This document shows positions 1 through 48,627 of a DNA stretch of 48,627 nucleotides, in pieces. The stretch covers positions 1 to 48,627 of the forward strand of contig BJGV01000011.1 of NCBI GenBank assembly GCA_014190895.1. Direction: 5' to 3'. The notes under the pieces were generated by a model. It was not told the origin of the DNA. It worked only from the letters and a program-made list of their open reading frames with translations, and did not search any database. Numbering within the stretch: position 1 is the stretch's first letter; the number at the start of each line of letters is the position of its first letter. Made by a program: the position numbers and the translations under genes. This stretch comes from Nitrosomonadaceae bacterium. Its GTDB lineage: Bacteria; Pseudomonadota; Gammaproteobacteria; Burkholderiales; Nitrosomonadaceae.

Positions 1-70
1 CGAGATCATTGCGATTTACTGATATCGTCTAATTTGAGAAAAGTTATTTCTTTAGACTACTAAAAACATA

Positions 71-89
71 CAGGAGTTTATTCCTCCTG
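71..89 (-). terminator. Possible weak terminator hairpin after the methyltransferase gene
   Basis: A 6-bp inverted repeat (CAGGAG and CTCCTG, 7-base loop) lies about 40 bp beyond the stop of the minus-strand methyltransferase gene. Read on the minus strand it is followed by TATGTTTTT. The stem is short and the T run is not immediate, so this is only a weak candidate. Confidence 0.3.
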
Positions 90-128
90 TCTAGCAGTTC
101 AGAGTAATCTTTTTAATTGGGGGGTTAT

Positions 129-956
129 TTAATATTTCCTCATAAAACGTTCGCCTAATTCTTCTAAATTAAGCATTTGTAGAATTTGTTCCAACCGGTT
201 CTCAGCATTTTTTCTCGGATTGTCACAATAACGTGCAAGAATAAGCTCATTCTTGATTGAGTGCTCCCATCCCACTAATTCCGTAACAGTCACCTGATAG
301 CCGTGCGCCTCAAGTTGCAAACATCGTAGTACATTAGTAATTTGACTACCAAACTCGCGTGTATGGACTGGATGCCGCCAAATCTCAGAGAGGGGTGTTT
401 TGGAAAAAGAAGTGTTCTTATTTTTTCGTAAAAGTTGAGCTATTTCTGCCTGACAACAAGGAATTAGCGCCATAAATCTTGCTTGTTTTTTAAGGCCAAA
501 CTGAATCGCATCATCAGTTGCTGTATCGCAAGCGTGTAGAGCCGTTACCATGTCAACTTGTTCTGGTAAGGACGACAATTGAATAGATTCTTCTGCACTT
601 AAGCACTCAAATACCATGCGCTCAAAACTTAATCGCTCAGCTAACTCTCGCGCATTTTTTACTAATTCTGCACGCATTTCTATACTAATAATTTTTCCTA
701 ATTTATATTCTTTCATAAATAAATCATAAAGAATAAAACCTAAGTAAGATTTTCCAGCACCATGATCTACTATAGTAAAGTCTGGATTCTTAGTAATCAC
801 CTCGGATAATAAAGGTTCAATAAAATGATAAAGATGATATATCTGTTTTAATTTTCGGCGGCCGTCCTGATTAATTTTTCCATCTCGAGTAAGAATGTGG
901 AGTGCTTGTAATAACTCCACAGATTGATTTGATTTGATTTCTGGAATAGATGACAA
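129..956 (-). CDS. SAM-dependent methyltransferase, METTL25/Methyltransf_32-like
   Basis: This 275-residue protein has a Rossmann methyltransferase core. The SAM-binding loop reads VDHGAGKSYLGF near residues 63-74, a form typical of the Methyltransf_32 (METTL25-like) family, and further family-like features are HACDTATD and the IPCCQAE stretch (about residues 140-170). The substrate is unknown; rRNA, tRNA or protein are all possible. The start is TTG at 954-956: a GGGGA Shine-Dalgarno sits 5-6 bases upstream, and no ATG or GTG lies between it and the in-frame stop at 975-977. It is the last gene of a minus-strand group with a SpoU methylase and greB, but an 80-bp gap separates it from trmH, so co-transcription is uncertain. 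The fold is clear; the function is not. Confidence 0.75.
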   Translation of the reverse strand: MSSIPEIKSNQSVELLQALHILTRDGKINQDGRRKLKQIYHLYHFIEPLLSEVITKNPDFTIVDHGAGKSYLGFILYDLFMKEYKLGKIISIEMRAELVKNARELAERLSFERMVFECLSAEESIQLSSLPEQVDMVTALHACDTATDDAIQFGLKKQARFMALIPCCQAEIAQLLRKNKNTSFSKTPLSEIWRHPVHTREFGSQITNVLRCLQLEAHGYQVTVTELVGWEHSIKNELILARYCDNPRKNAENRLEQILQMLNLEELGERFMRKY

Positions 957-1035
957 AATTTCCCCGGCTGTTAATTAATGTATTGTCTATTTGCATGCAG
1001 CGCTGGCATTCTTAATCTAATGAACATAAATGGAA

Positions 1036-1839
1036 TCATGTTTCTTTCTTATCTTGTCTCATTTTCTCAAAGAAACAAACTGCCGCTGCTACCGCTACGT
1101 TTAATGATTCAACTCCGTTTGACATAGGAATAGTGATTTGTTCGCTAACATTTTTTAAAATCTCGTCCGATAAACCAGTGCCTTCGTTTCCAAACACAAA
1201 AGCAATTTGTCCAGTTAATTTAGTCTGATAAAGATTCTTCTCTGTTTTAAGTGTAACGGCAACCACCTTGCCATGAAATGCATGTATAGCTTTTGCTATG
1301 TTTGCTTTCTCATATATGCGCAGCAAAAAATGTGCGCCCATTGCGGCGCGCAATACTTTAGGAGACCAGGCATCAACACAGTCACCTGATAAATAGATAT
1401 CATTTACCTTCGCAGCAGCCGCCGAACGAAGCATAGAGCCTAAATTACCAGGGTCCTGTATAGCCTCAAGTAACGCACAAGAATTTTTATTTTTATTCTT
1501 AGATGTGATTTCTGAGGGCTTCGGAATAGCTATGATGGCCAAAATAAAAGTTGACGTTTTGACAGAAGAAACTTTAGAGAATAAAACATCATTTAATACG
1601 AAGATACTTACCGCATCTTTTTCTCCCTGTGTCAATAGATGTCTTATCTCTGTCCGCTCACAGCCAGACTCTCCAACAATTAAAAATTTTGGTGGTCCTA
1701 AGGCAGTCCAATAAGAGTCAATTAAATGCACGCCATCAAGGACAGCCAAACCTTCTACTTTGCGTTGTTTTGCAGATTTTTCTAATTTAATAAGCCGTTT
1801 GAAGAAGGGGTTCTCATGTGAAGTAATGCATTTCATCAA
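1036..1839 (-). CDS. TrmH/SpoU-family RNA 2'-O-methyltransferase
   Basis: A 267-residue member of the SPOUT superfamily that methylates a ribose 2'-OH in rRNA or tRNA using SAM. The knotted C-terminal domain is clear: LEAIQDPGNLGSMLRSA (motif 1), FVFGNEGTGLS (motif 2) and IPMSNGVESLNVAVAAAV (motif 3, which forms the SAM-binding knot). The N-terminal about 100 residues look like the RNA substrate-binding domain that recruits RNA in RlmB/TsnR-type enzymes. The target nucleotide cannot be assigned from sequence. An AT-rich gap of 93 bp separates it from greB. The family call is secure and the subfamily is not. Confidence 0.88.
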   Translation of the reverse strand: MMKCITSHENPFFKRLIKLEKSAKQRKVEGLAVLDGVHLIDSYWTALGPPKFLIVGESGCERTEIRHLLTQGEKDAVSIFVLNDVLFSKVSSVKTSTFILAIIAIPKPSEITSKNKNKNSCALLEAIQDPGNLGSMLRSAAAAKVNDIYLSGDCVDAWSPKVLRAAMGAHFLLRIYEKANIAKAIHAFHGKVVAVTLKTEKNLYQTKLTGQIAFVFGNEGTGLSDEILKNVSEQITIPMSNGVESLNVAVAAAVCFFEKMRQDKKET

Positions 1840-1932
1840 TTATTCCAATAATTTCATTATTTTAATTTGGGACAAAAAAATCATAATTTTGATTCTTTGA
1901 ATTAATAGCAATAAACTATTGTTACATCATCG

Positions 1933-2514
1933 CTAGTTTATTGCTTCAAATGCTTGTATTGGTATTTTTTGATATTTAACTTTCAAAATTTTCAACTCTT
2001 CTATTCCGTTTGGCGTACGCAATGTTACTGTATCTCCTTGTTGTGCTTTAGTTAAGGCTTGGGCTACCGGGGAAACCCAACTAATATAACCCTTGTTAGT
2101 ATCGATCTCGTCAATACCAACAATGGATACTGTTTTTTCTTCACCTTTTAAATTAGAAAATGTAACTGTGGCGCCAAAAAAAATTTGCTGCACATTTTCC
2201 CTCGGGACCAAGGGGTCTACTATTTCGCTTATATCTAGACGTTTAGTAAGAAAACGGATCCGTCTGTCTATTTCACGTAAACGTTTTTTGCCATAAATAT
2301 AATCACCGTTCTCTGAGCGATCGCCGTTCCCAGCAGCCCATGACACCATTGCAGTAACCTCAGGACGCGCCTTATTCATCAGCCATAAAAATTCATCCAT
2401 TAATCTTACGTGACCAATTGGTGTAATGTAATTTTTGCTATTAACGGGCATGGAATCATCACCCTCAAGATCTTTAGGGAAATTAACTAATTTGATTATT
2501 TTTTTATCTGCCAT
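1933..2514 (-). CDS. greB: Transcription elongation factor GreB
   Basis: GreB binds the secondary channel of RNA polymerase and stimulates cleavage of backtracked transcripts. The 193-residue protein has the N-terminal coiled coil with the acidic tip (NGDRSENGDYIYGKKRLREIDRR holds the catalytic acidic loop, about residues 66-88) and a C-terminal FKBP-like domain ending in TPNGIEELKILKVKY. The retained NGDRSENGDY form and length favour GreB over GreA. It is about 30 residues longer at the N-terminus than the E. coli protein. The ATG at 2512-2514 has a GGGAA element just upstream; the internal Met at residue 22 is an alternative start. Confidence 0.92.
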   Translation of the reverse strand: MADKKIIKLVNFPKDLEGDDSMPVNSKNYITPIGHVRLMDEFLWLMNKARPEVTAMVSWAAGNGDRSENGDYIYGKKRLREIDRRIRFLTKRLDISEIVDPLVPRENVQQIFFGATVTFSNLKGEEKTVSIVGIDEIDTNKGYISWVSPVAQALTKAQQGDTVTLRTPNGIEELKILKVKYQKIPIQAFEAIN

Positions 2515-2531
2515 GTTTCCCAGTAAGATAC

Positions 2532-2810
2532 TTAGCGTGTAACGTTGTCGATTATATTAACGTCCATAATCAGCATTAGTTTTTCTTTTTTGCTCATTTT
2601 TTTTATCTCATATTCACGTCTACTAGCCTCTTGACGTGTATTAAAATTCTCTGTGTACACGAGCGTTACCGGACATCGAGAGTAAGTATATTTAGCAGCC
2701 AGTATACCATCTGAATTATGCTCGGCGACTCTTCGCGTTACGTCCATAGTGATGCCAGTATAAAGACTATCGTCCGAACAGCGAACTATGTATACTTTCC
2801 ATGCGCTCAT
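2532..2810 (-). CDS. GIY-YIG nuclease-superfamily protein (UPF0213/YhbQ-like)
   Basis: A small stand-alone GIY-YIG domain. The hallmark strands are VYIVRCSDDSLYTGIT, followed by the conserved Arg (VTRRVAEHN) and the RREYEIKKMSKKEK helix holding the catalytic Glu. Proteins of this type (YhbQ/UPF0213) are about 90-100 residues and their role is poorly understood; DNA repair has been proposed for relatives. I chose the ATG at 2810, giving 92 residues beginning MSAWKVYIVRC, because family members start just before this strand. A longer frame to 2852 would add 14 residues with no resemblance to the family. It lies 17 bp upstream of greB. Confidence 0.8.
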   Translation of the reverse strand: MSAWKVYIVRCSDDSLYTGITMDVTRRVAEHNSDGILAAKYTYSRCPVTLVYTENFNTRQEASRREYEIKKMSKKEKLMLIMDVNIIDNVTR

Positions 2811-3101
2811 TAATTCAATTTCATACTTTATAAGTAAAATACCAATAATCATTCATTAGGGTGATCGCAAAACCCGCCCATAGGAATATTTAAAATAGAT
2901 ATTTCATGCAACCAAAGAACATTATGCCCATTGTCCTTTATTTTATTTTACATATCAATTACTTAACTTATTATTAAATACCCGCTCTTACCTCAAATTT
3001 TTGCCTATTCAACTAAAGATCTCCATAACTCTCATTAATTTCTATATAAATACCTTTCTATACTAATTTTCTATAACAATGCCAATCCAAAGGGTTTGGC
3101 G

Positions 3102-3749
3102 ATGAGTTATAATGTTAATTTATCTACTATCTTTATGCTCCAAGGTATTAATTTAGAATGCATGCGCGGTGATCGTACACTGTTCAAGAACATTAATTTT
3201 TCTCTTGAATCCGGTGGATTAATGCAAGTGCGCGGACCAAACGGCAGCGGTAAAACTAGTCTCTTGAGAATATTGTGCGGACTCGCGCCGCCAATCTATG
3301 GAGAGATTCTCTGGGACACTAACAACATTCGTTCCTTGGGTGAAAAATATCGTAATGCTATTACTTATTTAGGTCACTTAAATGGGGTAAAAGATGATTT
3401 GACTGCGACTGAAAATTTGTACATTTCGAGCGCTTTAGCGGGTGTTGTAATCACTAAAAATAAAGTACATGAGGCCTTGCAACAAATAGGATTGAGCGGA
3501 CGCGAGTCATTACCTGCTAAAGTTCTGTCACAAGGACAACGAAGGCGTATAACGTTAGCACGATTATTAGTATGCGACACCGCATTATGGATACTAGATG
3601 AACCATTAACAGCACTTGATAGTTCGGCAATAGAGTTGTTGCGAAATCTTCTAGAACAGCATCTGAAGCAAGGTGGCATGGTGGTAATGACAACCCATCA
3701 AGAAATCACCATTGCTGCAATTAAAACTCAACAATTACAACTTACATAA
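3102..3749 (+). CDS. ccmA: Heme exporter ATP-binding protein CcmA
   Basis: First gene of the System I cytochrome c maturation operon. CcmA is the cytoplasmic ATPase that, with CcmB, drives release of holo-CcmE from the CcmC-heme complex. ABC motifs are all present: Walker A GPNGSGKT (about residues 45-52), signature LSQGQRRR, Walker B ALWILDEP and the switch His in TTHQE. Start choice: ATG at 3102 is preceded by AAAGGG seven bases upstream. A TTG at 3096 would be too close to that Shine-Dalgarno. The ATG at 3135 gives the usual family N-terminus (MLQGINL) but has no ribosome-binding site. ccmB follows after one base. Confidence 0.93.
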   Translation: MSYNVNLSTIFMLQGINLECMRGDRTLFKNINFSLESGGLMQVRGPNGSGKTSLLRILCGLAPPIYGEILWDTNNIRSLGEKYRNAITYLGHLNGVKDDLTATENLYISSALAGVVITKNKVHEALQQIGLSGRESLPAKVLSQGQRRRITLARLLVCDTALWILDEPLTALDSSAIELLRNLLEQHLKQGGMVVMTTHQEITIAAIKTQQLQLT

Positions 3750-3750
3750 T

Positions 3751-4410
3751 ATGTTTCTATGGGTAATTCAGCGCGACTTATTGCTAGCAATGCGTCGCCG
3801 ATTCGATATTTTAACTACGCTATTTTTCTTTGTCATTGTAGTGAGTCTATTTCCACTTGGCATAGGTCCAGAGATAAATATACTTCGTACTATAGCGCCC
3901 GGCGTAGTATGGGTGGCAGCATTACTGGCTTCCATGTTATCTCTGGGCAGAATATTTTCTAACGACTATCTAGACGGCACGTTAGAGCAGATGTTGATTT
4001 CTCCTCAGTCACTATCGTTATTGGTGCTAGGCAAAGCCTTGGCACATTGGCTAATAACAGGAATTCCACTAATATTAATATCACCATTATTAGGTATTCA
4101 GTATAATCTACCCCTGGATGCAATATTGATATTAGCCCTATCATTATTGCTTGGCACGCCAATTCTTAGCTTGATTGGTGCGATTGGCGCAGCCCTTACT
4201 TTAGGACTGCGTGGTGGTGGCATGCTGGTATCGTTACTTGTGCTCCCATTATATATTCCAGTGCTGGTTTTTGGTTCGGGTGCTGTAGAGGCAAGCGCCG
4301 GTGGCTTAGGGGCTGGTGCGCATTTATCGTTACTAGGAGCATTCCTGCTGATAGCCCTAGTAATAACGCCTTGGGCAACAGCTTCGGCATTACGAATATC
4401 TATGGAATAA
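3751..4410 (+). CDS. ccmB: Heme exporter membrane protein CcmB
   Basis: Integral membrane partner of CcmA, about six transmembrane segments, 219 residues as is usual for the family. The start MFLWVIQRDLLLAMRRR matches the normal CcmB N-terminus, so the ATG at 3751, one base after the ccmA stop, is preferred over an in-frame ATG at 3712 inside ccmA. There is no clear Shine-Dalgarno, which suggests translational coupling with ccmA. Hydrophobic stretches rich in Leu, Ile and Gly run through the protein (for example LLLGTPILSLIGAIGAAL). Confidence 0.92.
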   Translation: MFLWVIQRDLLLAMRRRFDILTTLFFFVIVVSLFPLGIGPEINILRTIAPGVVWVAALLASMLSLGRIFSNDYLDGTLEQMLISPQSLSLLVLGKALAHWLITGIPLILISPLLGIQYNLPLDAILILALSLLLGTPILSLIGAIGAALTLGLRGGGMLVSLLVLPLYIPVLVFGSGAVEASAGGLGAGAHLSLLGAFLLIALVITPWATASALRISME

Positions 4411-4499
4411 AGAAAGGAAGTAATTAATAATTTTAACTGATAGATTAAAATTGATGACAATTTATCTATATTCTCGAAATTTAAATTTTTAAAGACATA

Positions 4500-5240
4500 A
4501 TGGCAATTAACTGGTTTAAATACTCTTCTCCAGCAAGCTTCTACACCCTAGCCGGAAAAATGATCCCGTATTTTTCTGTTGTGGCATCTGGATTATTTTT
4601 ATTGGGACTCTACATCAGTTTTTTTATTGCTCCCACAGATTCTCAACAGAGTGAGGCTTATCGTATTATTTTTATACATGTACCTGCAGCATGGATGTCC
4701 ATGTTCCTCTATCTAATAATGGCGATTTGGGCCGCCATTGGTCTTGCTTTCAATACCCGGCTGTCTGCCATGATAGCCACTGCCATTGCGCCAACAGGAG
4801 CAATGTTTACATTTCTTGCTTTATGGACTGGTGCACTGTGGGGCAAGCCCATGTGGGGAGCATGGTGGGTCTGGGATGCGAGACTTACATCAGAATTAAT
4901 TTTACTATTTCTTTACATTGGCTTCATGTCGTTACAAGCAGCGATAAATGACCCGCGTCGCGCTGATAAGGCTGGTGCGGTGATTGCATTAGTAGGCGCA
5001 GTAAATATACCAATTATTTATTTTTCTGTAAAATGGTGGAATACCCTCCACCAAGGGGCCAGTGTCAGTCTTACTCAATCACCAAAAATGGCAACCACTA
5101 TGCTCACTGGAATGCTTATTATGGGACTGGCATGCTGGATATACTCTATTGTTGTGATACTGATAAGAACCCGAGCTATTATATTAGAACGTGAACGACA
5201 TACTGTGTGGGTGAGTGAATTACAAGGATCCTCACAATGA
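4500..5240 (+). CDS. ccmC: Heme handling protein CcmC
   Basis: CcmC places heme on the periplasmic chaperone CcmE. The protein has six predicted membrane helices. The tryptophan-rich periplasmic loop GAWWVWDARLTSE (WWD motif, around residues 120-132) binds heme, and two flanking conserved His residues lie in FIHVPAAWMS and WNTLHQGAS. The length of 246 residues is typical. An 89-bp gap follows ccmB; the stop overlaps the start of ccmD by four bases (ATGA), a sign of translational coupling. Confidence 0.95.
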   Translation: MAINWFKYSSPASFYTLAGKMIPYFSVVASGLFLLGLYISFFIAPTDSQQSEAYRIIFIHVPAAWMSMFLYLIMAIWAAIGLAFNTRLSAMIATAIAPTGAMFTFLALWTGALWGKPMWGAWWVWDARLTSELILLFLYIGFMSLQAAINDPRRADKAGAVIALVGAVNIPIIYFSVKWWNTLHQGASVSLTQSPKMATTMLTGMLIMGLACWIYSIVVILIRTRAIILERERHTVWVSELQGSSQ

Positions 5241-5419
5241 ACTGGACTAGTTGGTCAGATTTTATTTCCATGGGTGGTTATGGATATTATGTATGGGGCT
5301 CTTATCTAATTTCTTTTATCTGTATAGCCGGAGAGATTATTTTGGTGTCTAATCGCAAGCGAACTTTACTGAAACAAATTAGTCTTACTAAGGCCCCAAT
5401 TAAACAAGAAAGAAAATAA
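5237..5419 (+). CDS. ccmD: Heme exporter protein CcmD
   Basis: A small protein (60 residues) with one transmembrane segment ([21 protein letters not shown]) followed by a basic tail, as in all CcmD proteins. CcmD helps release holo-CcmE from the CcmABC complex. Short and weakly conserved, it is identified chiefly by its position between ccmC and ccmE, by the WxSY-type motif (YVWGSYL), and by coupled starts: ATGA with ccmC and TAATG with ccmE. Confidence 0.87.
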
Positions 5420-5871
5420 TGAAGCCACGTCATAAAAAATTAGCGATTATCACTGTGAGCTTGGCTGCGCTGGGTTTAGCTGTTACATTAATACTCGATG
5501 CATTTCAAAGCAATCTGGTATTTTTCTTCAGTCCTACTCAAGTAGCTGCCAACGAAGCTCCGCGAGATAGAAGTTTTCGTATTGGTGGATTGGTTGAGGT
5601 GGGTAGTGTCAAACGTCAAAGTGATGGCGTAACTGTGCACTTTACCGTAACTGATACTGCAAAAGTTATTCCCGTTGTGTACACAGGAATTCTCCCTGAT
5701 TTATTTAAAGAGGGTAAGGGTGTGGTGGCTCAAGGCAAGTTATCAAGAGACGGCATCTTTCGAGCAGATGAGGTGCTTGCCAAACACGATGAAAATTATA
5801 TGCCACCTGAGGCTGCCAAAGCCCTAGAACAAGCAGGCAGGGCGCAAAAAACAGTAATAAAAAATAATTAA
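5419..5871 (+). CDS. ccmE: Cytochrome c-type biogenesis heme chaperone CcmE
   Basis: Periplasmic, membrane-anchored chaperone that binds heme covalently and hands it to CcmF/CcmH. It has an N-terminal anchor (about residues 8-28) and an OB-fold with [11 protein letters not shown] and [14 protein letters not shown]. The heme-attaching histidine is His123 in [10 protein letters not shown], with the axial ligand Tyr127, so this is the standard HxxxY class rather than the CxxxY variant. Length is 150 residues. The 83 bp to ccmF carry no recognisable terminator. Confidence 0.95.
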
Positions 5872-5954
5872 AGAGGCGTTTATTTTAAATATTTTTCGAA
5901 TCCTTTAATTTTTTATCTAGATTCTTAACCTATAACCACGTCTCCATTATTCAT

Positions 5955-7964
5955 ATGATTCCAGAACTTGGTAACTTTTCTTTAATTCTTGCCTTATTAT
6001 TAGCGATTACACAAGGAACTCTGCCCATTATTGGTGCGGCCCGCAATATCCCCTCGTGGATTGCACTAGCTCGCCCAGTAGTCCAAGGCCAATTTGTATT
6101 TATTGTTATCGCTTTTGGCTGTCTCGCTTACTCTTTTGTGAATAATGACTTCTCGGTATTGAATGTTGCCACTAACTCTAATTCTAGCTTACCCATACAG
6201 TACCGTTTTGCTGCGACTTGGGGATCTCATGAAGGTTCATTACTTCTGTGGATGCTAATGTTGGCATCTTGGTCAGTAGCTGTTAGTGTGTTTAGTCGGC
6301 ATCTGCCGGACGAAATGGTAGCTAGGGTATTAGGTGTAATGGGTTTAATCAGCGTGGGTTTTCTGCTATTTTTACTCTTTACTTCTAATCCGTTTGACCG
6401 TCTATTTCCGGCAGCTATGGAGGGAAGCGACCTAAATCCTTTGCTACAAGATGCTGGTATGGTCATTCATCCTCCTATGCTTTATATGGGTTACGTGGGC
6501 TTTTCTGTTGCCTTTGCTTTTGCAATTGCTGCTTTAATAAGTGGACAAATGGATGCAACTTGGGCGCGTTGGTCACGCCCATGGACAACCATCGCTTGGG
6601 TCTTTCTTACTATAGGTATAATGTTAGGTAGCTGGTGGGCATATTATGAGCTTGGCTGGGGTGGTTGGTGGTTCTGGGACCCAGTAGAAAATGCATCTTT
6701 TATGCCATGGCTAGTAGGCACGGCACTAGTTCACTCGTTAGCAGCTACGGAAAAAAGGGGTAGTTTTAAGAGTTGGACTGTATTACTTGCTATTTCTGCA
6801 TTCTCTTTAAGTTTGCTTGGAACATTCTTGGTTCGCTCTGGCGTACTAACTTCGGTTCATGCTTTTGCGACCGATCCTAAACGTGGCATATTCATTCTTA
6901 CTTTTTTAGTCATTGTTATTGGCAGTTCATTACTGTTATTTGCTTGGCGAGCACCAAAAATAGGGCTTGGTGGAAAATTTGAAGTGGTATCAAGAGAATC
7001 TTTCTTGCTTGCCAATAACTTGTTGTTAATGGTGGCAGCGGCCAGTGTTTTACTTGGAACCTTATATCCCCTGTTAATGGACGCATTAGAACTTGGAAAA
7101 ATATCAGTTGGACCCCCTTACTTTGAAGCGGTATTTGTGCCTCTAATGACACCAGCAATTTTTCTAATGGGGTTGGGTCCATTAGCCCGTTGGAAGCAAG
7201 CTAGTTTACCGGAATTGACGGTACGTTTACGGTGGGCTTTCGTAATAAGCTTTATAACAGCTTTAATCATGCCGTTTGTCATGGGCGAATGGAAACCAAT
7301 GGTAAGTTTTGGGCTATTATTAGCATTTTGGATTATTACCAGTATCTTTGTAAATTTGAGACACCGTCTAAAAAATAGCGGCGAGAAAAAATTATTTGCA
7401 AAATTTCTCAAACAAACTCGTAGCTATTACGGAATGCATTTTGCACACTTCGGTATAGCAGTATTTATTATTGGCGTGACGTTAGTAGGTGGCTACGAAA
7501 CTGAAAAAGATGTTCGCATGGACATTGGAGATACAATTGATGTGGGTGATTACACCTTCCATTTCAATGGTGCAAGTGAAGTGCCTGGTCCAAACTACAG
7601 GGGTATCCGTGGAGATGTAGAAGTGAGACGTAATGATAAAAAAATTAGTCTCATGCAACCGGAAAAACGCACTTATAATGCCTCTGGTATGGCCATGACC
7701 GAGGCTGCCATTGACGCTGGCATATTCCGTGATCTTTATGTTGCCCTAGGGGAACCATTAGAAAACGGTGCATGGGTGATACGTATTTATCATAAGCCTT
7801 ATGTTGATTGGATCTGGTTTGGATGTCTACTAATGGCATTTGGTGGCGCTCTAGCGGTATCAGATAAGCGCTATCGTTTAGCGATAAAAAAACAGATTGA
7901 AATTAAGCCTAAAGAGATTATTGTTAATAGTCCTCCATTGGTTACTAGGACAAAAAAAGCATGA
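5955..7964 (+). CDS. ccmF: Cytochrome c heme lyase subunit CcmF
   Basis: The central subunit of the heme ligation complex, a 669-residue polytopic membrane protein that takes heme from holo-CcmE and attaches it to apocytochrome c with CcmH/CcmI. The WWD domain is clear: LGWGGWWFWDPVENASFMPW near residues 233-252. Other conserved features are AATWGSHEGSLLLW, the LVRSGVLTSVHAFA stretch and a large periplasmic domain before the last helix. Its stop overlaps the ccmG start by four bases (ATGA at 7961). Confidence 0.96.
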   Translation: MIPELGNFSLILALLLAITQGTLPIIGAARNIPSWIALARPVVQGQFVFIVIAFGCLAYSFVNNDFSVLNVATNSNSSLPIQYRFAATWGSHEGSLLLWMLMLASWSVAVSVFSRHLPDEMVARVLGVMGLISVGFLLFLLFTSNPFDRLFPAAMEGSDLNPLLQDAGMVIHPPMLYMGYVGFSVAFAFAIAALISGQMDATWARWSRPWTTIAWVFLTIGIMLGSWWAYYELGWGGWWFWDPVENASFMPWLVGTALVHSLAATEKRGSFKSWTVLLAISAFSLSLLGTFLVRSGVLTSVHAFATDPKRGIFILTFLVIVIGSSLLLFAWRAPKIGLGGKFEVVSRESFLLANNLLLMVAAASVLLGTLYPLLMDALELGKISVGPPYFEAVFVPLMTPAIFLMGLGPLARWKQASLPELTVRLRWAFVISFITALIMPFVMGEWKPMVSFGLLLAFWIITSIFVNLRHRLKNSGEKKLFAKFLKQTRSYYGMHFAHFGIAVFIIGVTLVGGYETEKDVRMDIGDTIDVGDYTFHFNGASEVPGPNYRGIRGDVEVRRNDKKISLMQPEKRTYNASGMAMTEAAIDAGIFRDLYVALGEPLENGAWVIRIYHKPYVDWIWFGCLLMAFGGALAVSDKRYRLAIKKQIEIKPKEIIVNSPPLVTRTKKA

Positions 7965-8485
7965 CGCGTTTTTTATGGCCGCTGATTGCCTTCATGATTC
8001 TGGTTATGTTTTTACTTGTTGGACTTAATCTTAACCCACGTAAAATCCCATCGCCTCTTATAGGAAAATCTGCCCCTCACTTCCAGTTACAACAATTGCA
8101 AGAATTAGAGAAGACTTTTTCTTCCAAAGACAACTTAGGTAAGGTGTGGTTATTAAATGTTTGGGCTTCATGGTGCGTTTCTTGCCGTGAGGAGCACCCA
8201 TTATTAATACAGTTATCTAAATCTAAAATGGTCCCAATCTATGGACTCAACTATAAAGACAAGCGTGATCTCGCGTTACAGTGGCTTAACCAATTTGGCG
8301 ATCCTTATACTGCGAGCATTATGGACTCAGACGGCAGAATAGGGATCGAATATGGCGTCTATGGGGTTCCGGAAACGTATGTGATCGACAAAACTGGTAT
8401 TATTCGATACAAACAAATTGGTCCGATAACTCTGGATGCCTTAGAAAAAACAATCTTGCCACTAGTCAAGGAATTGCAAGGATGA
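7961..8485 (+). CDS. ccmG: Thiol:disulfide interchange protein CcmG/DsbE
   Basis: Membrane-tethered thioredoxin-fold reductant that keeps apocytochrome c cysteines or CcmH reduced, fed by DsbD/CcdA. An N-terminal anchor (about residues 5-22) precedes a thioredoxin domain with the active site WCVSC (Cys72, Cys75), followed by the family-specific acidic residues EEHP and the cis-Pro loop GVPETYVID. The length of 174 residues is normal. The start and the stop both overlap neighbouring genes by four bases. Confidence 0.94.
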   Translation: MTRFLWPLIAFMILVMFLLVGLNLNPRKIPSPLIGKSAPHFQLQQLQELEKTFSSKDNLGKVWLLNVWASWCVSCREEHPLLIQLSKSKMVPIYGLNYKDKRDLALQWLNQFGDPYTASIMDSDGRIGIEYGVYGVPETYVIDKTGIIRYKQIGPITLDALEKTILPLVKELQG

Positions 8486-9030
8486 ATTTTTTATTATTAG
8501 AGTCATTACAGAGTAATTTCTGGCAGACAGTCGTTTCTTTAAAAAACTCTTTTCATAAAAAGCAATTCATAATGCTACTCGCCCTTATATTTATGTTGCC
8601 AATAAGTTGGGCAAAAGAGGCTACTCCAGTAGCCGAGGATCCAGAGATTGAAAAACGAATGATTGCTCTATCTGAAGAGTTACGCTGTCTGGTGTGTCAA
8701 AATGAATCACTAGCTGGCTCAAGAGCAGATTTCGCCAATGATTTACGGCGCGAAATTCGTGAACAATTAAAAGCAAATAAGAGCGATAAAGAGATCATTA
8801 GTTTCTTAGTTGCACGTTACGGAGATTTTGTTCTCTATCGACCGCCTATTAAACCTACTACCATGCTACTTTGGTTTGGGCCATTTATTCTACTTGCGAC
8901 TGGGACATGTGTATTAATAATTTATCTTAAACGTCGTCGCAAATCTTTTGAAGAGGTATCTTTGTCTGAGAAACAGCTCCAACAAGCCGATATCCTTCTA
9001 AAGAAAAATACTGATGGCGACCAAATATGA
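8482..9030 (+). CDS. ccmH: Cytochrome c-type biogenesis protein CcmH (CcmL-type, short form)
   Basis: Periplasmic thioredox subunit that binds apocytochrome c. The signature LRCLVCQN (Cys69, Cys72) is followed by a helical bundle and one C-terminal transmembrane helix (about 129-150), giving 182 residues. This is the short CcmH, with the TPR part encoded separately as ccmI. The ATG at 8482 overlaps the ccmG stop and has AAGGA nine bases upstream. It leaves about 30 residues before the hydrophobic signal sequence; the ATG at 8572 would give a tidier signal peptide but has no ribosome-binding site. Confidence 0.93.
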   Translation: MNFLLLESLQSNFWQTVVSLKNSFHKKQFIMLLALIFMLPISWAKEATPVAEDPEIEKRMIALSEELRCLVCQNESLAGSRADFANDLRREIREQLKANKSDKEIISFLVARYGDFVLYRPPIKPTTMLLWFGPFILLATGTCVLIIYLKRRRKSFEEVSLSEKQLQQADILLKKNTDGDQI

Positions 9031-10367
9031 CATTATTCTGGGTCTTGGCTGGCGTCTTTATAATCGGGGCTTTACTATTTATTCTCCCTACATTATTAAG
9101 AAAAAATAATAATCTAACCGGGATAGAAAACAGGATAGCTAACGTTAGAATTTATCAAGATCAGGTATCTGAATTAGATCATGATTTACGTAATGATACT
9201 TTGAACCAAAATCAATATAATCAAAGCAAACTGGAGCTGCAACAACGAATGTTACAAGACATACCTGAAGAAAATGCCACAAAAGATTTACAGATAACAG
9301 GAAATCGTGGCATTGCAACTTCAGCAATTATCTTTCTAGTGATGCCAATTTTGGCAATATCCCTTTATCTTTTACTGGGAAATACTAAAGCACTGTCACC
9401 TCAACCCGTTAATGAAAACACACAAGCCTCTAATCAGTCATCCGTAGAAACTGATGCTAGTCATCGAGATCAAGAAATCTCATCGATGGTAAATAATCTC
9501 ACTCAGCGTCTTAAAAATCAACCTGGCGATATAGAGGGTTGGCTCATGTTGGGACGCACCTACTCTATAATGGGGCGTTTTAAAGAAGCAAGCGATGTTT
9601 ACGCAAAATTACTAATATTAGTGCCTAATAATGCCGAGATATTGGTTGATTATGCGGATGTTCTAGCTATGACACGCGACGGAAGTCTGGCCGGAGAATC
9701 TACTGAGTTAATTAATAAAGCATTGCTCATTGATTCTAAAAATCCTAAGGCACTCGCATTAGCGGGGACCGCTGCATTTGAACAAGATAATTTTAAACAG
9801 GCAGCAAATCATTGGGAAAAACTATTAACAATTATTCCTGCAGATTCTAAATTAGCTCAATCTGTGTCCGAGAGTATCACTAAAGCGAAATCCCTAGCTT
9901 CAAAATCTCTGGCTTCAAATGGTAAAAGTGAGTCTACCGTAAAAAGAGAGTCGAAAATATTAAGCGAAAACAATAACGCTTTGCCGCTAAAAACTCAACG
10001 CACAACTGCTAACATAACGAGCGCCAGTACAGTTTCTGGTATTGTTAAAATCACCCCTGCATTTGCCGTTAAAATATCTCCAGAAGATAATTTATATATC
10101 TATGCACGGGCAAAAGAAGGTCCAAAGATGCCACTTGCAATCGTGCGTCTACGAGCAAAAGATTTGCCTGCATCTTTCTTATTGAAAGATGGTATGGGCA
10201 TGAATCCCAATATGAAACTTTCTAGTTTTGCAGAAGTAGTGATAAGTGCCAGGATAACAAAAACTGGAAGAGCTATGCCAGAAAGTGGTGATTTACAGGG
10301 CTTTAGCTCTATAATTAAGATGGGAGATCAGAACGTTAGCATATTGATAGACCAAGAGGTACCTTAA
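9027..10367 (+). CDS. ccmI: Cytochrome c biogenesis TPR protein CcmI
   Basis: Last gene of the ccm operon, overlapping ccmH by four bases. CcmI is the apocytochrome chaperone: it holds the C-terminus of apocytochrome c with its TPR domain. Features in order are an N-terminal helix (about residues 3-23), a cytoplasmic loop with the typical NVRIYQDQVSELDHDLRND, a second helix (about 90-112), TPR repeats (about 145-285: GWLMLGRTYSIMGRFKEASDVYAKLL), a Ser/Lys-rich linker and a C-terminal periplasmic domain with KITPAFAVKISPEDNLYIYAR. Length is 446 residues. No clear terminator follows. Confidence 0.92.
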   Translation: MTLFWVLAGVFIIGALLFILPTLLRKNNNLTGIENRIANVRIYQDQVSELDHDLRNDTLNQNQYNQSKLELQQRMLQDIPEENATKDLQITGNRGIATSAIIFLVMPILAISLYLLLGNTKALSPQPVNENTQASNQSSVETDASHRDQEISSMVNNLTQRLKNQPGDIEGWLMLGRTYSIMGRFKEASDVYAKLLILVPNNAEILVDYADVLAMTRDGSLAGESTELINKALLIDSKNPKALALAGTAAFEQDNFKQAANHWEKLLTIIPADSKLAQSVSESITKAKSLASKSLASNGKSESTVKRESKILSENNNALPLKTQRTTANITSASTVSGIVKITPAFAVKISPEDNLYIYARAKEGPKMPLAIVRLRAKDLPASFLLKDGMGMNPNMKLSSFAEVVISARITKTGRAMPESGDLQGFSSIIKMGDQNVSILIDQEVP

Positions 10368-10514
10368 TTTCTATGAGTTCTAGTAAAGTCAGAGGCAATT
10401 TCAAAAATCATTTGAACTTAGAATTTTGTTTCAATATCTTATTCAACGGAAGAGCTCTGCCCAGATAACTGTTAATTGTTAGTTAATTTATCACGTCATT
10501 GTTTCTCATATATA

Positions 10515-11717
10515 GTGAACCCAAATCTTAATCGCTTGCAGCCCTATCCCTTTCAAAAATTAAACAAACTATTTGAAGGAATTGTGCCTAATGCAGATTT
10601 TTCACCTATCAGTTTGCACATTGGCGAACCTAAACATCCAACGCCTAATTTTATCTGTCGGGCTCTAATAGACAATCTCGCTGAATTAGCTTTTTACCCC
10701 ACAACCTCCGGCTCTAAATCTCTACGTGAGAGCATTGCAGCCTGGTTAATGCGTCGTTATCATTTACCTCTTGTCGATCCAAATAATCAGGTTCTTCCTA
10801 TCAACGGAAGTCGTGAAGCATTATTTTCTTTTGCTCAAGCAATAATTGATTTATCCATCCCGGGAGCGGCTATAATCTGCCCTAACCCGTTCTATCAAAT
10901 CTACGAAGGTGCGGCATTCCTGGCTGGAGCGACACCCTATTTTCTTAGTATCTTGCCAGAAAATAATTTTAGAGCGAATTATGCAGAGTTATCAGATAGC
11001 ATTTGGTTGCGTACGCAGCTTATTTACATTTGCTCACCTGCCAACCCCTCTGGAAAAGTAATGTCGTTGGACGAATGGCAAGAATTATTTGAACTCTCAG
11101 ATCGTTATAATTTTGTTATTGCTGCTGATGAATGCTACTCTGAAATTTATTTTGATGAAACGAATCCACCTCTTGGTGCCTTAGAGGCCGCTCATCAACT
11201 TGGACGCAAAGGATTTCCTAGGTTGGTAGTATTTGGTAGCCTATCAAAACGATCTAACGTACCTGGCATGCGCTCTGGTTTTGTTGCAGGAGATGCCGCC
11301 ATATTAGAAAAATTCTTACTTTATCGAACTTATCATGGTAGCGCGATGAGCCCGGTAGTGCAAAAAGCGAGCGAAATAGCTTGGAATGAAGAATCTCATG
11401 TCGCAGAAAATCGTTGTCTCTATCGAGAAAAATTTATTTCCGCTATCGCTCTATTAGAAAATTCTATGGAGATATCTATACCCAAAGCTGCCTTTTATTT
11501 ATGGGTAAAAACACCAATTAATGACATTAAATTCGCTCAACAGCTATATCGAAACTATAATGCTACGGTCTTACCGGGTAGCTATCTAGCGCGACAAGTG
11601 AACGGTATTAATCCCGGCGAGAATTTCATACGCTTAGCTCTAGTTCCTTCGTTACTAGAGTGCACAGAAGGGATGAATCGAGTACAAGCACAATGCAAAT
11701 TATTATTACAAGAGTAA
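10515..11717 (+). CDS. dapC: N-succinyldiaminopimelate aminotransferase DapC
   Basis: A fold-type I PLP aminotransferase of the succinylase branch of lysine/diaminopimelate synthesis, converting N-succinyl-2-amino-6-ketopimelate to N-succinyl-LL-DAP. Family marks are NPNLNRLQPYPF at the start, GEPKHPTP, YICSPANPSG, AADECYSEI (the Asp contacts PLP) and SLSKRSNVPGMR with the Schiff-base lysine. I chose the GTG at 10515 because the family N-terminus begins MNPNLxRLQPYPF; an upstream in-frame TTG at 10476 would add 13 unrelated residues. The placement immediately before dapD and dapE supports DapC over a generic aminotransferase. Confidence 0.92.
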   Translation: MNPNLNRLQPYPFQKLNKLFEGIVPNADFSPISLHIGEPKHPTPNFICRALIDNLAELAFYPTTSGSKSLRESIAAWLMRRYHLPLVDPNNQVLPINGSREALFSFAQAIIDLSIPGAAIICPNPFYQIYEGAAFLAGATPYFLSILPENNFRANYAELSDSIWLRTQLIYICSPANPSGKVMSLDEWQELFELSDRYNFVIAADECYSEIYFDETNPPLGALEAAHQLGRKGFPRLVVFGSLSKRSNVPGMRSGFVAGDAAILEKFLLYRTYHGSAMSPVVQKASEIAWNEESHVAENRCLYREKFISAIALLENSMEISIPKAAFYLWVKTPINDIKFAQQLYRNYNATVLPGSYLARQVNGINPGENFIRLALVPSLLECTEGMNRVQAQCKLLLQE

Positions 11718-11782
11718 ATAATTGATTCACAATAAAAATACTTGAAAATTTTATTATATAAAGATGCTTCCTAAGGAGAGTT

Positions 11783-13773
<1,991 letters not shown>

Positions 13774-13851
13774 AAAATTCGGCCGGTTTGCAGAAAACTC
13801 ATAAAAAATAATTTTTATATTTTTTAATTATATCGTTATTAAAAATAATTC

Positions 13852-14748
13852 ATGTTTGATCAGGCAAGAAATCAGTTATTTACTTTCCGAGATTTGCTGC
13901 GCTTTGCCGTAAGTCGTTTTAACGAGGCCGGTATTTTTTGCGGTCATGGCTCAGCCTCAATTTATGACGAAGCGGCTTATTTGATTCTTCATACCTTGCA
14001 TCTTCCGCCAGACAATTTAGAGCCCTTTCTTGATGGACATCTCACCGAGAATGAGAAAGAACAAGTGCTCAATATTATTAAGCGTCGTATATCAAAAAGA
14101 ATTCCTGCGGCTTATCTTACCAATGAGGCTTGGCTTGGTGACTTTAGTTTTTATGTGGATGAGCGCGTTATTGTGCCACGATCACCTATCGCCGAATTAC
14201 TACAAGAAAATTTTATACCATGGATAGAAGATTCTTATACGATTCATACTGCACTTGATCTCTGTACCGGATCTGGATGCCTTGCGATACTGTTAGCCCA
14301 CGCTTTTACAAATGCTAAGATAAGTGCTGCAGATATTTCCAATAAGGCATTGGAGGTTGCCAATAGAAATGTGCTTAATTATCACTTGGGGCACAGAATT
14401 GACTTAATTCAATCTGATTTTTTTACAGAATTAACCGGGCATCGTTATGATCTTATTGTCAGTAATCCACCTTACGTCAACACTAAATCAATGTCAACAT
14501 TACCAAAAGAGTATCTTCATGAGCCCCACAACGCGCTAGCGGGTGGCGAAGACGGTCTTGATGCGATACGGATAATATTGCATAAAGCGGGGGATTATTT
14601 GCAGGAGCAGGGATTATTAATTGTTGAGATTGGTCACAATCGATATGCTTTAGAAAAAGCATTTCCTTGGGTTCTCTTCACCTGGTTAGAAACCAGTGAG
14701 AGAGATAATGATATTTTCCTACTGAAACGGGATCAATTGCCAAAATAA
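13852..14748 (+). CDS. prmB: Ribosomal protein L3 N5-glutamine methyltransferase PrmB
   Basis: HemK/PrmA-like class I methyltransferase that methylates a glutamine in ribosomal protein L3. The core holds ALDLCTGSGCLAILLA (SAM-binding motif I, about residues 136-151), ADISNKALEVANRN (motif II) and the catalytic SNPPYVN motif (near residue 205). The N-terminal helical domain with YLTNEAWLGDFSFYVDERVIVPRSPIAELL is the PrmB type: the family shares VPRSP where PrmC (release-factor) enzymes have IPRPET. Its place after dapE is a common betaproteobacterial order. It converges with rluB across a 47-bp gap. Confidence 0.92.
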   Translation: MFDQARNQLFTFRDLLRFAVSRFNEAGIFCGHGSASIYDEAAYLILHTLHLPPDNLEPFLDGHLTENEKEQVLNIIKRRISKRIPAAYLTNEAWLGDFSFYVDERVIVPRSPIAELLQENFIPWIEDSYTIHTALDLCTGSGCLAILLAHAFTNAKISAADISNKALEVANRNVLNYHLGHRIDLIQSDFFTELTGHRYDLIVSNPPYVNTKSMSTLPKEYLHEPHNALAGGEDGLDAIRIILHKAGDYLQEQGLLIVEIGHNRYALEKAFPWVLFTWLETSERDNDIFLLKRDQLPK

Positions 14749-14795
14749 TTTTTTAAAAAACTTTGGCTTCAATTAATCCATAAGAAATATAAAGA

Positions 14796-15608
14796 CTATT
14801 TAATTAATCCGAGCAAACGCCTTATTTCGGCCTCATCCATTTCCATCCATTGTCCTCGTTTTAGACGGGGCGGTAGGTTAATAGGACCAAAACGTACTCG
14901 CATCAAACGACTCACTAATAACCCCATTGTCTCAAATATACGACGAATCTCGCGATTTTTTCCCTCTTTTAATATTGCTCGATACCAATGATTGGAGCCC
15001 TCTCCGCCCTGATCAGACAAATGATCAAATTTTACCAAACCATCTTTCAGTTGAATTCCTGTAGTAAGTAAAGTCATTTGTTCTTGAGTCAATCGTCCCA
15101 TAATTCGCACCATATATTCACGCTCAACTTCAAAACGAGGATGCATAAAACGATTAGCCAATTCTCCGTCAGTAGTAAAAATTAACAATCCACTGGTGTT
15201 ATAATCCAGCCTGCCAATAGATACCCACTTAGATGTTTTTAACTGTGGCATTTTACTGAATACTGATGGTCTTCCTTTGGGGTCATTACGACTAACAATC
15301 TCACCATCTGTCTTATGATAAAGTATAACCTTGGGCAAAATTTCTCCGAACCTAAGATGAATTGTACGTCTCCCGATACGCACCACATCCTCTGGTCCCA
15401 CTCGGTCACCGATTCCTGCTATTCTTCCATTAATAATCACGCAGCCAGAAGAAATAGATTCTTCCATTTCTCGTCGTGATCCAAGTCCTGCCTGTGCTAA
15501 TAATTTATGTAATTTATATGTAATCACTGATGTGGGTACGGGAACCGTCTTAATATTGGACGGCACAGACTTTCTCTTTGTTGAACTATTTGATAAATCA
15601 GTTTTCAT
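14796..15608 (-). CDS. rluB: 23S rRNA pseudouridine synthase RluB
   Basis: Makes the pseudouridine of 23S rRNA helix 89 (position 2605 in E. coli). It has a 28-residue basic leader, an S4 RNA-binding domain (about 31-80, LHKLLAQAGLGSRREMEESI), then the catalytic domain with GRLDYNTSGLLIFTTDGELANRFMHP, which includes the catalytic Asp. The C-terminal part has EGKNREIRRIFETMGL. At 270 residues it lacks the long Lys/Arg/Gly-rich tail of the E. coli protein. RsuA-family paralogues RluE and RluF remain less likely alternatives. Confidence 0.9.
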   Translation of the reverse strand: MKTDLSNSSTKRKSVPSNIKTVPVPTSVITYKLHKLLAQAGLGSRREMEESISSGCVIINGRIAGIGDRVGPEDVVRIGRRTIHLRFGEILPKVILYHKTDGEIVSRNDPKGRPSVFSKMPQLKTSKWVSIGRLDYNTSGLLIFTTDGELANRFMHPRFEVEREYMVRIMGRLTQEQMTLLTTGIQLKDGLVKFDHLSDQGGEGSNHWYRAILKEGKNREIRRIFETMGLLVSRLMRVRFGPINLPPRLKRGQWMEMDEAEIRRLLGLIK

Positions 15609-15712
15609 TTATTTCTTATTGTGACGTGATGTCTCTCTATTATCCTTGTTTTAATATTAGAATGAGACAGTCAATAATTAGCGAGTGAAAAAGTAACAAG
15701 ATGTTGACAAAA

Positions 15713-16309
15713 TTATATTACCCTGCGTTCCAATACCGCTTGGGCCAGTGTACCGCTATCTACATGCTCTAACTCACCTCCTACTGGTAACCCTCGCGCA
15801 ATACGCGTTACTTTAATTTCTTGGGTATGCAGTAATTCGCTAATATAGTGCGCGGTGGCCTCTCCTTCCATAGTGAAGTTTGTTGCAAGAACAACTTCTT
15901 GCACTATACCGTCTTTAGCTCTTCTCAATAGTCTATCAAGGTGAATCTCTTTGGGACCAATACCATCTAATGGTGAGAGCTTTCCCATTAAAACAAAATA
16001 TAGCCCCTTGTAACAATTTGCCTGCTCCATCATTAATAAATCAGCCGGCATCTCAACTACGCATAATAATTCGGCATTACGTCGTTGTGAGCAACATAAC
16101 TCACATATTGCCTTCTCGGTAAAGTTATTGCATTTTTCGCAATGCTTAATATGCTCTAAAGCGTGATCCAGTGCTTTAACAAGCTGATGCGCGCCTATAT
16201 GATCTCGCTGTAATAAATGATAGGCCATTCTTTGTGCGGACCTAGGGCCAACACCCGGCAGACAACGCAGTGATTCGATTAAGTCCTCAAGGCTTGCTGG
16301 GGCTCTCAT
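15713..16309 (-). CDS. recR: Recombination mediator RecR
   Basis: Part of RecFOR, which loads RecA onto SSB-coated gapped DNA. The 198-residue protein has an N-terminal helix-hairpin-helix ([20 protein letters not shown]), a C4 zinc finger (Cys57, Cys60, Cys69, Cys72), a Toprim domain ([14 protein letters not shown] ... [16 protein letters not shown]) and the C-terminal [14 protein letters not shown] Walker-like segment. It ends the ffs-dnaX-ybaB-recR group, a conserved arrangement in proteobacteria. Confidence 0.97.
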
Positions 16310-16413
16310 TTTAAATATAGTGCATGCAAAAGGAGTGACGCTGGATCATAAGATATGGATAATTTATATACAGCTACGATTTATAAAAACTCTCTCGTTC
16401 ATATTTTATAAAT

Positions 16414-16740
16414 TTAAAAAGGAAGCTTCATTCCGGGCGGAAGACCCAATCCCGAGGTAAAACCAGCCATTCTTTTCTGAGTAGTGGATTCTACTCGTCG
16501 CACCGCATCATTAATTGCCGCTACAAGCAAGTCTTCTAGCATTTCTTTATCCTCCCCAATTAAGCTATCATCTATACTAACCCGCCTTACATCATAACGG
16601 CAGGTCATTATTATTTTAATCATGCCGGCACCTGACTGGCCTTCAATTTCTACTGTGGCCAATTCCTCTTGCATGCTCTTCATGTTTTCTTGCATCTGCT
16701 GAGCCTGTTTCATTAGATTTCCCAAACCGCCCTTCATCAT
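16414..16740 (-). CDS. ybaB: Nucleoid-associated protein YbaB/EbfC
   Basis: A 108-residue DNA-binding protein of the YbaB/EbfC family, which forms tweezer-shaped dimers. The motifs are [24 protein letters not shown] at the start and [12 protein letters not shown] at the end. It lies 12 bp after dnaX and 104 bp before recR, the classic operon order. Confidence 0.95.
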
Positions 16741-16752
16741 CTTATTTTTCCT

Positions 16753-18381
16753 TTATTCAATAGGTTTAATCGAAGAAACAATTAATTTTGCATCAAAATT
16801 ATCTATTAATTCTCGTACAAATAGATCTGTCTCAATAGCTGAGATGGCGTTTGATAATTTAGTTTTTTTTATAGAATCTTTTATCTCTGCTGGAGTTGCG
16901 CCAACACCTCCCCCAATAGAGAATTTTAGTTGAATTGGTTTGCCAAAATAATCATCTAGCGCAATTTTAATTTTTTCTTTATAGGTTTTTTCCAGCAGAT
17001 GTTTATGAATCTCTGATATGCATAATTCAATTTTATCCGTAGCAAAATTTTTTATCTCACAATTTTGTGCTAGCATTTTTGCCATACCGTTCAGTTTTAA
17101 GTTATCTATTATTGCCGGCCATTGGCCATTAAATTGATCTGCAGAAAAATCCATCTTCTCCATCGTCATAGTTTCGATTGCTGAGGGCACAACATCCGCA
17201 TCTAATTTATTACTCTTCTTATCCGATAACAAAGATTTTGCTTCTTCAGGTTTATCTAATGCACGATAAGAAATTGAAGTATCTATTGAAGCGTTTGTCG
17301 GCACAAAAGCCAACATGCGCATTAGTGTCATAGTAAATCCGGCATATTCATCCGGTGCCAACCCTAAATCATCTCGGCCATGCAGAACAATTTGATAAAA
17401 TAATTGAATATCCTCTGATGTGAATATCCGTATTAATGCAAAAATGCGTTCACGTTCTGGCATGACTTCATCGACAGTCTCCGGGACAATATGCGCTAAA
17501 GCAAGACGGTGCAATAATCCAGATAGATCATGTAAAACCGCATCAAACGATAGACTGCGAACCTCCATAGCATTGGCTATAGACAACATCTGCTTACCAT
17601 TTTTTTGCGCCAGTGCATCGAGTAAATCATAGAGATAATTCTGATCAATAACACTTAACATGTCACGTACTTCGGCCTCATGAATTTCACCATTACCGAA
17701 AATAATTGCTTGGTCTACCATACTCAAAGCATCACGCATGCTGCCTTGCGCTGCACGTGCTAACAATTGTAATGATGCCACATCGTAACCAATTACCTCT
17801 TTCTCCAAAATTTTTTTAAGGTGTGAACTGATCAATGGAAGCGTTATTTGTTTAAGGTTAAACTGTAAACAACGCGACAAAACGGTGACAGGAATCTTTT
17901 GTGGATCGGTGGTAGCAAGTACAAATTTAACATGTTCTGGTGGCTCTTCTAAGGTTTTTAGCATGGCATTGAAAGCCGACTTAGAGAGCATATGCACTTC
18001 ATCAATGATGTAAACTTTATATCGAGCACAAGTCGGTGCATATCGCGCATTTTCCAACAATTCGCGCATGTTATCCACTTGGGTATTCGAAGCTGCATCC
18101 AGTTCGATCAAATCAACAAACCGTCCACTATCAATTTCAACGCAGGCAGAACATGTGCCGCAAGGCGTGGCTGTGATACCAGTGTCGCAATTAAGAGCTT
18201 TGGCCAAAATTCGTGCAATAGTGGTTTTTCCAACGCCACGTGTACCAGTAAACAGATAGGCATGATGTAAACGTTTTTGTTCAAACGCATTAGTTAGTGC
18301 CTTGACTACATGATCTTGGCCGACTAATTCTAGAAAATTTTTTGGCCGCCATTTACGGGCAAGAGCCTGAATTTTAGACAC
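16753..18381 (-). CDS. dnaX: DNA polymerase III subunit gamma/tau
   Basis: Clamp-loader ATPase that links leading and lagging polymerases. Walker A GTRGVGKT is at about residues 46-53, a zinc-binding site is formed by Cys65, Cys74, Cys77 and Cys80, followed by IIDEVHMLS (Walker B), TTDPQKIPVTVLSRC (sensor 1/arginine finger) and GSMRDALS (sensor 2). Domains III-V follow. At 542 residues it is shorter than E. coli tau (643), the difference lying in the linker and C-terminal part. I saw no clear A-rich slippery site for making gamma. Transcribed just downstream of the SRP RNA gene. Confidence 0.97.
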   Translation of the reverse strand: MSKIQALARKWRPKNFLELVGQDHVVKALTNAFEQKRLHHAYLFTGTRGVGKTTIARILAKALNCDTGITATPCGTCSACVEIDSGRFVDLIELDAASNTQVDNMRELLENARYAPTCARYKVYIIDEVHMLSKSAFNAMLKTLEEPPEHVKFVLATTDPQKIPVTVLSRCLQFNLKQITLPLISSHLKKILEKEVIGYDVASLQLLARAAQGSMRDALSMVDQAIIFGNGEIHEAEVRDMLSVIDQNYLYDLLDALAQKNGKQMLSIANAMEVRSLSFDAVLHDLSGLLHRLALAHIVPETVDEVMPERERIFALIRIFTSEDIQLFYQIVLHGRDDLGLAPDEYAGFTMTLMRMLAFVPTNASIDTSISYRALDKPEEAKSLLSDKKSNKLDADVVPSAIETMTMEKMDFSADQFNGQWPAIIDNLKLNGMAKMLAQNCEIKNFATDKIELCISEIHKHLLEKTYKEKIKIALDDYFGKPIQLKFSIGGGVGATPAEIKDSIKKTKLSNAISAIETDLFVRELIDNFDAKLIVSSIKPIE

Positions 18382-18501
18382 GATAATTTTGAGTAGATAA
18401 CGGAAAATATTTCAGTACATTGTAAGCCAGATGTGGCGAAATGCAAACAAGTACAGTGACTGTTATGGCAAATTATCTAATGATTTTGAGTGGTTTGGGG
18501 T

Positions 18502-18597
18502 GGCGAGCCAGACCCCCGGCACTTGCAGGACATAGCTGTGGCTGCTTCCTTCCGGACCTGACCAGATTCACTACTATGCAATGCGAGGAGGCCCGCC
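18502..18597 (-). ncRNA. ffs: Signal recognition particle RNA, 4.5S type
   Basis: The reverse strand contains the universally conserved SRP RNA apical domain: CAGGTCCGGAAGGAAGCAGC lies at about 18534-18553, with the GGAA tetraloop closing the hairpin and its asymmetric loop. The flanks pair as a long stem: GGCGGGCC at the 5' end (18597 side) against GGCTCGCC at the 3' end (18502 side). The size of about 96-100 nt fits the small bacterial 4.5S RNA that binds Ffh and targets membrane proteins. It lies upstream of dnaX, as in many proteobacteria. The exact ends are estimated from pairing. Confidence 0.93.
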
Positions 18598-18864
18598 ATA
18601 AAACGGTAACTTATTTTTTATATTTAACCATAGATAAGATTACACTACTACAATAAACATTGTTCTCTTAATTTTAATTTCTATCCTAACTTATCACCTA
18701 TGTTCGCCAGTAAAGATATTGACCCATTTTTCATATTAATTACTTTAGATTCAATATTCTCTAATTTTTACCGTCTGCGTCCTATAAAGAATAGCAGACT
18801 GACTTATGTGACCTAACGATACACTTTACGTGTAGATACAATCTCTCCTGCGCGATAGATTTGA

Positions 18865-19770
18865 TCAATTATTGCTCACACGATAATTCGCTACAAGCCT
18901 AAACTCTCTATTTGGCTCAATTTTTATAATATCCGAAGATGCATTGGCGGTCTCAACGCAGAGAAAGTGCTTATAATCATTGTCTTTTAGATCGTTCATT
19001 TCCGCTGATATTTTCATCCATGGGTTCCATATTACGCTGGTCTTATTACCTCTAGAGAGAATGTGAATTTCACGATTTAAGGAGATATCTTCAATGATTG
19101 TCTCGCCTTGTACGTCGAGATAAATACGATCAACCTCCCCGTTGATTGTAACTGCATTAACTTGATTTTTTACTATACTGTGGTCAGTTTTATCGATATA
19201 GCTAATGCCAGAGAGGCCTAGAACACGTACTTTATTTATATCCTTAACCTTAAAATAAGTGTGGAACGCCTGCGTTATGGAAAACATTTGCGTGCCCGTA
19301 TTGCGAGTAATCAATTCTAAGTTAAGTGAATTGCCCACCGTAATCTCTAAAAGAAGAAGAAAAGATTGCGGCCAAATAGCCCGAGTTTCCGAAGTATCTG
19401 TTAATTTCAATGTGATCTTCGTATCACCATTCTCAGTTATTTCGGTTCTGTCTACATTCCAAAGGCGATTACGAACAAAACCATGGGGGGCGCAATCATG
19501 TCTTACTGGATGCGCACCAAACCAAGGCCAGCAAATTGGCGCACCACCTTTAATCGCTTTACCTGTCTGATAATATGCTTTTTCACTAAGAAACATCAGA
19601 TCATCTGACTCATTCAGCGCCTGAAAAGATAGAACTTGTCCTGCATAGATAGAAATTAAAGCCCTGGCCTTGGCATTAGTTATTTGAATAAAAGGAAGCC
19701 CGCCTTTTCCCTCGAAAAATTTAAGTTGCCCTGCTATACCATAAGTAATATTTAATTCTTCAATATTCAG
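18865..19770 (-). CDS. D-hexose-6-phosphate mutarotase (YeaD-like aldose 1-epimerase), probable CTG or ATT start
   Basis: Galactose-mutarotase-fold protein of the YeaD group, which interconverts alpha and beta hexose 6-phosphates. Motifs include KAIKGGAPICWPWFGAHP, HGFVRNRLW, the AFHTYFKV histidine region and the catalytic Glu in LCVETANA. The first ATG (19594-19596) would remove about 58 residues. Codons upstream stay open and still read as YeaD N-terminus (FEGKGGLPFIQITNAKARAL, then SIYAGQVLSFQALNESDD). The frame closes with a TAA at 19783-19785 and contains no ATG, GTG or TTG start. AAAAGG (19779-19784) lies 8 bases before a CTG at 19770 and 5 before an ATT at 19773. From CTG the protein has 301 residues, close to E. 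coli YeaD (294). Orientation is divergent from the TonB receptor gene. Confidence 0.82.
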   Translation of the reverse strand: MNIEELNITYGIAGQLKFFEGKGGLPFIQITNAKARALISIYAGQVLSFQALNESDDLMFLSEKAYYQTGKAIKGGAPICWPWFGAHPVRHDCAPHGFVRNRLWNVDRTEITENGDTKITLKLTDTSETRAIWPQSFLLLLEITVGNSLNLELITRNTGTQMFSITQAFHTYFKVKDINKVRVLGLSGISYIDKTDHSIVKNQVNAVTINGEVDRIYLDVQGETIIEDISLNREIHILSRGNKTSVIWNPWMKISAEMNDLKDNDYKHFLCVETANASSDIIKIEPNREFRLVANYRVSNN

Positions 19771-19811
19771 AATATTTACCTTTTATTCTTTAATTTTTAG
19801 ACATTTGTTGG

Positions 19812-19817
19812 ATTATA
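19812..19817 (-). promoter_or_regulatory. Possible -10 box of the mutarotase gene
   Basis: On the minus strand a TATAAT lies about 42 bases upstream of the proposed CTG start at 19770. A second TATAAT is 11 bp farther upstream. No good -35 is seen at 17 bp. It would give a short leader carrying the AAAAGG Shine-Dalgarno. Confidence 0.35.
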
Positions 19818-19842
19818 GCGAAATTATATTGTCATGCGTAAG

Positions 19843-19871
19843 TTGACATTTTAATTAGATTTAATGATAAT
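19843..19871 (+). promoter_or_regulatory. Sigma-70 promoter of the TonB receptor gene
   Basis: A perfect -35 TTGACA (19843-19848), a 17-bp spacer and -10 GATAAT (19866-19871). Transcription would begin near 19878, which is only about 5 bases before an in-frame TTG (19883), so the later ATG at 19925 is the more likely start codon. Confidence 0.8.
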
Positions 19872-19879
19872 AGTTCTCA
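19865..19879 (+). promoter_or_regulatory. Fur box over the TonB receptor promoter
   Basis: TGATAATAGTTCTCA matches the 7-1-7 Fur consensus TGATAATGATTATCA at 12 of 15 bases. It overlaps the -10 element and start site, the expected place for Fe(II)-Fur repression of an iron-siderophore receptor. Confidence 0.75.
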
Positions 19880-19924
19880 TTTGTGTTATTTATCGTAATT
19901 GCGATCGACCCTCTCCTTATAATA

Positions 19925-22390
19925 ATGACTAAAATTTTTTTTAAAACAAAACTTCTCTGCGGGTCTGTTATGCTTGGGATGACCTTGATGATTTCTTCAA
20001 ACATCGCTTCTTCAGAACCAATTATTGCGAGCAGTATTGTACAGATATACGATATTTCACCAGGTTCTCTAAAAAATGCGCTAGATCTTTTTGTCCAACA
20101 AACCGAGACTCAGATTTACTTCGATGCTGCTGTTATACATGGAGTAACGACTAATGGTTTACAGGGAAAATTTTCAATTAAGGACGCGTTAGATCAATTA
20201 TTAGTCGGAAGTAACCTACAGGCGGTGTCAAGAACGCATGGTTACATCATAAAAACCTCAGAGACAGCACCTCCTAATGTTAAAGAGAATAGCATTTCTT
20301 TATCGTCATCTCTCGCTGACTCTACCCTATTGCCCTCGCGAACAATAAGCGCTGATATTGGAAACAATTATCTGGCCAAAAGAAGTGTTGTGGCAACCAA
20401 AACAGACACTCTTCTGCGTGATACGCCACAATCCATATCCGTGATTACACAAGATCTAATTAAAGATCAAGCCATGCAGAGTATAGCTGATGTAGTGCGG
20501 TACGTTCCTGGCGTAGGAATGTCACAAGGCGAGGGTAACACAGATGCGCCAATTTTCCGCGGCAATAAATCCACCGCAGATTTCTATGTTGATGGCATTC
20601 GAGATGACGCTTCATATTTTCGTGATCTCTATAATATGGAGTCTGTTGAGGTTCTAAAAGGCCCAAATGGAATGATTTTTGGTCGGGGGGGTTCCGGAGG
20701 CGTGATTAATCGTGTAAGCAAAGAGGCGGAATGGGAGAAAATTCGCACGATCACATTGCAAGGTGGAACATTTGGCGCTAAACGTGCATTAATTGATATA
20801 GGTCAAGGCATTAATGAGATCGCAGCTTTTCGACTTAATGGCATGTATGAAAATTCAGACACCTATCGCAAAGGTGTTTCTTTAGAACGTTACGGAATTA
20901 ATCCAACTCTAACAATTAAACCTACCGATCAGACTAAAATTGTGCTAAGTGGGGAGTATTTCCATGATAATCGAACAGCTGATCGAGGGATTCCCTCTTT
21001 TAACGGGTTACCTATGAATACTCGTAGATCTGCTTTTTTTGGCGACCCCAGTCGCAGCAATTCAAATATTACCACAAAAAGTCTATCTTCTGTTATTGAG
21101 CATGAGTTCAATAGTGGCGTCACTCTACGAAATCGTACACGTGGCGCTGTTTACAACAAGTTTTACCAAAATATATATCCATACGAGACGAGTACTGACG
21201 GAACAGAGGTAGACCTTGCCGCTTATAACAGTCAGACCAAACGCGGCAACATATTTAATCAAACTGATCTAATGTATAAATTAAATACCGGATTTCTAGA
21301 ACATCGATTGCTGAGCGGTATTGAGGTGGGGCGACAAGTTACGGATAATTTAAGAAGAACCGGTTATTTTAATGGCGATACCTACGGTGGACCACCAGAA
21401 CATGAGGACGATCCTGAGGACGATGTTGCTATGAGTACGGTCAGAGTTCCTAGCAGCAATCCAATAACTAGAGATCCGGTTGCATTTAGATTGGATGCTA
21501 ACGGCATAACGAACCGCGCCGTTGCAAAAGTAACCGGAATCTACGTCCAAGATCAAATCAAATTAGGGTCGAAATTTCAAACTATTCTTGGTTTGCGTTA
21601 CGATAAATTTGAACTAAATGCACATAACAATAGAAATGGAGTTGATCTTAAAACAAGTAATGGATTACTCTCCCCGCGCGCTGGTTTAATCTATAAGCCA
21701 ATTGAACCAATTTCATTTTACACGAGTTATAGCTTGTCCTATGTACCACGTGCCGGTGATCAACTTGATTCACTGGAGATCTCCAATCAGACGCTATCTC
21801 CAGAAAGATTTATAAATTTAGAAGTAGGAGCGAAATTAGATATTCGTACCAATCTTGCCTTGACTGTTGCAGCGTATCGATTAGATCGTACCAATATAGC
21901 TATTCCAGATCCATTTAACGCTACCCGCTCTTTGTTAGTCAAAGGTCAGCGTAGCGAGGGTATCGAAGTGGGTATTAATGGTCGAATTATACCCTCATGG
22001 ACCGTTATGGGAGGATATGCTTACCAAGATGGTAAAATCACACAGGATCAAGGAGAGCACGGAATGTTAGGGGCAACCTTAGCACAACTACCCAAACACA
22101 CATTTTCATTATGGAATCGATATGATTTTTCTTCTATGCCAGGATGGGGAGTAGGACTTGGTGTAATCACCCGTACTCAAATGTTTGCCTCAATTGATAA
22201 TACAGTTAATTTGCCAGGCTACACGCGACTTGATGCAGCGTTATACGGAAAATTATCTAGGAATCTACGTTTTCAGTTGAATGTTGAGAATATGCTAAAT
22301 GCGCACTATATTATATCTGCGAATAATAATAATAATATTATGCCTGGCTCGCCAATAATGGCAAGAGGAACGCTTATATACGAATTTTAA
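19925..22390 (+). CDS. TonB-dependent ferric siderophore receptor with N-terminal signalling (STN) domain
   Basis: Outer-membrane receptor of the FpvA/FecA type. In order: a signal peptide (about residues 1-30), an STN signalling domain (about 37-115: YDISPGSLKNALDLFVQQTETQIYFD is split by its usual strands), a plug domain (RDTPQSISVITQDLIKDQ ... DFYVDGIRDD ... MESVEVLKGPNGMIFGRGGSGGVIN) and a 22-strand barrel ending in the C-terminal Phe of LIYEF. With the ATG at 19925 it has 821 residues. An STN domain normally signals to a FecR/FpvR anti-sigma factor and a FecI-type sigma factor; neither gene is adjacent. The ferric siderophore bound cannot be told from sequence. A Fur box controls the promoter. 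Confidence 0.92.
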   Translation: MTKIFFKTKLLCGSVMLGMTLMISSNIASSEPIIASSIVQIYDISPGSLKNALDLFVQQTETQIYFDAAVIHGVTTNGLQGKFSIKDALDQLLVGSNLQAVSRTHGYIIKTSETAPPNVKENSISLSSSLADSTLLPSRTISADIGNNYLAKRSVVATKTDTLLRDTPQSISVITQDLIKDQAMQSIADVVRYVPGVGMSQGEGNTDAPIFRGNKSTADFYVDGIRDDASYFRDLYNMESVEVLKGPNGMIFGRGGSGGVINRVSKEAEWEKIRTITLQGGTFGAKRALIDIGQGINEIAAFRLNGMYENSDTYRKGVSLERYGINPTLTIKPTDQTKIVLSGEYFHDNRTADRGIPSFNGLPMNTRRSAFFGDPSRSNSNITTKSLSSVIEHEFNSGVTLRNRTRGAVYNKFYQNIYPYETSTDGTEVDLAAYNSQTKRGNIFNQTDLMYKLNTGFLEHRLLSGIEVGRQVTDNLRRTGYFNGDTYGGPPEHEDDPEDDVAMSTVRVPSSNPITRDPVAFRLDANGITNRAVAKVTGIYVQDQIKLGSKFQTILGLRYDKFELNAHNNRNGVDLKTSNGLLSPRAGLIYKPIEPISFYTSYSLSYVPRAGDQLDSLEISNQTLSPERFINLEVGAKLDIRTNLALTVAAYRLDRTNIAIPDPFNATRSLLVKGQRSEGIEVGINGRIIPSWTVMGGYAYQDGKITQDQGEHGMLGATLAQLPKHTFSLWNRYDFSSMPGWGVGLGVITRTQMFASIDNTVNLPGYTRLDAALYGKLSRNLRFQLNVENMLNAHYIISANNNNNIMPGSPIMARGTLIYEF

Positions 22391-22475
22391 AACTTTTCAA
22401 ATCTATCCAAATAAATAACTTTAGTATTTTGCTTACTTTTTGCATCCGGTACCCCATCAAAAACCACTTTTTTAT

Positions 22476-22505
22476 TTGACTCCGAGATGTTAGTTTTGCT
22501 AAAAT
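22476..22505 (+). promoter_or_regulatory. Promoter of the initiator tRNA gene
   Basis: TTGACT (22476-22481), an 18-bp spacer and TAAAAT (22500-22505), ending 12 bp before the mature tRNA 5' end. The spacing suits a short precursor leader. Confidence 0.65.
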
Positions 22506-22517
22506 TACAACCTCTGG

Positions 22518-22594
<77 letters not shown>

Positions 22595-22599
22595 TTTAC

Positions 22600-22636
22600 A
22601 ACCCTTCTGACTCGATAACTTGGAAGGGTTTTTCGT
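22600..22636 (+). terminator. Rho-independent terminator of the initiator tRNA
   Basis: An 8-bp perfect stem AACCCTTC (22600-22607) / GAAGGGTT (22623-22630), 15-base loop, followed directly by a T run. It starts 5 bases after the tRNA CCA end. Confidence 0.85.
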
Positions 22637-22761
22637 TCTTTATATATCAGAACCGTCAACATGTCTATTTGAATTAAACTGCCAGTACCATGATTAATCT
22701 TAAACATAAAATAGTAATTTATTTTTGCATTTAAATGCATTTCATTTCCTGGAATAAATAA

Positions 22762-23709
22762 ATGAGTCACACACTATATGAAACCTCGATTTTGCGTGTG
22801 CAACGTTGCGAGTTAGCCGTCCCAGGCTCGAATCCGGATATGTTTGAAAAAGCAATAAAAAGTGGAGCAGATTTCATCTTTCTTGATCTTGAAGATGCGG
22901 TTGCTCCGGATGATAAAATACAAGCCCGTAAAAATGTTATTGAAGCAATCAACGATCTCGATTGGAAAGGTCACGGTATAACCCTCTCGGTGCGCATCAA
23001 TGGTCTGGACACTCAATTTATGGTGCGTGATGTGGTAGATCTCGTTGAGCAGGCTGGGCATAAATTAGACACCGTTTTAGTTCCAAAAGTAGGCGTCTAT
23101 TCTGATATTTATATGGTTGAAGCCATGCTAAATCAATTAGAAATGCAACAAGGATTAAAAAATAAGATCGGTATTGAGGCTTTAATTGAAACGGCTCTGG
23201 GAATGGCGAATGTTGAAAATATTGCACACAATGGAGCGCTAGGTCGTCTTGAGTCACTACACTTCGGTGTGGCTGACTATGCCGCTAGCAATCGAGCGAG
23301 AACAACAAACATTGGTGGCTTAAATCCTGACTACCCTGGAGATCAATGGCATGCAGCTCTTAGTCGAATGATAGTTGCCTGCCGTGCTTATGGCCTACGT
23401 CCAATTGATGGACCTTTTGGTGATATCAAAGATCCCGATGGTTATAAACTAGCGGCCAAAAGAGCGGCTGCATTGGGTTGCGAGGGTAAGTGGGCAATTC
23501 ATCCATCACAGGTCGACCTCGCCAATGATGTATTTACCCCCCCTGCTAAGGAGCTTGAAAAAGCAAAGCGTATCTTAACCGCATTAAAAGAAGCGGCTGC
23601 AGCGGGTAGAGGCGCGGCTGCATTGGATGGTCGATTAATTGATGCTGCTTCGGCAAGAATGGCCAATAACGTCGTAAAAGCAGCGGAGGCAATTGCTGCA
23701 AAACTCTAA
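22762..23709 (+). CDS. mcl: L-malyl-CoA lyase (CitE-like superfamily)
   Basis: Cleaves L-malyl-CoA to acetyl-CoA and glyoxylate (reversible), a Mg-dependent reaction of the serine cycle and related pathways. The TIM-barrel has FIFLDLEDAVAPDDK, SVRING, VLVPKVG, GIEALIET and LHFGVADYAASN. By family alignment Arg78 would bind the acyl carboxylate and Glu143 and Asp172 the metal, and all three are present. The C-terminal Ala-rich lid (LKEAAAAGRGAAALDGRLID) is typical. The 315-residue length matches Mcl. Immediate linkage to mtkA-mtkB, whose product it uses, favours malyl-CoA over citramalyl-CoA as substrate. The ATG has GGAAT upstream. Confidence 0.9.
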   Translation: MSHTLYETSILRVQRCELAVPGSNPDMFEKAIKSGADFIFLDLEDAVAPDDKIQARKNVIEAINDLDWKGHGITLSVRINGLDTQFMVRDVVDLVEQAGHKLDTVLVPKVGVYSDIYMVEAMLNQLEMQQGLKNKIGIEALIETALGMANVENIAHNGALGRLESLHFGVADYAASNRARTTNIGGLNPDYPGDQWHAALSRMIVACRAYGLRPIDGPFGDIKDPDGYKLAAKRAAALGCEGKWAIHPSQVDLANDVFTPPAKELEKAKRILTALKEAAAAGRGAAALDGRLIDAASARMANNVVKAAEAIAAKL

Positions 23710-23776
23710 CTAGAAATTTTATAGGTTTCCGTTGAAAGTTTTCTATAATTTCTTCAAATGAAATAAAGGCAATATA

Positions 23777-24967
23777 TTGGACATCCACGAGTACCAGGCG
23801 AAAGAGATTCTGGCAGAATATGGTGTAAAAATCGCAGGGGGTGGTCTAGCCTATAATCCAGAGGAGGCCGTACAACGTGCCAGAGAAATTGATGGGAACA
23901 CCTTTGTCGTGAAAGCACAGATTCATTCAGGTGCTCGCGGTAAGGCTGGCGGCATTAAGGTATGTAAAAATCATGATGAAGTTAAAGTAGCTGCAGAAGA
24001 GTTGTTGGACAAGAAACTGATCACCCATCAAACTGGTCCAGCAGGTAAGATTTGTTCGAGAGTTTACATTGAGACAGAAACAACCTTTACTAAGGAGTTT
24101 TATCTCTGCTTTCTGATTGATCGTAGTTCTGAGTGTGTTGTCATGATCGGTTCTGCTCAAGGTGGAATGGAAATTGAGCAACTGGCTAAAACTAATCCGA
24201 AAGCAATCAAGAAGGTCTATATTGAACCAGCTGTTGGTCTACAAGATTTCCAGGCTCGTGAAATGGCATTTTTATTCGGTCTAGAGGGTCCCCAATTAAT
24301 CCACGCTATTAAAACTATTAAAGGTTGTTATCGAGCCTTGCGTGATCTTGATGCAAATATGCTAGAAATTAATCCACTTGTTATTGCTAATAATGGCGAT
24401 TTAATTGCATTAGATGCAAAAATGAGCTTTGATGAAAATGCCTTATTTCGTCACCATAGAATTGCTGAGCTGCGGGATAAAACTCAAGTAGATCCTCGTG
24501 AAACCGGGGCCTCGGAACACGGTTTAAGTTATGTTGGTCTGGATGGAGATATTGGCTGCATAATTAATGGTGCGGGTCTAGCCATGGCTACCATGGACAT
24601 GATTAAATTAGCTGGGGGAGAACCCGCTAACTTCCTTGATGTTGGTGGCGGTGCATCTGCTGAACGCACAGAAAGAGCATTTAGGTTGGTATTGGCCGAT
24701 AAAAATGTCAAAGTAATTTTAGTCAATATTTTTGCTGGTATTAATCGTTGTGATTGGATTGCCGAAGGCGTTGTGCATGCGGTTAAAAATATTGATATGA
24801 AAATTCCATTAGTCGTACGTTTGTCGGGCACAAACGCAGAGCTGGGTCGTCAAATCATTAACGAGAGCGGTCTGCCTATTATCACAGCAAATACATTAGC
24901 AGAGGCAGCTGAGAAAGCTGTTTATGCGCGTAATCAGATGATTGAACAAAAGCCAAGGGGCCTATAG
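23777..24967 (+). CDS. mtkA: Malate-CoA ligase (malate thiokinase) beta subunit
   Basis: An ATP-grasp subunit of the succinyl-CoA synthetase family that, with the alpha subunit, activates malate to malyl-CoA. Marks are [17 protein letters not shown] at the start, [17 protein letters not shown] (ATP site), LEINPLV and [17 protein letters not shown] ... FLDVGGGA. It has 396 residues. Translation starts at TTG (23777), with AAAGGC upstream. Sequence alone separates it poorly from SucC; the assignment rests on the mcl-mtkA-mtkB order, which is the known malate thiokinase arrangement of serine-cycle methylotrophs. A sucCD-type succinyl-CoA ligase remains an alternative. Confidence 0.83.
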
Positions 24968-25857
24968 TGGCAATTCTAATTAATGAGCAAACTCGAATTA
25001 TTGTTCAAGGTTTCACAGGGAAGATCGGTACATTTCATGCCCAAGAAATGCTCAACTACGGCTCTAATATTGTCGGTGGCGTTACTCCTGGTAAGGGTGG
25101 TCAACAACATCTAAATTTACCCATCTTCAACACGGTAAAAGAAGCGGTCCAAGTGACTGGAGCCGAGGCAAGCATTATTTTTGTCCCGCCAGCTTTTGCT
25201 GCCGATTCCATTATGGAGGCTGCTGATGCCGGTATAAAATATTGTGTAGCCATCACCGATGGCATTCCTACCCAAGATATGATGACAGTTAAAAATTTTC
25301 TACGATGCTTTCATAAAAATGAAAGAATGTTGCTAACTGGTCCTAACTGCGCCGGTACCATTAGCCCGGGACGCGCAATGCTTGGCATCATGCCAGGGCA
25401 TATTTACTTACAAGGTAATGTTGGGATAATTGGTCGCTCAGGTACTCTGGGCTATGAAGCTGCCGATCAAATGAAAATACTAAACATCGGAATTTCAACT
25501 TCAGTAGGTATTGGTGGCGATCCAATTATAGGTAGTTCGCACCGCGATATTTTGGAAAGATTTGAGAGTGATCCAGAAACCAAAGTGATACTTATGATTG
25601 GAGAAATTGGTGGGTCACAAGAAGTAGAAGCTGGTATTTTTTTCAAGAATCATTCAAGTAAACCCTTGGTTGCATATATCGCAGGTTTAACTGCCCCGGA
25701 AGGTCGCCGTATGGGACATGCAGGTGCTATTATTTCATCAGCGAGTGAAAGTGCGGCAGAAAAAATAGCTGCATTAAAAGATCTCGGTGTCACAATTTGT
25801 CAGAATCCTGCTGCAATGGGCAGAACAGTTGGAGAAGCATTAATTAAATGTGGCTGA
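24967..25857 (+). CDS. mtkB: Malate-CoA ligase (malate thiokinase) alpha subunit
   Basis: A CoA-binding and phosphohistidine subunit of 296 residues. The Rossmann CoA domain begins IIVQGFTGKIGTFHAQEML, with GGVTPGKGGQ and TGPNCAGTISPG. The catalytic histidine is His251 in GRRMGHAGAI. It starts with GTG at 24967, overlapping the last base of the mtkA stop (TAGTG), so the pair is translationally coupled. A strong hairpin follows the stop. Like the beta subunit it could in principle be SucD; context supports malate-CoA ligase. Confidence 0.84.
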   Translation: MAILINEQTRIIVQGFTGKIGTFHAQEMLNYGSNIVGGVTPGKGGQQHLNLPIFNTVKEAVQVTGAEASIIFVPPAFAADSIMEAADAGIKYCVAITDGIPTQDMMTVKNFLRCFHKNERMLLTGPNCAGTISPGRAMLGIMPGHIYLQGNVGIIGRSGTLGYEAADQMKILNIGISTSVGIGGDPIIGSSHRDILERFESDPETKVILMIGEIGGSQEVEAGIFFKNHSSKPLVAYIAGLTAPEGRRMGHAGAIISSASESAAEKIAALKDLGVTICQNPAAMGRTVGEALIKCG

Positions 25858-25859
25858 TA

Positions 25860-25893
25860 AAAATCTTTAAAGACATTTGTCTTTAAAGATTTT
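25860..25893. terminator. Bidirectional terminator between mtkB and ovoB
   Basis: A perfect 15-bp inverted repeat (AAAATCTTTAAAGAC at 25860-25874 and its complement at 25879-25893, 4-base loop) lies directly after the mtkB stop and 20 bp past the end of the convergent ovoB gene. The arms start and end in A and T runs, so it can terminate on both strands. The stem is AT-rich but long. Confidence 0.8.
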
Positions 25894-25912
25894 CTAGAAA
25901 CCACCTTTTCTG

Positions 25913-27130
25913 TTAATTCTTGTTGATAGTCGCCTTAATTCTATCCCCTGCTATCTTAATATTATCAAGAGCTTTTCTAATAACAGAACGAGGGAAGCCA
26001 ATATTCATACGCATAAATCTGCTGCCCTCTTTACCAAATAAGATACCGGGGCTCATTCCCACGTTGGCATCATGTACAAAAAAATGATTAAGTTGTGAGT
26101 CGCTCATCCCAAGTTCACGGCAATCGAGCCACAATAAATAAGTCCCTTCTGGTTTGATAAGTCGTATCACAGGAAGATAAGTCGCTAAATATTTTTCGAC
26201 ATAATCTCTTGTATCTCCCAAATAAATAATTAATGCGTTCAACCATGTCTCGCCTTCTCGATAAGCGGCTTCAAAGGCGACAATACTAAATGGATTAGCT
26301 GCACTGACATGCGAAATCTCCAAGGTACGGATAATAGAGGCTCGACGTTTTTTATCTGATACAACAAGTGCCGCAAGATTCAGGCCAGGAATATTGAATG
26401 TCTTGCTGGGTGCGACGGCAGTAATGACGTCAACTGACTCTCCAGCTAACATTGCAAGCATGTGATGTTTATTCTCTGAATAAATCAAATCTGAATGAAT
26501 TTCATCCGAAAATATAATTAGATTATATTTTCTTGCAATGTCCAGAAGATGACCTAATTCTAGTTTGCTCCATACCCTTCCCACTGGATTGTGTGGAGAG
26601 CAAAATAACAGTAATCGAGCGTGCTTAGCACATTGCTCCAGATGATCAAAATCAATGGTATAACGACCATTCTTTAGATGTAATGGATTTTCTATTATCT
26701 GCCTACCGGTATTAGTAACAGCAGAAAAGAAGGGAGCGTAAATTGGTGGCTGTATAATAACGGACTCACCTGGCTCAGTGAAGGTCATAACAGCGGCATG
26801 CAGTGAAGATACTACACCAGGGCAAAGTACTACCCATTCATGTTTTATTTGCCAAGAATGGCGCCGTTTCAACCAGTCTATTAATGCCTCATACAAACTA
26901 TTCGGGTACAAGGTATATCCATATACAGGATGGTTAGCACGATCGACAAGCGCTTGTGTCACGGCCAGAGGCGCCGAGAAATCCATATCAGCTACCCAGA
27001 GTGGCGCAATCTCAGCTTTCCCAAACATTTCTAACCGCCCATCGTATTTAAGACTTGCAGTATTGGCACGATTAGTACTTTGATCAAAGCTTTGGTACAG
27101 ATCATAACTAGAATTATGATTACGAATCAA
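25913..27130 (-). CDS. ovoB: PLP-dependent C-S lyase, probable OvoB of ovothiol synthesis (PatB/MalY-like)
   Basis: A 405-residue fold-type I PLP enzyme of the PatB/MalY cystathionine beta-lyase group. Motifs: PLWVADMDF, VYGYTLYP, CPGVVSSL, LLLFCSPHNPVGRVW, FSDEIHSDLIY (Asp contacts the pyridine N) and APSKTFNIPGLN with the Schiff-base Lys243. The start overlaps the stop of ovoA by four bases (ATGA), so the two are translationally coupled. OvoB is the PLP lyase that cleaves the histidyl-cysteine sulfoxide made by OvoA to release 5-thiohistidine (4-thiohistidine in older numbering), so the operon position suggests this role. By sequence alone it could be a cystathionine beta-lyase. Confidence 0.8.
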   Translation of the reverse strand: MIRNHNSSYDLYQSFDQSTNRANTASLKYDGRLEMFGKAEIAPLWVADMDFSAPLAVTQALVDRANHPVYGYTLYPNSLYEALIDWLKRRHSWQIKHEWVVLCPGVVSSLHAAVMTFTEPGESVIIQPPIYAPFFSAVTNTGRQIIENPLHLKNGRYTIDFDHLEQCAKHARLLLFCSPHNPVGRVWSKLELGHLLDIARKYNLIIFSDEIHSDLIYSENKHHMLAMLAGESVDVITAVAPSKTFNIPGLNLAALVVSDKKRRASIIRTLEISHVSAANPFSIVAFEAAYREGETWLNALIIYLGDTRDYVEKYLATYLPVIRLIKPEGTYLLWLDCRELGMSDSQLNHFFVHDANVGMSPGILFGKEGSRFMRMNIGFPRSVIRKALDNIKIAGDRIKATINKN

Positions 27131-29238
27131 GCAATTCTCTCCCAGATAGTAACATCAGACAGACTGTGCTGAAACTTACGTCTAGTCTCACGAATAACAA
27201 ATGGGACCTCCTCCGGACCATGAATCAACTTAAAATGGTTTCCTAGAGACGCTTTGAGGCCATCTAGAGTAGTAAAATTTTCACCATCTCTCTTAAATCC
27301 ACCAATCCATTCCTCTCGTTTTGTATGCTCTGCCAGCCAAGTATAGGGGGAGGCAATCAACAAATGCCCACCAAGATTAAGCCGGCTATGAATAGTTGAG
27401 AGAAGCTTAATTGGGTCATAAAGACGATCAATCAAATTAGCAGCAAAAATAAGATCATAACCTGCATGTATGGGCTTGAGATTGCACGCATCTCCTTGAT
27501 AAAACTCTACTTTATGTTTGATAGCATCTAAATCCATAGTGGCAAGTGTGCGTTCTTTATAAGAAACAAGATCGCCCTCATCCACTAAAAGATAACGCAA
27601 GAAACCTTGTTGAGCAAGTTGAACCCCTTGACCAATAAAACGAGTTGAGAAATCAATACCTGTAACGCGATCAAAATGCTTTGCTAATTCAAAAGTGGCG
27701 CGTCCTGATGCACAACCAAGATCAAGCGCCTTATGTACTGGTTTGTCCTTCATAGTGGTCATGGCAAGTTTAACCAGAGTTTCTAGGAAATTAGATACGC
27801 CAAAATATGTGTCCCCGTAATGAAATTCAGCATACTCCGAGAGTAATTTATCCGTTTCGTAGTGCGAATTTTCTTCAATTATAGGTCTGTCCGCAACGAC
27901 ATAACGAAATCCAGCATGCTGAAAGAAATGCCGACGAAAAGCATAACGAGCGGTCCTTAATGACTCTTCACCGCAAGAGATCCAGGAGCCACCCTTAATT
28001 AAATTGTGTCGATTGTCAAACGTTGGTGTAGTGAAATCATCGTAGAGAGGATGAACTTTGAAACCTTTAAATGGATAAATTGGTGTTTCTGTCCACTGCC
28101 AAACATTGCCAATTACATCGAAAAATTCCCCGTGCCGAAACTCTGTCACAGGGCAACTGGAGGCAAAATGATCGAGATGGATATTAGCTGCGGCTATTTG
28201 AGCTCGAGGAATCTCAGATAATCCTGCCACGCTATAGAGCCTATACCACTCATTCTCGGTGGGAAGTCTAACCGGCAAACCACTTTCCGTTGCTTTCCAA
28301 TTGCAAAATGCCTTAGCTTCATGATAATTTACTTCTACTGGCCAATCCCATGGCATTAAAACTTCCTCGGTCATTAAACGCAACCACCATTCATTAGTAC
28401 GCTTAATCCAAAAAGTAGGGTGCTCGGCATGAGTGTGATTTTTCCAAGCGCACCCCTCTTCCTCCCAATAATTTTCATTAGCGTAACCATTTGCCCGAAC
28501 AAAGGCCATAAATTCTTGATTACTGACTAAATATTGACTGGCTTGAAAAGCAGAAACATTTGCCTCGCAGGAGCCAAATTCATTATCCCAACCATAAGTT
28601 AGGTCAATTGTATTTTTACCTAAATATACCATTCCTGCTGAAACACCAATCAACTGGTTCTGAGGCGCATATCCCGATTTTCGACAGGGTTCCCAAGTAG
28701 GATGTGACTTTACATGTTTAATTGCATGTTGCCGAATTAATACAGAAGAAGTTTCTAAGTGAATCAGTTCGTGCTCAATACCCATCAAAACAATCCACCA
28801 GGGATTTTCCCAGTTAATTGGTAAAATTAATTGGGCTTCACTGATGAGTCGATCAACAATACCGCGCATGGTATTACGATAACTCTGTACTTCTTTAATT
28901 GATGGCCAATCGTAATCAGGAAAATTAAGATCATCCCAGCTCATTTCATCAACACCAACCGAAAACATTGATTCCATCTTAGGATCAATTCTCTCTTTAA
29001 TTAATCCCGCAACCAGTAACTTATTAATAAAAAAAGTTGATGTATGTCCTAAATAAAAAATTAATGGATGACGCAATGGAATCGATTTTTTAAAGTAAGC
29101 CTCGTCCCCAGCTAACGTAGCAAAAAGTTGCTCAGTAAGATCCAAAGTAGCATGAAAAAAAGCTCGTATCTCTTGTCTTTTGACAGTAACGTCTTCACCA
29201 GAAAGGATCGGTGTTCTCTGAAAAATCTTTCGTAACAT
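27127..29238 (-). CDS. ovoA: 5-histidylcysteine sulfoxide synthase / thiohistidine N-methyltransferase OvoA
   Basis: A trifunctional-looking 703-residue enzyme of ovothiol synthesis. It has a DinB-like iron domain at about residues 25-175, with His65 (YLGHTSTF) and the HxxxHxE iron triad His156, His160, Glu162 in GIEHELIHLETS. An FGE/sulfatase-modifying domain follows at about 195-450 (GWDNEFGS, RLPTENEWYRLY, GNVWQWTE, KGGSWISC, RYAFRRHFFQHAGFRYV). A SAM methyltransferase occupies about 475-703 (KALDLGCASGRATFELAKHF). The iron part couples cysteine to histidine with O2; the methyltransferase adds the N-methyl of ovothiol A. The C-terminal methyltransferase sets it apart from EgtB. The ATG at 29236-29238 has AGAGG eight bases upstream. 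Confidence 0.92.
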   Translation of the reverse strand: MLRKIFQRTPILSGEDVTVKRQEIRAFFHATLDLTEQLFATLAGDEAYFKKSIPLRHPLIFYLGHTSTFFINKLLVAGLIKERIDPKMESMFSVGVDEMSWDDLNFPDYDWPSIKEVQSYRNTMRGIVDRLISEAQLILPINWENPWWIVLMGIEHELIHLETSSVLIRQHAIKHVKSHPTWEPCRKSGYAPQNQLIGVSAGMVYLGKNTIDLTYGWDNEFGSCEANVSAFQASQYLVSNQEFMAFVRANGYANENYWEEEGCAWKNHTHAEHPTFWIKRTNEWWLRLMTEEVLMPWDWPVEVNYHEAKAFCNWKATESGLPVRLPTENEWYRLYSVAGLSEIPRAQIAAANIHLDHFASSCPVTEFRHGEFFDVIGNVWQWTETPIYPFKGFKVHPLYDDFTTPTFDNRHNLIKGGSWISCGEESLRTARYAFRRHFFQHAGFRYVVADRPIIEENSHYETDKLLSEYAEFHYGDTYFGVSNFLETLVKLAMTTMKDKPVHKALDLGCASGRATFELAKHFDRVTGIDFSTRFIGQGVQLAQQGFLRYLLVDEGDLVSYKERTLATMDLDAIKHKVEFYQGDACNLKPIHAGYDLIFAANLIDRLYDPIKLLSTIHSRLNLGGHLLIASPYTWLAEHTKREEWIGGFKRDGENFTTLDGLKASLGNHFKLIHGPEEVPFVIRETRRKFQHSLSDVTIWERIA

Positions 29239-29434
29239 CTTACATACCTCTAAATTTCTAGAAATTGCTTGAATAAATTTCTAAGTAAGAACAACTAGTA
29301 TTATAACTTTTCATGAGTTTCGATCTGAATTTAATTCTAGTATGCTGAGTAAGGATTAATTGGTGTAGTGAGAATCATCTATGATGATCATGCAGTAAGT
29401 ATAACAAGAAACTATTGCATGCGTGAGAACAGCT

Positions 29435-29674
29435 CTAGTCTTCTGAACTTAATGGATCGAAGAGTGGGTCAATTTCTATATTATTAAGTTTTTCTATAAT
29501 ACGCAAAGAGAAGCCATCATCAGGTGTTGACTGCCCGCGCATAATATCTCCTAAAAAATGATAATAAAACCAATTGTCTCTGAAGTCGGTGTCATCTCGA
29601 AAGTCAACAAAAAAATTTTCTGCTTTATCTGTAACAAGTTCAAAATCAATATACATGGATAAACTTTCTTTCAT
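29435..29674 (-). CDS. Truncated RseA-like anti-sigma factor (cytoplasmic domain only)
   Basis: A 79-residue protein overlapping the end of rpoE by four bases (ATGA). It resembles the N-terminal, sigma-binding domain of RseA: KESLSMYIDFEL at the start, then FRDNWFYYHFLGDIMRGQ, which matches the W-x2-YH-x-I-x-D-x-MRG core, then a terminal helix with LRIIEKLNNIEIDP. Normal RseA is about 200 residues with a transmembrane helix and periplasmic domain that is cut by DegS/RseP. Here the frame ends with TAG after SSED. The sequence beyond is not a recognisable RseA remnant in any frame, and only 196 bp remain before ovoA. So it appears to be a soluble anti-sigma factor, or a decayed gene. Confidence 0.75.
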   Translation of the reverse strand: MKESLSMYIDFELVTDKAENFFVDFRDDTDFRDNWFYYHFLGDIMRGQSTPDDGFSLRIIEKLNNIEIDPLFDPLSSED

Positions 29675-30264
29675 CTTGCCCTCCTGTCGCGATGTGGCTC
29701 TAGTAGCGGTCGTAAAGAATCTGTCATTATTTCACGGGCGCGAGATATTCTTGAGCGTACTGTGCCTAAAGGACATTTCATAACAACCGCAATCTCACTA
29801 TAGCTCATTCCATTTATTTCCCTAAGAGTGATAGCCTGACACAAATCTTTCGGAAGGGTTTTTAACGCATTCGAAATACTTTCAGCAAGCTGTTTGGCTA
29901 TTAAGAGCCTTTCTGGATCTTCAGTATCTATAATTACTGGCTCTATTAATTCGTTCGTTTCTACGTTATATGACGGCTCGTAAAGTGATAAGCGAACTCG
30001 TTCGGCACTGAGATGATTCTTAGCTGCATTGACCCCAATTCGGTGTAACCAAGTAGAAAACTGGCTCTTTCCTTGAAATGTTAAGATTCCTCGGTAAGCA
30101 TTGACAAAAGCTTCTTGCGTGATCTCCTCAACCTGTTGAGGAGATCTAATATAACGAGAGATCACATATGCAATTCTGCGTTGATATTTAATAACCAACA
30201 GATCAAAAGCATGTCGATCGCCTAGTTGCGTACGTTTTACTAAATCAAGATCAGTAGTGTCCAT
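29671..30264 (-). CDS. rpoE: ECF sigma factor RpoE (sigma-E/AlgU type)
   Basis: A 197-residue extracytoplasmic-function sigma factor. Region 2 (about 8-90) has GDRHAFDLLVIKYQRRI, EEITQEAFVNAYRGILTFQG and FSTWLHRIGVNAAKNHL. Region 4 (about 125-185) has LPKDLCQAITLREINGMSYSEIAVVMKCPLGTVRSRISRAREIM, the RpoE-type helix-turn-helix with KCPLGTVRSRI. This is the envelope-stress class, not the FecI iron class. It is followed and overlapped by a short RseA-like gene, as in the rpoE-rseA operon of other proteobacteria, but rseB and mucD/degP are missing from this locus. An AGGA lies just upstream of the ATG. Confidence 0.93.
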   Translation of the reverse strand: MDTTDLDLVKRTQLGDRHAFDLLVIKYQRRIAYVISRYIRSPQQVEEITQEAFVNAYRGILTFQGKSQFSTWLHRIGVNAAKNHLSAERVRLSLYEPSYNVETNELIEPVIIDTEDPERLLIAKQLAESISNALKTLPKDLCQAITLREINGMSYSEIAVVMKCPLGTVRSRISRAREIMTDSLRPLLEPHRDRRAR

Positions 30265-30348
30265 GTATCCTATTTTAACAGATTTTAAGCTACTAGATTC
30301 TTATCTGCTTCAAAATCTTTTTTAATGGACTATACAAATTCTCTGGTA

Positions 30349-30376
30349 CTTAGAAAGAAAATTTAAGTAATGGTTC
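30349..30376 (-). promoter_or_regulatory. Possible sigma-E-type promoter of rpoE
   Basis: On the minus strand GAACCA (30376-30371), a 16-bp spacer and TCTAAG (30354-30349) resemble the sigma-E consensus GAACTT-N16-TCTGA. The predicted start would give a leader of about 75-80 nt. Autoregulation is the rule for rpoE. The match is partial. Confidence 0.42.
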
Positions 30377-30557
30377 AAATTTCTATTTCATGTTAATCTA
30401 GTTTAATAAGTGTCATTATAAAGTAGTACTTTAAATCAATTTTTAAAAATATTTTTCCCTCCGTTTACAAGCTTATAATTTTATTATTTTAATAACTAGC
30501 ATGACGTTGTCACTTATTAACGCAACTAATAATTGACAGAACGACTGCAAGAATGAC

Positions 30558-31007
30558 GTGATTAAAAAATTAAACTACACTATCTGGATAACATGGCCAA
30601 GCAGGTGTCTGCTAGCTGGACTCCTATCCGCATGTCAAACAATTACAAATAGCACAGATCAGACTGCGGTAGGTGAAATAAATCGGATCTTAAGTTCCCC
30701 CATTGAAAAAATTTTTAATTCTAATAGTAATGGCTCAATTGAGAGTTATCTTTCGAATTTAGACAGAGAAAATATGGCCAAAATGACACAAAACGCTGTT
30801 GATACAGACCGACCACAAGTATTTTACAATCCGGATAGCGGTATACAAGGGCAAGCGGAGATAATTCAATTAGAAATGCTATCCATGCAAGAAACAGGAC
30901 AAAAAGATAAGGTCCAGAAATGCAAAATAATTCGACAAATCATTACTTTTAAAGACGGGAGGGAAATTAGCGAGAATACAACAATTTGTAGAAAATTAGA
31001 TAAATAA
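30558..31007 (+). CDS. Hypothetical lipoprotein
   Basis: 149 residues with a type II signal peptide: a basic start (MIKKLNY), a hydrophobic stretch, and a lipobox LLSAC with the modified cysteine at residue 26. The mature protein is hydrophilic, rich in Asn, Ser and Gln, and ends with a Cys-containing strand pair (KCKIIRQIITFKDGREISENTTICRK) that could form a disulfide. I do not recognise the family; the C-terminal layout recalls small outer-membrane surface-antigen proteins, but not strongly. The start is GTG at 30558; an overlapping ATG at 30553 is out of frame. It stands alone after a 293-bp gap and converges with the zinc-ribbon gene, 13 bp away. Confidence 0.65.
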   Translation: MIKKLNYTIWITWPSRCLLAGLLSACQTITNSTDQTAVGEINRILSSPIEKIFNSNSNGSIESYLSNLDRENMAKMTQNAVDTDRPQVFYNPDSGIQGQAEIIQLEMLSMQETGQKDKVQKCKIIRQIITFKDGREISENTTICRKLDK

Positions 31008-31020
31008 GATTAAGAGGCTA

Positions 31021-31248
31021 CTATGGCCGTGAGTCCAAATGAAGATGCTCTTCACTACAATAAAATTTATCATTCGCAATGAAACTTTCACTTTTTGGTA
31101 AATGTACACCGCAATGAGCGCATTGCACCATATCTTCCTCTGTAACAGATGGCGGCTCTTTGTCTGGATCTTTTGCTCCGCGTATGTAACGTCGAATTAT
31201 CCAAGCAACCAGCACAAAAATAAATATAAAAAATAACAATCTACCCAA
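31021..31248 (-). CDS. PP0621-family membrane-anchored zinc-ribbon protein
   Basis: A 75-residue protein with one N-terminal membrane helix (about residues 3-21), a basic Arg-Arg-Tyr stop-transfer stretch and a cytoplasmic zinc-ribbon-like motif: CAHCGVHLPKSE ... FYCSEEH (two CxxC-like Cys, a third Cys and a His). This matches the PP0621 family common in Beta- and Gammaproteobacteria, with no known function. The start is TTG at 31246-31248: a perfect AAGGAG lies 8 bases upstream, and no ATG occurs before the membrane helix. Confidence 0.8.
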   Translation of the reverse strand: MGRLLFFIFIFVLVAWIIRRYIRGAKDPDKEPPSVTEEDMVQCAHCGVHLPKSESFIANDKFYCSEEHLHLDSRP

Positions 31249-31388
31249 CTTAATATCTCCTTTTTCTATTAGAATTAATCCGAGTAAGGGGATTCAAGGT
31301 CTCTAACTTCCCCGTCCAAGAAATACCATCCTGCTTGATTAGGTCCCATTTTAAACACAATTAATGGGTATTTTTCTACAAAGATACT

Positions 31389-32369
31389 CTAATAATTTCT
31401 TGTTACTGAAAAAATAGCTAATTGTAATAAATGCTTCTTATGCTCGGAATTTGATAGAAACGAAATTGCCTTAGACGCTATCTCGGATTCTATTTCTGCT
31501 TGTCGCTTTGTATAATCTAACGCACCCGTTAATTGAATGATCTGTAAGATCTCGTAAAAATTTTTTTCTCCGCCATTTTCAATAGCATTACGTATAACTG
31601 CAGATTGTTCACTTGAGCCGGTTTCCATTGCATAAATTAATGGCAAAGTTGCTTTACCTTCCGTCAAATCATCGCCTAAATTTTTTCCCGTATGATCGCA
31701 ATTACCCGAATAATCAAGCAGATCATCAATTAATTGAAATGCTGTGCCAATACGCATACCATAAACAGCAATGGCTTCCTCTTCTTCTGAATTAACATTA
31801 CTTATAACAGCTCCCAATCTTGTTGCTGCCTCAAATAATTTGGCAGTCTTATATCGAATTATCTCTAAGTAATTTTTTTCACTAATATTGGAGTTACGAC
31901 AATTCAGTAATTGCAGTACTTCCCCTTCGGCGATTATATTGGTGGCGTCAGCGAGTATCTGCATAATGCGCATGTTATCTATCTCCACCATCATTTGGAA
32001 GGCACGGGAGTAAAGGAAATCACCCACTAATACGCTAGCGGCATTACCAAATATTGCATTAGCAGTTGCTCTATTACGTCGTAATTCAGAGGCATCTACA
32101 ACATCATCATGCAGAAGAGTGGCTGTATGAATAAATTCTACAATTGCCGCAAGATTGTGATGATATTTACCGGAATAACCAAATGCACCAGCAGATAAAA
32201 TAACTAATGCTGGTCGTAAACGTTTTCCCCCGCTATTGATAATATACTCACTAACTTGACGAATAAGCGCCACAGGAGAATGAAGCTTCTCTCTAATGAC
32301 ATCATCTGTAAAACCCATATCTTGGGCAATAAAGTTTCTTATGTTTTCAATTGACACAATAATGCTCAC
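31389..32369 (-). CDS. ispB: Octaprenyl (all-trans-polyprenyl) diphosphate synthase IspB
   Basis: Condenses IPP onto FPP to give the C40 side chain of ubiquinone. The 326-residue all-helical prenyltransferase has GGKRLRPALVILSA, the first Asp-rich motif LLHDDVVDASELRRNR (DDVVD at 88-92) and the second AFQLIDDLLDYSG. The small-residue pattern before the first DDxxD fits long-chain synthases. It diverges from rplU, as ispB does in most Beta- and Gammaproteobacteria. The start is GTG at 32369 (a second in-frame GTG lies four codons later). Confidence 0.93.
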   Translation of the reverse strand: MSIIVSIENIRNFIAQDMGFTDDVIREKLHSPVALIRQVSEYIINSGGKRLRPALVILSAGAFGYSGKYHHNLAAIVEFIHTATLLHDDVVDASELRRNRATANAIFGNAASVLVGDFLYSRAFQMMVEIDNMRIMQILADATNIIAEGEVLQLLNCRNSNISEKNYLEIIRYKTAKLFEAATRLGAVISNVNSEEEEAIAVYGMRIGTAFQLIDDLLDYSGNCDHTGKNLGDDLTEGKATLPLIYAMETGSSEQSAVIRNAIENGGEKNFYEILQIIQLTGALDYTKRQAEIESEIASKAISFLSNSEHKKHLLQLAIFSVTRNY

Positions 32370-32468
32370 TATAAATCTGCCATGTTAGGAACGACGGTAT
32401 CCACATGTCAAGCTTGATAGCTTAGATACTTTCGAATCTTTTGTACAAAATTAATTTATAGCTGGATT

Positions 32469-32497
32469 TTGACCTGATAAGCGTATCTATGTATAAT
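32469..32497 (+). promoter_or_regulatory. Near-consensus sigma-70 promoter of rplU-rpmA
   Basis: TTGACC (32469-32474), a 17-bp spacer, TATAAT (32492-32497). The start is expected near 32504, with a leader of about 30 nt carrying GGAG before the rplU ATG. The match is strong, as expected for ribosomal protein genes. Confidence 0.85.
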
Positions 32498-32534
32498 CCA
32501 CGTCTTAATAAAGATATATTCTGTGGAGTTCGTT

Positions 32535-32846
32535 ATGTATGCCGTTATAAAAACCGGTGGAAAGCAATATCGTGTTGAAACTGGTAATAAAATTAAGATA
32601 GAACAAGTGCCAGCAGAGATTGGTAGCGAGTTTATAACTAATCAAGTATTAATGCTGGCTGACGGCGACAAAATCTCCATAGGTAAACCTTTGGTGAATG
32701 GTGCCATGGTTAAGGCAACTATTTTAGGACAGGGCCGACACGATAAAGTGCGTATTTTTAAGATGCGTCGACGCAAACACTATCAAAAACATCAAGGACA
32801 TCGACAAAATTATACCGAGATACAAATTACCAGCATTTCGGCATAA
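32535..32846 (+). CDS. rplU: 50S ribosomal protein L21
   Basis: Binds 23S rRNA. The start [24 protein letters not shown] and the end [23 protein letters not shown] are canonical L21. I chose ATG 32535, giving 103 residues, the E. coli length; an in-frame GTG at 32523 lies inside the GTGGAG ribosome-binding site and would add four residues. It is co-transcribed with rpmA, 12 bp downstream. Confidence 0.97.
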
Positions 32847-32858
32847 TGGAGGTTTACT

Positions 32859-33116
32859 ATGGCACATAAGAAGGCAGGCGGTAGTTCTAGAAATGGTCGT
32901 GACTCTCATTCTAAACGATTAGGAGTTAAAAGTTATGGCGGAGAACTCATCTCAGCCGGTAGTATTATTATTCGTCAACGGGGAACACAAATCCACCCCG
33001 GAGAGAATGTTGGCATGGGTAAAGATCACACCTTATTCGCTAAAATCACTGGGAAAGTAAACTTTTCAGTGAAAGGCGCAGAACAACGAAAAACGGTAGC
33101 GGTTACACCAGTCTAA
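32859..33116 (+). CDS. rpmA: 50S ribosomal protein L27
   Basis: 85 residues with the typical start [24 protein letters not shown]; the flexible N-terminus reaches the peptidyl transferase centre. It begins directly MAHKK, so no N-terminal cleavage is needed, unlike the Firmicutes form. GGAGG precedes the ATG. A strong terminator follows. Confidence 0.97.
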
Positions 33117-33133
33117 ATTTAATTGGTTTTTAT

Positions 33134-33170
33134 GAAAAAGCCCTGTCTATAATAGCAGGGCTTTTTCATT
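33134..33170 (+). terminator. Rho-independent terminator after rpmA
   Basis: A perfect 12-bp stem GAAAAAGCCCTG (33134-33145) / CAGGGCTTTTTC (33156-33167) with a 10-base loop, then ATTTT. It separates the L21-L27 transcript from obgE, probably with partial read-through. Confidence 0.9.
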
Positions 33171-33181
33171 TTATAAATTAG

Positions 33182-34231
<1,050 letters not shown>

Positions 34232-34257
34232 ATGCTATAAAATCTTAACTCATAACT

Positions 34258-35376
34258 ATGCAATCTATTTTAAAAAACTCTCGTCGTATTGTAATTAAAG
34301 TTGGCAGCAGTCTCGTTACCAATCAGGGAAAAGGACTTGATCATGCTGCGCTTGATTGCTGGATAAAACAAATTGCCCAGCTCAAACAAATGGGTAAAGA
34401 GGTTATACTCGTTTCTTCTGGTGCAATAGCCGAGGGCATGCAACGCTTAAATTGGAAACAACGTCCTCATGCGTTGCATCAATTACAAGCCGCCGCCGCA
34501 GTTGGACAAATGGGACTAGTACAGGCCTATGAATCATACTTTCGTAAGCAAAAAATTCAAGCCGCGCAAATATTACTTACTCATGAAGATTTATCTAACC
34601 GGAAACGCTACCTAAATGCTCGCTCAACCCTAATTACTTTGTTAAGCATGAACGTTGTCCCAGTGATTAACGAAAATGATACTGTGGCAACTGATGAAAT
34701 TCATTTTGGTGATAATGACACCTTGGCCGCATTAGTCACCAATCTGATCGAAGCTGATGTTCTTATAATTCTAACTGATCAAGCTGGATTATTTACAACT
34801 GATCCACGTAAAGACGCACATGCCAAACTAATAAGCGAGGCTAAAGCCGGAGAAGCCGCAATTGAACTAATGGCTGGTGGTGCTGGTAGCGCTATAGGGC
34901 GCGGAGGCATGTTAACGAAAGTGATGGCTGCAAAACGCGCCGCGCGTAGTGGAGCTCACACACTAATTGTATCAGGACGTGAAACTAATGTATTAATTCG
35001 CCTTCTTAATGGAGAGGCTATTGGCACTCAGTTGCTAGCAGAGACTATGCCACTTGCGGCACGAAAACAATGGCTTGCAGATCATTTACAAGTATGCGGT
35101 GAGTTAGCGCTAGATGTAGGTGCAGCCAAAGCCCTTACAATAGGTGGTAAAAGCCTACTACCCATAGGCGTGATTAATGTCTCAGGTGATTTTGAGCGTG
35201 GAGAAATGGTCGGCTGTTTTGATTCCAATAACAAAGAAATTGCACGTGGTCTCATTAATTATAGCGCAGCTGAAACGCGAAAAATTTTACGCTGCTCCAG
35301 CAATGAGATAGAAACTATTTTAGGGTATGTGAATGAACTTGAACTTATTCATAGAGATAACCTGGTCCTACTTTAA
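34258..35376 (+). CDS. proB: Glutamate 5-kinase ProB
   Basis: Phosphorylates glutamate, the first step of proline synthesis and the target of proline feedback. The amino-acid kinase domain (about 1-260) has [46 protein letters not shown] and [17 protein letters not shown]-terminal PUA domain (about 280-360) follows, as in the E. coli enzyme (367 residues). It lies 26 bp after obgE, a common arrangement in Betaproteobacteria. Confidence 0.96.
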
Positions 35377-35590
35377 ACAGGGATTGGATCAGGAAGTGAT
35401 GTTGACTGCCGAACATTAAACGAGTCGATCAATATCGATCAGTTTTACATAAAATCCTATATACGGGTGCACTTAGAAAAGTTCTTATAATCACAAGCTA
35501 ATAGTACCCATATAAATTATAGCGTCTAGATAAAAAGCGCACTAATTTTACAAGAATTGCCACGCTATGAATTGTTATTTGTTTCCCCAA

Positions 35591-36178
35591 TTACACAGTA
35601 AAGTCGTTAATTATAGAATTGCGTATTGCTGCATCTACTGTGCTAATTAAGGCCGGATAAGATGGGTGGTCAATGCCTATGCTCATATTGGCACCGTTAC
35701 GCAAAGCTTGAATCATTTCTCTAGTAAATTCAAAACGTAAAAAATGCACCGCCGAGGTCTTCTCTTCTCTTTCCCTTCCCAAATCTTCATCAGCAATTGC
35801 ATACACTGATTCATGCTCTGCAATTCTTAACCATACCTTATTCTCAACACCAACTAATTTTACAAGTCGAACAGCCCGCTCTTTTGGATCTGGGTATTCG
35901 ATCATCATAGTGGCTTTTAAATTGCTACCGTCTGGAATCAGTAAATTACAAACATTTATTTCCTCAAGTATTTCCTTCTCTTCAAACATTTTCTCTACTC
36001 GTAACATTTCTTGAATCTGATAACGAACGGTTAGCTCATCCTCAAAAATAAGCAGAATATTACTTCCCAAATAAATTTTACGGGATTTCTTATGCGTCAT
36101 CACCTGTGCACGAAACTTCTGTCGAATTTTTGCATAAGCCTCTAAAGTCATTACGCTGTCACGATTAATTCTATTCAT
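35591..36178 (-). CDS. DUF3501 family protein
   Basis: A 195-residue protein that matches the DUF3501 family: a start of the type RDSVMTLEAYAKIRQKFRAQVMTHKKSR, then LIFEDELTVRYQIQEMLRVEK and LIPDGSNLKATMMIEYPD. No enzymatic motif, membrane segment or metal-binding cysteine cluster is visible. Family members are usually encoded with a rubrerythrin and a CCG-domain Fe-S protein, as here, which suggests that they work together in peroxide or iron-redox handling, though no function is established. It is the third gene of the operon, 55 bp after the Fe-S gene. Confidence 0.88.
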   Translation of the reverse strand: MNRINRDSVMTLEAYAKIRQKFRAQVMTHKKSRKIYLGSNILLIFEDELTVRYQIQEMLRVEKMFEEKEILEEINVCNLLIPDGSNLKATMMIEYPDPKERAVRLVKLVGVENKVWLRIAEHESVYAIADEDLGREREEKTSAVHFLRFEFTREMIQALRNGANMSIGIDHPSYPALISTVDAAIRNSIINDFTV

Positions 36179-36233
36179 ATCGCTCCTTCTGATCTAGAAT
36201 AAAGATAAGTTCTTATTCGCTTAGTTAGTTATT

Positions 36234-37592
36234 TTATTCCAATCCATAAGCAATTCGGATTAATGTCAATGGATGCTGTTTCTCTGCCGCATTTTTACCT
36301 ATACCTTGTTGAATATGACGCCCAGCAATAGCACAATCTGAACTTATGTAGTCGGGCTCAGTTGCAGCCATCTTCTCAAATACCGGCCGACCAATTTTCA
36401 TAGAATCGGCAAAATACTCTTTTTTAACCCCCCAAGTACCGTCATGACCAGAACAACGCTCAACTACAGTGACGTTAGTACCCGGGATCATCTGCAGTAT
36501 TTCTTTAGTTTTTTGTCCAATATTTTGAACTCGTAAATGGCAGGGTATATGGTATGAAACATTGCCCAAAGGTTGCTTAAAATCTGTCTTAAGGAGACCA
36601 TCTCGATTACGCAGAATCAAATACTCAAATGGATCAAACATTGCCTCTGCTACGACTAATACATCTTCATCATCCGGAAACAAAAGCGGTAACTCTTGTT
36701 TATACATAAGCGTGCAAGATGGAACCGAGGTTAATATGGCGTAACCTTCTCTTGCTAATTTGGCCAGATAGGGGATATTTATATTTTTTAATTTCTCTAC
36801 CGCATCCAAATCTCCCAACTCTAATTTAGGCATACCGCAACAAGCTTCTTTCTCTACCAAACGCCCGGGAATTTCATTATGCGCAAGTATTTTTAATAAA
36901 TCGTGACCAATATTAGGTTCATTGTAATTCACATAACAGGTCGAATATATCGCAACTTTTCCAGGCGCATTCACGCCATTTTTAACCATAAAAGATTCAT
37001 CAATCATGGCATTTGAACGAAATCGATGGCTGTCATACTCTGGCAATTCACGCTCAGCATGAATGCTCAGCGTGCCACTCATTAATTTCCGGATAACGGG
37101 CGTCCTGAGAGTGGCGTTGACTATCTCCACTACTACCGGAATGCTAGCTAGCTTACCTACTAGATCGGTGCTAGAAAGTAATTTGTCACGAACGCTAGTT
37201 TCTCCTTTTTTATATTTTATTGCCTTAGCACGCAGCATTAGGTGAGGGAAATCGACGTTTAGTGGATGTGGTGGCACATAGGGGCACTTGGTCATAGCGC
37301 ACATATCACAGAGATAACAACGATCAGCCACCTCCCAAAATTTTATTTTTTTAACCCCATCTACTTCACCTGTAGTCCCCTCGTCTATGAGATCAAATAA
37401 GCGTGGAAATGCTGTGCATAAATTAACGCAACGACGACAACCGTGACAAATATCAAAAACACGGTCCATCTCATTAAATAATTTAGCTTCATTATAAAAA
37501 TCAGGATTTTTCCATTCAATTGGGAGACGTTCAGGTTTTTCTAAGTTACCCTCGCGAGTCACCAGAGAGACAGAGGAATTAGGAGTTTTCAA
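36234..37592 (-). CDS. GlpC/HdrD-like (Fe-S) oxidoreductase with two [4Fe-4S] sites and CCG domains
   Basis: 452 residues. Two ferredoxin-type [4Fe-4S] motifs lie at the N-terminus: Cys49, Cys52, Cys55, Cys59 (CHGCRRCVNLC) and Cys92, Cys95, Cys98, Cys103 (CYLCDMCAMTKCP). Two CCG domains follow: YSTCYVNYNEP ... EKEACCGMPKLELGD, and SYHIPCHLR ... VERCSGHDGTWG, in which the usual CCG is CSG. The layout is that of the heterodisulfide reductase D/GlpC family, which passes electrons between a membrane or cytosolic donor and thiol- or quinone-linked partners. Its placement between rubrerythrin and DUF3501 suggests that it feeds electrons to rubrerythrin (inference). Confidence 0.88.
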   Translation of the reverse strand: MKTPNSSVSLVTREGNLEKPERLPIEWKNPDFYNEAKLFNEMDRVFDICHGCRRCVNLCTAFPRLFDLIDEGTTGEVDGVKKIKFWEVADRCYLCDMCAMTKCPYVPPHPLNVDFPHLMLRAKAIKYKKGETSVRDKLLSSTDLVGKLASIPVVVEIVNATLRTPVIRKLMSGTLSIHAERELPEYDSHRFRSNAMIDESFMVKNGVNAPGKVAIYSTCYVNYNEPNIGHDLLKILAHNEIPGRLVEKEACCGMPKLELGDLDAVEKLKNINIPYLAKLAREGYAILTSVPSCTLMYKQELPLLFPDDEDVLVVAEAMFDPFEYLILRNRDGLLKTDFKQPLGNVSYHIPCHLRVQNIGQKTKEILQMIPGTNVTVVERCSGHDGTWGVKKEYFADSMKIGRPVFEKMAATEPDYISSDCAIAGRHIQQGIGKNAAEKQHPLTLIRIAYGLE

Positions 37593-37680
37593 GATTAACG
37601 GGCACTAGTTAAGAACGAATTAACTAAATAAATTGTACGAAATTTTATCTAGTTAATTCGCTACTTTTTGTAGTTTTCTT

Positions 37681-38100
37681 CTAATCAACAAAATTATTTA
37701 GAGCTTTCTGGAAACGATTGGCATGTGATCGTTCTGCCTTTGCCAGCGTCTCAAACCAATCACTAATTTCAGTAAAACCTTCTTCTCGTGCGGATTTTGC
37801 CATTCCTGGATACATGTCGGTATATTCATGAGTTTCACCGGCAACCGCAGCTTTAAGGTTGTCACGAGTCGGTCCAATAGGTAAACCAGTGGCCGGGTCA
37901 CCGCAGAGCTCTAAGTACTCTAAATGACCGTGAGCATGGCCGGTTTCACCTTCTGCAGTAGAGCGAAATACCATTGCGACATCATTTTGTCCTTCTACAT
38001 CCGCTTTAGCTGCAAAGTAAAGGTAACGACGATTGGCTTGAGACTCACCAGCAAAAGCTGCTTTGAGATTTTCTTCCGTTTTAGATCCTTTCAGTTCCAT
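37681..38100 (-). CDS. Rubrerythrin-like diiron protein without rubredoxin domain
   Basis: 139 residues forming a four-helix ferritin-like bundle. The di-iron ligands are visible: Glu19, Glu52 and His55 (ETGH), Glu89 and Glu92, and Glu123 and His126 (ERSH). Rubrerythrins reduce peroxide; the classical ones end in a rubredoxin domain (two CxxC) that supplies electrons. This one has only one cysteine and no such domain, so it needs an external donor, perhaps the Fe-S protein encoded next. An AGGAG precedes the ATG. First gene of a three-gene operon. Confidence 0.92.
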
Positions 38101-38168
38101 TATTTTCTCCTATGACGCAGTTAGTATCGTGACAACAATACGATAAGGTTATTAAAGTTTGAGCTCCC

Positions 38169-38197
38169 AGTATCTGCTGTATAACCACAGTAAACAA
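38169..38197 (-). promoter_or_regulatory. Possible promoter of the rubrerythrin operon
   Basis: On the minus strand TTGTTT (38197-38192), a 17-bp spacer and GATACT (38174-38169). The match to sigma-70 is weak (3 and 4 of 6), typical of a promoter that needs an activator. The 11-bp repeats end 8 bp upstream of its -35 element. The leader would be about 60 nt. Confidence 0.4.
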
Positions 38198-38204
38198 GGA
38201 ATTT

Positions 38205-38237
38205 ATTCCTAAACTATTCCTAAACTATTTCTAAACT
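38205..38237 (-). repeat. Three tandem 11-bp repeats upstream of the rubrerythrin operon
   Basis: On the minus strand three head-to-tail copies read AGTTTAGAAAT, AGTTTAGGAAT and AGTTTAGGAAT, differing at one base. An 11-bp period puts each copy on the same face of the helix, as in binding sites for an oligomeric activator or repressor. Confidence 0.7.
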
Positions 38238-38462
38238 GAAATTTATTAATTACTTCTTTCCGGCTCATTAAACAGATTAGAGAGATTTTTTAGTAAAGAG
38301 TTCATTTCATTGCGCTTTATCAGTTAGATCAAACTCAATGTAGGTCGATTATATCGAAGATTAATTTGAAATATTACTAATTGAAGACCAATCCAATCTA
38401 GGCGCCACATTTTAGCCTAGCACCACCCTATTTAGATGTAGAAAACAGTAGTTAATTGATTT

Positions 38463-38927
38463 TTACTGGATAGGTGTTGAATCTTCTGAATTTTTCTCAG
38501 GAACGCCAAAGAAATTCAAAGGTTTTTCTCCGGATAAATTTTCTGGAGTAATCCTGTAATCTCCTTTCATAGTGGTTTGCCAAATATTTTGCGCGGCAAC
38601 ATCATCCCCGCCTGTCAAAAGATAAGCAAAACCACCTACAATCCCCCCCCCAACTGCAAATGCAGCCTTAAGCGGAAAATATATGAGCGTTGTTGTGGCT
38701 GAGGCTATTTCCTCAGCGGTACTGGAGACTGTCTGTTGTTGTGGGACTTTAGGAGGTGATCCGGCGCTCTTCTCAAGAGGACTTACTGGCAGAGTATTCT
38801 CGGCTTGAGTTATTGATGGACAGAAACACATAAAGATAACAATAGTAGCAGCAAAAAAATTTAACGGTCGATTAAAATTTAGTTTTTTTATACAAACAAA
38901 AAGAAATTGTCCGATTCTCTTCTCCAT
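38463..38927 (-). CDS. Hypothetical exported protein with a glycine-rich membrane segment
   Basis: 154 residues. A long signal sequence (about 1-42, hydrophobic core NFFAATIVIFMCFCPSITQA) is followed by a low-complexity Pro/Ser/Thr stretch and one Gly-rich hydrophobic segment (about 80-105: LIYFPLKAAFAVGGGIVGGFAYLLTGG). A conserved-looking tail follows, AQNIWQTTMKGDYRITPENLSGEKPLNFFG. I do not recognise the family. It could be a periplasmic or outer-membrane-associated accessory protein. It stands alone, with non-coding gaps of 362 and 296 bp on either side, and an AGGAGG-like element lies close to the ATG. Confidence 0.68.
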   Translation of the reverse strand: MEKRIGQFLFVCIKKLNFNRPLNFFAATIVIFMCFCPSITQAENTLPVSPLEKSAGSPPKVPQQQTVSSTAEEIASATTTLIYFPLKAAFAVGGGIVGGFAYLLTGGDDVAAQNIWQTTMKGDYRITPENLSGEKPLNFFGVPEKNSEDSTPIQ

Positions 38928-39223
38928 AATAGCCTCCTTTCTTACTTTTTAAGATTGTTATAATAGCTCCACTCTAATACAAATTCTTTGATAAAAGTTA
39001 TGGCCAGAATATACCGGATGATGATGATAGTCTATCTAATTTTTTATAAGAAAATAACACCAACATTTTTTAAAAAATTACAACGACCAGATAGCTCTAA
39101 AATTGTGTCAACCTACCGTGTTAATTGACAAAAAAAGTAAATAGCAATTCATTTATATGCTGAATTAAAATCGTTCATTTTTCACAAAAATCTTTATTCA
39201 TCATTTACAATTAACCCATTAAA

Positions 39224-40120
39224 TTATACCCAATCCTTACCAATTAGAAAATTTCTATAAAGTTTTTCCTCTTCACTTCCTGACTCAGGTTCCCAACTAT
39301 AACGCCATTTTACAATGGGCGGTAATGACATCAAGATAGATTCGGCACGTCCACCAGTTTGTAAGCCAAATAAAGTTCCGCGATCCCATACTAGATTAAA
39401 TTCTACGTAACGCCCGCGACGATATGCCTGAAAATCACGTTCATGCTCACTATAGGACATGTTCAGACGTCGTTCCAAAATTGGTACATAGGCAAGAAGA
39501 AAATGGTTGCCCACACTTTTAGTCAAATTAAAGCAGGTATTAAAATCTGGTTGACTTAGATCATCAAAGAAAATGCCTCCAATGCCACGTGGTTCTTTGC
39601 GATGTTTTAAATAGAAATATTGATCGCACCATTTTTTAAAATGAGGGTGATAGTTGTCACCAAAGGGTTGAAGTGCGTCTTTGCAAGTCTGGTGGAAATG
39701 CCTGGCATCTTCTTCGAAACCATAATATGGCGTTAAATCCATTCCGCCACCGAACCACCATACCGACTCTGCGCCTTCCTTACTGGCTTCCAAAAAACGT
39801 ACGTTCAGATGTACTGTGGGCGCGTATGGATTATATGGATGCAAAACGATTGAAACGCCCATCGCTTCAAACGAACGTCCCGATAGTTCTGGTCGTGCTG
39901 CAGTCGCAGATGCCGGTAATCCCTGACCAAATACATGGGAATAATTTACTCCGCCTCGCTCAAAAACATTACCTCGTTCCATCACGCAACTCAATCCACC
40001 CCCGCCCTCTGAACGCTCCCATCTATCGCGTCTAAAGAGCGTACCATCTAATTTCTCCAAACATTCAACAATGCGTTCCTGCAACTCAAAGAGAAAAGTT
40101 CTGACTATTAGCGTATTCAT
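39224..40120 (-). CDS. hemF: Oxygen-dependent coproporphyrinogen III oxidase HemF
   Basis: Converts coproporphyrinogen III to protoporphyrinogen IX with O2, the aerobic step of heme synthesis. Motifs: [79 protein letters not shown] and [31 protein letters not shown]. The 298 residues match the family length. The gene follows purD after a 60-bp gap. It indicates an aerobic host that makes heme, in line with the ccm operon. Confidence 0.97.
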
Positions 40121-40180
40121 ATATATTCCAGATTATGATCTATACCCATATATCCAATATAACAGTTATTATTTTTAACA

Positions 40181-41473
40181 CTAATCAATGGCTAAATGTC
40201 CAATATCATGTCTCATTTGACACCCATCGAAATGAATTCTTTCGGTAATCTTATAGGCGCGAAGTTGTGCTGTCTTAACACTATCCCCTAATGCTGTAAC
40301 ACACAGCACTCGACCTCCCGTAGTTACTATTTCTTGCCCATTATTACCACCTATGGCGGTACCTGCATGAAATATATAAAAATCTTTTTTTAATTTTTCA
40401 GTGACAGTAAAATCTAAAAGGCCGTGAATTATATCTCCCTTACGGGACATCTCCGGATAGCCGCAAGTCGCCATCACTACACCAAGTGCAACACGACAAT
40501 CCCAATTAATATCTATTTTGTCGAGCATCTCATCTATTGCATGCTCTATCAATACCGATAAATCACTTTTCAACCGTAGCATAATAGGTTGGGTCTCTGG
40601 ATCACCCATGCGACAATTAAACTCTAACACCTTAATCTCGCCATTTTTAGAAATCATTAAACCAGCATAAAGAAAACCTGTGTAGTGTTCGCCCTCTTGT
40701 TCCATACCGCTCATGACTGGTTGGATTACCTCGCACATTATTCTGGCATGTAATTCAAGAGTAATGACCGGTGCAGGAGAATGCGCCCCCATGCCGCCTG
40801 TATTCGGTCCATTATCTCCATCTTTCAAACGTTTATGATCTTGACTAGTGGCAAGCGGCAATACATGACGACCATCGATCATAACAATAAAACTCACCTC
40901 CTCCCCTTCCAAAAATTCTTCAATCACAATTTTTAAACCTGCAGAACCCATACTACGGTTGACTAATATTGCATCTATCGCGAGATGCGCATCTGTTAAG
41001 GTCATAGCAACTACTACGCCTTTACCCGCAGCAAGACCGTCAGCCTTGATAACGATAGGCACATTCTTATGGTTTATAAATTCGTGGGCTTTGACTGGAT
41101 CACTAAAAGTGGCATAAGCAGCGGTAGGAATACCATGCCGATACATAAAGGCCTTCGAGTAATTTTTAGAGGTCTCTAATCTTGCGGCTTGTTTAGTCGG
41201 GCCGAATATTTTTAACCCAGCTGCGCGAAAAATATCTACAATGCCTTCTGCCAAAAATGCTTCTGAACCAACCACTGTAAAAGCAATAGATTCATTTTTA
41301 GCAAACTCTAGAAGACCCTGGATAGTAATTATTGGGAGATTTTCTAAACCTTCTTCGAGTGCTGTACCAGCATTACCTGGAGCAACAAAAACCTTTGAAA
41401 TACGTGGGGATTGTTTTAATTTCCATGCTAGCGCATGCTCTCTGCCACCGCCACCAATAACAAGTAGCCTCAT
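40181..41473 (-). CDS. purD: Phosphoribosylamine-glycine ligase PurD
   Basis: GAR synthetase of purine synthesis, 430 residues, ATP-grasp fold. Features: MRLLVIGGGGREHALAWKL, VAPGNAGTA, VIKADGLAAGKGVVVA, the metal site EFNCRMGDPETQPIM and C-terminal THAGxA-like FHAGTAIGGNN. It lies 80 bp downstream of purH, with which it likely forms an operon. Confidence 0.97.
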   Translation of the reverse strand: MRLLVIGGGGREHALAWKLKQSPRISKVFVAPGNAGTALEEGLENLPIITIQGLLEFAKNESIAFTVVGSEAFLAEGIVDIFRAAGLKIFGPTKQAARLETSKNYSKAFMYRHGIPTAAYATFSDPVKAHEFINHKNVPIVIKADGLAAGKGVVVAMTLTDAHLAIDAILVNRSMGSAGLKIVIEEFLEGEEVSFIVMIDGRHVLPLATSQDHKRLKDGDNGPNTGGMGAHSPAPVITLELHARIMCEVIQPVMSGMEQEGEHYTGFLYAGLMISKNGEIKVLEFNCRMGDPETQPIMLRLKSDLSVLIEHAIDEMLDKIDINWDCRVALGVVMATCGYPEMSRKGDIIHGLLDFTVTEKLKKDFYIFHAGTAIGGNNGQEIVTTGGRVLCVTALGDSVKTAQLRAYKITERIHFDGCQMRHDIGHLAID

Positions 41474-41553
41474 ATCAAAACCTCACAAACTAAAGCGGTG
41501 CAAGAGAAATTATAATCGGTATTTCTAAACACAAAATTATTTTGAACTTATAT

Positions 41554-43113
41554 TTAATGTCTGAAGTGACGCATGCCAGTAAAAATCATTGCTACACCCT
41601 GTTCGTTTGCAGCGGCAATTACTTCCTCATCACGCATACTACCGCCAGGTTGAATAATTGCTTTAGCGCCAGCCTGCACTACAATATCTAATCCATCGCG
41701 GAATGGAAAAAATGCATCTGAAGCGACTGCTGAGCCGATCAAGGTGAGTTTTGCGTTCTTTGCTTTAATTGAAGCAATACGAGCGCTATCCACTCTACTC
41801 ATCTGTCCTGCGCCTATGCCAAGTGTTTGGCCATTCCTACAAAATACAATGGCATTGGACTTAACAAATTTTGCTACGCGCCATGAAAATAATAAGTCCT
41901 GTAACTGTTGTGGTGTTGGCTGAACCTTAGTCACTACTTTCAATTGATCGGCAACTATATTTAGATTATCTGGGGTCTGTACTAACAATCCGCCACCTAT
42001 GCGTTTAAAATCAAGCGTATTGCAATCAATATGGGGTGATAAAATCAGTACACGTACATTAATTTTTTGACTGAAAACGCGCTGAGCTTCTGCAGTGACT
42101 ACTGGCGCGATTATTACCTCAACAAATTGTTTCATTATTGCTTCCGCAACAGAATCATCAATTCCACGATTAAAGGCGATAATACCGCCAAACGCAGATG
42201 TGGGATCAGTAGCAAGGGCTAATTTATATGCGGCAAGAGGTGTCTCAGCTACAGCTACACCGCAAGGATTGGCATGTTTAATAATGACGCATGCTGGCAA
42301 ATCGAAGGTCTTAACACACTCCCATGCGGCATCTGCATCGGCAATGTTGTTATAAGACAGCTCCTTTCCTTGCAATTGAGCGTAATTAGCAAGTCCGCCA
42401 GGGGTTGGTACAAGATCACGATAAAATGCGGCCCTCTGATGAGGATTCTCTCCGTAACGCAAACTTTGAGCAATCTTAAAATTAAGATTAAGACGTTCAG
42501 AAAAAGCTTGGCGTTGCCCGTTAAAGTCAATGGCAGTCAGGTAATTACTAATCGCGCTATCATAAATTGCAGTATAAGAAAAAGCTTTACAGGCAAGTTT
42601 AAAACAAAAATTTTCACTAACCTCGCCTTTAATTATTTGCATCTCATTTAATAGGGAAGCGTAATCTTCTGAATCAGTTACTACTGCAACGTTTTTATAA
42701 TTTTTTGCCGCTCCACGTATCATGGTTGGGCCACCAATATCAATATTTTCAATTGCCTTCTCTAGATCACAATCATCCTGAGCTATGGCCCAACTAAACG
42801 GGTACAGGTTCACCACCACAAGATCAATAGTCGGAATAGCCATTTTTTCCATAGCCATTCTGTGCCCTGGTAATTCTTTTCTGGCTAAAATACCGGCATG
42901 AATTTTTGGATGCAAGGTTTTAACCCGTCCATCGAGCATTTCCGGAAAATTAGTATAATCAGAGACTTCTGTTACATTTATACCAGAATCTCTTAACAAT
43001 TTTGCCGTACCGCCGGTGGAGAGTATGGTCACACCAAACTGACATAAACCTTGCGCAAGTTCGATAATGCCAGTTTTATCAGAAACGCTTATCAAGGCTT
43101 GTTTAATAATCAT
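41554..43113 (-). CDS. purH: Bifunctional AICAR transformylase / IMP cyclohydrolase PurH
   Basis: Catalyses the last two steps of IMP synthesis. The N-terminal cyclohydrolase domain (about 1-195) has [40 protein letters not shown] and [16 protein letters not shown]. The transformylase domain has [28 protein letters not shown] and the C-terminal [17 protein letters not shown] ... [10 protein letters not shown]. The ATG at 43113 gives 519 residues; a GTG at 43122 would add three. A 65-bp gap separates it from fis, and the fis-purH link is a betaproteobacterial trait. Confidence 0.97.
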
Positions 43114-43178
43114 ATTGTGCACAAATGCGAACTGATATAAAGGTCTTTAATTCATTATCCATCTTGTTACCCAATATT

Positions 43179-43421
43179 CTATTTTATCCGATATTTTTTT
43201 ATTTTATAACGAAGAGTATTGCGATTAATCCCAAGTAATTCAGCGGCACGGGTCTGATTGCCACCGGCAGTTTTCATTACCACTTCAATTAGTGGCTTTT
43301 CTACACTTTGCATGACCATATCGTAAATAGGATGAGATTTTTCGCCATCCAAATCTTTAATATAACCCTCCACCGCTTTAAGTACGCAGAGAGCAATTTG
43401 ATTCTTATTAATAACGCTCAT
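43179..43421 (-). CDS. fis: DNA-binding protein Fis
   Basis: An 80-residue nucleoid protein that bends DNA and activates rRNA promoters. The C-terminal helix-turn-helix GGNQTRAAELLGINRNTLRYKIKKYRI is near-identical to that of other Fis proteins. Betaproteobacterial Fis is shorter than the 98-residue E. coli form, lacking the long N-terminal arm that contacts invertases. The stop of dusB overlaps its start by four bases (ATGA), the same dusB-fis operon as in enterobacteria. Confidence 0.96.
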   Translation of the reverse strand: MSVINKNQIALCVLKAVEGYIKDLDGEKSHPIYDMVMQSVEKPLIEVVMKTAGGNQTRAAELLGINRNTLRYKIKKYRIK

Positions 43422-44431
43422 ACAATTAGTTCCTCGTTTTCAATATAGGCAATTTGCTGCCCATAATCAGCAATTTCATTAAAAAATTCGTTGACTGCAG
43501 ACACCTGTTGTTCAGTGGTTTTTAACAAGTTCATTCCATGACGAAATGTAGCTGAACCGACTAAACCTTTGGTGTACCAAGAAATATGTTTACGCGCAAC
43601 ACGTATACCCGAATATTCCCCATAAAAATCATATAGGTCATATAGATGCTGGATAAGAATGCGATGAATTTCTGTCACTTCTGGCAACGGAAGGTGTCTG
43701 CCGGTGGCCAGATAGTGGCTAATTTCACGAAAAATCCACGGACGTCCCTGAGCAGCCCGTCCGATCATCACAGCATCAGCGCCTGTATAATCTAAGACTT
43801 GTTTGACTTTCTCGGGTGTGCCGATATCACCATTAGCAATAATTGGGATCTTTACCGCGGCTTTTACTGCGGCAATAGTATCGTACTCAGCATACCCAGT
43901 GTAGGCGCAAGCGCGAGTACGGCCATGAATGGCAAGCGCCCGAATGCCTGCATTTTCAGCAATATGGGCTATGACAAGTGCGTTTTTGTGTTGCATATCC
44001 CATCCGGTACGAATCTTTAAGGTGACAGGAATATTCACCGCGCTCACTACTGCATCAAGTATTTTTCCTACTAACAGCTCATCTTTCAATAAAGCAGAAC
44101 CAGCCATTACATTACAAATCTTTTTAGCTGGGCAGCCCATATTAATGTCAATAATTTGTGCCCCCTCTTCTGCATTGTAACGCGCGGCTTTAGCCATCAT
44201 TGCAGGATCAGCGCCGGCAATTTGTACCGAGATTGGATCTACCTCGCCTTCATGGTTAGCCCGACGGCGAGTTTTTTCAGAGCCCCACAAAAGCGAATTA
44301 CTAGACACCATTTCTGACACCGCCATACCTGCGCCCATGTTTTTACATAACTGTCTAAAAGGACGATCAGTCACTCCTGCCATTGGTGCAACTATCAAGT
44401 TATTTTGTAAAATGTGAGAACCGATCTGCAT
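43418..44431 (-). CDS. dusB: tRNA-dihydrouridine synthase DusB
   Basis: FMN enzyme that reduces uridine to dihydrouridine in tRNA. The 337-residue TIM barrel has VAPMAGVTDRPFRQLC, SVQIAGADP, IIDINMGCPAKKICNVMAGSALL (catalytic Cys100), IPVTLKIRTGWD, LAIHGRTRACAYTGYAEYD and GADAVMIGRAAQGRPWIF. The dusB-fis arrangement fixes it as DusB. Confidence 0.96.
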   Translation of the reverse strand: MQIGSHILQNNLIVAPMAGVTDRPFRQLCKNMGAGMAVSEMVSSNSLLWGSEKTRRRANHEGEVDPISVQIAGADPAMMAKAARYNAEEGAQIIDINMGCPAKKICNVMAGSALLKDELLVGKILDAVVSAVNIPVTLKIRTGWDMQHKNALVIAHIAENAGIRALAIHGRTRACAYTGYAEYDTIAAVKAAVKIPIIANGDIGTPEKVKQVLDYTGADAVMIGRAAQGRPWIFREISHYLATGRHLPLPEVTEIHRILIQHLYDLYDFYGEYSGIRVARKHISWYTKGLVGSATFRHGMNLLKTTEQQVSAVNEFFNEIADYGQQIAYIENEELIV

Positions 44432-44623
44432 GGTGCTGATCTAATTTATAAAAAATATAATAAAATAAGGGGGAAGAACCAGATGATATAATTTTAAACC
44501 TATTTCTCTTATCTGAGGGAAGAAATTGTGCTTAACATTGAAAAATTCTGAGTTATCTGAGTTATAACAGTAACACCGATCTAAATTATTGCGGCCTAAA
44601 CCTTACCTCTTAAGCTTTACGAT

Positions 44624-45334
44624 CTAGTCGCAATTTTTATAATCGCTATTCTTACAATTCATCGTCTTCTTCTGTGCTTCATTAATCTGAAAGAGTGTCA
44701 TTTTTTCGGCTAATAAATTTCGACCGTGTTCCGCCAAATTTACGCCCTGAGATGCCGCTAAATCTAACCACATATACGCACGAATATCGTCCTTAGAAAC
44801 GCCCTGCCCTTGACCGTACATTATTCCAAGACTTGCTTGTGCACCAGAACTCCCATGTTCTGCAGCCAAACGATACCATTTTATTGCTTCTTGATAATCC
44901 TGGGTTACACCCTGACCTTGATCGTACATTACGCCTAATCTAAATTGTGCATCTATATGTCCTTGCAAGGAGGCCAAGCGATACCATTTCATTGCTTCTT
45001 GATAATCCTGGGTTACACCCTGACCTTGATCGTACATTACGCCTAACCAAACCTGAGCATCTGCATCTCCTTGCAACGAAGCTAAATGAAACCATTTCAT
45101 GGCCTCCTGATAATTTTTAATCGAGTCAGGGGTGCTGATATGAATCACGGCAAGGTTGTATTGTGCAAGCACGTTTCCTTCTTCTGCCAAAGGCAAAATA
45201 ATTTCTTTTGCTTTTACATAGTCACCCGTAAGATACGCTTGTTGAGCATCAAATAATGGATCGGCCAGAACTTCTCCGATCAAGAAAAACAAAAAAAAAC
45301 AATACGTAATAATATTTTTTACAGAATAATTCAT
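44624..45334 (-). CDS. Secreted Sel1-repeat protein
   Basis: 236 residues with a signal peptide (about 1-24, ending VLADP) and Sel1-like repeats of 36 residues (units of the type AMKWYRLASLQGHIDAQFRLGVMYDQGQGVTQDYQE), four complete or partial copies over about residues 50-210. Such TPR-like solenoids mediate protein contacts; the partner is unknown. The C-terminal tail has two close cysteines (CKNSDYKNC). Two repeat units are nearly identical at the DNA level, pointing to recent duplication. It diverges from the efflux operon czcCBA and is not evidently part of it. Confidence 0.82.
   Translation of the reverse strand: MNYSVKNIITYCFFLFFLIGEVLADPLFDAQQAYLTGDYVKAKEIILPLAEEGNVLAQYNLAVIHISTPDSIKNYQEAMKWFHLASLQGDADAQVWLGVMYDQGQGVTQDYQEAMKWYRLASLQGHIDAQFRLGVMYDQGQGVTQDYQEAIKWYRLAAEHGSSGAQASLGIMYGQGQGVSKDDIRAYMWLDLAASQGVNLAEHGRNLLAEKMTLFQINEAQKKTMNCKNSDYKNCD
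44871..45046 (-). repeat. Recent tandem duplication inside the Sel1 gene
   Basis: A 68-bp block at 44871-44938 is repeated at 44979-45046 with one mismatch. The offset is 108 bp, exactly one 36-residue Sel1 unit, so the copy keeps the frame. The other units are more diverged. Confidence 0.85.
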
Positions 45335-45470
45335 ATCTATATCTTAATGTGTATCCTAAACATATATTAAATTTACTGTAATTAATAAGTTGAGTCTACT
45401 GAGGCTAGCATTATAATAGAATTTAAAATAATAAAATCTTTCTTACGTTTATCTAAAAATTTTTAATAAA

Positions 45471-46781
45471 ATGCTATATCCGAAAAAATTTGTTGGTCTA
45501 ATTTTTTTCCTATGGACTGTTACGCTACAAGCGCAAACAACGTCACTTACAACGCCAGAGAATCTGGTAGTGAACGAACAAGAAGCCATCGCCTTATTCT
45601 ATCAATATAATCTTAGTTTTATTGCAGCAAAATTTAATATTGACACTGCTCGCGCTGAAGAGATAATTGCCGGAGCAATTCCAAATCCAGTTTTTACTTT
45701 TACCGTATCTACATTTTCTCCAAAAATATTCCAAGCGGCTTATCGAGCAAATAATCCCGGTGCGCCATTACCCGCATTTTCACCACAGATCGAGCAACTC
45801 ATTGAAACAGCTGGAAAACGTCGATTAAGAATGGAAAGCAGAGCGTTTGCAACTGAGGCAATTAAATTTGATTTACAAGATACAGCTCGCGTCCTCACTA
45901 ATACCGTGCGACGAAGTTATTATACTTTACTATTGGCGCAAAAAATTTCTCAGGTGGCTGACAATAATTATGAGCATTACCGAGAGATTATACGGGTAAA
46001 CGAAATCAGACTTAAAACAGGTGATATTGCGGCAATCAGTTTTATGCGTATTGAAATTGAGAGTCTCAAGGCTCAGGCTGATCAGGATCAGGCAAGGACG
46101 GCACTGAATCAGGCCAGAGCCGACCTACTGCTTGTATTAGGTTGGCCAGAAAATAGCATGAAAATACTGGCTGCCGAAATTTGGCCCGAAGCAAATCCTG
46201 AAATTGCGTTAGCCGAACAGGATCAACTAGTAGATCATGCTTTAGAAATGCGACCTGATATGCAGTCCGCACGAGCTCGCATTGATCAAGCCAAAAAAAT
46301 GCTCACTCTGGCGGAAAGACTGGTTGTTCCTGATATTACTGTTGGTGGTTTTTATCAACGAGATCCCGGTAATTTCATTACCCAGAGCGGGGGCGTTAGC
46401 ATTAGCATGCCCTTACCCCTCTGGTATCAACAAGAGGGTCAAATTTCGAGTGCTCGCACCAATCTAAATTCTGCTGAACTGGAATTAAAACGGACTAAAC
46501 AGGAAGTACAAACAGAAGTTATGAAGGCTGTATCTTCTTGGCAGAGTGCCAATACTATTGCCAAGCGCTTTGAAGCTTCTGTTATTGATCGAATTGAGAA
46601 ACTACGTAAATCACAAGCCATAGCTTATCAGAAAGGGGCTATAGGATTGCTTGATTTAATTGATGCCGAACGTAATTATAAAATTATGATGTTGGATTAC
46701 TACACTACCCTAGCAAATCGCAGTAGAGCTTGGGCGGATCTATTAATGGCATACGGAGAAGAAACTCAGGTGAAATTATGA
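45471..46781 (+). CDS. czcC: Outer-membrane efflux protein of heavy-metal RND system, CzcC-like
   Basis: A TolC-superfamily outer-membrane channel of 436 residues. A signal peptide (about 1-22) is followed by two OEP repeats of long helices, for example AIKFDLQDTARVLTNTVRRSYYTLLLAQ and ELELKRTKQEVQTEVMKAVSSWQSA, and beta strands with GGFYQRDPG. The family is assigned from the partners: a metal-type membrane-fusion protein and HME-RND pump follow. Its stop overlaps the czcB start by four bases (ATGA). The metal (Co, Zn, Cd, Cu or Ag) cannot be told from this subunit. Confidence 0.87.
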   Translation: MLYPKKFVGLIFFLWTVTLQAQTTSLTTPENLVVNEQEAIALFYQYNLSFIAAKFNIDTARAEEIIAGAIPNPVFTFTVSTFSPKIFQAAYRANNPGAPLPAFSPQIEQLIETAGKRRLRMESRAFATEAIKFDLQDTARVLTNTVRRSYYTLLLAQKISQVADNNYEHYREIIRVNEIRLKTGDIAAISFMRIEIESLKAQADQDQARTALNQARADLLLVLGWPENSMKILAAEIWPEANPEIALAEQDQLVDHALEMRPDMQSARARIDQAKKMLTLAERLVVPDITVGGFYQRDPGNFITQSGGVSISMPLPLWYQQEGQISSARTNLNSAELELKRTKQEVQTEVMKAVSSWQSANTIAKRFEASVIDRIEKLRKSQAIAYQKGAIGLLDLIDAERNYKIMMLDYYTTLANRSRAWADLLMAYGEETQVKL

Positions 46782-47935
46782 ATACGAAACTTTGTTTCTA
46801 TGCGCGATTATTTACTGGGTTACTTGGATTATCTCTAATAGCCTGTCAACCACAAAATAAGGAGGTTCAACAGAAAATCCCTGATCAAAAAAAAGATGAG
46901 GTGATCCTTCATCCAGACTCACCCAAACATGCTTATATTAAAGAAATGGTGGCGACACTAGTACAGCGCCCGCTGATGGACCCAGTCACAGGTAAAATTA
47001 CTTATGATGAAACTCTTACTGCCCGTGTTTCTTCACCTATTGCTGGGCGAGTCATTGGATCTATTAGCGCCTTGGGTTCTCTTGTACAAAAGGGCGACAC
47101 GCTTGCTGAATTAGATAGTCCAGAACTAGGAGGCGCTCAATCCGATTATGCTGCTGCAACGGCTGATTTAAATTTGGCTAAACATGCCTTTGAAAGAATG
47201 CAAGAACTCTACTCCAACGGCATTACTCCGCTAAAAGAATTAGAACAAACAGAAGATAATCTAACTCGCGCTCAGAGCGAAGCAGAACGAGCTCGTCTAA
47301 AATTAGTTAATCTTGGCGCTCGTGGCAAGCGTATGGATAATCATTTTACCCTGCGTGCGCCTGTTACAGGCATTGTCACCGAACGCAACATCAACCCAGG
47401 AATGGAAATCAGGTCCGATTTGATCGCGCCTCTCTTTGTAATTACTGATCTGAATCAATTGTGGGTGCAAATGGATATCTTTGAGAAAGATATTGGTCTC
47501 ATTCATGTCGGTGCTTTAGTACATCTACGCGTGTCCGCTTACCCTAAAGAGTATTTTACGGCAACCATCAGTTACATTAGCCAGGTAGTAGATGAAGTAT
47601 CGCGTACGGTCAAAGTACGGTGCACTCTACCCAACCATGACTCTCGATTATTACCTGCCATGTTTGCTACAATCGAAGTACAAAGCGACCTCAATGATCT
47701 CGTAATAGTTGTGCCCCTAACCGCACTTTTTACTGAGGATAACTCTGACTGGTTATACGTAAATACAGGTGACTATCACTACCACAAACGTCCAGTCAAG
47801 ACAGGATTACGTCTCAAAGGACGAGCTGTAATACTTGAGGGTTTGCAACCCGGTGAAAATTTAGTCACTGATGGCGCTCTATTACTACGTACCGAACAAG
47901 ATGCAGAACAAAAAAGTGACAAAGAAACACTGTGA
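46778..47935 (+). CDS. czcB: Periplasmic adaptor of heavy-metal RND efflux, CzcB-like, lipoprotein
   Basis: A membrane-fusion protein that joins the RND pump and the outer-membrane channel. The ATG at 46778 overlaps the czcC stop. The N-terminus is a lipoprotein signal with the lipobox LSLIAC (Cys23), so it is anchored by lipid. The biotinyl-lipoyl half-motifs flank a helical hairpin (ARVSSPIAGRVIGSISALGSLVQKG ... FTLRAPVTGIVTERNINPG), then a beta barrel (LWVQMDIFEKDIGLIHVG). It has 385 residues. No N-terminal His-rich metal-binding region is seen. Confidence 0.9.
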   Translation: MNTKLCFYARLFTGLLGLSLIACQPQNKEVQQKIPDQKKDEVILHPDSPKHAYIKEMVATLVQRPLMDPVTGKITYDETLTARVSSPIAGRVIGSISALGSLVQKGDTLAELDSPELGGAQSDYAAATADLNLAKHAFERMQELYSNGITPLKELEQTEDNLTRAQSEAERARLKLVNLGARGKRMDNHFTLRAPVTGIVTERNINPGMEIRSDLIAPLFVITDLNQLWVQMDIFEKDIGLIHVGALVHLRVSAYPKEYFTATISYISQVVDEVSRTVKVRCTLPNHDSRLLPAMFATIEVQSDLNDLVIVVPLTALFTEDNSDWLYVNTGDYHYHKRPVKTGLRLKGRAVILEGLQPGENLVTDGALLLRTEQDAEQKSDKETL

Positions 47936-48627
47936 TTAACAGAATTATCTCTTTCTGCTTACAACAACGCCTGCTAGTTATTGGGGCATCTGTCCTATTA
48001 GTTGTCCTAGGTACTTTATCCTTTAATCGTCTCCCAGTTCAGGCCTTTCCTGATGTGCAAAATGTTTTTGTACAAGTAGTTACCCAGTATCCTGGTTACG
48101 CCCCAGAAGAGATAGAGAAATTAATTAGCTTGCCAATCGAAAGAGAAATGAATGGCCTGCCACATTTAGCTAATATGCGTTCAGTATCTATCTTCGGATT
48201 ATCTGTTGTTACCTTGACCTTTGATGACAGTGGTGAGGATTATTTCTCACGACAACAGGTACTTGAACGATTAAGAACTGCAAATTTACCTAGAGACGTG
48301 ATTTCTGAGTTAGGGCCTCTATCAACTGGTGTAGGTGAAATTTACCGTTACCGCATAGAGGCGCCTAATACCTCTTTATTAGAGCAACGAGCACTACAAG
48401 ATTGGCAAATTGAACGCGATCTTCGTTCGGTCCAAGGTGTTGCAGATGTAGTGGCTTTTGGTGGTGGTGTGAAACAATATCAAGTACAGATAGATCCCTA
48501 CAAACTAAAGAATTATAAATTAGCGCTCCCCGAAGTTTACCAAGCGATTGCCGGTGGTAATGCCAACGTTGGTGGCGGTCATATCGAAGACGGCGATGAG
48601 GCATTAGTCGTACGTGGTACCGGTTTA
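47932..48627 (+). CDS. czcA: Heavy-metal RND efflux pump CzcA/CusA-like (cut by window end)
   Basis: The first 232 codons of a large inner-membrane proton/metal antiporter. A GTG start at 47932 overlaps the czcB stop (GTGA). The N-terminal helix is followed by LPVQAFPDVQNVFVQVVTQYPGYAPEEIEKLISLPIE and EMNGLPHLANMRSVSIFGLSVVTLTFDD, the usual start of HME-family RND proteins, then the first periplasmic porter domain (VDPYKL-type QVQIDPYKLKNYKLAL). The typical length is about 1040 residues, so about 800 lie beyond the window. The proton-relay Asp/Glu residues in helix 4 are not yet reached. Confidence 0.92.
   Translation, partial: MINRIISFCLQQRLLVIGASVLLVVLGTLSFNRLPVQAFPDVQNVFVQVVTQYPGYAPEEIEKLISLPIEREMNGLPHLANMRSVSIFGLSVVTLTFDDSGEDYFSRQQVLERLRTANLPRDVISELGPLSTGVGEIYRYRIEAPNTSLLEQRALQDWQIERDLRSVQGVADVVAFGGGVKQYQVQIDPYKLKNYKLALPEVYQAIAGGNANVGGGHIEDGDEALVVRGTGL

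Follow-up and report, generated by a model that had tools for sequence, protein, structure and literature searches.

Anti-sigma factors of the RseA type include two membrane proteins, RseA of Escherichia coli and MucA of Pseudomonas aeruginosa (PDB 1OR7 and 6IN7), which are recognised by one transmembrane helix, a periplasmic domain that binds RseB and an rseB gene in the same operon. According to the contact list in PMC7406223, it is through helix 4 that E. coli RseA touches sigma region 2. In both species, the cut cytoplasmic fragment is reported to keep its sigma bound, SspB handing the fragment to ClpXP (PMC8103513, PMC13251409), and residues 1-80 of MucA are described as the sigma-bound core (PMC13251409). 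Of the class-I anti-sigmas, 35% are given as soluble, and about 72% of these soluble proteins carry a zinc motif (PMC7406223); one such protein is MseR from Neisseria (PMC2893595). Soluble anti-sigmas are held to descend from membrane ones by truncation (PMC8103513). A ChrR-like pair reported from P. syringae (PMC5507510) was set aside from our comparison.

In this report, we analysed an ECF sigma/anti-sigma gene pair in a window (the whole stretch of DNA studied) of 48,627 nucleotides. The anti-sigma shares with RseA and MucA the sigma-binding domain, the D11-type contact, helix 4 and an adjacent RpoE-like sigma, but lacks the membrane helix, the periplasmic domain and an adjacent rseB or protease gene, and has a C-terminal tail of its own and a paralogous sigma. 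Like RsrA, ChrR and MseR, soluble class-I proteins with a zinc motif, it is small, cytoplasmic and encoded directly after an ECF sigma gene, whereas its sequence is of RseA type, with no cysteine and no His-x3-Cys-x2-Cys motif. It belongs to the general class of soluble class-I proteins without a zinc motif, a class that from the numbers in PMC7406223 makes up about 28% of the soluble anti-sigmas. In content, it is about the same as RseAcyto and MucAcyto, the fragments left by RseP cleavage, which are reported still to bind sigma (PMC8103513, PMC13251409), except that it is encoded as such rather than made by proteolysis, in a genome in which SspB was not found. Soluble anti-sigmas are already known, and what is new here is the combination of an RseA-type core, absence of cysteine and a distinct tail. 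A literature search over titles and the beginnings of abstracts found no described anti-sigma with an RseA_N core and such a tail, a group that the supplements of ECF classifications may list.

Results

Both genes of the pair, and all their features given below, are on the minus strand. The first (29671..30264) is an open reading frame encoding a 197-aa ECF sigma factor in which sigma-70 regions 2 and 4 are matched (Sigma70_r2, Sigma70_r4_2). It scores 219.4 bits with the RpoE equivalog model TIGR02939, under the cut-off of 236.15, and is classed, by this score and by the tree described below, as an RpoE-like paralogue. The sigma stop and the start of the second gene (29435..29674) overlap in the 4 nt ATGA (29671..29674), so the two would be translationally coupled; a Shine-Dalgarno-like AGGAGG (29680..29685) stands 5 nt ahead of the second ATG. 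The second gene encodes a putative soluble RseA-type anti-sigma of 79 aa, which matches RseA_N (PF03872) with an E value of 2.9e-7 and 31.4 bits, above the Pfam cut-off of 24. A profile of this protein and six relatives has as its first match E. coli RseA (PDB 1OR7, E 3.5e-6). The highest mean hydropathy over a 19-residue window is 0.44, which by this simple measure leaves no membrane helix, and the protein contains neither a cysteine nor the zinc motif. This bears out the preliminary description of the locus, which saw in the anti-sigma the cytoplasmic RseA domain only; the core motif proposed there, W-x2-YH-x-I-x-D-x-MRG, was nearly right, the window having W-x2-YH-x-L-G-D-x-MRG.

None of the three features of membrane RseA and MucA listed above was found in the 79-aa protein or beside its gene. 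By sequence alignment, it would class with the soluble class-I anti-sigmas (ASDI): the sigma contacts are there in helices 1, 3 and 4, a membrane helix is absent and an ECF sigma gene is adjacent. A Pfam search found no sensor domain in the 79 aa, and the gene list of the neighbourhood includes neither rseB nor mucD/degP near the pair. AlphaFold, run on the single sequence, produced a poor model (mean pLDDT of 52) with helices at residues 11-27, 31-45 and 54-64. Because the sigma-binding helices and the key contacts are retained, the protein is read as a cytoplasmic anti-sigma, predicted to be in working order. Divergent from the sigma gene is a lipoprotein-like frame of 149 aa (window 30558-31007), for which neither Pfam (E <= 0.1) nor NCBIfam (E <= 0.001) gave a match.

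Helices 1, 3 and 4 of E. coli RseA are retained in the short proteins, helix 1 together with its key aspartate (D11 in E. coli, D10 in the window protein). Helix 4 is assigned to codons 54-64 (29483..29515) by alignment to E. coli RseA and the contact list in PMC7406223. That list tabulates, in 25 rows, the contacts common to four solved sigma/anti-sigma complexes. We mapped 23 of these rows and D11-R178, i.e., 24 residue pairs, on nine sigma/anti-sigma pairs, of which six have a short and three a full-length anti-sigma. D11-R178 is conserved in all nine pairs, and hydrophobic residues occupy positions 59 and 63, facing F22, in all six short ones. R31-D51 is found in each of the six short pairs, whereas the three full-length pairs have H-L, G-N and R-M instead, a count that depends on the placement of an alignment gap, the one that also took position 55 out of the comparison; this specificity suggests that short and canonical pairs are insulated from each other. 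R149 is changed to Y or F in two of the short pairs (G023 and G192).

After helix 4 comes a conserved tail, IEIDPLFDPL in the window (codons 66-75, 29450..29479), which aligns in no full-length RseA examined; in local alignment, none of the full-length rows reached this part. The tail follows the pattern [I/M]-[D/E]-x-x-[F/Y]-[D/N]-P-[L/I/R] in 11 of 11 aligned short proteins, among which S6, D10, L13, R32, Y38, G42, D43, R46, G47, D52, D53, G54, I59 and P74 are invariant. Residues beyond the tail vary among relatives. One short protein, in G258, has no tail and ends in IDPA, and in G175 a contig end hides the tail from view.

The genome to which the window belongs (G000) comprises 1.32 Mb in 25 contigs and is 99.97% complete. 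RseA_N has two matches in it: the window gene and a 171-aa protein on contig 4 with a membrane stretch (hydropathy 2.09). The gene order at this second locus is nadB (divergent), rpoE, rseA, rseB, a gene for a Do-family protease, an 87-aa gene and lepA. The RpoE encoded there reaches 265.2 bits with TIGR02939, over the cut-off given above. RseB matches both Pfam MucB_RseB domains over cut-off, and scores 126.6 with the NCBI RseB equivalog model, under its cut-off of 368. The protease, of the DegP/HtrA kind, scores 497.1 bits (cut-off 416.2), and a homologue of RseP is encoded on contig 15 (391.6 bits). Since the genome thus has a complete membrane RpoE-RseA locus and RseP, the window pair is an additional system, a second, paralogous ECF switch and not the sigma-E of the cell. 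The preliminary description had taken it for sigma-E, which does not stand in view of this locus and of the separate lineage that the window sigma forms in the tree. Its remark that rseB and mucD/degP are missing beside the pair is correct for the window, but unremarkable because both are present at the canonical rpoE locus, as is the second full-length rseA that it proposed to look for.

Two further observations concern the sigma factors of this genome. Region 2 has only three matches across it, the third being a 278-aa protein of RpoH size and look (L033 1024-1860, contig 2), and the main sigma factor gene seems either absent from the assembly or missed by the region-2 search. At the canonical locus (L001 1201-2314), RpoE sits on a long branch outside its own genus in the sigma tree, and in helix 4 of RseA the contact positions 59 and 60 are occupied by A and N; the classical sigma-E system may be evolving fast here. 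A scan of a collection of genome contigs with the sigma returned 12 loci, and of the three examined, one has a full-length RseA and two are without an RseA match.

Relatives were searched for short RpoE-linked frames, as the preliminary description had proposed, and these were found, whereas the outcome that it held would overturn its reading, a full-length RseA at the same place, did not appear. A short partner beside an RpoE-like sigma is present in five of the eight genomes of the window organism's own genus, g1 (G000, G001, G005, G006 and G007), and in two of nine genomes of a second genus, g2 (G008 and G136). The g2 proteins are longer (156 and 158 aa), with a duplicated N-terminal part, no membrane stretch and one cysteine each. 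The extra N-terminal copy of the first-helix region in these proteins (L040 8056-8526, L060 1489-1965) might provide two docking sites for sigma region 4. By listed frame lengths, the other 108 of 125 family genomes have no short partner, leaving aside G016 (genus g4), where the canonical rseA has 94 codons and no membrane stretch, is followed by a separate 98-codon frame and looks, from its sequence, as if split (L031 1138-1755). A search of 399 genomes of the order (E <= 1e-10) identified further short partners in G023, G330, G235, G192, G258 and G175, the last gene being interrupted by a contig end. Short partners therefore occur in five families of the order: f1 (with g1 and g2), f3, f6, f11 and f23. 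These counts cover the fetched loci only and hence read as "at least"; a match in G465 with a 93-residue frame was left out. Samples of the class (369 genomes) and the phylum (398 genomes) had no match at E <= 1e-13 beyond the window's own genome, a threshold that divergent forms would escape.

Ninety loci, with some places fetched twice, were compared. A full-length RseA (151-256 aa, hydropathy 1.33-2.69) is encoded in 74 and a short one (65-158 aa, hydropathy 0.31-0.94) in 13; one is the G016 locus with its shortened canonical RseA, and L043 and L044 have no RseA match. The short gene directly adjoins its own sigma gene in all 13 short loci, and the anti-sigma stop is at the same position in the aligned relatives. 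Within the genus, dN/dS is 0.27-0.62 for the anti-sigma (10 pairs) and 0.04-0.16 for the sigma (computable for five of six pairs). In a tree of 81 sigmas, one branch splits the 12 that are beside short partners from the 67 beside full-length RseA (94/72; 95% of 200 bootstrap trees), two rows falling in no group; the bootstrap was unsettled, several rows are long-branched and the root is a midpoint root. The window sigma branches beside the canonical RpoE. This tree is compatible either with a single origin of the short form or with lineages branching off successively.

In both G000 and G008, rplU and obg (identified by Pfam as L21 and Obg) lie a few kb from the pair and are oriented the opposite way, a shared vicinity that agrees with descent of the pair from a common ancestor. 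A carboxysome cluster adjoins the pair in G001, G005 and G006; in G006, it includes CsoS1, CsoS2 and the RuBisCO large subunit by family models. In the window, the next gene downstream of the anti-sigma, after 196 nt, is ovoA (27127..29238, minus strand), encoding a 5-histidylcysteine sulfoxide synthase of ovothiol synthesis (TIGR04344, 662.8 bits, cut-off 400; TIGR04345, 328.2 bits, cut-off 170), a possible target of the window sigma. It overlaps by 4 nt with a gene for a PatB-family C-S lyase (25913..27130, minus strand; TIGR04350, 526.7 bits, cut-off 340), probably the second ovothiol enzyme, which would play the OvoB role. Near the pair, G008 has a glutathione peroxidase and CIA30, G007 a glutathione peroxidase, G006 a NapC-type cytochrome, CIA30 and SOUL, and G005 a Nitrosomonas-type cytochrome c554 over its model cut-off. 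In other families of the order, the neighbours include a fasciclin protein (G023, L041) and FolE2 (G235, L086), and similar-looking neighbours are present, by sequence reading, at L087. AmoA was sought in 11 genomes and matched strongly in G001, G005 and G006, of the same genus as the window organism, and in G008 and G010; no match was obtained in G000, at 99.97% completeness, or in G002, G003, G004, G007 and G009. AmoA in these same-genus genomes and the cytochrome c554 of G005 make Nitrosomonadaceae the probable family. As for the window organism, it may be a reduced relative of ammonia oxidisers that does not itself oxidise ammonia; alternatively, the assembly may lack amo.

The sigma-E-like promoter consensus consists of GGAACTT and GTCNNA. 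Using this consensus with self-chosen weights, we scored 24 upstream regions against 300 shuffles each, and three were exceptional: those of the glutathione peroxidase gene (gpx) in G007 (TGAACTT-15-GTCACA, with 0 of 300 shuffles as good), of gpx in G008 (GGAACTT-15-GTCTTT, 1 of 300) and of the cytochrome c554 gene in G005 (TGAACTA-15-GTCAAA, 1 of 300). Upstream of the window sigma and of ovoA, no convincing sigma-E-like promoter was found, 66 and 99 of 300 shuffles, respectively, being as good. A stricter pattern, KGAACTW-15-GTCNNA, is not enriched across seven genomes, with 18 matches versus 37 for the reversed control. Among these 18, four precede c554-type genes, three precede starts like that of nirK in G006 and one precedes gpx, while six, including the sole match in the window genome, have no open reading frame of at least 70 aa starting within 400 nt. 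The nirK-like matches are 208-263 nt ahead of the copper nitrite reductase gene of G006 and of like-starting genes in G005 and G007, and their two hexamers are conserved around differing spacers; only the G006 gene is named by family search (443.5 bits, cut-off 296.3). The same promoters could also be used by the canonical RpoE. Neighbours and promoters in relatives hint at a regulon for oxidative or nitrogen-oxide stress, which is likely but weakly supported because the neighbouring genes differ between genomes.

Discussion

The explanation that we favour, and that taken as a whole we consider probable, is that the window pair is a second ECF switch, separate from canonical RpoE-RseA, in which the sigma is sequestered in the cytoplasm, is released by an intracellular event and serves an oxidative or nitrogen-oxide regulon. 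The anti-sigma would hold the sigma inactive in the cytoplasm through the sandwich known from E. coli RpoE-RseA, with helix 1 on sigma region 4 and helix 4 on region 2. As the preliminary description had argued, release by DegS and RseP would be closed to the 79-aa protein because it has no membrane or periplasmic segment. A signal from within the cell would act on the anti-sigma to trigger release, most simply via the conserved tail, which occupies the position after helix 4 where a membrane RseA would continue towards its membrane helix. A protease or a partner protein that gripped the tail could pull helix 4 off the sigma, and the short protein would in effect be a permanently pre-cleaved RseA. 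A more specific version, which we put forward tentatively, is that the short RseA is a dedicated intracellular sensor whose tail binds a cytoplasmic ligand or partner so that helix 4 is peeled off. In that case, loss of the membrane half and gain of a short receiver would have turned an old RpoE-RseA duplicate from a switch for envelope stress into one for an oxidative or nitrogen-oxide signal in the cytoplasm.

A similarly tentative alternative is that release occurs by cytosolic proteolysis, in which ClpXP (or Lon) would degrade the anti-sigma while it is bound to the sigma, and the tail would serve as a degron or as a site for an adaptor. By analogy, the short protein would resemble the cytoplasmic fragment that, in E. 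coli and P. aeruginosa, is reported to be handed to ClpXP by SspB (PMC8103513, PMC13251409). However, SspB (PF04386) has no match in the window genome in a search that matched two of 14 control genomes, E. coli and Caulobacter, and the variable residues past the tail argue against a shared C-terminal degron. Without SspB, the alternatives are that a protease acts directly, that a partner protein or a ligand is responsible, or that release is not regulated at all. Of the routes that the preliminary description had listed (ligand, redox, partner and protease), turnover by a cytosolic protease is accordingly narrowed, no SspB having been found for its SspB-aided form. The canonical RseA fragment of this genome would, without SspB, likewise need another route to a protease.

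It is less likely, and on balance we doubt, that the short anti-sigma senses nothing and, produced by coupled translation, damps the sigma constantly and stoichiometrically, activity being set by operon transcription and the ratio of the two proteins. The 4-nt overlap in the window, together with a stretch resembling a ribosome site at the end of the sigma gene in relatives, is what such a damper would call for, and it is in keeping with both a dN/dS that is higher for the anti-sigma than for the sigma and the lack of a recognisable sensor domain. Yet a tail beyond the sigma-binding helices that is conserved across families exceeds what a pure damper needs.

It is improbable that the short protein acts mainly on the canonical RpoE, holding it back as an additional, soluble RseA. 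Most contact residues are indeed common to both sigmas, but the short gene is found beside its own sigma in all 13 short loci, R31-D51 is specific to the short pairs compared (subject to the alignment), and anti-sigmas within one group are reported to be mostly orthogonal (PMC7406223). Sensing of oxidants through zinc or thiols, as in RsrA, ChrR and MseR, is very improbable. The redox-related neighbours, OvoA and glutathione peroxidase, and the prevalence of the zinc motif among soluble class-I anti-sigmas (PMC7406223) would speak for it, but cysteine is absent from the window protein and from 10 of the 12 other short proteins (one of the 12 being cut by a contig end), and in the two long g2 proteins the single cysteine is in the extra N-terminal part. 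A direct cysteine-pair or zinc sensor is ruled out for the 79-aa protein itself because it has no cysteine, which makes this form of the redox route in the preliminary list unlikely; a bound partner could supply one. Finally, a broken or misassembled full-length rseA is the least credible reading, for although a 17-residue hydrophobic stretch lies in another frame just past the window stop (mean hydropathy of 1.82), like stretches lie further on and in varying frames in relatives (1.89 in G006, 1.97 in G001), a full-length rseA exists elsewhere in the genome, dN/dS is below 1, and the same short gene with the same stop in relatives largely refutes a frameshift or assembly error.

The reading of the window pair as a second, cytoplasmic ECF switch matters for two reasons. 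First, it is a caution that an annotated rpoE-rseA pair need not be an envelope-stress system. Second, a single genome has both a full-length and a short RseA-type pair, and the same short form is found in five families, so that direct experiments can ask what takes the place of the membrane relay, on one small cysteine-free protein with one short conserved tail open to mutation. If this reading is true, the short protein takes its orders from inside the cell.
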